DNA of 43,665 nucleotides from Gemmatimonadetes bacterium bin94 (GTDB lineage: Bacteria > Gemmatimonadota > Gemmatimonadetes > Longimicrobiales > Gaopeijiaceae). Both the position numbers and the translations under genes were made by a program. Under the pieces are notes generated by a model. It was not told the origin of the DNA and made no database searches. It saw nothing but the letters and a program-made list of their open reading frames with translations. This document shows, piece after piece, positions 1 to 43,665 of the stretch. The stretch lies in the NCBI GenBank assembly GCA_002238865.1, contig MPNE01000035.1, positions 1-43,665 of the forward strand. The letters are read 5' to 3'. Numbering within the stretch: the first letter of the stretch is position 1; every line of letters begins with the position of its first letter.

Positions 1-1
1 G

Positions 2-119
2 TGCACGAGCTACCTGCTGCTCTCGATCATCCGCTACAGCTTCTGGGGCTGGTCGGTGGACTATCTGGTGGAGGCAGGCGCCGGAATCGGCGTAGCGGCG
101 GCCGCTTCGGCACTCTTCC

Positions 120-136
<17 letters not shown>
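2..136 (+). CDS. Possible C-terminal fragment of a membrane protein (partial)
   Basis: The second forward frame, open from the window edge, reads as a hydrophobic stretch containing YLLLSIIRYSFWGW and a later Ala/Val/Leu-rich segment ending ALFPLL. This is the composition of one or two transmembrane helices. The frame then runs into a tract of almost pure C that encodes only proline, so the true end of the gene is lost. No family is recognisable. It would be convergent with the Trm112-like gene on the other strand. The extent given stops where the low-complexity tract begins. Confidence 0.25.
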
Positions 137-270
<134 letters not shown>

Positions 271-272
<2 letters not shown>

Positions 273-935
273 ACCGCGGCGGCCCGATCGTGCCCACCCA
301 CCGCCCCGGGCGCGGCCCCGTCCCCGGCGCCGGAACCGCCGCCACCACCATGCCACCCTCGTCCAGCACGGTCACGAGGCCCGCGCCGCCCACCCACTCG
401 CGCGCTTCGGGTGTGGCCCCGGTGATCACGACCCTGCCCCCCGGCACGAGCACCCGGAGAGATTCGCCCCACCCCCCCCCCCCCGCCCCCCCCCGCCGCC
501 CAGCGGCAACTCCGGCCCGGTGACGAACGCGCTCACCCCCTTTGCCGCCACGGCTCGCCCCCGCCATCCCACCACCACCACCTCGATCCCGCGCACCAGC
601 CGCGCCAGCGGCCCGGCTTCGGCGCGATGAGCGTCCGGCACGACGATCAGCCCGGGACCCTCGGCCACGCCAAGCGCGGCGGCGAGGCGCAGCGCCCGGG
701 ATTCAACCTCCCCGGCCGACGCGTCCGTTTCCTCCGGCTCAACCGGCGCCGGTCCCCTCGGCGGCGGGCGCAGGTCCGCGAAGCCCTCGCCCACCGGAAA
801 CCGGTCGCGGCAGTTGGGGCAGCCGAACTCTCCCTCCCGCACACGGCGGTCGCGCACGTCGCGCGCCAGCAGGACCAGCCCGAACGGCGGCCCGCAGCGA
901 GGGCACACCAGGTGGTCCGTGAGGACGACGTTCAC
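271..935 (-). pseudogene. Trm112-like zinc-ribbon / degenerate methyltransferase-like protein, frame broken in a poly-G tract
   Basis: The protein begins at GTG 935 and opens with a Trm112-type zinc ribbon: CPRC near residue 9 and CPNC near residue 38, in a context like FGLVLLARDVRDRR. A linker and a segment containing GLIVVPDA and IEVVVVGWRG follow. At about 468-500 (poly-C on the plus strand) the frame changes. The downstream frame then gives LRVLVPGGRVVITGA and GMVVAAVP, the usual end of a Rossmann methyltransferase-like fold. The two halves therefore belong to one gene. The apparent stop at 271 abuts the next poly-C tract and may not be the real one. The start overlaps the SDR stop by 4 nt (GTGA), so it is the last gene of the PTPS-SDR unit. 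The break is probably a sequence error. Confidence 0.55.
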
Positions 936-1666
936 CCGCGCTCGATCCTTAGGAGAGGGACCGCGACGTCGTCGGGCAGCCCGGCCACAAAACAGGCAGC
1001 GCGCGCGATGTCGTCGGGCCGCAGCATGTGGGCGCGGTCGGGCAGATCCGGTGCCGAGTCGGGGTCGAGGGGATCCCAGAGCGAGGTGTCGACAGCCCCC
1101 GGTTCCAGCAGGCAGGCCCTCACTCCCGTTCCCCGAATCTCCTCCAGCAGCACTTCGTGGAATCCGCGCATCCCGAACTTGGACGCGGAGTAGGCTGCGT
1201 TGTCGGGGAAGGCCCGCCACCCGGCCACCGACCCCACGTTGATCACGAGTCCCGATCCGGCCTCCAGCATGCCGCGCAGGAACGCGCGCGTCACATGAAA
1301 GACTCCACCGAGATTGACGTCAAGATTGCGACTCAGGATCTCTCCACCGGTCTCCGCGACCGACGCCAGGTCGAACACGCCCGCCGAGTTGACCAGCACC
1401 GACAGCGGCACGCCGCCACTCTCCACAACGGCGCGCGCACGGTCGACTTCTTCCTCCACGGTCACGTCGAAGGGCAGCGCGACCCCGTCGATCTCGACCG
1501 CCAGGCGCTCAAGCCGTGCCCGGCGCCGGCCGGCCGCGTAGACGTGGAAGCCGTCTCCGGCCAGACGTCGCACAATGGCCTCGCCGATCCCCCCCGTAGC
1601 TCCGGTGACCAGGGCGGTTGCACGGGCACCGCCGCCGCTGGCGCTCGCCGGCCCGCCTTCATTCAC
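932..1666 (-). CDS. Short-chain dehydrogenase/reductase, PTPS-linked
   Basis: Classical NAD(P)-dependent SDR of about 244 residues. It has a TGATGGIGEAI dinucleotide-binding loop near the N-terminus, an NSAG motif after strand 4, the catalytic Ser in INVGSVAG, and the YSASK catalytic Tyr/Lys pair. A longer frame is open upstream, but GTG 1666 is preferred because it overlaps the PTPS stop by 8 nt, so the two are probably translationally coupled. Its own stop overlaps the Trm112-like start. Placement directly behind a 6-pyruvoyl-tetrahydropterin synthase suggests a sepiapterin-reductase-like step on a pterin side chain. The sequence alone would equally fit a general oxidoreductase, so the substrate is inference. 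Confidence 0.8.
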   Translation of the reverse strand: MNEGGPASASGGGARATALVTGATGGIGEAIVRRLAGDGFHVYAAGRRRARLERLAVEIDGVALPFDVTVEEEVDRARAVVESGGVPLSVLVNSAGVFDLASVAETGGEILSRNLDVNLGGVFHVTRAFLRGMLEAGSGLVINVGSVAGWRAFPDNAAYSASKFGMRGFHEVLLEEIRGTGVRACLLEPGAVDTSLWDPLDPDSAPDLPDRAHMLRPDDIARAACFVAGLPDDVAVPLLRIERG

Positions 1667-2075
1667 CGGAGTACTCCACGAAGTGGCGCGGTGTCTCCCA
1701 CAGGACCAGCCTGTCCAGCTTCGCCGGCGGAGGAATGAGCGGCGCAATCCGCTCCCACATCCTCACCACGAGGTTCTCGGTGGACGGGATGACCCCTTCG
1801 AGCCACGACACGTCCAGGTTCAGGTTTCGGTGATCCAGGTCGTCCACCACGCGGCGGTTCACGAGGTTCTTGAGATCCTTGAGGTCCATCACGTAGCCGG
1901 TCTCCGCGTTGACCGGCCCTGACACCGTCACTTCCAGATCGTAGTTGTGACCGTGCCAGTTCGCGTTCGCGCAGTCACCGAAAACGCGGCTGTTCCTGGC
2001 GTCGCTCCACTCGGGGCGAGCAAGACGATGGGCTGCGCTGAAGTGCAGGCGGCGGGTAATTCGAACCCGTGGCAT
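1659..2075 (-). CDS. 6-pyruvoyl-tetrahydropterin synthase / 6-carboxytetrahydropterin synthase family (COG0720)
   Basis: 138 residues, full length for the tunnelling-fold family that converts 7,8-dihydroneopterin triphosphate. Visible zinc ligands are His16 (in FSAAHRL), His41 and His43 (in WHGHNY), with catalytic Cys35 and a C-terminal Glu in the WETPRHFVEYSGE region. The Cys-to-HGH spacing is C-x5-HGHNY, as in animal PTPS. E. coli QueD has C-x3-HGH. The DLDHRNLNLDV and PSTEN segments also look animal-PTPS-like. This favours a tetrahydrobiopterin-type product over queuosine, although queD-like activity cannot be excluded. ATG 2075 has a GGGGGA Shine-Dalgarno just upstream. It is the first gene of an overlapping unit with the SDR and the Trm112-like gene and lies just downstream of the small-RNA terminator. 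A short inverted repeat (GGTAGT/ACTACC, 2091-2107) lies 16-32 nt upstream and may be chance. Confidence 0.85.
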   Translation of the reverse strand: MPRVRITRRLHFSAAHRLARPEWSDARNSRVFGDCANANWHGHNYDLEVTVSGPVNAETGYVMDLKDLKNLVNRRVVDDLDHRNLNLDVSWLEGVIPSTENLVVRMWERIAPLIPPPAKLDRLVLWETPRHFVEYSGE

Positions 2076-2108
2076 TGGCTGTCCCCCGGTGGTAGTTGAG
2101 TACTACCG

Positions 2109-2146
2109 AAAAATAAGGGCCGGCGTCCACGAAGGAACGCCGGCCC
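2109..2146 (-). terminator. Intrinsic terminator of the small RNA
   Basis: On the minus strand a perfect 10-bp stem (GGGCCGGCGT with ACGCCGGCCC, plus-strand arms 2117-2126 and 2137-2146) with a 10-nt loop is followed directly by TTATTTTT. This is a textbook Rho-independent terminator. It closes the candidate small RNA and would also insulate the PTPS unit from fumC read-through. Confidence 0.8.
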
Positions 2147-2297
2147 CTATGTGCCGGAGGGTGTTACCTGAAGCCCGGGCTCAACTTTTGGTGACTCCCC
2201 CGCTGCTTTCGCAGTCCCCCTTCCGGGGCGTGACGTCCACCGCGGGAGGTAGTCCCGGCTCTTCCAGTGTTGGCTCAAATACGAGCCCCCCAGCACA
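2109..2297 (-). ncRNA. Candidate structured small RNA, 6S-like (~190 nt)
   Basis: Between fumC and the PTPS gene there is no convincing reading frame, but the minus strand folds well. Its 5' end GTGCTGGGGGG (from 2296) pairs along all 11 positions, two of them G-U, with CCCTCCGGCAC (2161-2151), forming a long-range closing stem. Inside are GAAG..CCGGG paired with CCCGG..CTTC, a GGCTC/GAGCC hairpin next to the closing stem, and two hairpins with GNRA-type loops (CCCC-GGAA-GGGG and CTGC-GAAA-GCAG). An intrinsic terminator begins 4 nt after the closing stem. A σ70-type promoter places the 5' end almost exactly at the start of that stem. Size, closing stem, large internal region and 3' terminator match 6S RNA (ssrS). 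The primary sequence is not recognisable enough to be sure, and it could be another small RNA. It does not match SRP RNA or tmRNA. Confidence 0.55.
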
Positions 2298-2302
2298 GTC
2301 GG

Positions 2303-2331
2303 AATATGAAGACCGAACCCCGGAACCGCAA
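2303..2331 (-). promoter_or_regulatory. σ70-type promoter of the small RNA
   Basis: On the minus strand, TTGCGG (2331-2326) and CATATT (2308-2303) are separated by exactly 17 nt. The predicted start, near 2297, is at the base of the closing stem of the candidate RNA. The hexamers match the consensus at 3 and 4 positions. The support comes from the agreement of spacing, start point and RNA fold. Confidence 0.5.
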
Positions 2332-2373
2332 CAACTTTTCGAAAACCGGTCCCGACGCGACATGCCGGCGCCC

Positions 2374-2461
2374 GGCCGTCACGAGTCTCCGGCACGGCCG
2401 TCGCGCGTCTCCGGCACAGCCGTCACGCGCTCCCAGCCCCTGCCGTCACCCGCTTCCCGGG
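2374..2461. repeat. Four decaying 22-bp tandem repeats at the fumC 3' end
   Basis: Units begin at 2374, 2396, 2418 and 2440 with the form GGCCGTCACG-AGTCTCCGGCAC. The first two differ at few positions; the third and fourth are progressively degraded. The last unit covers the fumC stop codon, so the tract has extended over the end of the gene and its trailer. No function is evident. Confidence 0.55.
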
Positions 2462-3843
2462 ACCCCCGGCTCGGTCATCTGGCGCACGTCCAGCGCGTCG
2501 TCCAGCTCGTCCGCGTCGATCAGTCCCATCTCCTCCACTACCTCCCGAACCGACCGGCCCTCGTTCGCCGCCTTCTTCGCGACGATGGTCGCCTTGTCAT
2601 AGCCGATCCGGGCGTTCAGCGCGGTGGCGATGGAAGGGTTGCGCTCCAGCAGCTCGCGGGCGCGCTCCGGCCGGGCCGTGATCCCGGCAATGCACCGATC
2701 GGCGAAAACGGTGGCCGCATTGGCCAGAAGCGTGATGGATTCCAGCAGAGCGTCGGCCATGACCGGCATCATCACGTTGAGTTCGAAGTTGCCGCGCTGG
2801 CCACCGATGGTGACGGTCGTGGCGTTCCCCATGACCCGGGCACACACCATCATGAGCGCCTCGCACATGACGGGGTTCACCTTTCCGGGCATGATCGAGC
2901 TGCCCGGCTGCACCGCCGGAAGCTGAATCTCCGAAATCCCCGACGTCGGGCCGCTCGCCAGCCAGCGCACGTCGTCGGCGATCTTCATGAGGCTGGCCGC
3001 CACGGTGTTGAGCGCGCCCGCCAGCGAGACGCACGCGTCCTTGGCGCCCTGGGCCTCGAAGTGGTCTTCCGCCTCGCGGAATTCGATGCCGTAGGTGGCC
3101 GCCACCCTCGCCATCGTCCGGCCCGCGAATTCGGGGTGGGCGTTGATCCCGGTTCCCGTGGCGGTTCCCCCCAGCGCCACCTCGGCGAGCTCTTCGCCGG
3201 CGCGCTCCACCCGCCCCATCCCCAGGGTCGCCTGGCGCGCGTAGCCCCCGAACTCCTGTCCGAGGCGGACCGGCGTCGCATCCATGAGGTGCGTGCGGCC
3301 CGACTTGACGATCCCGTCGAAGTCGCGCGCCTTTTCGGCGAGGGCATCGCGCAGATGGCCGAGGGCGGGGATCAGCTCGCCGCTGAGCGCGGCCCGGCAC
3401 GAGACGTGGATCGCGGTCGGGATGATGTCGTTCGAGGATTGGCCGTAGTTGACGTGGTCGTTCGCGTGAACATGTGCCGCGCCTGTGGCCGCTCGGTTGG
3501 CCAGCGCCGCGATCACCTCGTTCGCGTTCATGTTGGTGGACGTGCCCGATCCGGTCTGGTAGATGTCCAGCGGGAAATGGTCGTCCCACCCGCCTTCGGC
3601 GACTTCCCGCGAAGCGGCGGCGATGGCGGCCCCCCGTTCGGGCGTGAGGAGTCCCAGCTCGACGTTGGTCTCGGCGGCGGCTTCCTTCAGCCGCCCCAGC
3701 GCCTCGATGAAACGACGCCCGAAGCGCCGCCCGCTGATGGGAAAGTTCTCGACCGCGCGCTGGGTCTGAGCGCCGTAAAGGGCGTCGGCGGGCACCCGCA
3801 CCTCGCCCATGGAGTCCTTCTCGATTCGATGTGTTTTCGACAC
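2446..3843 (-). CDS. fumC: Class II fumarate hydratase
   Basis: 465 residues, full length for the heat-stable, iron-independent fumarase that interconverts fumarate and L-malate in the TCA cycle as a cytosolic homotetramer. Visible features are TGSGTSTNMNANEV near residue 97, the catalytic His185 in GRTHLMDATP, and the superfamily signature GSSIMPGKVNP at 314-324, which includes the catalytic Ser loop. The ATG start fits the N-terminal family pattern (RIEKDSMGEVRVPADALYGAQTQRA region). It is divergent from the SDR at 3932, with 88 bp between them. The C-terminal tail (EPGVPGSG) is encoded by the last unit of a 22-bp tandem repeat. Confidence 0.96.
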   Translation of the reverse strand: MSKTHRIEKDSMGEVRVPADALYGAQTQRAVENFPISGRRFGRRFIEALGRLKEAAAETNVELGLLTPERGAAIAAASREVAEGGWDDHFPLDIYQTGSGTSTNMNANEVIAALANRAATGAAHVHANDHVNYGQSSNDIIPTAIHVSCRAALSGELIPALGHLRDALAEKARDFDGIVKSGRTHLMDATPVRLGQEFGGYARQATLGMGRVERAGEELAEVALGGTATGTGINAHPEFAGRTMARVAATYGIEFREAEDHFEAQGAKDACVSLAGALNTVAASLMKIADDVRWLASGPTSGISEIQLPAVQPGSSIMPGKVNPVMCEALMMVCARVMGNATTVTIGGQRGNFELNVMMPVMADALLESITLLANAATVFADRCIAGITARPERARELLERNPSIATALNARIGYDKATIVAKKAANEGRSVREVVEEMGLIDADELDDALDVRQMTEPGVPGSG

Positions 3844-3931
3844 GATGTCACGCCTCGTTGTTTAGATTGACCGCGCGGAAGGTACCACGGGCAGCAACGG
3901 AATTCACCCCCATCCCCGAGGGAGACACCGA

Positions 3932-4654
3932 ATGAACCCGGTCGCACTCGTGACAGGCGGCGGCGTGAGGGTGGGAAGAGCGATCGCCCTGGGGTTGGTC
4001 GAGGGCGGGTACGACCTGGTCGTCAGCTACAACTCGTCGGGGACGGGGGCGGCCGACGTCGCGACCGAGGCAGCGCGTCTGGGGAGGCGTGCCCACCCGG
4101 TGCGGGCGGACCTGTCACGCGAGGCGGATGCCGTTCGCCTGGCACGCTCGGTCGCAGATCGCTTCGGGCGACTCGACCTGCTGGTGAATTCGGCGTCCAG
4201 CTTCGTTGCAAACGACCTGCTCGAGGTGACCACAGAGGAGTGGGACGCGGTCATGGCGGTGAACCTGCGCGCGCCCTTCCTGCTGGTCCGCGAGACCGCC
4301 GCCCTGCTTCGCGCCGCTCGGGGATCGATCGTGAACATCGTGGACCTGTCCGCCCTGCGGCCCTGGACCAGCCACCCTCACCACTCGGTCTCGAAAGCGG
4401 GCCTCCTGCACCTCACGAAGGTGATGGCCCGAGCGCTCGCGCCCCATGTGCGCGCAAACGCGGTTGCGCCCGGGCACGTGCTCCCGCCCGAGAACTTCAG
4501 CCCGGCGGACATCGAGCGCGACCGGCGGCGCGTGCCGCTGGGCAGGATCGGCACGCCGGGCGACGTGGTGGGCGCAGTGCGGTTTCTGGCGGGGGCCGAC
4601 TACGTGACCGGCGAGGTGATCGTCGTGGACGGGGGGTTGGGGTTGAGCGGCTGA
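3932..4654 (+). CDS. Pteridine-reductase-like short-chain dehydrogenase with Tyr-to-His at the catalytic site
   Basis: 240-residue SDR. The cofactor loop is TGGGVRVGRAIA, in the TGxxxRxG form typical of pteridine reductase PTR1 and FolM rather than FabG. NSAS follows strand 4. In PTR1 the catalytic residues are an Asp and, 13 residues later, the Tyr of YxxxK. Here the Asp is present (NIVDLSA) and Lys is present (SVSK), but the residue 13 after the Asp is His, in HHSVSKAGL. The end, VTGEVIVVDGGLGLSG, is canonical. The ATG is preceded by GAGGGAGA. If active it would reduce a pterin or a similar ring. With the catalytic Tyr missing it may be altered or inactive. A pterin link is supported by PTPS 2 kb away, but this is inference. 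Confidence 0.75.
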   Translation: MNPVALVTGGGVRVGRAIALGLVEGGYDLVVSYNSSGTGAADVATEAARLGRRAHPVRADLSREADAVRLARSVADRFGRLDLLVNSASSFVANDLLEVTTEEWDAVMAVNLRAPFLLVRETAALLRAARGSIVNIVDLSALRPWTSHPHHSVSKAGLLHLTKVMARALAPHVRANAVAPGHVLPPENFSPADIERDRRRVPLGRIGTPGDVVGAVRFLAGADYVTGEVIVVDGGLGLSG

Positions 4655-4692
4655 GCGGACGCCATGGCTTGCTGTCAGCGATCGGAATTACG

Positions 4693-4730
4693 CTATTGAG
4701 TAAAATTACTCAGTAGGGTAATATTGATCC
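4693..4730 (+). promoter_or_regulatory. Palindromic operator over a promoter that appears to give a leaderless mRNA
   Basis: TTGAGT (4696-4701) and TAATAT (4719-4724) lie 17 bp apart. The predicted transcript start 7 bp after the -10 is position 4731, the A of the ATG of the ATPase gene, and there is no Shine-Dalgarno. A 24-bp palindrome (4693-4716) with 10 of 12 matching pairs, core TGAGTAAAATTACTCA, covers the -35 and the spacer. A bound dimer would block RNA polymerase. The cassette has no obvious regulator gene, so either the products autoregulate or a distant repressor is used. Confidence 0.6.
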
Positions 4731-6005
4731 ATGGAATCCTTCGAACGCCCAGACGGAAAGACCCTTCTGGCTCGCCTGCGTGAAGAGCCCCGGTGGCTCA
4801 TTATCATCACCGGACCGCGCCAGACGGGAAAGACTACGCTGGTCAGGCAGGTTCTCGGCCGGATCCGCCGACCGTCCACCCATATAGCGGTAGACGCACC
4901 CGATCCCACCACATTCCCGGTCACCACCGGATTCCGGGGGGATCTGACGTCATTGACGACGGGCACCTCCCTTCCGCCCGTGGACAGGCGGGACACACGT
5001 TGGCTCGTCCGCACATGGGAAGAGGCCCGGCTCGCAGCCAGGGCAACCGAGGGTGGCTTCGTACTGGCGCTCGACGAGATTCAGAAGATCCCGAACTGGT
5101 CCGAGACAGTGAAGGGATTGTGGGACGCTGATCGGCTTGTCGGTCTTCCTCTTCATGTCATTCTTCTGGGCTCGGCTCCGCTTCTCATGCAACGCGGGCT
5201 GACCGAGAGCCTGGCGGGTCGCTACGAGATCCTGGAACTCGCCCACTGGTCATTTGCCGAGATGGCCGAGGCGTTCGATTTCGATCTCGACCGCTACGTC
5301 TACTTCGGCGGCTACCCGGGTCCGGCACCACTTATTCGCGATGAGACCCGGTGGCGAAGCTTCATTCACCGGTCGGTAATCGAGCCCAACATCGAACGCG
5401 ACATTCTCGCCCTGGAGCGGGTGGACAAGCACATTCTCCTTAAGCAGCTCTTCAGTCTCGGCGCCGAGTATTCCGGAGAGATCCTCTCGTACAACAAGAT
5501 GCTCGGCCAGCTCGATGAGGCGGGCAATACGACCACCCTGGCCCGCTACCTGGACTTGCTGTCCAGCGCAAGCCTCATCACCGGACTCTCGAAGTACGCC
5601 GGGCGTCCCCACCGCCGCCGGGCTTCGAGCCCCAAACTCAATGTTCTCAACACCGCGCTCATGTCGGTCCACTCCGCCTACACCTTCGCGCAGGCGCGGG
5701 CCGACCGGACGTTCTGGGGTCATCTCGTGGAGAGCGCCGTTGGCGCGCATCTGGTCAACACCGGCCGTCCGGAATGCCGCGTCTACTACTGGCGCGACCG
5801 GGGACGAGAGGTGGACTTCGTCCTGGAGCACGGGCGGAGGCTGGTCATCCTCGAGGTCAAGAGCGGCAAGCGGCGCGGCAGCGTCAGTGGGCTTGAGGCG
5901 TTCAGGAAGAGTTTCCCGGTCAAGGCATCCCACATCGTGGGCATGGGTGGAATCCCGGTCTCGGAGTTCCTGTTGACACCCGCTCGGGAGTGGTTCGAGG
6001 AATGA
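4731..6005 (+). CDS. AAA-family ATPase with DUF4143 (C-terminal PD-(D/E)xK-like fold)
   Basis: 424 residues. The N-terminal AAA_14-type ATPase has Walker A GPRQTGKTT at 28-36, Walker B FVLALDEI at 110-117 and a sensor-like VILLGSAPL near 144. DUF4143 occupies the second half. Near the end, Glu334, Asp362 (REVDFVLEH) and Glu375-x-Lys377 (LEVKSGK) form the spacing of a PD-(D/E)xK nuclease-like core. DUF4143 ATPases are common, poorly understood, and often sit in accessory islands. It overlaps the next gene by ATGA (4 nt), so the two are co-translated. It could be a partner, regulator or antidote for the giant NACHT protein. The role is inference; the family is secure. Confidence 0.88.
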   Translation: MESFERPDGKTLLARLREEPRWLIIITGPRQTGKTTLVRQVLGRIRRPSTHIAVDAPDPTTFPVTTGFRGDLTSLTTGTSLPPVDRRDTRWLVRTWEEARLAARATEGGFVLALDEIQKIPNWSETVKGLWDADRLVGLPLHVILLGSAPLLMQRGLTESLAGRYEILELAHWSFAEMAEAFDFDLDRYVYFGGYPGPAPLIRDETRWRSFIHRSVIEPNIERDILALERVDKHILLKQLFSLGAEYSGEILSYNKMLGQLDEAGNTTTLARYLDLLSSASLITGLSKYAGRPHRRRASSPKLNVLNTALMSVHSAYTFAQARADRTFWGHLVESAVGAHLVNTGRPECRVYYWRDRGREVDFVLEHGRRLVILEVKSGKRRGSVSGLEAFRKSFPVKASHIVGMGGIPVSEFLLTPAREWFEE

Positions 6006-9000
6006 TGAAGCACTTCGTTGAGCGGACGTGCACTGTGGTTCGCAGGAGTGAGGAAGAACGGGGGGGGAATACGGAAACGAGTTATCAGGACGAGACTGAG
6101 TCACGCCCGCTGGCGTTGTTTCGGGAGACCGGGGCTTACGTGCTGCTGGGGTCTCCGGGGGCTGGGAAGACGGAGGCGTTTCGACACGAGGCACAGTGTG
6201 AAGGGATCGAGCCCATCACCGCCCGTGACTTCTGGAACCTGCAGCCGCCCCCCGATTGGCAGGACGAGACGCTCTATATCGATGGCCTCGACGAGGTGCG
6301 AGCGGGAGCGGCCGATGGACGCACGCCGTTCGATGGGATTCGAGCAAAGCTGCAGGACTTGGGATGCTCACGATTCCGGCTCTCCTGCCGAGAGGCGGAC
6401 TGGTTCGGCGCCAACGACAGAGAGCGCCTGAAGGCAGTCGCTCCCAATGGCGAGGTGCAGGTGCTGCGGCTTGATCCGCTGTCGGATCCCGGGGTTATCG
6501 AGATCCTGGAGCGGAACCACGATGTTGCCGATCCGGCAGCTTTCGTCGCGAAGGCCCGAGAGCGAGGAGTGGAGGACCTCCTCCGGAATCCGCAGAACCT
6601 GCGAATGCTTGTGGAAGCCGTGGGAGAGGCCGACGAAGAATGGCCACGGACGCGAACCGAGACGTTCGACATGGCCTGTCGCAGGCTCATCTCCGAGGAG
6701 AATCGCGAGCACCAGATCGCATGCAGCCGCACCTTCAACACGAAGACTCTACTGGACGCGGCTGGCGATCTCTGCGCTCTGGTGCTCCTGGCTGGCAAGG
6801 CGGGCGTCACCCAACCCGGGACCATGCCCGACGCGAATCACCCCCGTCTGGATCACGTCCCTCGTGTGGAGCAGCAGCTCCTTCGACGTGTCGTGGGTAC
6901 CAATCTGTTCACTATGCCTTCCGAGGGCCGCCTGGCTCCCGAGCACCGGCAGATCGCCGAGTTCCTCGCGGCGCGGCGCCTCGCGAATCTGATCGCGGAA
7001 GGGCTTCCGGCCGGAAGAGTCCTCTCGCTCATGAGCGGTTTCGATGCCGGGATCATCTCCGAGTTCCGGGGTCTCGCCGGCTGGCTGGCTGCTTTGAGCC
7101 AGCCAACTCGCGCCGAGATCATCGAACGCGACCCTCTCGGAGTCGTTCTCTACGGGGACGTTGAGTCGTTCACCGTCCACGACAAGAGGCTCGCCTGGCA
7201 AGCCATGAGGGGGGAGATCGACCAGAATCCGTGGCTGGTGTCCTACACGAGCTCGGACTTGCCACTACGGTCCCTTGTCGGTCCCGACCTCGAGGACGAC
7301 ATGCGGCAGGCGCTGACCGATCCGGCACGAGACGAAGCACACCAGTCCTTCGTCCTCCTGATCGCCGCGGCAATCCCGGACGCGGCCCCGTTTCCCGAAC
7401 TTGCGGATCCGCTGATGGCCGTTGTTCGGGACGATTCCTGGGGACCGACCATCCGATGCGCCGCCCTGGAAGCGTACATCCGAGCCGGTCAGGATGACCC
7501 TGTAGTCTCGGCGACGCTTCGAGAGTTGCTTGACGATGTTTTCACTGGTGTCGTGGCGACCCAGGACGACGATCTGCTGGGTACGTTGCTGACGGAGCTG
7601 TATCCGGATGACCTGCCGGTAGCAGACCTGGTCGGCTACCTGCGCGAACCGTCCCGGCGCAACCTATGGACACGTTATGGCAGGTTCTGGACGGATCGCC
7701 TGATCGAGAAGTCGACAGTTCGGAAAATGGTCCAACTGCTTGATCTGCTCAAAGTGCCGATGGAGCGGGTCCGGGCGGAATTGGGGGAATTCCCAAGGCG
7801 AGTCGATCTGGTGCTTCGACCGTCCATCGTGCTTCTTCGGCATCTTCTGGGCTGTTCACCCGAGAGCATCTCGCGAGAGCAACTCCTTCACTGGCTTGAC
7901 TTCGCGGGTTGGATTGGGCGGGAGCTGGAATTCGGCCATGGCGGCGTGGTTGGAGATGCTCAGTTCTTCAGGGACTGGCTCTCCGACCGACCCGACACAC
8001 AAAAGGCGATTGTCGAGAACGGTGTGATCAGGTGCCGAGAGGATCGTCACTTCTTTCCGTGCATGGGCCGTGTGAAACGAAGCCTCTTCCATGCCAGCCC
8101 ACCGGAGGACTACGGCAGCTGGTGCGCGGATCAGGCGCTCAGTGCAGCGAGTGACACGGTAGCCCACTGGTTCGTCTGGGAGTCAGCCGCGTTTGTCCAC
8201 AAAGCGAAAGGACGTGGTCCCCGACTGAGGGAGGCGATCGCTCGTGAGCTCAGTGACGATGCCCGGCTCGCTCGATTGTTCGATGATAGGCTGGAGTCTC
8301 TGGAAGAGGAGAATCGCCTCCAGGAGGGTGCACCAAAGACCCCGCAGGCGCATCCGATACCGCATGACGGCCGCTTCGATGAACTGCGTGGTTTGGTCAA
8401 GGCCAGTGCGCCGGCCCTCCATGACAATCAATGTCCACCGAACCTACTCCATCACCTCGCTCGGGCTTACCTGAATGACTTCTCGGATGTCCGGGGAGAG
8501 ACGCCGCAAGACCGACTTCGGTTCCTTCTCGGACACGAAGACGGCCTCCATGCTGCCGCTCTAGCCGGTCTCCGTGGAGTGATCGACCGGGAAGACCTCC
8601 CCACGGACACCGAGATTCTAAGGCTCATTGTCCAAGGACAACTGCATTTGTTGGCCTATCCGTTCATGGCAGGTCTGGAGGAAGTCCTCAAGCACACCGA
8701 AACAAGCGACTTCCATCTCAATGACGCCCAGAAGCGACTGGCGCTGGCCATCCACTTCGCGGTCTGGAGATTGCCTCATTCGGCGAATCTGGGGCATCCG
8801 CCGCGTTGGCTCGAGATGCTCGTGGCACAAGACCCGAATACGGTTTCGGAGGTTTGGGGACGTTGCGCCCGAGCCAAGCTGCAACAAGGGGAGGGGGTGC
8901 TACCGGACGCGTATGAGTTGGCCCACAAGCCGGATTTCGCTTCGCTGGCGCAAGCGGCGGCCGTGCGGCTGCTGAAGGGCTTTCCGGTTCGTTGTAAGGT

Positions 9001-10144
9001 GAGTCAACTTTCGATCTTGAGTTCTTGGCTTCAAGCCGCCTGTTTGCACGCGGACCAGGGACAATTCCTTGAGTTGATCGAGACGAAGCTCGCGTACCGG
9101 AGTATGAACGCTGGTCAGAGGGTCTATTGGCTCGTCGCAGGTCTCTTCGTGCGACCGGAGTCGTACAGCGATCGGTTGCAAGCGTATGTTTCCGGCAACA
9201 GTCGCCGGATTCAGCGGGTGGCGGAAATGGCAGTGGACACTCATGCAGTGCCGCAGTCCTTGCGAGACACGTGGGATGTGACTGTGCTGTCGACCTTGAT
9301 TCGGTTGATTGGACCCTACAGTGTTCCACCGCCAAGCGCGGGCGAGGGCTACTGGGTGACGTGGCCGATCCAAGCCCATTTGAGTCTTCACGGACTCATT
9401 GACCGACTCGCCGAGGAAGCTTCAGCTCCTGCCCGATTGGCGCTAGAGTCCCTCGCCGCGGACGATCGACTCGTACACTGGAAGTCCAAGCTTCTGGATC
9501 GCCTCCATCGGCAGCGGAGCATCCGACGGGAAGCCAACTACACGCATCCGAGCCTCGAACGGGTCGCTGAGGTCCTGGACAACGGTCGACCCGCCAATGC
9601 GGCCGATCTCCGGGCACTAACCGTCGATCTGCTGCATCGATTCTCCAGGAGGATCCGGGACGGAGCCACATCGGACTGGCGGCAGTACTGGAATGTCGAC
9701 CAATACAACCGGGCAGAGAAGCCGAAACCGGAGGACGCTGGCAGGGATGCCCTGCTGTCCGACCTGGAGCAGGCGCTGACACCTCTGGGGGTAGAGGGCG
9801 TCAAGGAGGGTTACTACGCCGACGACAAGCGTGCCGACATTCGTCTCTCAGTCCCCGGATACAACGTCCCGATCGAGATCAAGCGGAGCTGCCATGACGA
9901 CTGGTGGAGCGCTATCAAGACCCAGCTCATCGAGCAGTACGTCCGCGATCCCGGCACCGACGGATACGGAATCTACCTGGTGTTCTGGTTCGGAGAGGCA
10001 GAGGGCTGCCGACCAGTCCCGGCGTCGGGACGAAAGCCGAAGTCACCCGATGAACTCAAGCAAGCACTCCTCAAAACCCTCTCCGACCGCGAACGCCGCA
10101 AGATCTCGGTCTGCGTCATCGACGTTTCGAAACCAGTCGCCTGA
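6002..10144 (+). CDS. Giant NACHT/STAND-type ATPase with C-terminal PD-(D/E)xK nuclease domain (candidate defence effector)
   Basis: About 1380 residues from ATG 6002, which overlaps the upstream stop (ATGA). A GTG at 5990 is possible but less likely. A short N-terminal region leads to a NACHT-like NTPase: Walker A GSPGAGKT at about 50-57, Walker B LYIDGLDEV at about 91-99 with the NACHT-typical Asp-Gly-Leu-Asp-Glu, and sensor FRLSCRE at about 125-131. A Leu-rich, helical, repeat-like middle of about 1000 residues follows, the kind of region STAND proteins use for sensing. The C-terminus has Asp1279 (RADIRLSV), Glu1292-Ile-Lys1294 (PIEIKRS) and a following QLIEQY, a clear restriction-endonuclease-type core. 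STAND proteins with nuclease effectors (Avs, bNACHT) defend against phage, usually with the effector at the N-terminus; here the order is reversed. G+C looks lower than in its neighbours, suggesting transfer. The defence role is inference. Confidence 0.85.
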   Translation: MMKHFVERTCTVVRRSEEERGGNTETSYQDETESRPLALFRETGAYVLLGSPGAGKTEAFRHEAQCEGIEPITARDFWNLQPPPDWQDETLYIDGLDEVRAGAADGRTPFDGIRAKLQDLGCSRFRLSCREADWFGANDRERLKAVAPNGEVQVLRLDPLSDPGVIEILERNHDVADPAAFVAKARERGVEDLLRNPQNLRMLVEAVGEADEEWPRTRTETFDMACRRLISEENREHQIACSRTFNTKTLLDAAGDLCALVLLAGKAGVTQPGTMPDANHPRLDHVPRVEQQLLRRVVGTNLFTMPSEGRLAPEHRQIAEFLAARRLANLIAEGLPAGRVLSLMSGFDAGIISEFRGLAGWLAALSQPTRAEIIERDPLGVVLYGDVESFTVHDKRLAWQAMRGEIDQNPWLVSYTSSDLPLRSLVGPDLEDDMRQALTDPARDEAHQSFVLLIAAAIPDAAPFPELADPLMAVVRDDSWGPTIRCAALEAYIRAGQDDPVVSATLRELLDDVFTGVVATQDDDLLGTLLTELYPDDLPVADLVGYLREPSRRNLWTRYGRFWTDRLIEKSTVRKMVQLLDLLKVPMERVRAELGEFPRRVDLVLRPSIVLLRHLLGCSPESISREQLLHWLDFAGWIGRELEFGHGGVVGDAQFFRDWLSDRPDTQKAIVENGVIRCREDRHFFPCMGRVKRSLFHASPPEDYGSWCADQALSAASDTVAHWFVWESAAFVHKAKGRGPRLREAIARELSDDARLARLFDDRLESLEEENRLQEGAPKTPQAHPIPHDGRFDELRGLVKASAPALHDNQCPPNLLHHLARAYLNDFSDVRGETPQDRLRFLLGHEDGLHAAALAGLRGVIDREDLPTDTEILRLIVQGQLHLLAYPFMAGLEEVLKHTETSDFHLNDAQKRLALAIHFAVWRLPHSANLGHPPRWLEMLVAQDPNTVSEVWGRCARAKLQQGEGVLPDAYELAHKPDFASLAQAAAVRLLKGFPVRCKVSQLSILSSWLQAACLHADQGQFLELIETKLAYRSMNAGQRVYWLVAGLFVRPESYSDRLQAYVSGNSRRIQRVAEMAVDTHAVPQSLRDTWDVTVLSTLIRLIGPYSVPPPSAGEGYWVTWPIQAHLSLHGLIDRLAEEASAPARLALESLAADDRLVHWKSKLLDRLHRQRSIRREANYTHPSLERVAEVLDNGRPANAADLRALTVDLLHRFSRRIRDGATSDWRQYWNVDQYNRAEKPKPEDAGRDALLSDLEQALTPLGVEGVKEGYYADDKRADIRLSVPGYNVPIEIKRSCHDDWWSAIKTQLIEQYVRDPGTDGYGIYLVFWFGEAEGCRPVPASGRKPKSPDELKQALLKTLSDRERRKISVCVIDVSKPVA

Positions 10145-10168
10145 GAGCCCCAGCCAGGCATGGATGAG

Positions 10169-10210
10169 CCGTTTGTCCGCCACAATCATGCCCAAATGGC
10201 GGACAAACGG
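10169..10210. repeat. Perfect 14-bp inverted repeat after the NACHT gene
   Basis: CCGTTTGTCCGCCA (10169-10182) and its exact complement TGGCGGACAAACGG (10197-10210) flank a 14-nt spacer, 24 bp after the stop codon. As RNA it would be a strong hairpin that could slow polymerase or block exonucleases from either side, since trxB ends on the opposite strand nearby. There is no U-run on either side, so it is not a standard terminator. It could also mark an end of the cassette. Confidence 0.6.
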
Positions 10211-10228
10211 TGTTGCGGACGCGTTTTG

Positions 10229-10254
10229 TGAGTAAAATCACTCAGGACTGTAAC
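10229..10254 (+). repeat. Decayed direct copy of the cassette operator/promoter
   Basis: TGAGTAAAATCACTCAG matches the operator core at 4697-4713 at 16 of 17 positions. Further matches follow (GTAA, then GATC, in the places of the -10 and the sequence before the ATG), but no gene follows. The two copies flank the ATPase-NACHT pair 5.5 kb apart. The copy may be a target-site-like duplication, the scar of a lost second module, or a second binding site for the same regulator. Confidence 0.55.
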
Positions 10255-10286
10255 CGATCACGGCCTTCGCCCACTCGGCTCCCACC

Positions 10287-11240
10287 TCACCCGTGCGCCA
10301 AGAACCGCTCCGCTTCCAGCGCCGCCATGCACCCCGTCCCCGCCGCCGACACGGCCTGCCGGTAGTAGTCGTCCATCACGTCCCCCGCCGCGAACACGCC
10401 CGGCACGTTCGTCTCCGTGCGCCACGGGGTCGGCAGCCGCACATACCCGTTGTCCTTGAGATCGATCTGGCCGCGCAGAAACCCCGTGTTGGGATCGTGA
10501 CCGATCGCCACGAACATCCCCCCGACCTCCACCTCCCGCCGCTCGCCCGTCACGGTGTCGCGCAGCCGCAACCCGGTGATCACGTCGTCGCCGAGCACCT
10601 CTTCCACCACGCTGTTCCAAAGAAACGTCATCTTCTCGCTGGCCAGCGCGCGTTCCTGCATGATCTGCGAGGCCCTGAGTTCGTCGCGCCGGTGAACCAG
10701 CAGCACCTCGCTGGCGAACTTCGTCATGTACAGGGCTTCCTCCATGGCGCTGTCGCCGCCGCCCACCACGGCGACCACCTGCCCGCGGAAGTGCGGCAGG
10801 GCTCCGTCGCACACGGCACAGGCGGACACCCCGCCACCGCTCTGCGCCAGCCGCTCCTCGCCCGGAACGCCCAGCCAGCGCGCGTTGGCGCCCGTCGCGA
10901 GCACCACGGTCTCGGCGAGCAGCTCCTGGCCGCCGGAAGAACGCAAACGGAACGGACGGCTCGAAAAATCGACCTCTTCGATGTCCTCGGTTACCACGCG
11001 CGTGTCGAAGCGCAGCGCCTGGTTCCTGAAGTCCGTCATCATCTCGATTCCGCCTATGCCGTCGGGGAAGCCCGGGTAGTTCTCCACGTCGGTGGTGAAC
11101 ATGAGCTGGCCGCCCGGAATCATCGTGCGGCTTCCGGCTCCCTCGAAGACAAGAGGGTTCAGGTTCGCCCGGGCGGCGTAGATGGCGGCGGTCCAGCCCG
11201 CGGGGCCGGAACCTATGACGACGATGGTCTCCTTGTTCAT
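10287..11240 (-). CDS. trxB: Thioredoxin-disulfide reductase
   Basis: 317 residues, normal for the low-molecular-weight bacterial enzyme that passes electrons from NADPH through FAD to thioredoxin in the cytosol. It has the FAD-binding GSGPAGWTAAIYAAR, the redox-active CAVC disulfide (SACAVCDGALP), the NADPH-binding GGGDSAMEEA, and the C-terminal FAD signature VFAAGDVMDDYYRQAVSAAG. The ATG (MNKETIVVIG) overlaps the stop of the AI-2E-type permease by 4 nt, so it ends a long co-directional gene chain. It is convergent with the accessory cassette. Confidence 0.95.
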   Translation of the reverse strand: MNKETIVVIGSGPAGWTAAIYAARANLNPLVFEGAGSRTMIPGGQLMFTTDVENYPGFPDGIGGIEMMTDFRNQALRFDTRVVTEDIEEVDFSSRPFRLRSSGGQELLAETVVLATGANARWLGVPGEERLAQSGGGVSACAVCDGALPHFRGQVVAVVGGGDSAMEEALYMTKFASEVLLVHRRDELRASQIMQERALASEKMTFLWNSVVEEVLGDDVITGLRLRDTVTGERREVEVGGMFVAIGHDPNTGFLRGQIDLKDNGYVRLPTPWRTETNVPGVFAAGDVMDDYYRQAVSAAGTGCMAALEAERFLAHG

Positions 11241-12508
11241 TTCGAAAGGACCGGTCCTTGCTTGTAGAGTGACGATGTCTGGTAGCGCTCGAGTCCCCGG
11301 ACCACGAGGAGCTTCACGCCCACGGCGAGCGGCACGCCGATCAGAAGCCCGGCAAAGCCGAAGAAGAAGCCGCCCAGGGACAGCGACAGCACGATCCACA
11401 CGGGGTGGAGTCCTACCGATTCGCCCACGATCCGCGGACTGATCACGGCGCTCTCGAGGCCCTGCGCGATGCCGTAGACGATGGCCACCTTGCCGAGCGA
11501 GAGCCCGATGTTGTCGCTGACGAGCGCCAGGATGATCGCGGGGACAAGGGAAACGACCACACCCAGGTACGGCACGATGCCCAGCACCGCGACGGTGGCG
11601 CCGAGCAGGAACGAATACGGGAAGCCGACGATCAGCAGGCCCAGCCAGGTGATGCCCCCGGTCAGCAGGGACGCCGACACCTGGCCGCGCAGGTAGCGCG
11701 AAAGGAGGTCGTCGTAGTCGCGCAGAAGGCTGCTTGCGCTGGATCGAATCTTGCCGGGAAGAAGATTGCCCACACGTGCCACGATCAGATCGTAGTCGCG
11801 CAGGAGGTAGAACATGAGCACGGGGGTGAGCACCAGGTAGCCGAGCACGGTGATGATGGTGCCGAAACCGCGTCCGAGCCCCAGTACGGTCGCCCACGCA
11901 CGCTCGGTGAGCTCGGCGCGCCGGGATTCCAGGAAGTCGGTCACGGTCCGTGCGTCGATGGCCTGAACCCGCTCGAGCAACACCGCTTCGTTCACGAACG
12001 GGATATCGAAGCCGAGCGACTCGGGGCTCAGCCCGCGGACCCAGGCAGTGAACTCTCCCATGACACGTGGCGATTCGCCGATCAGGGCACGTGCCTGCCG
12101 CACCAGCTCGGGGAGCGCCACCATCATGGCCACCGCGCCCGCCGCCAGGACGGGTACGAGAATGAGGAAGATCGCGGCCGTACGGCCTATGCGCGGATGC
12201 GCGGAAACCCTGTCGGCGACGGGGTCCAGGATGTAGGCGAGCACAAAGGCCAGGAAGAACGGCGCAAGCAGGGTGCCGGCCGTGTCGAGCACCCACACCG
12301 CCGCGAGAAGGGTGGCCAGGGTCACCATGAGGGCGTGGCCGCGGATGCCGCGGAAGGGCGCGAGAACCGCAATGAACACCAGGTAGAGGAGGAACGGGTT
12401 GAGGAGGTCCCTGAGGCTGAAGAGAAAGAACCCCGCCACGAGCACGAGCACCGCTCCCTGCGCAACACGCCACGGCACGTCGCCGCCGTCCCGCATGTCC
12501 GGGCTCAC
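11237..12508 (-). CDS. AI-2E family (PF01594) membrane transporter
   Basis: About 423 residues with hydrophobic N-terminal segments, a soluble middle (roughly residues 120-210) and a further set of helices at the C-terminus. This is the usual layout of the PF01594 permeases (TqsA/YdiK/PerM type). The GTG at 12508 overlaps the Nudix stop (GTGA) and has GAGG upstream. ATG 12496, four codons later, is the alternative. Conserved-looking pieces include PFFLAFVLAYILDP, PVLMFYLLRDYD and GIVPYLGVVVSLVPA. Substrates for this family range from autoinducer export to ion flux; nothing here fixes it. Overlaps at both ends place it in one operon with the Nudix gene and trxB. Confidence 0.88.
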   Translation of the reverse strand: MSPDMRDGGDVPWRVAQGAVLVLVAGFFLFSLRDLLNPFLLYLVFIAVLAPFRGIRGHALMVTLATLLAAVWVLDTAGTLLAPFFLAFVLAYILDPVADRVSAHPRIGRTAAIFLILVPVLAAGAVAMMVALPELVRQARALIGESPRVMGEFTAWVRGLSPESLGFDIPFVNEAVLLERVQAIDARTVTDFLESRRAELTERAWATVLGLGRGFGTIITVLGYLVLTPVLMFYLLRDYDLIVARVGNLLPGKIRSSASSLLRDYDDLLSRYLRGQVSASLLTGGITWLGLLIVGFPYSFLLGATVAVLGIVPYLGVVVSLVPAIILALVSDNIGLSLGKVAIVYGIAQGLESAVISPRIVGESVGLHPVWIVLSLSLGGFFFGFAGLLIGVPLAVGVKLLVVRGLERYQTSSLYKQGPVLSK

Positions 12509-12945
12509 CAGCCCGCCTCGCTGATCATTTCCCTCGCCCGCAGCACGACCCCCCGCGTGTCGGCGTAGACGATCCTGGTGGCCGCATCCGACAGCGGCAG
12601 CCATGCGCAGTCGGTAATGCCCTCTTCGCGCCGCGGGGCCGGGTCGCCCGCGCGGCTCCGCATGAGGAAGAAGGTGCAGTATTTGTGGACCGTGTCGTCC
12701 CCGTGCCGGAACGTCCAGTCCACCGTGTCGATCTTGGGTCCGACCAGGTCGGGCCGGACGGCTGTCTCCTCCTCCACCTCGCGCGCCGCCGCCTCTCGCA
12801 TGCTCTCGCCGCCCTCCATGTGCCCCTTGGGAAGAGACCATTTCCCATAGGGGTCCTTGATCAGGAGCACATGCCAGGTTCCCCCCAAAAGACGCACCAC
12901 CACTCCACCCGCGCTACGCTCGATCCGAGCGACCACATCTTGCAT
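12505..12945 (-). CDS. Nudix hydrolase
   Basis: 146 residues with a complete Nudix box starting at GHMEGGE and running through REVEEETAV. The usual Gly near the end of the box is Thr here. It is preceded by YGKWSLPKG, which resembles diadenosine-polyphosphate and NDP-sugar type members. It would hydrolyse a nucleoside diphosphate linked to another moiety; the substrate is unknown. It follows mlaD by 12 nt and overlaps the permease start by 4 nt. Confidence 0.9.
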   Translation of the reverse strand: MQDVVARIERSAGGVVVRLLGGTWHVLLIKDPYGKWSLPKGHMEGGESMREAAAREVEEETAVRPDLVGPKIDTVDWTFRHGDDTVHKYCTFFLMRSRAGDPAPRREEGITDCAWLPLSDAATRIVYADTRGVVLRAREMISEAGW

Positions 12946-12957
12946 TGCGTATCACCT

Positions 12958-13947
12958 CTATTGGAAGACCGAGAAGCTCAGATAGCGGCTCGGATGTTCC
13001 TGGATGTCCCTCAGCAGTGCCCGCAACTCCTCGATCGCGTCGGCGGCTCCCGTCGCGAGCGTTGGATCGCCCAGGAGGCGGCCCAGCGAGCCTTCCCCGG
13101 CCTCCGCAGTCGCGAGAACTGCGTCCAGCCGCGCGAAGGTGGCGTCCGCCTGTCGCGCGGCGGAGCGAAGTTCCTCCATCCCCTGGCTCATCCCCTCCGT
13201 CAGGACCCGGACGTTTTCCATCCCGGCGCCCGCGTCCGCCAACATCTCCTCCAGAGTGGTCCCCCCCATCAGCGTGTTGACCCGCTCGAAGGAGATCCGG
13301 GCCTCCCGAGCCGCGGCGGCCAGCTCTCGCGCGGACGAGTCCACGCCCTCGGCCAGGTCCTCGAAGCGGTCTGCCTGCTGCGACACGATCTCCGAGAGAC
13401 CGTCGCTCACCTCGCCCAGGTTGTCGATCGCCCGGCGCAGGTTTTGCGCCGTCTCTTCCGTGAAGGCGATCTCGAAACGCTCGGAAATGCTCGTCAGGTT
13501 GCTCGCGATTTCGTCGGCCGTCGCGGTGAGTCGCGAAAAATCGGGCAGGGCGGCCCCGGGAAGCACCCCTTCCTCGGGGTAGTCCAGGTACGGGTGCGTC
13601 TGGTATTCGCCCCGGCGAATGATCTCCGCCTGCCAGTCCCCGAACATGGACTCGGGCGCGATCAGCACGGCTGCGTCGGAGGGAATGACCAGGTCGGGCC
13701 GGACGGTCATCTCCACCATGACGGCCTCCCCGCTCGGAACCACGGACACCGCTTCCACCCGACCCACCGAGACGCCGCGGAACTTCACCGCGGCGCCTTC
13801 CACGAGCTGTCCCACCGTGGTCGCCGCGGCACGGAGCGCAACCCGGTCGCGGCCCCACCCTCCCTGCAGCCAGATCGTGCCCGCAACGCCCACCGCAATC
13901 CCCAGCAGCACCACCGCTCCCACCAGAATCTCTCGTCTACGGTCCAT
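12958..13947 (-). CDS. mlaD: MlaD-like MCE-domain lipid-transport protein
   Basis: About 329 residues. An N-terminal membrane anchor (EILVGAVVLLGIAVGVAGTI) is followed by an MCE domain at about 35-115 (VKFRGVSVGRVEAV is the hallmark). The rest is a long Ala/Glu-rich helical region that probably forms a coiled coil or the helical barrel seen in MCE assemblies. ATG 13947 is chosen because GGGAGGA sits about 8 nt upstream; an in-frame ATG at 13971 lacks one. It overlaps mlaF by 11 nt. In the Mla system it carries phospholipid between the membranes, with MlaE and MlaF as the inner-membrane engine. No mlaA, mlaB or mlaC is in the window. Confidence 0.9.
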   Translation of the reverse strand: MDRRREILVGAVVLLGIAVGVAGTIWLQGGWGRDRVALRAAATTVGQLVEGAAVKFRGVSVGRVEAVSVVPSGEAVMVEMTVRPDLVIPSDAAVLIAPESMFGDWQAEIIRRGEYQTHPYLDYPEEGVLPGAALPDFSRLTATADEIASNLTSISERFEIAFTEETAQNLRRAIDNLGEVSDGLSEIVSQQADRFEDLAEGVDSSARELAAAAREARISFERVNTLMGGTTLEEMLADAGAGMENVRVLTEGMSQGMEELRSAARQADATFARLDAVLATAEAGEGSLGRLLGDPTLATGAADAIEELRALLRDIQEHPSRYLSFSVFQ

Positions 13948-14707
13948 TCCGTCGTCCTCCCTGCAATCCATAGTAAAGGCCCGGATCCCCCTCGACGAAG
14001 CCCCTCAGCACGTCGTCCCGGGCAGTGCGCACCTCGGCCGGCGTACCGGTGAATCGGGCCTTCCCTTCGTGGAGGAGGGTGATCCGGTCGGCCACCCTGA
14101 AGGCGCTGGTCATGTCGTGCGTTACTACGAGCCCCGTCACGCCGAGCTCGTCACGCATCCGCAGGATGAGCCCGTCGATCACCGATGTGGTCACCGGATC
14201 GAGCCCGGTGGTGGGCTCGTCGTACAACAGGTACTTGGGCGACGCGGCGATCGCCCGCGCGAGGCCGGCGCGCTTCCGCTGACCCCCGCTGAGCTCCGCC
14301 GGATATCGCCCGCCCAGGCCGTCGAGATCGACGAGTCCCAGACATTCCGACACCCGCGTTTCGGTCCTTCCACGGTCCCACCCCGGCAGCCGCCGGAGCC
14401 CCATGCCCACGTTCTCGGCAATGGTCATGGAGTCGAAGAGCGCCGCGAACTGGAAGACGTAACCGATCCGGCGTCGCAAACGGGCCAGATCGTCCCGGGC
14501 CAGCTCGGGGACCGAATGATCGTCCACGACCACCACGCCCGAATCGGGCCGCAACAGTCCCACCAGGTGCTTGAGGAGGACGGACTTGCCGCTCCCCGAG
14601 GGCCCGACGATGGCCGCGGTCTCTCCGTCCTCGACGGCCAGCGTAAAGCCGCGCAGAACCTCTTTGGGCCCGAACCCCTTGCGGACTTCCGAGAGCCGGA
14701 TGCTCAC
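13937..14707 (-). CDS. mlaF: MlaF-like ABC transporter ATPase
   Basis: 256 residues. Walker A GPSGSGKS at 35-42, Q-loop in YVFQFAALFDSMT, signature LSGGQRKRAGLAR from 139, Walker B YLLYDEP near 159-165, and the D-loop and H-loop (VVTHDM). The QFAALFDSMTI wording is characteristic of MlaF/Ttg2A. The start codon is GTG at 14707, overlapping the mlaE stop as GTGA. It powers lipid movement through MlaE with MlaD. Confidence 0.93.
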   Translation of the reverse strand: MSIRLSEVRKGFGPKEVLRGFTLAVEDGETAAIVGPSGSGKSVLLKHLVGLLRPDSGVVVVDDHSVPELARDDLARLRRRIGYVFQFAALFDSMTIAENVGMGLRRLPGWDRGRTETRVSECLGLVDLDGLGGRYPAELSGGQRKRAGLARAIAASPKYLLYDEPTTGLDPVTTSVIDGLILRMRDELGVTGLVVTHDMTSAFRVADRITLLHEGKARFTGTPAEVRTARDDVLRGFVEGDPGLYYGLQGGRRNGP

Positions 14708-15486
14708 AGCAGTGTCGCCGCCCAGAAGGCGTCAAGGCACAGGATGATCATGCTCGCGATTACGACCGTCTGGGTCGCGCTCTTTCCGACCCCCTCCGCG
14801 CCGCGTTCGGTCTGAAGACCGTAGAAGCAGCCGACACCGGTGACTACTGCACCGAAGGACACCGATTTGATGACCGCGAACCACACATCCCAGGGTTCGA
14901 AGAAGAGGCGGAGCCCCTTGACGAATTCCGGCGTGGACATGTCCAGGAGCTGGAGCGCCGTGAACCAGCCGGATACGATTCCGATGGCAACGGCGAGGAG
15001 GACCACGATCGGGAACATGAGGATCCCGGCCAGTACCCTGGGCACCACGAGGTAGGCGAGGGGGTCGTAGGCAAGCGTTTCCAGGGCGTCCACCTGTTCG
15101 GTGACGCGCATCGTGCCCAACTCCGCCGAAATGTTGGCGCCGACCCGGCCGGCCAGGGTCAGTCCGGTCAGCACCGGTCCCAGCTCGAGGATCATCGTCT
15201 TGCCGACCAGGGTTCCCACGAAGTACAGGGGAATCGTGCCGGTCAACGTGTAGGAGGCCTGCAGCGACATCACGATCCCCGTGAAGGTCGCGATGAAGAG
15301 CGCGATGGGGACCGACGCCACACCGACCCGCGCCATTTGGGGGAAGAGGTGAGGTCCCCAGATGGCGAAGTGTCGCGTCGCCCCCGCCGAAGCGGCAAAG
15401 AGCGTCCATGCCCGGCCCACCGATCCCAGCGCGCCGATGGTGCCGCGTCCCGCGACGGCGAGTGGTTTCGACAGAAAGTCAGGCAT
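14704..15486 (-). CDS. mlaE: MlaE-like ABC permease
   Basis: 260 residues from ATG 15486, normal for the family. An amphipathic N-terminal helix is followed by about five to six membrane segments. Family patches are visible: FTGIVMSLQASYTL, GPVLTGLTLAGRVGANISAELGTMRVTEQVDALE (positions about 125-160) and the C-terminal GVGKSATQTVVIASMIIL. It is the first gene of the mla chain. An AT-rich TATTAT lies six bases before the ATG, with no clear -35, so a nearby start of transcription is possible but weakly supported. Confidence 0.93.
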   Translation of the reverse strand: MPDFLSKPLAVAGRGTIGALGSVGRAWTLFAASAGATRHFAIWGPHLFPQMARVGVASVPIALFIATFTGIVMSLQASYTLTGTIPLYFVGTLVGKTMILELGPVLTGLTLAGRVGANISAELGTMRVTEQVDALETLAYDPLAYLVVPRVLAGILMFPIVVLLAVAIGIVSGWFTALQLLDMSTPEFVKGLRLFFEPWDVWFAVIKSVSFGAVVTGVGCFYGLQTERGAEGVGKSATQTVVIASMIILCLDAFWAATLL

Positions 15487-15602
15487 TGCGAATAATAATG
15501 GAATCGTCCACGGCCGCCCCGTTGCACGAGGCAAATAGCGAACGACCGTGGGACGGGAAGCAGAGGCCTGCGGTGCGCTCAGGTCACCGCGGCGGCACCC
15601 CT

Positions 15603-15953
15603 TCAGCGTTGCGGAAAGCCGCTCAGCGTCAAGCCGATTCGTTCGCCCAGCGGGTCCTCGCCTTTTTCGCTCCGCCAGTGAACCACCACTTCTCCGACCT
15701 GTGCGGGGGGCGCGCGAAAAGCAACCTCGATCGCGAGATCCTGCTCCGGGCATTCGATCCGGGTCCGAATCAGATCGCCCTCATGCACCTGCGGATTTCT
15801 TGCCGGGTTCCGGAAGAGCGTCTTGGTGGACTGCCTGCCCGATTGCAGCCGGCGCGTTACCCGGATTCGGTCGAGCCAGTCCGGGTGGTAGCTGATCCGG
15901 TAGCGAAAACCCCGCTGGTCCACTCCGCTTCCCTGCCTGACGTGCCTCGCCAC
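15603..15953 (-). CDS. Small hypothetical protein downstream of the M50 protease
   Basis: 116 residues from GTG 15953, one base after the protease stop, so probably co-transcribed with it. No family is recognised. The sequence is charged (RYRISYHPDWLDRIRVTRR), then reads like a small β-rich domain (GEVVVHWRSEKGEDPLGERI). There is no signal peptide or membrane segment. It ends about 115 bp before mlaE starts. Confidence 0.55.
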   Translation of the reverse strand: MARHVRQGSGVDQRGFRYRISYHPDWLDRIRVTRRLQSGRQSTKTLFRNPARNPQVHEGDLIRTRIECPEQDLAIEVAFRAPPAQVGEVVVHWRSEKGEDPLGERIGLTLSGFPQR

Positions 15954-15954
15954 G

Positions 15955-16974
15955 TCAGATCTCCAGCGGCGCGGGTGAGAAGCTCATGAAGAACAGCGCT
16001 ATCGCTGTCCAGCCCAGGATCGTGCGCCCCCTCCCCAGGGGGACTTCCTCCATGAGCACGGGGGGGTGGGCGACCTTGCCGCGCCCCAGCACCAGCGCAA
16101 TTCCCCCCCACAGCCACCAGCCCCACCAGGCCAGACCCAGCGGCACCAGGAGGGCGATGAAGGCCATCCCGAGAGCCCGCTGCCTCGGTCCGGCGATGGC
16201 GTACAGGATGTGGCCTCCATCCAGTTGCCCCAGGGGAATCAGGTTGAGGGCGGTGATGAAGATCCCGAGCCACCCGGCGAACGCCAGCGGGTGAAGGATG
16301 ACCGTGGTGTCGGCGCCGAAGCCGGGCAGAGTCAGCGTGGCGGCGACGTGCAGGATCACGTTGCTGCCGATACGGACCGGTTGATCCAGGAAGTGGATGA
16401 GGAACGGGTACAGCCCGGGATCCGACACGGGAATGACTTCGGACAGGCTGAGACCGATAGCGAGAACCGGCAGCGAGAGCACGAAACTCGCCAATGGGCC
16501 CGCGACCCCGATGTCGAACAACACCGAGCGGCGAATCATGGGGCCCCTGAGACGAATGAACGCCCCCAGTGTGCCGACCAGGGAAAAGTAGGGCGGAAAC
16601 GGGATGAAGTAGGGCAGCGAGACAGGGACCCGGTGCCGCCGCGCCGCAAAGTAGTGGCCCAGTTCGTGGCCGAGCAGAATGCCGATGAACGCGATCGCAA
16701 ACGGTACGCCGGTGCCCAGCGCGCCGAGCCGGATTCCGGTGGGAACCGGAAACCAGCTCCCCCCGATCTCGCGGAATCGCGTACCGAGCACATCTGTCCC
16801 GGCCAGGAATCCTCCCGCTACCACCGCACTCGCCAATGCGGCCAGAAAGAGGAGCAGGTGGATCATCAGGCGGTCCGGAGGAGGCGACACTTCCCGCCGA
16901 AGGGCGACGAGTTCCGTATGCGAACCATTCGCGTGGGTGTGGACTTGGTCGGCCCATGCTACCACGTTTACCAT
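15955..16974 (-). CDS. M50 (site-2-protease family) membrane metalloprotease
   Basis: About 339 residues from ATG 16974. A longer frame to 17115 exists but would overlap rho. The zinc site is HELGH (His103, Glu104, His107) in a membrane helix, with the third ligand in LNLIPLGQLDGGH (Asp252). Six or more hydrophobic segments are present and there is no PDZ domain. The FIPFPPYFSLVGTLGAFIRL stretch resembles the EGY1-type branch of the family rather than RseP. Such proteases cut membrane-bound regulators within the bilayer; the target is unknown. It is divergent from rho, with about 115 bp between. Confidence 0.9.
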   Translation of the reverse strand: MVNVVAWADQVHTHANGSHTELVALRREVSPPPDRLMIHLLLFLAALASAVVAGGFLAGTDVLGTRFREIGGSWFPVPTGIRLGALGTGVPFAIAFIGILLGHELGHYFAARRHRVPVSLPYFIPFPPYFSLVGTLGAFIRLRGPMIRRSVLFDIGVAGPLASFVLSLPVLAIGLSLSEVIPVSDPGLYPFLIHFLDQPVRIGSNVILHVAATLTLPGFGADTTVILHPLAFAGWLGIFITALNLIPLGQLDGGHILYAIAGPRQRALGMAFIALLVPLGLAWWGWWLWGGIALVLGRGKVAHPPVLMEEVPLGRGRTILGWTAIALFFMSFSPAPLEI

Positions 16975-17089
16975 GTCATTCTCGGAAACATCTTCGCGGA
17001 CTCGTCCCCGCACCACACGGTAGGCGCCAGCCCTGCCAACCCCGTGGCTCGCGAATACCTCGCCCCATGGGGGCTCCCCTGATTTCTCG

Positions 17090-18346
17090 ATGGACATCGC
17101 CGAACTCAAGAACAAGACTGTAGCGGAGCTCCAAGGCTACGCGGAATCGCTGAACATCCCCAACTGCAAGGGACTCCGCAAGCAGGATCTCATCTTCAGG
17201 ATCCACCACGCCCTTGTCGAGCGAAACGAAACGCCGCACGTCCGGGGCGTCCTCGATATCCTCCCCGACGGCTACGGGTTCATCAGGTCGCCGGACTGGG
17301 ACTACCTGAACGGACCCGACGACGTGTACGTGAGTCCGCCGCAGATCGCGGCGCTCGGTCTTCGCAAGGGCGACACCCTCACCGGCCCGGTCCGGCCCCC
17401 GCGAGGGGGCGACAAGTACCTCGCTCTCGCGGAGGTGGAGAGCGTCAACGGCTACGGCCCGCTGGTCGCGCGTGAACGCCCTTCCTACGACGACCTGCGC
17501 GCGGTCTACCCCCAGGAGCGGCTCACCCTGGAGGTGCCGGGAGGCGACCTGGCCATGCGCGTCATGGACCTGATCGCACCGGTGGGGCTGGGGCAGCGCG
17601 GCCTGATCGTCTCACCCCCCAAAGCCGGAAAGACGACGATCCTGCGGAACATCGCCAACGCGATCGCGACCAACCACCCGCACGCCGACCTGTTCATCCT
17701 GCTGATCGACGAGCGTCCGGAGGAGGTCACGGAGATGGAGGAGACCGTGCGGGGCGGCGAGGTGGTCGCCTCCACCTTCGACGAGCCGGCAAAGCGTCAC
17801 CGGCACGTAGCCGAAATGGTGCTGGCGAAGGCCAAGCGGCGGGTCGAGCACGGACGCAACGCCGTGATCCTCCTCGACTCGATCACCCGGCTGGCACGGG
17901 CGTACAACATCCTGGCGCCGCACTCGGGGAGGATTCTCTCCGGAGGCGTGGACGCAAACGCGCTGGCGAAGCCGAAACGCTTCTTCGGGTCCGCGCGGAA
18001 CGTCTACCAGGGCGGTTCGCTCACGATCATCGCCACGGCGCTGGTGGACACCGGCAGCCGCATGGACGCGGTGATCTTCGAGGAGTTCAAGGGAACAGGG
18101 AACATGGAACTGGTTCTGGACCGCGAGGTTGCGGACCGCCGCATATTCCCGGCGATCGACCTGAACCGCTCAGGGACTCGGCGCGAGGAGTTGTTGCTTT
18201 CACAGACGGAACTGAACCGGGTCTACCTGCTGCGCAACTTCCTTGCCGACATGTCCCCGACGGATTCGATCTCGTTCCTCATCGAGCGACTGGCCCGGCA
18301 CCGGACCAACGCCGACTTTCTCAAGGCCATGGTGCAGGGGGTATAG
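17090..18346 (+). CDS. rho: Transcription termination factor Rho
   Basis: 418 residues, the standard length without a large insertion. The N-terminal Rho_N helix bundle ([19 protein letters not shown]) is followed by the cold-shock-like RNA-binding domain ([16 protein letters not shown]), Walker [10 protein letters not shown] near 182-190, Walker [16 protein letters not shown], and Q-loop/R-loop segments such as [21 protein letters not shown]. As a hexameric RNA translocase it ends transcription at C-rich, untranslated RNA. Hairpins with U-runs are rare in this GC-rich window, in line with reliance on Rho. Confidence 0.97.
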
Positions 18347-18365
18347 CTGTCCACGGGCTGCCAGG

Positions 18366-18902
18366 TCAGGCGTCCGCGTCCCGATAACGGGGGTTCACGA
18401 CCAGGCCGCCGCCCTCGAAGACCTTGCGGTCCCATGGGTAGATCACAGTTGCATCGGTCGCGAGGGCGTAGAAGTCGGGCTTGTATCCCCGCGTCCGCGC
18501 AAGGCTGGTGGCCGTGCGCACCTCGGCCGGCCCCACATCCCGGACCGCAGCCAGTGCCAGGCGAAGCGTCTCGCCCGAGGTGGTGATCTCGTCGACGATC
18601 AGAACGCGCTTGCCGTGCGCCTGGTGAGGCGCGGACGAGAGGATCGAGGGGCGCTGCCGAACAACTCGCCCGCCTTCCCGCCGTGTGATCTTCAGGGAGA
18701 AGAAGTCCTTCCGCATGATGGAGGCGACAACGGCGCCGGGAATCACCCCTGCCCTGGCCACGCCGATGACGATATCGGGGTCGTATGAGCCCGCCACCTT
18801 GAGAGCAAGCGCGCGGCAAAGCTCTCCGAACATCTCCCACGACAACTCCAGGAAGTCCTTGGCCGGGCTGATGTCGCTCTGGTTGAAGGACGGATTCATC
18901 AT
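18366..18902 (-). CDS. Phosphoribosyltransferase family protein
   Basis: 178 residues from ATG 18902, which has AGGAGA about 6 nt upstream; the next codon is also ATG. The PRPP-binding motif VLIVDEITTSGETL is clear, and YDPDIVIGVARAGVIPGAVVA is the usual first loop of COG2236-type purine phosphoribosyltransferases. It may salvage hypoxanthine, guanine or xanthine, but the specificity region is not diagnostic. It is convergent with rho (19 bp apart) and divergent from the small protein at 18939. Confidence 0.85.
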   Translation of the reverse strand: MMNPSFNQSDISPAKDFLELSWEMFGELCRALALKVAGSYDPDIVIGVARAGVIPGAVVASIMRKDFFSLKITRREGGRVVRQRPSILSSAPHQAHGKRVLIVDEITTSGETLRLALAAVRDVGPAEVRTATSLARTRGYKPDFYALATDATVIYPWDRKVFEGGGLVVNPRYRDADA

Positions 18903-18938
18903 TGTGTTCTCCTGTCCGTGCTGTAGACTTCCCCTTCG

Positions 18939-19385
18939 ATGACGACCGACTCGCAACGGAAAGCCGACGCCCGCTTCGCCGAGGCCCTCGCGGCCCGTGG
19001 TGCACGAGACCCCCGGGACTACTACCGCAAACAGCTCAGGCAGCTGAAGCGGTCGAGCCCCGAAGGGTACGCTGAAGCGGTCGCATATTACCAGAACGAG
19101 TTGATCACGTCCATTGCCGAGCGTGACGCGGACCCGCTCGCGGCCTGGCAATCCTATGGACTTCTGATCGCCGCGCTGACCTCTCCGGGCCGCCCCGTGG
19201 CCGTCGATCCAACCGGGCGGTCACGTCCCTTCGCGCCCCCGGGGGAAGTCGAAGACATGGTTCTGCACGTCCCCGACGCGAAGAACGCGCGCCCGCTGCT
19301 CGTGGGTTTGCCGCCGAATCCGTCCGGCGCGCAGATGGCGACATACAGCTGGCTGGTGCTGGGCCGAAGGGGACCAGGGGGATAG
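18939..19385 (+). CDS. Conserved-looking hypothetical protein
   Basis: 148 residues. The N-terminal half is charged and helical (ARDPRDYYRKQLRQLKRSSPEGYAEAVAYYQNELI), with a regular Tyr/Leu pattern. The second half contains PVAVDPTGRSRPFAPPG and PDAKNARPLLVGLPPNPS, as in a small folded domain. No named family is recognised. It has no signal peptide or Cys motif. It shares a 36-bp divergent promoter region with the phosphoribosyltransferase gene. Confidence 0.6.
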   Translation: MTTDSQRKADARFAEALAARGARDPRDYYRKQLRQLKRSSPEGYAEAVAYYQNELITSIAERDADPLAAWQSYGLLIAALTSPGRPVAVDPTGRSRPFAPPGEVEDMVLHVPDAKNARPLLVGLPPNPSGAQMATYSWLVLGRRGPGG

Positions 19386-19389
19386 GGGC

Positions 19390-19414
19390 GCCCGCGCCCG
19401 GCAATCCCGCGGGC
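19390..19414. terminator. Hairpin between convergent genes
   Basis: GCCCGCG (19390-19396) pairs with CGCGGGC (19408-19414) around an 11-nt loop, between the 3' ends of the small protein and the FakA-FakB fusion. It is followed on the plus strand by a weak TTCTAAT. It could act in both directions, but no strong U-run is present. Confidence 0.35.
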
Positions 19415-19416
19415 TT

Positions 19417-21282
19417 CTAATCCTCGACCATGTAGGCGAGCCCCCAGGCTCCAGTGCCCAGGTGCGTTGCGATGGTCGGCGTGACCGGCGCCACCAGCGT
19501 CTCGGCATCGCCGAAGCGCCCGGCGATCTCGCTCCGCAGGAGTTCCGCAATATCCGGCGCGGCCACGTGAATGATCCCGAACCGCACCTTCTTCACGCCG
19601 GGAGGGATCGCTGACGCGACCTTGTCCAGAATGAGCTTTCGGACGCGGGCTGCGCCGCGCGCCTTTCCGTAGGCCTTGATCGCGCCGTCGGAAGCCAGTC
19701 CCAGGACGGGCTTGAGGTCGAGCACACCGCCCAGCCAGCCCGCAAACTGGCTGACCCTCCCGGACGCCATCAGACGATCCAGGGTGCGGACGGTGAACAG
19801 CACGCCCGACTGCCGCCGGATCCGCTTGATCTCATCGACGATCGCCTCCGCCGGCGTGCCCGCCTCGGCAAGCTCCGCCGCCTTGAGCGCAAGAAGGCCG
19901 GCCAGGATCGAGGCCGCTTCGGAGTCGACCAGGCGTACGTCCAGGTGCGGCGCCAGGCGGGCGGCATTCTCGGCCGATCGGAAGATCCCCGACAGCGACG
20001 CCGCCACCAGCACCCCCACAACCACCTCCGAATCGCTGGACGCCCGCTCGAACGCCTCGACGAAGTCCCCGGGCGGCGGCAGCGAGGTCGTCGGGAGCGG
20101 GCCCCCGCTGCCCAGCCGCGCGTGGAACTCCTCGGCAGTGACATCGATGCGGTCCCGTAGCGTCTTGCCGTCTTCGATGAGGAGGAGGGGCACCATGTGG
20201 ATGCCGTGAGCGCGCACCACCGCCTCGGGGAGGTCCGACCCCGAATCGACCAGGATGCCGACCGGCCTCCTCACGGCCCGGGTCCCCGCGTCCCGCGCGG
20301 CCTCGTATTGGGCCAGCATGTCCTCGGCCTTGTGCGCGGTCACCGTCCCGAGCGTCCCGCAGTAGTCGATCGCGGCCCGGGGGTGATCCGTGTGCAGGTG
20401 GATCTTGAGGATGTCTTCGCTGCGGATGACGAGCAGCTCCTCGGATCCCTCCGACAGGGCCTCGCGCACAACCTGCTCGCTCGGCAGGCCCGCGCCCTCT
20501 ACGAGGATCTCGGTGCAGAAACGCTTGCTGCCGTGCGTGAACGGGTGCTCGGTGGCCGCGATCGGGGACCAGTCCGGGCGCGACAGATCGTCCGCCAGGT
20601 CCCCAAGGGCGCCAGCCGTCGCTGCATCCCCACCTTCACCGCCCGCCCCTTCCTCGATCAGCGCGACCACGCCCTCCACGATGCGGACGAACGCCATGGC
20701 ACCCGCGTCCACCACTCCCGCCTCGGCCAGCACGGGCAGCAGATCGGGCGTTCGCGCCAACGATTCCCGGGCCGTGTCCAGAACACCCGCCATCGCGTCC
20801 ACGAAGTCCCCCGGGCGGCCGGTGGCGCCCTCATCCACCGCCCTGGCCGCAGCGTCCCTCACCACGGTCAGAATCGTGCCCTCGACCGGCTCCTCGACAG
20901 CGCCGTCCAGTGACTGCGCGCCCGCTGCGAACGCGCCGGCGAATTCGCCCACGGATACCCGTGGCCGCCCATCCACGCCACCCGAAAACCCCAACAGGAA
21001 CTGGGACAGCATCATCCCGCAGTTTCCTCGCGCGCCCAGCACCGCCGAACGCGCCACAGTCGCCGCAACCCGGTCGATACGCCTCTCACGGAACCCCGTC
21101 AGGGCCCTGGCGACCGCTTCGAGTGTCAGGGTGAGGTTGGTTCCCGTGTCCCCGTCCGCCACGGGGAACACATTGATCCGGTTGAGTTCGCCCTTGTACT
21201 TCCGGGCGTGCCTGCAGGCGGCGAGCAACGCGCGCCGCAGGCGGTAACCGTCCACATAGGCGATTCTGGACCTGTCCAACAT
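19417..21282 (-). CDS. Fused DAK2 (FakA-like) and DegV (FakB-like) fatty-acid kinase
   Basis: 621 residues combining two proteins that are separate in Gram-positive bacteria. Residues ~1-205 are a DAK2/DhaL-type kinase domain: the Mg-ATP motif NVFPVADGDTGTNLTLT near 38-54 and GARGNCGMMLSQ near 91. Residues ~235-330 resemble the FakA middle domain (FCTEILVEG, ILKIHLHTDHP). Residues ~343-620 are DegV, with the lipid-binding patterns VGILVDSGSDLP, PLPTTSLPPP and VLVAASLSGIFRSAENAA. In Fak systems FakB holds a fatty acid that FakA phosphorylates. A fusion would present the bound lipid in cis. Such fusions occur elsewhere, so the architecture is uncommon rather than unknown. It is divergent from the PPTase. 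Confidence 0.88.
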   Translation of the reverse strand: MLDRSRIAYVDGYRLRRALLAACRHARKYKGELNRINVFPVADGDTGTNLTLTLEAVARALTGFRERRIDRVAATVARSAVLGARGNCGMMLSQFLLGFSGGVDGRPRVSVGEFAGAFAAGAQSLDGAVEEPVEGTILTVVRDAAARAVDEGATGRPGDFVDAMAGVLDTARESLARTPDLLPVLAEAGVVDAGAMAFVRIVEGVVALIEEGAGGEGGDAATAGALGDLADDLSRPDWSPIAATEHPFTHGSKRFCTEILVEGAGLPSEQVVREALSEGSEELLVIRSEDILKIHLHTDHPRAAIDYCGTLGTVTAHKAEDMLAQYEAARDAGTRAVRRPVGILVDSGSDLPEAVVRAHGIHMVPLLLIEDGKTLRDRIDVTAEEFHARLGSGGPLPTTSLPPPGDFVEAFERASSDSEVVVGVLVAASLSGIFRSAENAARLAPHLDVRLVDSEAASILAGLLALKAAELAEAGTPAEAIVDEIKRIRRQSGVLFTVRTLDRLMASGRVSQFAGWLGGVLDLKPVLGLASDGAIKAYGKARGAARVRKLILDKVASAIPPGVKKVRFGIIHVAAPDIAELLRSEIAGRFGDAETLVAPVTPTIATHLGTGAWGLAYMVED

Positions 21283-21337
21283 GAGGCGTTGACTCCAGAC
21301 TTCGGGTGTCCGTTGTCCGCTACGCTGGCGTCACGGT

Positions 21338-22078
21338 ATGTCATCCACGCTCACGGCAACAGAGATGAAGCCATTCACCCCCGGATTGCGAGATGGCGTC
21401 GTATACGTCTGGGAGGGTCGCCTGGACGCGACCCCCACCGCCACGACATCAGCCCGCACGCTCCTGTCCGAACGCGAACTCGCGCGGGCCGACCGTTTCG
21501 TGTACGACCGCCACCGACGCCGCTACACGGTCGCCCAGGCCCACCTGCGCCGCGCCCTCGGAAGACTCATGGGCGTGCCTCCCCAGCGCATCCGGTTCAG
21601 CCACGGGAAGCACGGGAAGCCCTACCTCGGCGACGGTCCATCGTTCAACCAGTCCCATTCCGGTGAGCGGATCATGATCGCCGTGGCCAACGAAGGGCGC
21701 CTGGGCGTAGACATCGAGAAGGTCAGGACGGTTCGCCTCATGGCCGAGCTGGCTGAAAAGCAATTTGCCCGCGACGAGGTTGCGCTTTTTCGGGCCACCC
21801 GCGCGCGCGGACGGCAGGCCATGTTCTTCCGCCTATGGACTCTAAAGGAAGCCTTCACCAAGGCGCTCGGGGTCGGCCTCACGATCCCGCTCAGCTCCTT
21901 TTCCGTCGATCCCGCACACAGTGCGACGAACGGGCTGGTGCGCATCGACGGTCACAACGAGGATCCGGCCGAATGGCTGGTCGCCGGACTGCCGTGCGCC
22001 GCGGGGGCCAAGGCGGCCTTCGCCATCGATCGCCCGGGGATCACCGTGGCGCCGCTCCCCTTCAACGTCGGCGGATAG
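21338..22078 (+). CDS. 4'-phosphopantetheinyl transferase, Sfp type
   Basis: 246 residues. It carries FSHGKHGKPYL and FNQSHSG, the Mg2+ ligands in LGVDIEKV (Asp125, Glu127), and WTLKEAFTKALG (Trp167, Lys170, Glu171, Lys175). This Sfp/EntD-like layout modifies carrier-protein serines from coenzyme A, typically in polyketide, peptide or specialised fatty-acid synthesis. No carrier protein or synthase is in the window, so it probably serves clusters elsewhere. ATG 21338 is used; ATG 21365 is an alternative. Confidence 0.92.
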   Translation: MSSTLTATEMKPFTPGLRDGVVYVWEGRLDATPTATTSARTLLSERELARADRFVYDRHRRRYTVAQAHLRRALGRLMGVPPQRIRFSHGKHGKPYLGDGPSFNQSHSGERIMIAVANEGRLGVDIEKVRTVRLMAELAEKQFARDEVALFRATRARGRQAMFFRLWTLKEAFTKALGVGLTIPLSSFSVDPAHSATNGLVRIDGHNEDPAEWLVAGLPCAAGAKAAFAIDRPGITVAPLPFNVGG

Positions 22079-22139
22079 CCGCCCCGCCAAGCCCCGGGAA
22101 CAGCAAGGCGGCACGCTTTGAAGGCGATGGGGCGCCGTT

Positions 22140-23138
22140 TCAGCCGGCGCAGGGGGCAGGCTCGGCCACGCACGACCCTGGAGAGGGCTCGCACGAATTC
22201 GGCAAGGGTTCACGCGACGCCGGTGCCGACCCGCACGCCGAAGCCTCACCCGTGCCCGTCGTCGCGTTCGAGCAGATCGCGCCGTTGACGTAGCAGGTGT
22301 GGCACGCCGCCTCCGCAAGGCCTGCTGCCATGCCCACAGCTTCGGTCAGCGTGTCCGCCAGGCGGGCACTCGGATAGTCCAGCAGGATGGGACACGCGTA
22401 GACCCCGGCCGAGGTGACCAGCCTCGCACGCGTACAGAGCAGCTGGTCGATGTCGTAGCCGTGCATCATTTCGTGCGTGACACGCTCGTCGGGCGAATAT
22501 CCCCTGTTGCGGCTGGCCTCCGCGCCAATCAGGAGCGGCGGCAGCACCTTCAGGCGCGGCTCGTGGTAGCCCACCCGACCGAGCGCGTCCCGGAAAGCCT
22601 GGAGCATCCACGGCATCTCTTCGCACGGCCAGCTCTGCATCGTGGTGATGATCGGACGGAATCCCGCCGCCACGAGGGATCCGACCCCGTCCATGGCGCG
22701 CTCAAACGTGCTTTCGCCACGGATTGCGTCGTTGATTGCGGGGGTGGGGCCATCGATGCTCACGCGCAGTTCCAGCGGGTGACACCGACCCTCGGCGATG
22801 CGCCGGAGCCCCTCGACCGTTCGCGGGGGGAGAAGCGTTGCGTTGGTCAGCACGGTCGCCGGCCCGAAGCCCAGCGTGTCATCCAGGATCTCCACCATCT
22901 CGCTGTTCATGAAGGGTTCGCCGCCGGTGAAGTAGTACTCCTTCACATTGAACCGGGTGGACTCCTCGAGCGCGGATCGCACCTGGGCCCGGGTCATGAA
23001 CCAGAACGAGTGGTTGTCGGGAGAGCAGGAGATGAAGCAGTGACTGCAGCGAAGGTTGCAGACGGTACCGCTGACCTGGAACCAGAGCTGGTCGAGTGCC
23101 GTGAGGGGCACGGACGGAGCGCTTCGGGTGGCAATCAT
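22140..23138 (-). CDS. Radical SAM protein with Cys-rich C-terminal tail
   Basis: 332 residues. The 4Fe-4S cluster motif is CNLRCSHC near residues 27-34, inside WFQVSGTVCNLRCSHCF. The SAM-binding GGEP (YYFTGGEPFMNSEM) and further TIM-barrel pieces (LRVSIDGPTPAINDAIRG) follow. Near residue 275-290 there is CHTCYVNGAIC, resembling a short SPASM-like auxiliary-cluster region. The last ~35 residues are rich in Pro, Ser and Glu, with four spaced Cys (ACGS, SCEP, SCVA, PCAG). Related proteins modify peptides or small molecules; the substrate is unknown. It is convergent with the PPTase and divergent from the aldehyde dehydrogenase, so it stands alone. Confidence 0.82.
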   Translation of the reverse strand: MIATRSAPSVPLTALDQLWFQVSGTVCNLRCSHCFISCSPDNHSFWFMTRAQVRSALEESTRFNVKEYYFTGGEPFMNSEMVEILDDTLGFGPATVLTNATLLPPRTVEGLRRIAEGRCHPLELRVSIDGPTPAINDAIRGESTFERAMDGVGSLVAAGFRPIITTMQSWPCEEMPWMLQAFRDALGRVGYHEPRLKVLPPLLIGAEASRNRGYSPDERVTHEMMHGYDIDQLLCTRARLVTSAGVYACPILLDYPSARLADTLTEAVGMAAGLAEAACHTCYVNGAICSNATTGTGEASACGSAPASREPLPNSCEPSPGSCVAEPAPCAG

Positions 23139-23304
23139 CGTTCACTTTCCATCAGGTGACCCGCTTTGGACCCGGTGCAACGCCCGCTGAGAATAGCCGG
23201 TTTCCCGTGCAGCACGCAAAGGGGGATCTGGCGACGTCGTCCCCGACCGGATAGGGTTGAGTCGGCCAACGCCGACGTGACCCTGGGAGACCCGTCCAGC
23301 CACA

Positions 23305-24675
23305 ATGCAATTCGCGACCATCAATCCTGCCAGCGGCGAGCTGCTCCGCTCGTATCCATTCCTGTCCGCCGACCGGGTGGACGCCGCTCTGACAAGGGCC
23401 CGCGACGCCCAACTGGCGTGGAGCCGGGTCCCGGTGCCGGAACGGGCAAGGGCGGTGGCCGAAGTGGCGCGACTCCTGCGCGACCGCCACAGACGCCTGG
23501 CCGAGACCGTAACCATGGAGATGGGAAAGCCCATCGGCGAAGCCCTCTTCGAGGTCGAGAAGTGCGCGTCGGGTTGCGAGTACTACAGCCGAAACGGTGC
23601 GGGGTTCCTGCGCGACCAGGTCGTCGAGACGGAATCCCACAAGAGCTACGTCACCTTCCAGCCCCTGGGCCTCGTGCTGGCGATCATGCCGTGGAACTTC
23701 CCGCTCTGGCAGGTGATACGGGCCGCGGTCCCGGCGCTCATCGCCGGCAACGGCGTCCTCCTCAAGCACGCGCCGAACGTGCCCTGCTGCGCCCTCGAAC
23801 TGAAGGACCTGTTTGCCGCCGCCGGACTTCCCGAAGGGCTCTTCACCAACCTTTTCGTCGACGTCGGCATGGCCGGGGACCTTGTGCGCGACTCCCGCGT
23901 GCAGGGGGTCACCCTCACGGGAAGCACTCGCGCGGGGAGGCAGGTCGCCGCGATAGCCGGGTCCCAGATCAAGACCTGCGTGCTGGAACTCGGCGGCAGC
24001 GACCCCTACCTCGTGCTCGAGGACGCCGACCTGCCACGCACCGTCGAGGCGTGCGTCATCGGCCGCCTCCTCAACGCGGGGCAGAGCTGCATCGCGGCCA
24101 AACGCATGATCGTGCATGAGGCGGTGGCGGACGAATTCACCGAGGCGTTGGTCGCGCGCATGGGCGCCGTGCGCGTCGGCGAGCCGATGGCCGAGATGAC
24201 CGACGTCGGGCCGCTGGCCCGGGAGGATTTGCGAGACCATCTGGCCGGGCAGGTCGCCCGAAGCATCGAGGCCGGCGCGGCCTGCCCGCTGGGCGGCAAG
24301 GTCCCCGATGTGCCTGGATGGTACTACCCGGCCACGGTCCTGACGGGGGTGGCGCCGGGCATGCCCGCCTACGAGGAGGAGATGTTCGGGCCGGTGGCGT
24401 GCATCATCCGGGCCGGGTCGGAGGAGGAAGCCGTCAGGATCGCCAACGACACCGACTACGGCCTCGGCGCAGCCGTGTTCACCCGCGACCTGGAGCGCGG
24501 GGAGCGCATTGCGCGCACCGGAATCGAGGCCGGGCTGTGCTTCGTCAACGACTTTGTGAAGTCCGACCCGCGCCTGCCCTTCGGCGGCGTGAAATCGAGC
24601 GGTGTCGGGCGGGAACTGACCCACTTCGGGATCCAGGAATTCGTGAACGTGAAGACCGTACAGGTGGAGGCGTAG
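23305..24675 (+). CDS. NAD(P)+-dependent succinate-semialdehyde dehydrogenase family
   Basis: 456 residues, the short form of the family. It has the NAD-binding PWNFPLWQ (Asn131), GVTLTGSTRAG, the general base Glu228 in CVLELGGSDPY, and the nucleophile Cys262 in NAGQSCIAAKR. The motif wording (ELGGSDPYLVLEDADL, AAKRMIVH, PFGGVKSSGVGREL) is close to GabD/Sad-type succinate-semialdehyde dehydrogenases, which feed GABA or semialdehyde carbon into the TCA cycle. Other aldehydes are possible. No gabT lies beside it. Confidence 0.9.
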   Translation: MQFATINPASGELLRSYPFLSADRVDAALTRARDAQLAWSRVPVPERARAVAEVARLLRDRHRRLAETVTMEMGKPIGEALFEVEKCASGCEYYSRNGAGFLRDQVVETESHKSYVTFQPLGLVLAIMPWNFPLWQVIRAAVPALIAGNGVLLKHAPNVPCCALELKDLFAAAGLPEGLFTNLFVDVGMAGDLVRDSRVQGVTLTGSTRAGRQVAAIAGSQIKTCVLELGGSDPYLVLEDADLPRTVEACVIGRLLNAGQSCIAAKRMIVHEAVADEFTEALVARMGAVRVGEPMAEMTDVGPLAREDLRDHLAGQVARSIEAGAACPLGGKVPDVPGWYYPATVLTGVAPGMPAYEEEMFGPVACIIRAGSEEEAVRIANDTDYGLGAAVFTRDLERGERIARTGIEAGLCFVNDFVKSDPRLPFGGVKSSGVGRELTHFGIQEFVNVKTVQVEA

Positions 24676-24736
24676 CCATGAAGAGCGGACGCGGGGGCGG
24701 GGTGACCTGAGGGGGGCAACGTTGCTGCCGCGACTC

Positions 24737-26291
24737 CTACTCCCGCCGCAGCACCTTGCCCGGAAGCGCGCCCGTTACCGCCCCGTCCTCGTAGACCACC
24801 GTACCGGCCACCCACACCCGTTCGATCCCCGTTGACGTCAGGTGCGGCTCGGCGGTGGTCGACCGGTCGATCACGGCAGCCGGGTCGAACAGAACGAGGT
24901 CCGCAGGCGCCCCGGGCCGGAGCACCCCGCGATCGGGCAGTCCCATGTTCCCGGCGGCCAGACCCGTCATCTTGTGAATCGCTTCCTCCAGCCCCAGCCG
25001 TCCCTCCTCGCGCACGTAGCGCCCCAGCACCCTCGGGTAGGCGCCGAAACCGCGCGGGTGAGCGCCGCGAAGGCCGCCGTCCGACGACACGTTGGTGTGG
25101 GGCCAGGCGAGCAGGGTGGCGATGTCCTCGAAGGTCATGCTGGTCGCGACGATGCTCTCCCTGCCGTCGTCGCCGCGGTCGCGGGCTGCCCGGGACTCGG
25201 CGATCAGGTCCAGGTAGGTCGTGACGGGATCGTTTCCCCGCTCGGCGGAGATCTCCGCCAGCGTCTTGCCTTCCACGGTCGAATCGGGACCGAAGCGGCC
25301 GATGATCATCCCCTCGGGCGCCACCAGCTCCTCCAGCGCGTAGCGGGCGGCCTCGCGGTCCGTGAAATCGCGCTCCGGGAAGAGGACGGTCATGGTCGAC
25401 TGCCAGTATTCGTACGGGTAGACGTCGGCGGTGATGTCGAGCCCGGCGGCGCGCGCCTCGTCCAGGCGGGCCAGAACGTCCGCCGCCCCACCCCATAGCT
25501 CCCGCGCGGCAAGCTTCATGTGCGATATCTGTACGGGCAGCCGGGCTCTCTCGGCAATCTCGATCGTCTCCTCGACCGCCTCGTGGAACGCGCGGTCCTC
25601 GCTCCGCATGTGCGAGATGTAGCGGCCCCCGCTCGACGCCGCGGTCATCGCGAGAGCGACCACTTCGTCCGTGGACGAGTAGATGCCCGGGTCGTATTCG
25701 AGGCCGGTCGAGAGGCCCAGAACCCCGCTGGCCAGTTCGATCTCGAGCAGCGCCTGCATGGCCTTCACCTCGGCGTCGCCGGCTTCGCGGCCGAAGTCGT
25801 CGCCCATGACCTGTCGACGCAGCGTGCCGTGCCCCGCATACGACGCCACGTTGATCGCCGCAGGGGTCGCTTCCAGAGCAGCGAAGAAGTCGGCGATCGG
25901 GAAGCGCGAGCCTCCGTCCCTGGCCTGCCACGATGGTCGTGATCCCCTGGCTGACTACCGCGAGCGCGGTTGGTTCGTCCAGCAAACCCCCGTCGTGGTG
26001 GCTGTGGGTGTCGATGAAGCCGGGCGCGAGCACAAGCCCGACGCCATCGTAGACCGGTTCGCCGTCCTTGGGGGAGAGGGCGTCGTCTGCGTCGGCGGCG
26101 GCCACCTCGGCAACGACCCCGCCCTCCACCCGAAGGGAACCGAGGAAGCCGGGGCTCCCCGTGCCATCGACCACGGTGGCGCCCTGGACAAGGAAGGATT
26201 GGGGTGCCCGAGGCGCGGCCGTGTCGGCGCAGCCGAGTAGCAATGGAAGCCACGCGGCGATGAACAGGGCCGGGCTCAAACGGCAACCCAT
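24737..26291 (-). pseudogene. N-acyl-D-amino-acid deacylase-like amidohydrolase lipoprotein, single-base frameshift
   Basis: Two overlapping frames make one protein of about 517 residues. The N-terminal part starts at ATG 26291 with a lipoprotein signal ending LLLGC, then an amidohydrolase start with the metal pair His-x-His in FIDTHSHHDGG, up to QGITTIVAGQ. The C-terminal part reads SYAGHGTLRRQVMGDD, ISHMRSED, QISHMKLAAR and SSDGGLRGAHPRGFGAYPR, all typical of D-aminoacylases. Joining needs removal of one base in a CCC run at 25918-25920: the minus strand CAGGGACGGAGG would be CAGGACGGAGG, restoring AGQDGGSRFPIADF. A lone single-base shift in an otherwise intact gene may be a sequencing error or a recent mutation. 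If intact it would release D-amino acids or related products outside the cytosol. Confidence 0.8.
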
Positions 26292-26300
26292 GTCAACTTT

Positions 26301-26329
26301 ACTATACATAATGTATATCACGGTTTACA
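26301..26329 (-). promoter_or_regulatory. Palindrome and possible promoter before the amidohydrolase
   Basis: TATACATAATGTATA (26303-26317) is a perfect 7+1+7 palindrome in GC-rich surroundings. On the minus strand TGTAAA (26329-26324) and TATAGT (26306-26301) are 17 nt apart. They would start a transcript only about 3 nt before ATG 26291, with the palindrome filling the spacer. The -35 is weak. Confidence 0.4.
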
Positions 26330-26352
26330 TCTTGGGCGCGGCACACGCGCTC

Positions 26353-27918
26353 TCAATCCCGGTCCACCGCTGGCACGGCCTTGTCCATCTCGGCCGCCAC
26401 GTCTTGCGGATCGCGCATTTTCGTCACGTCCAGCTCGTAGTCCGGCACCTCGCGCGGGGCCAGCTTGCCCTTCAATTCCCGAATCTCCCGGCCCGACAGG
26501 CCCAGCCCAGCGAGTTCAGCGTTCGCGAGCCTCGCGCCCGCGCGCGCCGCGACCCCGTCATCGTCCGCGGACACCAGCCGGGCCAGCGCCGCAATCTCGC
26601 CACCGGACAGCTTGTCACCCATCACCTGGTAGTCGATCCAGGCCTCGTAGCTGAGCGGCACAACCCGCTTGACCATCCCGGCCATGACCCGGCCGTACTC
26701 CTGGATCTCCCACTGGGCGTGGTCGTCCACGCGCAACGTCAGGAAGTGGAGCAGGTTGTGCAGGTCGATCTTCCAGTACCACTGCGTGTAGGTCGACAGC
26801 GGCAGGTCGATCCGCGCGAGCTCGCGGGCGACGTTCTCGCCGACCAGCCAGCCGTAGTCGCCCGCCGCCCGGGCCCGCACGTCCTCCCAGCGGCGGATGG
26901 CCTCGCGGTAGAACTCGGGGCTGACGGAACCGGGGGCGCGCCCCTGGTTGCTCGTCGCGCTCTGGAGGGAGAACTGGTCCGGCTCCGGGCTGTAGAAGAG
27001 GAGCGGCATGAGGCTATACCGGCCGCTGTATTCGTTGACGGAGTTGTGTGTGACGATGCCGTTGGCCACGAAATTGTGGTGCGGGCCCTCCACCTCGAGG
27101 TCATAGGTCTCGCGTTCGCCCACATACTCGAAGCGGGCGACGCGGACGAGCTTGGCTTTGTAGCGGATCTGGTCCCGGTCGAGCTTCTCGGCCGCACCAT
27201 TCACGTGCACGAAGTAGTCGCCGGGGCGCCACACCGCGCGTCCGCCGGTCTCCCGGACTCCGGTTGCTCCGCGGAGAGTGTCCCAACCTCCGGCAAACAG
27301 GAAACGGTGATCCGCCGTGGCGTCGATCGACTTGCCGTCTTCCAGGACCATCCTGAAAACCGGCTTCACGCCGTTGCGGTACACGTCCACTACGCGAGTG
27401 TGCCGCAACGCGAGCGTGTCTTCGTCGACCTGCCTGAGCGCCACGCGGTCACGGCGGAAGAAAGCGTTGCGCTGCTTGTCCGGGCGCTTGTTTCGGGTGG
27501 GCTGAAAGCGCTGCCAAATCTCCTCGATCGGCAACTTGTACAGATGCCGACGCCCACGGGCTTCCCCCCCCGGCAGATCGAAGTACACCTCCGTGCCCTC
27601 GGCCAGGCACGCCGTCCGGTGCCGTATCCACTGGCGCGCCACGAACATCGGCATCGCGCAGTGGAACTTGAATTCGACCATCTCCGACGGCGTGGTGTGC
27701 AGGTGTCGCCTCAGATAGCGGACTAGCCCCCGCGTGGCCGACACCTTGCGCGTGCCGTAGCCGTAGCTCACGCGGGCCGCGCGCTCCACGGAATCGTCGG
27801 TCCCCATGTAGTCGACCAGCGCGACGAAGCCGTGGTCGAGGACCGGGAAGTAGCCACCCAGAATCTCTTCGGCGGCGGGGACGGTAGGGCGGCGGGTTGG
27901 GTGCGAAGTCGGTTCCAT
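26353..27918 (-). CDS. thyX: Flavin-dependent thymidylate synthase ThyX, interrupted by a mini-intein
   Basis: 521 residues from ATG 27918. Removing a 189-residue intein leaves a ThyX of about 332 residues. The N-extein contains RVSYGYGTRKVS and ends FVARQWIRHRTA. The C-extein begins SVNEYSGRYS, so splicing restores the family signature RHRxxSxxExSxRY. The FAD-dependent enzyme makes dTMP from dUMP with methylenetetrahydrofolate. The C-terminal ~100 residues are an extension rich in charged residues (GREIRELKGKLAPREV). The intein lies exactly in the active-site motif, so dTMP synthesis by this enzyme requires protein splicing. No thyA is seen in the window. The next gene on this strand is the frameshifted amidohydrolase. 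Confidence 0.93.
   Translation of the reverse strand: MEPTSHPTRRPTVPAAEEILGGYFPVLDHGFVALVDYMGTDDSVERAARVSYGYGTRKVSATRGLVRYLRRHLHTTPSEMVEFKFHCAMPMFVARQWIRHRTACLAEGTEVYFDLPGGEARGRRHLYKLPIEEIWQRFQPTRNKRPDKQRNAFFRRDRVALRQVDEDTLALRHTRVVDVYRNGVKPVFRMVLEDGKSIDATADHRFLFAGGWDTLRGATGVRETGGRAVWRPGDYFVHVNGAAEKLDRDQIRYKAKLVRVARFEYVGERETYDLEVEGPHHNFVANGIVTHNSVNEYSGRYSLMPLLFYSPEPDQFSLQSATSNQGRAPGSVSPEFYREAIRRWEDVRARAAGDYGWLVGENVARELARIDLPLSTYTQWYWKIDLHNLLHFLTLRVDDHAQWEIQEYGRVMAGMVKRVVPLSYEAWIDYQVMGDKLSGGEIAALARLVSADDDGVAARAGARLANAELAGLGLSGREIRELKGKLAPREVPDYELDVTKMRDPQDVAAEMDKAVPAVDRD
27043..27609 (-). mobile_element. Mini-intein inside ThyX (no homing endonuclease)
   Basis: 189 residues from Cys (block A, CLAEGTEVYF) to the terminal His-Asn before Ser+1 (VTHN, then SVNEYS). 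Block B has the TADH motif (IDATADHRFLF). Blocks F and G are YDLEVEGPHHNFVANGIVTHN. There is room for the splicing domain only; no LAGLIDADG or other endonuclease segment is visible, so it is a mini-intein that cannot home on its own. All class 1 residues (Cys1, block B Thr and His, His-Asn, Ser+1) are present, so it should be splicing-competent. Confidence 0.92.
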
Positions 27919-28024
27919 GGCTCCCAAGCTAACCCGGTGCCGCCAAATCGGGCGAGACGCGGTTGCGCCCCTTCGCGGGCCCGGGTATCGGTACCTGCAC
28001 GACTCCTGACACAAGAAGACCTGC

Positions 28025-28294
28025 ATGCATCACGCGCCCCCTTCAATCGGCCCGTCACGCTCGGGCATGGTCGCCGAACAGGGCGCGGACTACATGTACA
28101 CGGGTCCGTGGGCCGAGAAGCTCATCGCGTTGGTCGGCACGCACGAGACGCGTGTCCGGCAGGAGCCCTCGGCAAGGCTCTGGGGCGCGAACCGGGACGG
28201 ATCCTTCCCGGGCGTGGTCGTTCCGGAGACCGGCGAACTGCACGGCGCGTCGATCCGGGGGCTCGAGCTGGGCGGCCGGGCGGTCGGGTATTGA
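28025..28294 (+). CDS. Small unrecognised reading frame between thyX and the esterase
   Basis: This is the only candidate in the ~400 bases between the divergent thyX and esterase genes. Up to 89 residues, with an internal ATG at 28067 as the more likely start (MVAEQGADYMYTGPWAEK). The sequence has protein-like composition but no known domain, signal peptide or good ribosome binding site. It may be a small protein, or a remnant of a larger gene. Confidence 0.3.
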   Translation: MHHAPPSIGPSRSGMVAEQGADYMYTGPWAEKLIALVGTHETRVRQEPSARLWGANRDGSFPGVVVPETGELHGASIRGLELGGRAVGY

Positions 28295-28320
28295 GGGACA
28301 ACAACGGCACGGAGGCAAGC

Positions 28321-29247
28321 ATGAACAGGCGGAGTCCGGCAGCAGCGGGTACAATGGCGATCGTGATCCTGGGGCTCGGTTGTGCCGAAGCCCCGCCCGG
28401 CGAAGGAGACCAGCCCGTTGGCCCCGAGCCGGGCGCCTTCGAGATCTACGATTCGGAAGCGTTCGTGATGAGTTCGACGAACGTTGGTGACGACTTCCTC
28501 ATCGCGGTCAGCCTGCCCGTCAGCTACGGTACCGGTGAACAGTCCTACCCGCTCGTCTACGTGCTGGACGCCAACATCTCGTTCGGGATGACGGTGGAAC
28601 TTGCCCGCCTGTTCCAGTTCGATCTGATCCGGCCCGGCATCCCCGAGATGATTCTCGTCGGCATCGGATACCCGGACCCCAGCCGCGCCGGCACGCTACG
28701 CGCGCGCGACCTGACCCCGGAGGGCTCGCTGTCGGACGAATTCGACCAGCTCCTTCGTTCCGCCCCGGTCTTCGACGGCCTGGGAGGCGCGGCCGAGTTC
28801 CTGCGCTTCATCGAAGACGAGCTGCACCCGCGCATCGTCGCCGACTACCGTGTCGAGACCGAGGGAGTGGGATTCCTGGGCGACTCCTTCGGCGGGCTGT
28901 TCACCGCATACGCCTTCCAGCAACGGTCACCGATCTTCGACCGCTACTGGATGGGCAGCCCCGGACTCCTTCCGGCCACCGAGCTGCTCGAAGGGCTCCC
29001 CGCCGCGATTGCACAGGGGTTCGAGCGGGACACGCGGGTGTTTATCACGCTCGGCGAACTGGAGGAGACGGGGGCGGTCGACATCTACAACGATCTCGCC
29101 TTCGGGACGCGCCGGCTCATCGAGATCTTCGAGGCCCATCCCGCGGACAACCTGACCGTCACATGGAAGGTCTACCCGGACGCGACCCACATCACAACCG
29201 TGCCCCCCGCGCTGACGGACGCATTTGCGGCCCTGTTCATGAGCTAG
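28321..29247 (+). CDS. Esterase-family (α/β hydrolase) lipoprotein
   Basis: 308 residues from ATG 28321, with a GGAGG about 7 nt upstream. The N-terminus has a hydrophobic segment ending ILGLGC, a lipobox, so it is probably anchored in a membrane. The enzyme part is of the Fes/esterase-D type: SYPLVYVLDANISFG, the nucleophile elbow GDSFGG near residue 184, a likely Asp in the LGELEETG region, and a His in DATHITTVPPAL. Such enzymes cleave siderophore, acyl or carbohydrate esters; the substrate is not evident. Confidence 0.85.
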   Translation: MNRRSPAAAGTMAIVILGLGCAEAPPGEGDQPVGPEPGAFEIYDSEAFVMSSTNVGDDFLIAVSLPVSYGTGEQSYPLVYVLDANISFGMTVELARLFQFDLIRPGIPEMILVGIGYPDPSRAGTLRARDLTPEGSLSDEFDQLLRSAPVFDGLGGAAEFLRFIEDELHPRIVADYRVETEGVGFLGDSFGGLFTAYAFQQRSPIFDRYWMGSPGLLPATELLEGLPAAIAQGFERDTRVFITLGELEETGAVDIYNDLAFGTRRLIEIFEAHPADNLTVTWKVYPDATHITTVPPALTDAFAALFMS

Positions 29248-29256
29248 TGACCGATC

Positions 29257-29718
29257 GTGAGAAAAGGTCGTGACCGCAGGTTCGTGGCCGAACACCGCGG
29301 CGGGGCGCTGACCCGGCAGGACCATCGCGCGCTCGCCACGTGGGCCGCCGAGTGCGCCGAACACGTGCTCTCCGTGACCTGGCCCGATAAGGAGGACCGG
29401 CGACCGTTTAACGCGGTCCGGCAAGCCAGGTCCTGGGCAACGGGTGAGGTCCCTGCCGGTAGAGCCATGCGGGCGGCGGTGGCGGCCCACGGCGCAGCCA
29501 GAGAAGCGAGTGGTCCGGCTGTCGCCGCGGCACGCGCGGCCAGCCATGCTGCAGCGACCGCCCACATGGCCGACCACAGCCTCCGGGCGGCTGCTTATGC
29601 ACTCAAGGCGGTTGCGCAGGCGGGAATGGACGCTGCGGTGGAGCGTCGCTGGCAGGAGCGGAAGCTCCCCGACGGGATCCGGGCGCTGGTGATGGAAGCG
29701 GGAGACGGCAGTCGATAA
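29257..29718 (+). CDS. Imm-5-like putative immunity protein
   Basis: 153 residues. The pattern RRFVAEHRGGALTRQDHRALATWAAECAEHVL, then Ala-rich helices with ARAASHAAATAHMADHSLRAAAYALKAV, matches my memory of the Imm-5-like putative immunity protein family of polymorphic-toxin loci, where the immunity protein neutralises a cognate toxin. No matching toxin is present nearby; the neighbours are an esterase 9 nt upstream and a Phd/VapC pair just downstream. The start codon is GTG. It may be an orphan immunity gene. Confidence 0.65.
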   Translation: MRKGRDRRFVAEHRGGALTRQDHRALATWAAECAEHVLSVTWPDKEDRRPFNAVRQARSWATGEVPAGRAMRAAVAAHGAAREASGPAVAAARAASHAAATAHMADHSLRAAAYALKAVAQAGMDAAVERRWQERKLPDGIRALVMEAGDGSR

Positions 29719-29719
29719 A

Positions 29720-29754
29720 TTGCGTACAATACGTATATTATGTATTATGGCGAC
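29720..29754 (+). promoter_or_regulatory. Promoter/operator of the Phd-VapC pair, apparently leaderless
   Basis: TTGCGT (29720-29725) and TATTAT (29743-29748) are 17 bp apart, placing the start at 29755, the A of an antitoxin ATG that has no Shine-Dalgarno. An AT-rich stretch with ATACGTAT (29729-29736) and TATATTATGTAT (29734-29745) fills the spacer and probably binds the antitoxin, as expected for autoregulated modules. Confidence 0.5.
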
Positions 29755-30057
29755 ATGTCCAAGCCATCGAGTTCTCCCAGGGGCCGCGCCGTCAGCGCCA
29801 CGTACGCGGCAAGGAACTTCGCATCCCTGGTCAACCGGGTTCGCGAGGAGCGCGCGGCCTACGTCGTCGAGCGCAGCGGAAAGCCGGTCGCCGAGATCCG
29901 TCCCGTGAAGGACCGCGTCGTCACCATGCGCGAATTCGTCGCGCTCTTCCCCGCAGAGCCTCGCCGGCCTGCCGACGAGGAGTACCTGCGGGCAGTGGAG
30001 GAGGGGATCGCCTTCCTCAACCGGGCAGTGATCCCGGAAAGTCCGTGGGACTCCTGA
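29755..30057 (+). CDS. Phd/YefM-family antitoxin
   Basis: 100 residues from ATG 29755; an in-frame ATG at 29740 lies inside the promoter. The DNA-binding N-terminal domain has the typical SATYAARNFASLVNRVREER and VVERSGKPVAEIRPV pattern. The C-terminal part (PADEEYLRAVEEGIAFL) should wrap the toxin. It overlaps the toxin gene by 13 nt, so the two are made together. It neutralises VapC and probably represses its own promoter. Confidence 0.88.
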   Translation: MSKPSSSPRGRAVSATYAARNFASLVNRVREERAAYVVERSGKPVAEIRPVKDRVVTMREFVALFPAEPRRPADEEYLRAVEEGIAFLNRAVIPESPWDS

Positions 30058-30446
30058 TCGACTCCAGCGTGCTGATCGCGGTTGAGCGCGGCCAGCTCCG
30101 GGCGGATACCGTTGCAGGGGCAGCCTGCCCGGAAGAGCCCGTCGCGATCGCGGCAATCACCGCTTCCGAGTTGCTCCACGGCGTTCACCGGCTGGCGGGC
30201 GCGCGGCGGATCCGGACCGAGCGGATGGTGACAGGATGGCTCGCGGAGCTTCCGGTCATCCCCTTCGACATCGAGGTGGCCAAGGTCCACGCGACCCTGG
30301 CGGCCCAGCACAAGCGCCGCGGGAGACCGGTCGGAAGCCACGACCTGATGATGGCGGCGACGGCTGTGCACCTGGACTACCGGATCGCCACGCGCGACCG
30401 CCGCAGCTTCGCGCGCATCGACGGGCTGGCGGTGGAGTACTTGTGA
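30045..30446 (+). CDS. vapC: VapC-type PIN-domain toxin
   Basis: 133 residues from GTG 30045. The four acidic metal-binding residues of PIN ribonucleases are present: Asp6 (LLIDSSV), Glu42 (ITASELLHG), Asp100 (GSHDLMMAATA) and Asp118 (ATRDRRSF). VapC toxins cleave tRNA or rRNA to stop growth when the antitoxin is lost. The toxin ends 24 bp from the convergent typA stop. Confidence 0.92.
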   Translation: MGLLIDSSVLIAVERGQLRADTVAGAACPEEPVAIAAITASELLHGVHRLAGARRIRTERMVTGWLAELPVIPFDIEVAKVHATLAAQHKRRGRPVGSHDLMMAATAVHLDYRIATRDRRSFARIDGLAVEYL

Positions 30447-30470
30447 GATTCTCCCCCCTTGTAAACCCCC

Positions 30471-32333
<1,863 letters not shown>

Positions 32334-32360
32334 TCTCGGCGTTCTCACCGCCCGGGAACG

Positions 32361-33629
32361 CTACCGGCCCGGCGACGCGTCAATGCGCGTGAAGGTGTAG
32401 GTGCCGATCTGGGCATCCGAGAACGGGCTCACGCCCCTGAGGCTCCTGATCGGCTCCTTCGGCGAAGAGTCGTCGTTGCCGGACGTGTAGGAGACGCCGT
32501 CGTCGGTTCCCGAGTCGTACGGATACAGCACGACCTGAAGTTCGTCCAACCATTGCCCGAATTCGTCCTGAAGCGACAATCCGTCCACGCCCACGAACCA
32601 GTCCGGACTGGGCGCGATCATCGTGACCAGCATGACCCGGGGGTGGTCCAGCCGGACCACGACCCGGGAGATGGTCGCGCGGCCCGGACTTCCAATCCCG
32701 CGTCCGTTGACGACCGAGAGCACGTTGTCCGGGATGTGTGCGCGGATCTCGCCGGCCAGCAGCGTGGTCCCGCCGGTCTCGGCCATCTGCTCGATCCCCG
32801 GACTCGCCGTCTGCCCGGAAGCCCAGAAGCTGACGCTGTCGTTGTGCACCGCACCGATCAGCGGGGAAAAATGAGCACCGCCGGGGAAGTCGTCCGGGTG
32901 AGTGGCGGAGCTCCAGGTGGCGTTGAAAACCACGCGGTAGACGGCCGAGTCGGCGGGGGGATCGATTTGCCCCGCGGTCGCACGGACCTCCGCGCTGACC
33001 CCGTCGGCCACCGAAGCCGTGAGGGATTGGACTCCCTCCGCCTCGCCGAGCGTCCAGGATGTTTCCGCCAACCCGGCCGGGTCGGTCACGGCCGTGGCGG
33101 GATCGGCCGATCCGTTTCCTTCCACGGTGGTGAAGGTCACGGCCGCCTCAGCGACCGGTGAGCCGCCTTCGTCGTCCACCCGCACGACAACGGTCTCGGT
33201 CAGCGGCTGCCCCGCCGTGCCTTCCTGGCCGTTCCCCGACACGACCCCCACCGAGGCCGCGGTCTGCCGCACGGTGACCCCGGCCGTCGCGCTGAGGGAC
33301 TCGTGGGTCGCGGTCAGGGTGCCCGACCCGTTCGCCGCGGCCGTGACGACGCCAACGGCAGAGGCCGAGAAGACATCCGGGTCGCTGCTCGACCAGGTGA
33401 CCGGACCGGAGAAGGCCGCGCCGAACTGGTCGGTGATCGTCGCGGTGAACGCGGCCGTCTCGCCCAGCGACGAGAGGTTAGCCGACGGCGGGGAGACCGC
33501 GATTGCGGTTGCCCGCGGCGGATCGGCCCGCGGCTCCGGCTCGCTCCCGGAGTCGCCGCACGCGGCCAGGGCCACCAGGGCAAGGGCGGCAGGTGTGCCG
33601 CGACGGATGGTGATGAAATTCATGGACAT
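32361..33629 (-). CDS. Lipoprotein with Ig-like (Big) domains and a Spondin_N domain
   Basis: 422 residues. The signal peptide ends ALAAC, a lipobox. Residues ~38-120 are a Big_2-type Ig-like domain ([22 protein letters not shown]). Residues ~125-222 are a Big_1-like domain ([29 protein letters not shown]). Residues ~232-415 match Spondin_[61 protein letters not shown] and a [11 protein letters not shown] acidic site expected to bind Ca2+. Spondin_N is best known from animal extracellular-matrix proteins but also occurs in bacteria. It is probably a surface or periplasmic adhesion-type protein. It lies 27 bp upstream of typA on the same strand. Confidence 0.82.
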
Positions 33630-33726
33630 ATGCGAAGCTAACGGGACCGGTGTTCAGCCGAAGGGGGACGATTGCGACCCCATCCGGCACGCGCTCCTCC
33701 AGGACGGTCGTTTCTGCGACGGACCC

Positions 33727-35259
33727 CTACCAGGCGTGACCCTTCCCCGGCGTGGAGAAGATCCTCTCGTACGGCAGGGCGTCGAGATCCACGACCCTGC
33801 CGTCACGTATCACCATTCCCAGGGCCCTGATGTTCCCGATGTCCTCAAGAGGGTCCGCGTCCAGCAGCAGCACGTCGGCGTATTTTCCGGCTTCGAGGGT
33901 CCCGAGCTCGTCCAGCATCCCACTCGCGATGGCTCCGTTTCGGGTCACCGCCACGATCGCTTCCATGGGTGTCATGCCGAGTTCCACCAACCCTTCGGTC
34001 GCGATCACGCTACCGATGCCGAACGACTGGTTCTCCAGCTTCTTTTCGCGGCGGAATTCCGGAGCGGCCCCCAGGTAGTTGTCGGTGCCGATCGTCGTCA
34101 CACAGCCCCCGGCGATCAGCTTCTCCGCATTCGTGCGGCGGATCTCCATCGATTCGCCGGCGGCCCGGCGCTCCGCGCGCAACTCGGCCGAGGTCTTCGC
34201 GAGCCCGTCGCGCCGGCGGCTCCCGGCCTCCTCGTCCGGCTCCGCCACCGCCTTCTCCCGCGCCTCCACGTGCTCCTGCCACGGCTTGCCGGTGATCGTG
34301 TTGGAGAGCATCGCGCAGACGATCCCGCGGTCGGCGATCTCTTTCACGAGCGCGTCGGGCGTCTCCTCAGTGAGCACTTCCGGGTGCTGAATCAGATCGA
34401 GTCCGGCGCGAACCGACATCCACAGCCCCTGCGGAGATGTCGAGTGCGTCTCGGCGATCAGGCCGCGCTTGTGGGTCTCTTCGACCATCACCCGCTGCGC
34501 CTCGGGCGAGAACCCGATCATCACCGGATTCGAAAAATGACCCGTGCCGCCGTACTTGATGAAGTCGGGGCCCAGGTCCAGGTACTCGTTGACAGCGACC
34601 CTCAGGTCCTCGGGTTCCATCTCCATCCACTCCTCGCCGGAACCCTGCGTGATGAAGTCGTTGAACTGCTCCTGGAAGAGGGTCAGCCCCTGCTGCCGAA
34701 TCAGGGAGAAAGAGATCGTGTACGGTCCCCCCCAGCCGACGATGTTGCCCGCGACCAGCATGCGCGGCCCGACAGTGTCCCCGCGCGCGATCGCGTCGCG
34801 AATCTCCATCAGCGGGAGGAGCGACCCGTAGCTGTCGCGTACGGTGGTGAAGCCGTGCTTCAGCTGCATCTGGGCCGCTTCGAGGGTGAGGTTCGCGTTC
34901 CTGTCCTCGTAGCGGACGAGCGTCTCGTGTCCGGAGTAGAGCGAGAGGTGCACGTTGCTGTCGATGAAGCCGGGGGTGACGAACTTCCCCGCGCCATCGA
35001 TCACGCGCGCGCCTTCGGGGACCTCGACCGAGGCGCCCGGGCCCACGGAGGTGATCCGGTTGCCTTCGATGACGACCGTGCCGTTCACGATCGGGGGACC
35101 ACCATTCCCGTCGATGATCGTGCCTCCCACGATGGCGAGCGTGCTCACGGGGTCCTGCGCGGCGGCGGGGCCGGGTGCGGAAAGGAGGAACCCGGCGACC
35201 GCGCCCAGGAGCATGGCGTCGCCGCGGATTGAGCGCGTGTGGGAACGGATGGTCGTCAT
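33727..35259 (-). CDS. Secreted imidazolonepropionase-like amidohydrolase with altered first metal motif
   Basis: 510 residues from ATG 35259, with GAGGAGG just upstream. A Sec signal peptide ends AAAQD. The amidohydrolase barrel is recognisable: TIIDGNGGPPI, AETHSTSPQ, LIQHPE, TTIGTDNYLG and the C-terminal GTLEAGKYADVLLLDADPLEDI. The usual first metal motif PGFIDxHxH reads GFIDSNVHLSL, with Asn in place of the first His. Either this clade uses a one-metal site or a different ligand, or the enzyme is impaired. The role may be peptide or imide hydrolysis in the periplasm. It is divergent from the M28 peptidase. Confidence 0.85.
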   Translation of the reverse strand: MTTIRSHTRSIRGDAMLLGAVAGFLLSAPGPAAAQDPVSTLAIVGGTIIDGNGGPPIVNGTVVIEGNRITSVGPGASVEVPEGARVIDGAGKFVTPGFIDSNVHLSLYSGHETLVRYEDRNANLTLEAAQMQLKHGFTTVRDSYGSLLPLMEIRDAIARGDTVGPRMLVAGNIVGWGGPYTISFSLIRQQGLTLFQEQFNDFITQGSGEEWMEMEPEDLRVAVNEYLDLGPDFIKYGGTGHFSNPVMIGFSPEAQRVMVEETHKRGLIAETHSTSPQGLWMSVRAGLDLIQHPEVLTEETPDALVKEIADRGIVCAMLSNTITGKPWQEHVEAREKAVAEPDEEAGSRRRDGLAKTSAELRAERRAAGESMEIRRTNAEKLIAGGCVTTIGTDNYLGAAPEFRREKKLENQSFGIGSVIATEGLVELGMTPMEAIVAVTRNGAIASGMLDELGTLEAGKYADVLLLDADPLEDIGNIRALGMVIRDGRVVDLDALPYERIFSTPGKGHAW

Positions 35260-35501
35260 CGGATCCTCCTCTATTCCTTGTCGTTGGCCGCGATGCATTC
35301 GCTTTCGGCAAACTATCGGGCTTCCGGGATGACCGCACGCGTTTGTCCCGGGACCAACGCATCGGCCCGTCCGTCGCCATGCGGGCCCGCCCCTTCCGTG
35401 ATCGCTTGCCCCGCCTCCCTCTTCGTGCGATATGAATAACCGCGGACCGCCACGAGCGTCCGTTCCAGTCCCGACCCCGACCTCACATCCCGACCCAGCC
35501 G

Positions 35502-37643
35502 ATGCCGAATACCTTCCCCCGCACGACCAGATCCCTCGCAGCAACCGTCACGATTCTCGGGGCGGGCGCACTCACCCTCGTCGCACTGTCCCGGCAAACC
35601 GGCCTCACCGGCTTCACCGACGACCGCGCGGCGCAGCAGCTGGCGTGCGAAGTGCGCTTTCTGGAGCTGCCGCGCGGCGAGTCGTTCCGGGAACACTTGC
35701 GCACGATCACCGAGAACCCTCACCCCGCCGGGTCGGCGGCGCAGGCCCGCGTCGGGGAGTACCTGGCCCGGGCGATGGAGCGCGCGGGCCTCGAGGTCAC
35801 GAGCCACCCCTACGACGTCTACCTGCCCGAGCTCACCGACGACGTCGAGGTCCACATCGTGACACCCGTGGCCATGCAGCTGTCCAACCGCGAACCCGCG
35901 CTTGACGAGGACCGCTTCTCCGGCCACCCCGACCTGCTCAACGGCTGGAACGCCTTCTCCGGGTCCGGCGACGTCACCGGCGAGGTAGTGTACGCCAACT
36001 ACGGCCGGCGGGAGGACTACAGGGCGCTGGACTCGATGGGGATTGCGCTGTCCGGGAAGGTCGTCATCGCTCGCTACGGCGGGAACTTCCGCGGCTACAA
36101 GGTCAAGTTCGCCGAAGAGCGCGGCGCGGCGGGTGTGATCATGTTCAACGACCCGGGGTCTTCCGACTTGGCGGCCTACCCCGAGGGACCGATGATGAAC
36201 GGGCAGACGATTCAGCGCGGGTCGGTGCTCACGCTGCCGTGGACGGGCGATCCGCTGACCCCGTTCGTGCCGGCGCTGCCGGTGGACGGCGACCGGCAGG
36301 TGGAGCGGCTCGACCCCTCCGAGGTGCCGCTGCACACGATCCCCGTGCTGCCGATCGGCTACGAGGCGGCGACGGAGATCCTGTCGCGCATGACCGGCAA
36401 CGAAGCCCCCGACGACTGGGACGCCGGGGTGGAGCTGGACTACCGGCTGACCGGCGGACCGGACCTCACGGTGCGCGTGCGGGTCAATCAGCCGAAGGGC
36501 CTGGTGCGGGCGACAAATGTGGTCGGCACGATTCGCGGCAGCGAGTTCCCGGACGAGTGGTTCATCCTGGGCGCGCACTACGATCCGTGGGGCTTCGGCG
36601 CGATCGACCCGAACGGGGGAACCGCGATGCTCCTCATTCTGGCCGAAGCACTCGGCGAACTGGCCCGGGACGAAGCGTGCCGTCCGCGCCGCTCGATCAT
36701 GATCGCCCACTGGGATGCGGAGGAATACGGGATCATCGGGTCGACCGAGTGGGTCGAGGAATTCCGCGAGGATCTCGAGGCGAATGCGATCGCGTATATC
36801 AACGCCGACGGGGCGGTATCGGGAGCCAACTTCGGGGCGTCGTCGTCACCGTCGCTGAAGAGCCAGATCCTGGAGGCCACCAGGGCCGTTACCTACCCGG
36901 GCACGGGGGAGCCGCTCTACGACTGGTGGATGGAACGCGCTCCCGCCGGAGCGAAGGAACCCTCGCTGGGCAACCTGGGCGGCGGCTCCGACCACGTTGG
37001 CTTCTACACCCACGCGGGCGTGCCGTCGGGGGGACTTTCGTCCAGCAACCCGGGCGGTGTCTACCACTCCAACTACGACAACTTCGCGTGGTTCGAGCGC
37101 TTCGGGGACAGCGAGTTCGTGTACGGCCCCATGGTCGCGCAGGCGGACGGGATCCTCGCGCTGAGGTTCGCCAACGCCGACGTACTCCCCTACGACGCCG
37201 CCCGCTACGCCACCGACACGCGCACCCACGTCGAGACGCTGTACGAGGTCGCCGACCGGCGCGGGCTGAAGGTGGACCTCTCCGGGCTCGTGGCCGCGAC
37301 GACGGAGCTGGACGAGGCAGCCGCGGCGCTGGTATCCGCGCGGGAGCGGTGGGTGAAGGCCGGCGAGGTCGATCCGGCAGTGGCTGAAGCGGTGAATCGG
37401 GCGCTGATCGGGCTGGAGAAGGCGTGGCTGAACGACCGCGGCCTTCAGGGACGGCCCTGGAGCAGATCGATCTACGTCTCGCCGGATCCGTTCAGCGGGT
37501 ATGCGTCGTGGATGCTGCCCGGCTTGCGCTACGAGATCGAGACGGACGACCGCGCGGATCTGCCCGGATGGGAGCGGGTGTACGTGGGGGCGATCCGGGA
37601 CCTGGCCGAGCGCATGCGGCGGGTGGCGGGGATGATGGGGTAG
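35502..37643 (+). CDS. M28B metallopeptidase, glutamate carboxypeptidase II (PSMA)-like
   Basis: 713 residues, the length of the animal and plant homologues. An N-terminal hydrophobic segment (LAATVTILGAGALTLVALS) serves as signal or anchor. A PA domain is inserted (GKVVIARYGGNFRGYKVKFAEERGAAGVIMF region). The two-zinc site is visible at GAHYDPWGFGAIDPNGG (His359, Asp369), HWDAEEYG, INADGAVSG and YHSNYDN. A C-terminal helical, transferrin-receptor-like dimerisation domain follows. It would trim C-terminal residues from peptides outside the cytosol. Close neighbours are a β-propeller protein and a secreted amidohydrolase. Confidence 0.93.
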   Translation: MPNTFPRTTRSLAATVTILGAGALTLVALSRQTGLTGFTDDRAAQQLACEVRFLELPRGESFREHLRTITENPHPAGSAAQARVGEYLARAMERAGLEVTSHPYDVYLPELTDDVEVHIVTPVAMQLSNREPALDEDRFSGHPDLLNGWNAFSGSGDVTGEVVYANYGRREDYRALDSMGIALSGKVVIARYGGNFRGYKVKFAEERGAAGVIMFNDPGSSDLAAYPEGPMMNGQTIQRGSVLTLPWTGDPLTPFVPALPVDGDRQVERLDPSEVPLHTIPVLPIGYEAATEILSRMTGNEAPDDWDAGVELDYRLTGGPDLTVRVRVNQPKGLVRATNVVGTIRGSEFPDEWFILGAHYDPWGFGAIDPNGGTAMLLILAEALGELARDEACRPRRSIMIAHWDAEEYGIIGSTEWVEEFREDLEANAIAYINADGAVSGANFGASSSPSLKSQILEATRAVTYPGTGEPLYDWWMERAPAGAKEPSLGNLGGGSDHVGFYTHAGVPSGGLSSSNPGGVYHSNYDNFAWFERFGDSEFVYGPMVAQADGILALRFANADVLPYDAARYATDTRTHVETLYEVADRRGLKVDLSGLVAATTELDEAAAALVSARERWVKAGEVDPAVAEAVNRALIGLEKAWLNDRGLQGRPWSRSIYVSPDPFSGYASWMLPGLRYEIETDDRADLPGWERVYVGAIRDLAERMRRVAGMMG

Positions 37644-37740
37644 CCCGCGGTCAGGCGGCAAGCCCTCCCCTAACCGCCCGGCCCGCCCTACACTACCTCT
37701 CTGTATCAGCAGGTTGTCACTCCAGGCCCGAGAGGTTCTC

Positions 37741-40563
37741 ATGGTCGCCGTCCGCCTCGCTCCCGCCGCATGCGCGCTCGCCCTTCTCGCTTTCGGTGCC
37801 GTTGCGCAACCCGCCGCTCTCGCCCAGGAGGCCGAAGAGCCCCCGGTCAACCAATCCGACGACCCGCTTCTGAGAGTCTTCGACTGGCGCGCCATCGGCC
37901 CCTTCGGGCAGGGCGGACGCGTTGACGACATCGCGGTCCACCCGAACGACCCTCACACCTACTTCGCCGGCTTCGCCACCGGCGGGCTGTGGAAGACGAC
38001 CAACAACGGGACCACCTTCCAGTCCATCTTCGACAGCTACGGCACCCACTCGGTGGGGGACATCGCGATCTCACCGGCCAACCCGGATATCGTCTGGGTC
38101 GGCACGGGCGAGTCCAACAACCGGCAGAGTTCCTCTTTCGGCGATGGCATCTACAAATCGACCGACGGCGGCGACACCTTCACGCACGCGGGCCTGCGCG
38201 AGACGCAGTCGATCTCTCGGGTCATCGCGCATCCCACCGACGCCGACGTGGCGTGGGTCGCGGCCAACGGCCACCTCTTCGCGGCAAACCCCGAGCGGGG
38301 CGTGTTCAAGACCACCGACGGCGGCCGCACCTGGAGCCATGTGCTCAGCGTCGACGACGACACCGGCGCGACGGACCTCGTCATCAACCCTGCAAATCCC
38401 AACACGCTCTTCGCGGCCACCTATCAGCGGCGCCGCACGGCCTGCTGCTTTGTGGGCGGGGGACCCGGCAGCGGGATCTGGCGCTCCGACGACGGTGGCG
38501 ATACGTGGACGCGGCTGAGCGGCAATGGGCTGCCGCGCGGGACGATGGGGCGCGTTGCATTGGCGATGACCCCCGCCGATCCGGATGTCGTGTACGCGCA
38601 GATCGAGGTCGCGGCCGACCGTGAGGAACCTCTGACCAACGAGGAGCGCGGCGAGCTGGAACGGCTGGGCGACCTGGACGAGCCGCTGCCTCCCGATGAT
38701 CAGTACAACGGGATATGGCGCTCGACCGACGGGGGCGCGTCGTGGGGGTTCCGCAGCAACGAGAACGGGCGGCCGATGTACTTCAGCCAGATCCGCGTGG
38801 ATCCGAACGATCCCCTGACCGTGTACGTTGTCGACCAGCGCGTGCACAGATCGACCGACGGAGCCATGAACTTCGACGTCCTTGACGGCTACGGCCACGT
38901 GGACCAGCACGCCCTCTGGATCAACCCGGCAGACAGCGACCATATCCTGATCGGCAACGACGGATCGGTCGACGTCAGCTATGACCGGGGTGAGACGTGG
39001 GAATCGCACCGGCGCTGGGCGGTGGGGCAGCCGTACCACGCGTCGGTGGACATGCGGCGGCCGTACTTCGTCTGCACCGGTCTGCAGGACAACGGTAGCT
39101 GGTGTGGCCCCAGCCGCGTTCGGGGCGGTGACATCCTGAGCGAGGACTGGTACCGCGTCGGCGGCGGCGACGGATTCTACACGGCCGTGGACCCCACCGA
39201 CCACACCGTCGTCTACTCGGAATCGCAGAACGGCAACATCCGCCGCCTCAGCCTGGCGACCGGCGAGCAGGTCAGCATTCGGCCGCGCGCGCCGACCGAC
39301 AACAACTCCAATACGAACATCGTTCCCGAACCGGCGCTGAACACGGAAATCCGCTGGAACTGGAACACCCCGTTCATCCTGTCGCCCCACAACCCCGATC
39401 TGGTCTATGCGGGCGGGAACCGGCTGTTCCGGTCGCTGGACCGAGGGCAGACCTGGACGATGAGCCCCGACCTCACCAGGGACCTCGACCGTGACGGCGT
39501 CGAGATCCTGGGCCAGGAGAACCGCCTGCCCCGCTGCAACCGCATGGATCGCGGCGAAGAGTGCATTCTGTCGCGAAATGACGGGGTCAGCCGGTTCAGT
39601 ACCATCGTGTCGCTGACCGAGTCGCCCCTGGTTCCGGGTGTGCTGTGGGTCGGGACCGACGACGGCAACGTGCAGGTGAGCCGGAACGGCGGAGCGACGT
39701 GGACCGAGGTCGGCCGCAACATCACCGGAGGGACCATGGGGTACTACGTCTCGCGCGTGGAGGCTTCGCACTTCGACGTCGCCACGGCGTACATATCGGT
39801 CGACGGACACAAGAGCGGCGACCTGCGACCCTTCGTGTACATGACGCGGGACTTCGGCCAGAACTGGACCGACATCACCTCCAACCTGCCCGGGTACGGG
39901 AATGTCAACACGGTGCGGCAGGACCCGAGGAATGCGTCGCTGCTGTACGCCGGGACGGAGTTCGGGTTTTTCGTTTCGCTCGACGAAGGCGGCACGTGGC
40001 GGCCGTTCATGAACGGGTTGCCGGTTGTGCGCGTTGACGACGTGCTCGTGCATCCGCGCGACGGGGATCTTGTGCTCGCGACGCACGGGCGCGGCGTGAT
40101 GATCATGGATGACGTGACGCCGCTGCAGCAGTTGACCGACGAGGCGATGGGCGACGAGCTGTTCCTGTTCGAACCCCGCGAAGCCGTGGCCTGGAAGCAG
40201 GACCGGCGACTGTCAAGGTCAGTGACGGGCGACAAGGTACTGCGCGGCGAGAACGCCGAAGCCGGGGTGGCGATTCACTACTGGCTGCGAGAGGCGTCGG
40301 GGGATGTCAAGGTGACGGTGACGGACGCCGCGACCGGCGAGCTGTTCCGCGATCTGGAGCCGGTCGGGAACAGCGGGATCAACCGGGTGCAGTGGAACCT
40401 GCGCGGGAATCGGCGGGAGGGGCCGCCGGGTGGCGGGTTCGGCTTTGGCGGGGGCCAGGGACCGATGGCCGAGCCGGGGCTCTACCGTGTGACGCTCACG
40501 GTGGACGGGCGTGTGGTGGAGACGATGCTGAGGGTGGTGGAGGATGTGTGGATGGGGGGATGA
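37741..40563 (+). CDS. Secreted sortilin/VPS10-like BNR (Asp-box) β-propeller protein
   Basis: 940 residues from ATG 37741, preceded by GAGAGG; the frame extends upstream without a good start. A Sec signal peptide ends ALAQE. At least eight Asp-box motifs (for example KSTDGGDTF, KTTDGGRTW, RSDDGGDTW, RSLDRGQTW, SRNGGATW) mark one or two large propellers. The last ~120 residues form a β-rich domain (IHYWLREASGDVKVTVTD; VQWNLRG) with a Gly-rich loop. These sortilin-like proteins are abundant in Gemmatimonadota-type genomes and are of unknown function, possibly binding or hydrolysing peptides or glycans at the cell surface. It follows the M28 gene by 97 bp. Confidence 0.88.
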   Translation: MVAVRLAPAACALALLAFGAVAQPAALAQEAEEPPVNQSDDPLLRVFDWRAIGPFGQGGRVDDIAVHPNDPHTYFAGFATGGLWKTTNNGTTFQSIFDSYGTHSVGDIAISPANPDIVWVGTGESNNRQSSSFGDGIYKSTDGGDTFTHAGLRETQSISRVIAHPTDADVAWVAANGHLFAANPERGVFKTTDGGRTWSHVLSVDDDTGATDLVINPANPNTLFAATYQRRRTACCFVGGGPGSGIWRSDDGGDTWTRLSGNGLPRGTMGRVALAMTPADPDVVYAQIEVAADREEPLTNEERGELERLGDLDEPLPPDDQYNGIWRSTDGGASWGFRSNENGRPMYFSQIRVDPNDPLTVYVVDQRVHRSTDGAMNFDVLDGYGHVDQHALWINPADSDHILIGNDGSVDVSYDRGETWESHRRWAVGQPYHASVDMRRPYFVCTGLQDNGSWCGPSRVRGGDILSEDWYRVGGGDGFYTAVDPTDHTVVYSESQNGNIRRLSLATGEQVSIRPRAPTDNNSNTNIVPEPALNTEIRWNWNTPFILSPHNPDLVYAGGNRLFRSLDRGQTWTMSPDLTRDLDRDGVEILGQENRLPRCNRMDRGEECILSRNDGVSRFSTIVSLTESPLVPGVLWVGTDDGNVQVSRNGGATWTEVGRNITGGTMGYYVSRVEASHFDVATAYISVDGHKSGDLRPFVYMTRDFGQNWTDITSNLPGYGNVNTVRQDPRNASLLYAGTEFGFFVSLDEGGTWRPFMNGLPVVRVDDVLVHPRDGDLVLATHGRGVMIMDDVTPLQQLTDEAMGDELFLFEPREAVAWKQDRRLSRSVTGDKVLRGENAEAGVAIHYWLREASGDVKVTVTDAATGELFRDLEPVGNSGINRVQWNLRGNRREGPPGGGFGFGGGQGPMAEPGLYRVTLTVDGRVVETMLRVVEDVWMGG

Positions 40564-40571
40564 GGGCTACC

Positions 40572-40658
40572 CGACATGAGCCTTCAGATTCACATGTCGT
40601 TGTGAGGGTTCGGCTTACAGATTTCGGCGGGCGGATTCCCGCTGATTGACTCCCGCCG
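40572..40658. terminator. Stem-loops between the propeller and integrase 3' ends
   Basis: Two imperfect hairpins lie between convergent genes: CGACATG (40572-40578) with CATGTCG (40593-40599), and CGGCGGG (40625-40631) with CCCGCCG (40652-40658), the latter enclosing GCGGG/CCCGC. There are no U-runs, so termination is only likely. A further 7-bp inverted repeat GGGTCAG/CTGACCC (40667-40683) spans the integrase stop codon. Confidence 0.3.
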
Positions 40659-40669
40659 ATTGGTCTGGG

Positions 40670-41827
40670 TCAGGCGCTGACCCTAGGGCGACTGTCCAGA
40701 GCCTTCCTGAGCTGTACCGCGTCGGCCTGCTGGTAGCAGCGGAGCACCGTCTGGGCCTCCTTCCAGCCGCCCAACTCGCACAGCACCTTGAGCGGAAGGT
40801 CCATGAGGTCGGACGCGAACTTTCGCCGCAGCGAGTGCCAACCCCGCCGCGCCTTCGGCTCCAGTCCTGCAAGTCGCTCGGCCTTGCGCCACCAAGCACC
40901 CGCCCGCCCGCAGCTGATGCTCGCCGAAGGGTCCCGCGGTGCGGGGAGGACCAACGCCTCCCCGTTCCCGGGGTTCGTTTCGCGCGCTTCCTCCAACACT
41001 GCTACCGCCTCGTCCGTCATCGGCGTGACGTGCTCGTAGCCGGTCTTCTCGTGCTCCGCGCGCCACCGCACCTCTCGGCCCTCGAAATCGATGTCCCCCC
41101 ACCGAAGGTTGCGGATGGCCCCGATGCGGTGACCGGTCTCGTGCGCGAGCACGAACGCGACGTGGAACCGCCAATCGACCCGCCGCGACACCCCGAGCAT
41201 CGCCTGGTACTCCTCCTCGGAGAGAACGACTCGGGTGGGGTTCTTCTCCTTGGGCGTCTTCAGTCCCCTCAGCGGGTTGGAGTCGAGAAGGAGCCTCCCC
41301 TCCTCGTCTCTGGACTTCGTCGCCCAGTTGAGTACCGCGAGCAGGAACTTCAGGTCCAACTCGATGGTCCGGTTGGACACGGGCTTGCCGCTCGGTCCGA
41401 TCCTGCCGGTCCGGCGCTCCCGTATGAAGCGGTCCCAATCGCGCTGAGACAGGGTCTCGGGCCTTCGATCCCACCCGAGAAAGTCGAGAAACATCCTCGT
41501 CCGGATTCTGTCCCGGTGCCGGACCCGCTTCGTCTTAGCGGGCGTCACCTCCTCACCGTAGATTTCAAAGAGCATCTCCAGCGTGAGCGGCTCGGGCTTG
41601 GCTTCCGCCTTGCCGTTCGGCGCGTCGATGAACCCGGCCGCGAACTCGTCCGCCTGCCGCTTGGCCCTTGGCCAATCGCGGTGTCCGAGCGACCGACTCA
41701 GCCTGCGCCCGTTCTCGCGCCACTCAATCTGGAAGAGGCCGGTCTTCGGGTCGGGAAACACCCGGACCCGGTTCCTGCCCCACTCGCCGGCGCCGTAGCT
41801 CCGGCGGCTTCGTTTCGTGCGTGCCAT
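40670..41827 (-). CDS. Tyrosine recombinase (phage/island integrase)
   Basis: 385 residues from ATG 41827. An N-terminal arm-binding-like region (FQIEWRENGRRLSRSLG), a core-binding domain at about 80-185, and a catalytic domain. Catalytic residues are Arg234 (TGHRIGAIRNLRW), Lys261 (HEKTG), His331 and Arg334 (WHSLRRKF), Trp355 in place of the second His (LGGWKEAQ), and the nucleophile Tyr365 (LRCYQQ). It is apparently intact. It transcribes away from the unknown gene at 42580, with a 750-bp intergenic region holding inverted repeats. It probably inserts the island whose other end lies beyond the window. No tRNA target was seen. Confidence 0.92.
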   Translation of the reverse strand: MARTKRSRRSYGAGEWGRNRVRVFPDPKTGLFQIEWRENGRRLSRSLGHRDWPRAKRQADEFAAGFIDAPNGKAEAKPEPLTLEMLFEIYGEEVTPAKTKRVRHRDRIRTRMFLDFLGWDRRPETLSQRDWDRFIRERRTGRIGPSGKPVSNRTIELDLKFLLAVLNWATKSRDEEGRLLLDSNPLRGLKTPKEKNPTRVVLSEEEYQAMLGVSRRVDWRFHVAFVLAHETGHRIGAIRNLRWGDIDFEGREVRWRAEHEKTGYEHVTPMTDEAVAVLEEARETNPGNGEALVLPAPRDPSASISCGRAGAWWRKAERLAGLEPKARRGWHSLRRKFASDLMDLPLKVLCELGGWKEAQTVLRCYQQADAVQLRKALDSRPRVSA

Positions 41828-42579
41828 CGTTCGATTCCTCTCTCGATGGACTGCACGATCTGCGCAACCGAAAGATCGTGGAGAGAAGCCTTGTCCGCCA
41901 GATGTGAGGCTCGGGGCGATGGAATCGTGCCGGAAATCGCCTCCGTGGCGATGCGTTCGTCCGCCGTCCTGGGGCTTGCCGGCCTTCGAGCGGGAGGCCA
42001 TGATTCGGAGGCGGTTTTCGACGCTCCCGTTGCCGATCCAGAGGTGTCCGGCATACATCAGGGTCGATGTGCACGAGAACCGCGCTCGGACGGGACACAC
42101 TGCACATTCTGCAACTTGCTGGCGTTCTTGCGCTTGCACCGCATATGCCGGGGCGGCCGTGGCGCGCGGGCGCTTGCGGTCGTTGCCGGGAGCGACCCCC
42201 GTATTCGGCATGCCTCATACGGCACGGCGACGGTTGGGATGTGCACTGCAATCCCCACCCTCGCGTGGGGGTCGCTCCCGGTCCAGCAATCCCGTGCGGG
42301 AAGGCGTCGTGCGACCGCGGAAGGCGCTCGCGGGCGGTCTAGAGACCATTGCCGCGGCCTCCAGCCTGGGGGGGTTGCGATTCGCCCACCACTGTGTGCG
42401 CCGAGCCGTTGGGCGGAGGTGCGGTTCACCTCGCTGGATCGGTCTTGTCGAGAAACGCGGAACGCGCCGAGATTTTGAAGGACGTGGGGAGCGGTCGAGG
42501 ACGCCCCTTCGTACCGTTAGCGCACCTCTCGCTCCGGCGGAGGGAGAGAGACTCATTTCCCCGGAAAGGAGCGGCCCCA
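41828..42579. other. Intergenic region between integrase and the right-end gene
   Basis: About 750 bases with no convincing reading frame on either strand; codon use in the short open frames looks random. It should hold the promoters of the two divergent genes and perhaps integrase or excisionase binding sites. The only clear structures are the nested inverted repeats at 42186-42281. Confidence 0.5.
42186..42281. repeat. 15-bp inverted repeat enclosing a 24-bp palindrome
   Basis: CCGGGAGCGACCCCC (42186-42200) is repeated exactly as its complement at 42267-42281, with 66 bases between. The left arm overlaps a 24-bp palindrome (42199-42222) with 10 of 12 pairs matching and core GGCATGCC. The arrangement, upstream of an integrase gene, suits recombinase or regulator binding, an element end, or a strong hairpin. 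It does not look like a terminator. Confidence 0.6.
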
Positions 42580-43665
42580 GTGACTGCCAAACCCACTATT
42601 GAACCGAGAACTCCCAGCGAGATCTTCCCCCTTTTGAGCGCGGACTTCCGCCGCCGCGTGGTGAAGCGCGCCCTCAAGCACCGTTCCGAGTCCAAGGCCC
42701 TTCACCGACAACGCGGGGCCGCCCTGCGGCGTCTTCGGGTGGACGGGTACCGGGACGCCAGTCGCGCGCCCCGGCCCAAGCTCCTCAAGCCCGTATTGGA
42801 GGCGATCGAGTACCACGATCAGGACCTCGCGCGTGCCATTCTCAACACTTGGGTCGACTCGCACGCGGCGCTTCGCGACCGGATCGCCGAGCATCTTGCG
42901 AGCCGGGGCATGCCGGTGTCCGAACCACCCGACGCAAGCTTTGATTCCTTCTGGACGCGCGAGCAATGGCGCGGCGAGCGCGAGGCACTGGCGTTGGTCG
43001 ACGGGACCGTCGACCGCGACTCCGCCGGTCTGATGCTCTGCCTCCTCGCGCGCCGGTTCCCCGCGCCGCCGCCACTGGCGTCCCCGCTCTACCAGGGTTG
43101 GCTCGACATCCTGCAAGATCTCCCGCCCAACGCGCCCGAGTGGGAGGAGGCCGACGCCCTCATCAAGTGGATGGAGGACATCCGGCGCGAGAAGGAGCGC
43201 GAACTCCTCGACTGGTGCCGGGAGCAGATCGCGGGCCTTTGCGGCTCCCTTCGCGAGCGGTTCGGCGAGGAACTGCGCTACCTCGGGGTTGATCCGGATC
43301 CCTGGCCCGCACTGGTCGATGGCCGGCCCGCGCTGATCGAAACGGCGCTTCCGCTCCTCATCTACCTCGAAGTCACCTTCGAGGAGTACGCGCCGATTCG
43401 TCCCCAAGCCGCCTCGCGGGCCGAGGAGCTTGAGCGGTCCCTGAAGCGCGGCGAGTGCGAGGACCCCATTCTCGGGGCGGTCGATGCGTGGCTGGAGCGC
43501 GTTGCCCAGCCGGACCCGCCGGACGAGGACACCACGGAGGAGATGGCCGACGCCGACAAGGCGCGTCCGGCCTCCGGGACGGCGGACGGCACGGATGCGG
43601 AGACCGAACCTGCCTCCGGAGCGTCCGTGAAAGAGGACGATTCAACCCGGCGCGAGATCGAGGCC
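42580..43665 (+). CDS. Unrecognised accessory protein, truncated by the window end
   Basis: Open from GTG 42580 to the last base (362 codons, no stop), preceded by AAAGGAG at the right distance. The codon pattern is strongly coding. The N-terminal part is basic (SADFRRRVVKRALKHRSESKALHRQRG). The middle is helical with Trp-rich patches (DSFWTREQWRGEREAL, DILQDLPPNAPEWEEADALIKWMEDI). The last ~50 residues are acidic and low in complexity (DEDTTEEMADADKARP). No family is recognised. Being next to an integrase and an inverted-repeat region, it is probably island cargo, possibly the first gene of a multi-gene accessory or defence system. That is inference. Confidence 0.7.
   Translation, partial: MTAKPTIEPRTPSEIFPLLSADFRRRVVKRALKHRSESKALHRQRGAALRRLRVDGYRDASRAPRPKLLKPVLEAIEYHDQDLARAILNTWVDSHAALRDRIAEHLASRGMPVSEPPDASFDSFWTREQWRGEREALALVDGTVDRDSAGLMLCLLARRFPAPPPLASPLYQGWLDILQDLPPNAPEWEEADALIKWMEDIRREKERELLDWCREQIAGLCGSLRERFGEELRYLGVDPDPWPALVDGRPALIETALPLLIYLEVTFEEYAPIRPQAASRAEELERSLKRGECEDPILGAVDAWLERVAQPDPPDEDTTEEMADADKARPASGTADGTDAETEPASGASVKEDDSTRREIEA

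Follow-up and report, generated by a model that had tools for sequence, protein, structure and literature searches.

What is encoded between fumC and the 6-pyruvoyl-tetrahydropterin synthase (PTPS) gene on a contig of Gemmatimonadetes bacterium bin94 (MPNE01000035.1), of which we analyzed one stretch of 43,665 nucleotides, hereafter the window? The initial annotation had placed here an unannotated, probably 6S-like RNA of about 190 nt. Upstream fumC (positions 2446 to 3843, an ORF with homologues at the corresponding place) and downstream PTPS (1659 to 2075) are both on the minus strand, and so is the RNA gene between them. The promoter, proposed earlier with no strand given, was located on the minus strand, with a -35 element TTGCGG (2326 to 2331) and a -10 element CATATT (2303 to 2308). 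Across all 20 same-genus loci (L001 to L020), TTGC(G) is kept with a 17-nt spacing and CAT(A/T)(A/T)T always stands 6 nt ahead of the closing stem, giving an identical geometry in which only the surrounding bases vary. The intrinsic terminator (2107 to 2150, minus strand) was also recovered as a GC-rich stem from 2150 to 2113 followed by TTTTT, and a terminator hairpin is located after the core in most homologues. The positions of the promoter and the terminator put the predicted 5′ end of the primary transcript near 2297 and its 3′ end near 2107 on the minus strand, in agreement with the earlier estimate of its length. Because the promoter and the terminator are both conserved and lie about 190 nt from each other, the locus is predicted to form an independent transcription unit of 6S-like length (180 to 200 nt). 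Between fumC and the 6S promoter, a GC-rich unit of about 22 bp is repeated three times head to tail (2370 to 2427). Elsewhere in the window, positions 1 to 630 are of very low complexity; one strand encodes long stretches of proline and the other stretches of glycine.

To follow this RNA across genomes, we used BLAST and two covariance models, one trained solely on close relatives of the same family (R1) and a second, broadened one whose training set covered the phylum and included no sequence from E. coli (R2). With the 281-bp region as the query, BLAST found it in 35 of 59 genomes (that of the window and its relatives), once per genome, and it was conserved in 21 of the 22 other genomes of the genus. 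The named records with the core motif were Gemmatimonadota, several of them labelled Longimicrobiales. Two pattern matches labelled "Pseudomonadales" (L042 and L050) were not R1 matches. The window genome had exactly one match, at 2296 to 2151 with R1 (152.7 bits), and the same copy was the sole R2 match in the whole genome (129.5 bits). R1 matched 276 of 298 Gemmatimonadota genomes, nearly always once each; slower or relaxed searches with R1 and R2 added nine, and the RNA is therefore present in at least 285 of the 298. A same-genus genome (G007) and a two-contig genome of the same family (G196) gave no match to R1 or R2 with filters relaxed, which may reflect an assembly gap or a real loss. 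Some genomes had two 6S-model matches each (G293, at L139 and L141, and also G044, G052, and G276), the second being possibly a 6S paralogue, a partial match, or contamination.

Folded alone, the window RNA had a z of −4.3, and none of 200 dinucleotide shuffles was as stable. Its overall shape is a rod, with a closing arm (P1 and P2), a central bubble of about 15 nt on the 5′ side and about 13 nt on the 3′ side, and an apical arm, all on the minus strand. The 11-bp closing stem described in the initial annotation was confirmed as P1, in which 2296 to 2286 pairs with 2161 to 2151, with 6 nt between the -10 element and its first base; compensatory change was found in 11 of 11 pairs, with 96% of cells paired (54 genomes). 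P2 is formed by a 5′ strand, UUUGAGCC (2272 to 2279), which adjoins the central bubble and has the motif and place of UGAGCC in E. coli 6S RNA, and a 3′ strand, GGGCUUCA (2169 to 2176), which is also complementary to GAGCC/GAAGCC of the 5′ bubble. In P2 the core pairs hardly vary and therefore show little covariation of their own. The 5′ side of the bubble, AACACUGGAAGAGCC (2257 to 2271), is unpaired in the consensus between P2 and the apical arm and aligns with the E. coli 5′ bubble, and the same consensus fold and E. coli alignment define the 3′ side, AAAAGUUGAGCCC (2177 to 2189). The apical arm (2190 to 2256) consists of P3 (GGGACU/AGUCACC), CUCCCGC/GCGGGGG, and inner helices.

Covariation was found in both arms flanking the unpaired bubble, as in the rod fold of 6S RNA. 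In an alignment of 54 diverse members that had been fitted to the structure, 35 of the 44 pairs of the rod fold were changed on both sides, against 24.8 in shuffles, and 15 of the 18 pairs in helices 3 to 5 showed compensatory change; the covariation score of the fold was 0.504, against 0.199 in shuffles and at most 0.12 for slid versions. An independent MAFFT alignment (A4) gave compensatory change in 26 of 33 RNAalifold pairs, and a family-only MAFFT alignment of 30 sequences (A1) had 19 pairs changed on both sides, where shuffles had 8.0 and none of 500 had as many. The internal GNRA-loop hairpins proposed earlier held up in part: the stem of CCCC-GGAA-GGGG is conserved and its loop is not, and CUGC-GAAA-GCAG is not conserved, with 55.6% of cells paired and no excess over shuffles. 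The window RNA could locally form a hairpin like that of the E. coli 3′ bubble (UUGAGCC/GGGCUUCA), but we did not adopt it because many homologues in the alignment could not. Conservation and covariation among relatives, which the earlier proposal had called for, were thus both found, with compensatory change above that of every shuffle, and they confirmed a real small RNA gene that extends across the phylum, far beyond chance.

Is this RNA a 6S RNA? A search with the 6S covariance model, recommended in the initial annotation, did not lend direct support: RF00013 had no 6S match to the window copy at E ≤ 10 and matched 0 of the 59 relatives in the first sample, whereas control genomes did match. 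A direct match to this model, which is a detection tool and not a biological definition, was therefore lacking for the window copy; nor did RF00013 find any other 6S RNA in the close relatives. An Rfam scan of the window and 14 homologous loci gave nothing at the gathering level. Candidates below the cut-off were ar15 (26.1 bits against 40), asX1, Pxr, and BTH_s1, none of them shared by the homologues.

The homology emerged through intermediates and through detection of a known 6S RNA. In five deep-branching loci, R1 and RF00013 matched one interval in one register. At the first of these (L100, in genome G212), the R1 match spans 1516 to 1664 (73.5 bits, E 3.4e-12) and the RF00013 match 1501 to 1680 (56.6 bits, cut-off 46.4); the R1 and RF00013 scores were 53.6 bits (2.3e-8) and 53.3 bits at L101, 47.6 and 42.3 bits at L102, 66.8 and 40.5 bits at L103, and 70.3 and 36.9 bits at L104. 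Most of these alignments have the helix UGAGCC/GGGYUUCA, or a variant of it, at the closing-arm edge of the bubble. E. coli ssrS (L134, annotated 984 to 1166) was detected by R2 at 999 to 1149 (25.3 bits, E 6.5e-4), with UGAGCC placed on UGAGCC and GGGUUCA on GGGCUUCA. R1 had no match to E. coli ssrS, and the broadened R2 was needed; some of its training members were first spotted via RF00013, and R1 independently matches every one of them. A proteobacterial-looking 6S RNA beside a ZapA gene (L099, contig C266 of G309, 1501 to 1694, 62.5 bits with RF00013) was dropped as a bridge and is probably on a contaminating contig, because R1 and R2 miss it and R2 matches a different contig of G309 with 103.8 bits.

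The gene neighborhood points in the same direction. In E. coli the gene order is zapA-ssrS-fau, and a ZapA gene (PF05164) lies directly upstream of the RNA in four deep-branching loci (L133, the G212 locus, and L101, L102, and L106); two of these also have a ZapB-like gene farther upstream, and three have RNase Y or YmdB on the downstream side. This (zapB-like)-zapA-6S-RNase Y/YmdB order looks ancestral. The zapA neighborhood is found in these deep branches and not in the window genome, where zapA is on contig C22 and the two genes are therefore separate. The 6S-like identity proposed at the outset is thus supported by the shared R1 and RF00013 matches, by the detection of E. coli ssrS with R2, and by zapA synteny. 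With gene structure, conservation, fold, and 6S homology all established in this analysis, the locus almost certainly encodes 6S RNA (SsrS), a trans-acting mimic of an open promoter that is expected to bind RNA polymerase with the housekeeping sigma factor. Polymerase binding, pRNA synthesis, and a growth-phase role of this RNA we infer from its homology to known 6S RNAs.

The same evidence bears on an alternative reading, an RNA of the Ms1 type known from Actinobacteria, whose partner is the sigma-free core RNA polymerase. The structures of Ms1 and 6S RNA are related (PMC9130861), and the form of polymerase bound cannot be read from sequence alone; yet the homology is to RF00013, 6S is the only Rfam family matched, and the zapA synteny is that of 6S, which makes this reading very unlikely.

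The proximity to PTPS raises another possibility, a cis-acting PTPS leader (riboswitch or attenuator) in which the structured RNA senses a signal and the terminator decides PTPS transcription. Most of the genus, along with several other families, has the RNA and PTPS on one strand with an intrinsic terminator between them, and full-length PTPS homologues, 62 to 83% identical, follow the RNA in most of the genus and in part of the family. The 6S gene also adjoins PTPS in other Gemmatimonadota lineages, and PF01242 adjoins the RNA in L115, L129, L132, and L110. However, PTPS is absent at L026, is about 1.3 kb from the RNA at L029, and does not adjoin it in the deep-branching L101, L102, and L106, where ZapA is upstream and RNase Y or YmdB downstream. 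Because of these missing or distant copies, we regard the linkage as a recurrent gene order that cis regulation does not require; the RNA gene is not cis-linked to its window neighbors fumC and PTPS. The leader model, which calls for an obligatory linkage, is largely refuted by this loss, and with an RNA core connected to 6S and no riboswitch family matched in the Rfam scans we rejected it as extremely improbable. A new structured RNA class, merely rod-shaped and unrelated to 6S, was the earlier fallback and could appeal to the lack of an Rfam match for the window copy, but its probability is next to nil, being contradicted by the agreement of two separately built models on intervals and register in distant members, the direct finding of E. 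coli ssrS, and the shared zapA synteny, and such an alternative is not needed.

Taking the locus as a 6S RNA gene, how might its polymerase be released? In known 6S RNAs, a central bubble is flanked by two interrupted arms, and the pRNA template starts at U44 in E. coli and C40 in B. subtilis (PMC8876501). In the R2 alignment, the counterpart of E. coli U44 is C2269, the third base past GAGCC, and 52 of 53 genomes have C or U at this position. The pRNA predicted from C2269 would begin 5′-GUUGGCUCAAAUACGAG..., reading GUUGGCUCAA... from the base opposite C2269. It would be complementary to the 5′ strand of the 6S RNA, with a full possible extent of GUUGGCUCAAAUACGAGCCCCCCAGCAC (2269 to 2296, plus strand), real pRNAs being shorter.

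In the proposed mechanism, RNA polymerase would hold the 6S bubble in its active site and be kept off DNA promoters under nutrient scarcity. When nucleotides return, the enzyme would start on the 5′ bubble at C2269 and copy the 5′ strand of P2 and P1 into the short pRNA, unwinding P2. The P2 3′ strand, once freed, could then pair with GAGCC in the distal part of the 5′ bubble (the family mostly has GAAGCC there), and this pairing would collapse the bubble and release the enzyme.

Outside the genus, most members of the window's family have GAAGCC in the distal 5′ bubble as a perfect complement of the P2 3′ strand, and within the genus the match is of 5 bp (GAGCC/GGCUU). Several other families have a complementary AAGUCC or AGGUCC nearer P2, and the complementarity is kept by compensatory changes in L100 (ACGUCC/GGGCGU) and L106 (UAGACC/GGUCUA). 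The median best duplex of bubble and P2 was −7.8 kcal/mol, against −5.4 kcal/mol for shuffled bubbles, and p was at most 0.05 in 19 of 53 genomes, whereas a control segment reached this level in 1 of 53; the signal of each single sequence is modest, with a p value of 0.15 for the window itself. This complementarity suggests a putative release by a central bubble collapse helix of the B. subtilis type, an arrangement named in B. subtilis and A. aeolicus (PMC8876501), and because the sequences are related and the window has this p value we consider the helix plausible, not proven. Somewhat short of an even call is our tentative view that Gemmatimonadota may have a distinct 6S subtype, combining a shortened GC-rich closing arm, a G-initiated pRNA, and collapse-helix release in which the bubble partner would have been re-sited at least twice around a nearly fixed P2 3′ strand. 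By re-siting we mean that in Longimicrobiales the partner is GAAGCC and lies far from P2, that several other families have AAGUCC/AGGUCC close to P2, and that an outgroup has the compensatory UAGACC/GGUCUA.

6S RNA is a global regulator of transcription. The RF00013 cut-off is passed in only 3 of the 298 genomes of the phylum, and one of these 3 is probably a contaminant, where the family model finds at least 285. RF00013 thus misses nearly the whole phylum, and Rfam-based pipelines will therefore report most Gemmatimonadota as lacking 6S RNA. In the literature that we searched, a scope outside which lies the main survey of 6S distribution (Wehner et al. 2014), no paper paired 6S RNA with Gemmatimonadetes, Gemmatimonas, or Gemmatimonadota. 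Our results close a phylum-level annotation gap with a divergent member of a known, important RNA family, and the alignment is a ready extension of that family that links 6S genes of the zapA type to relocated ones. They also yield a specific pRNA prediction that can be put to the test, and they allow the two known release mechanisms to be compared.

Among known systems, Ms1 of Actinobacteria resembles the present RNA in its general rod with a bubble, and in being an RNA polymerase-binding RNA missed by Rfam models in distant relatives (PMC9130861). It differs in synteny (HAD hydrolase), whereas the Gemmatimonadota relatives match only 6S among Rfam families. B. subtilis 6S-1 and A. aeolicus 6S RNA (PMC8876501) are alike in the complementarity of the P2 3′ strand to the distal 5′ bubble, and the predicted pRNA template start is a C, as is C40 of B. 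subtilis 6S-1. The collapse helix is a prediction here, and, in contrast to these RNAs, the closing arm and bubble in Gemmatimonadota are of the proteobacterial-like UGAGCC type. Compared with RF00013, which represents the alpha/gamma-proteobacterial type of E. coli ssrS, the Gemmatimonadota closing arm is shorter and GC-rich, the core model has 147 to 148 positions against 187, and the window copy is under any RF00013 reporting level. Its gene lies between fumC and PTPS, not beside zapA as in E. coli, and the E. coli 3′-bubble hairpin, possible in the window RNA, is not conserved. At the same time, the two share a rod of closing arm, central bubble, and apical arm, a length of about 190 nt, the UGAGCC/GG(Y)UUCA helix beside the bubble, common covariance-model matches, and, in the deep-branching Gemmatimonadota members, a gene downstream of zapA.
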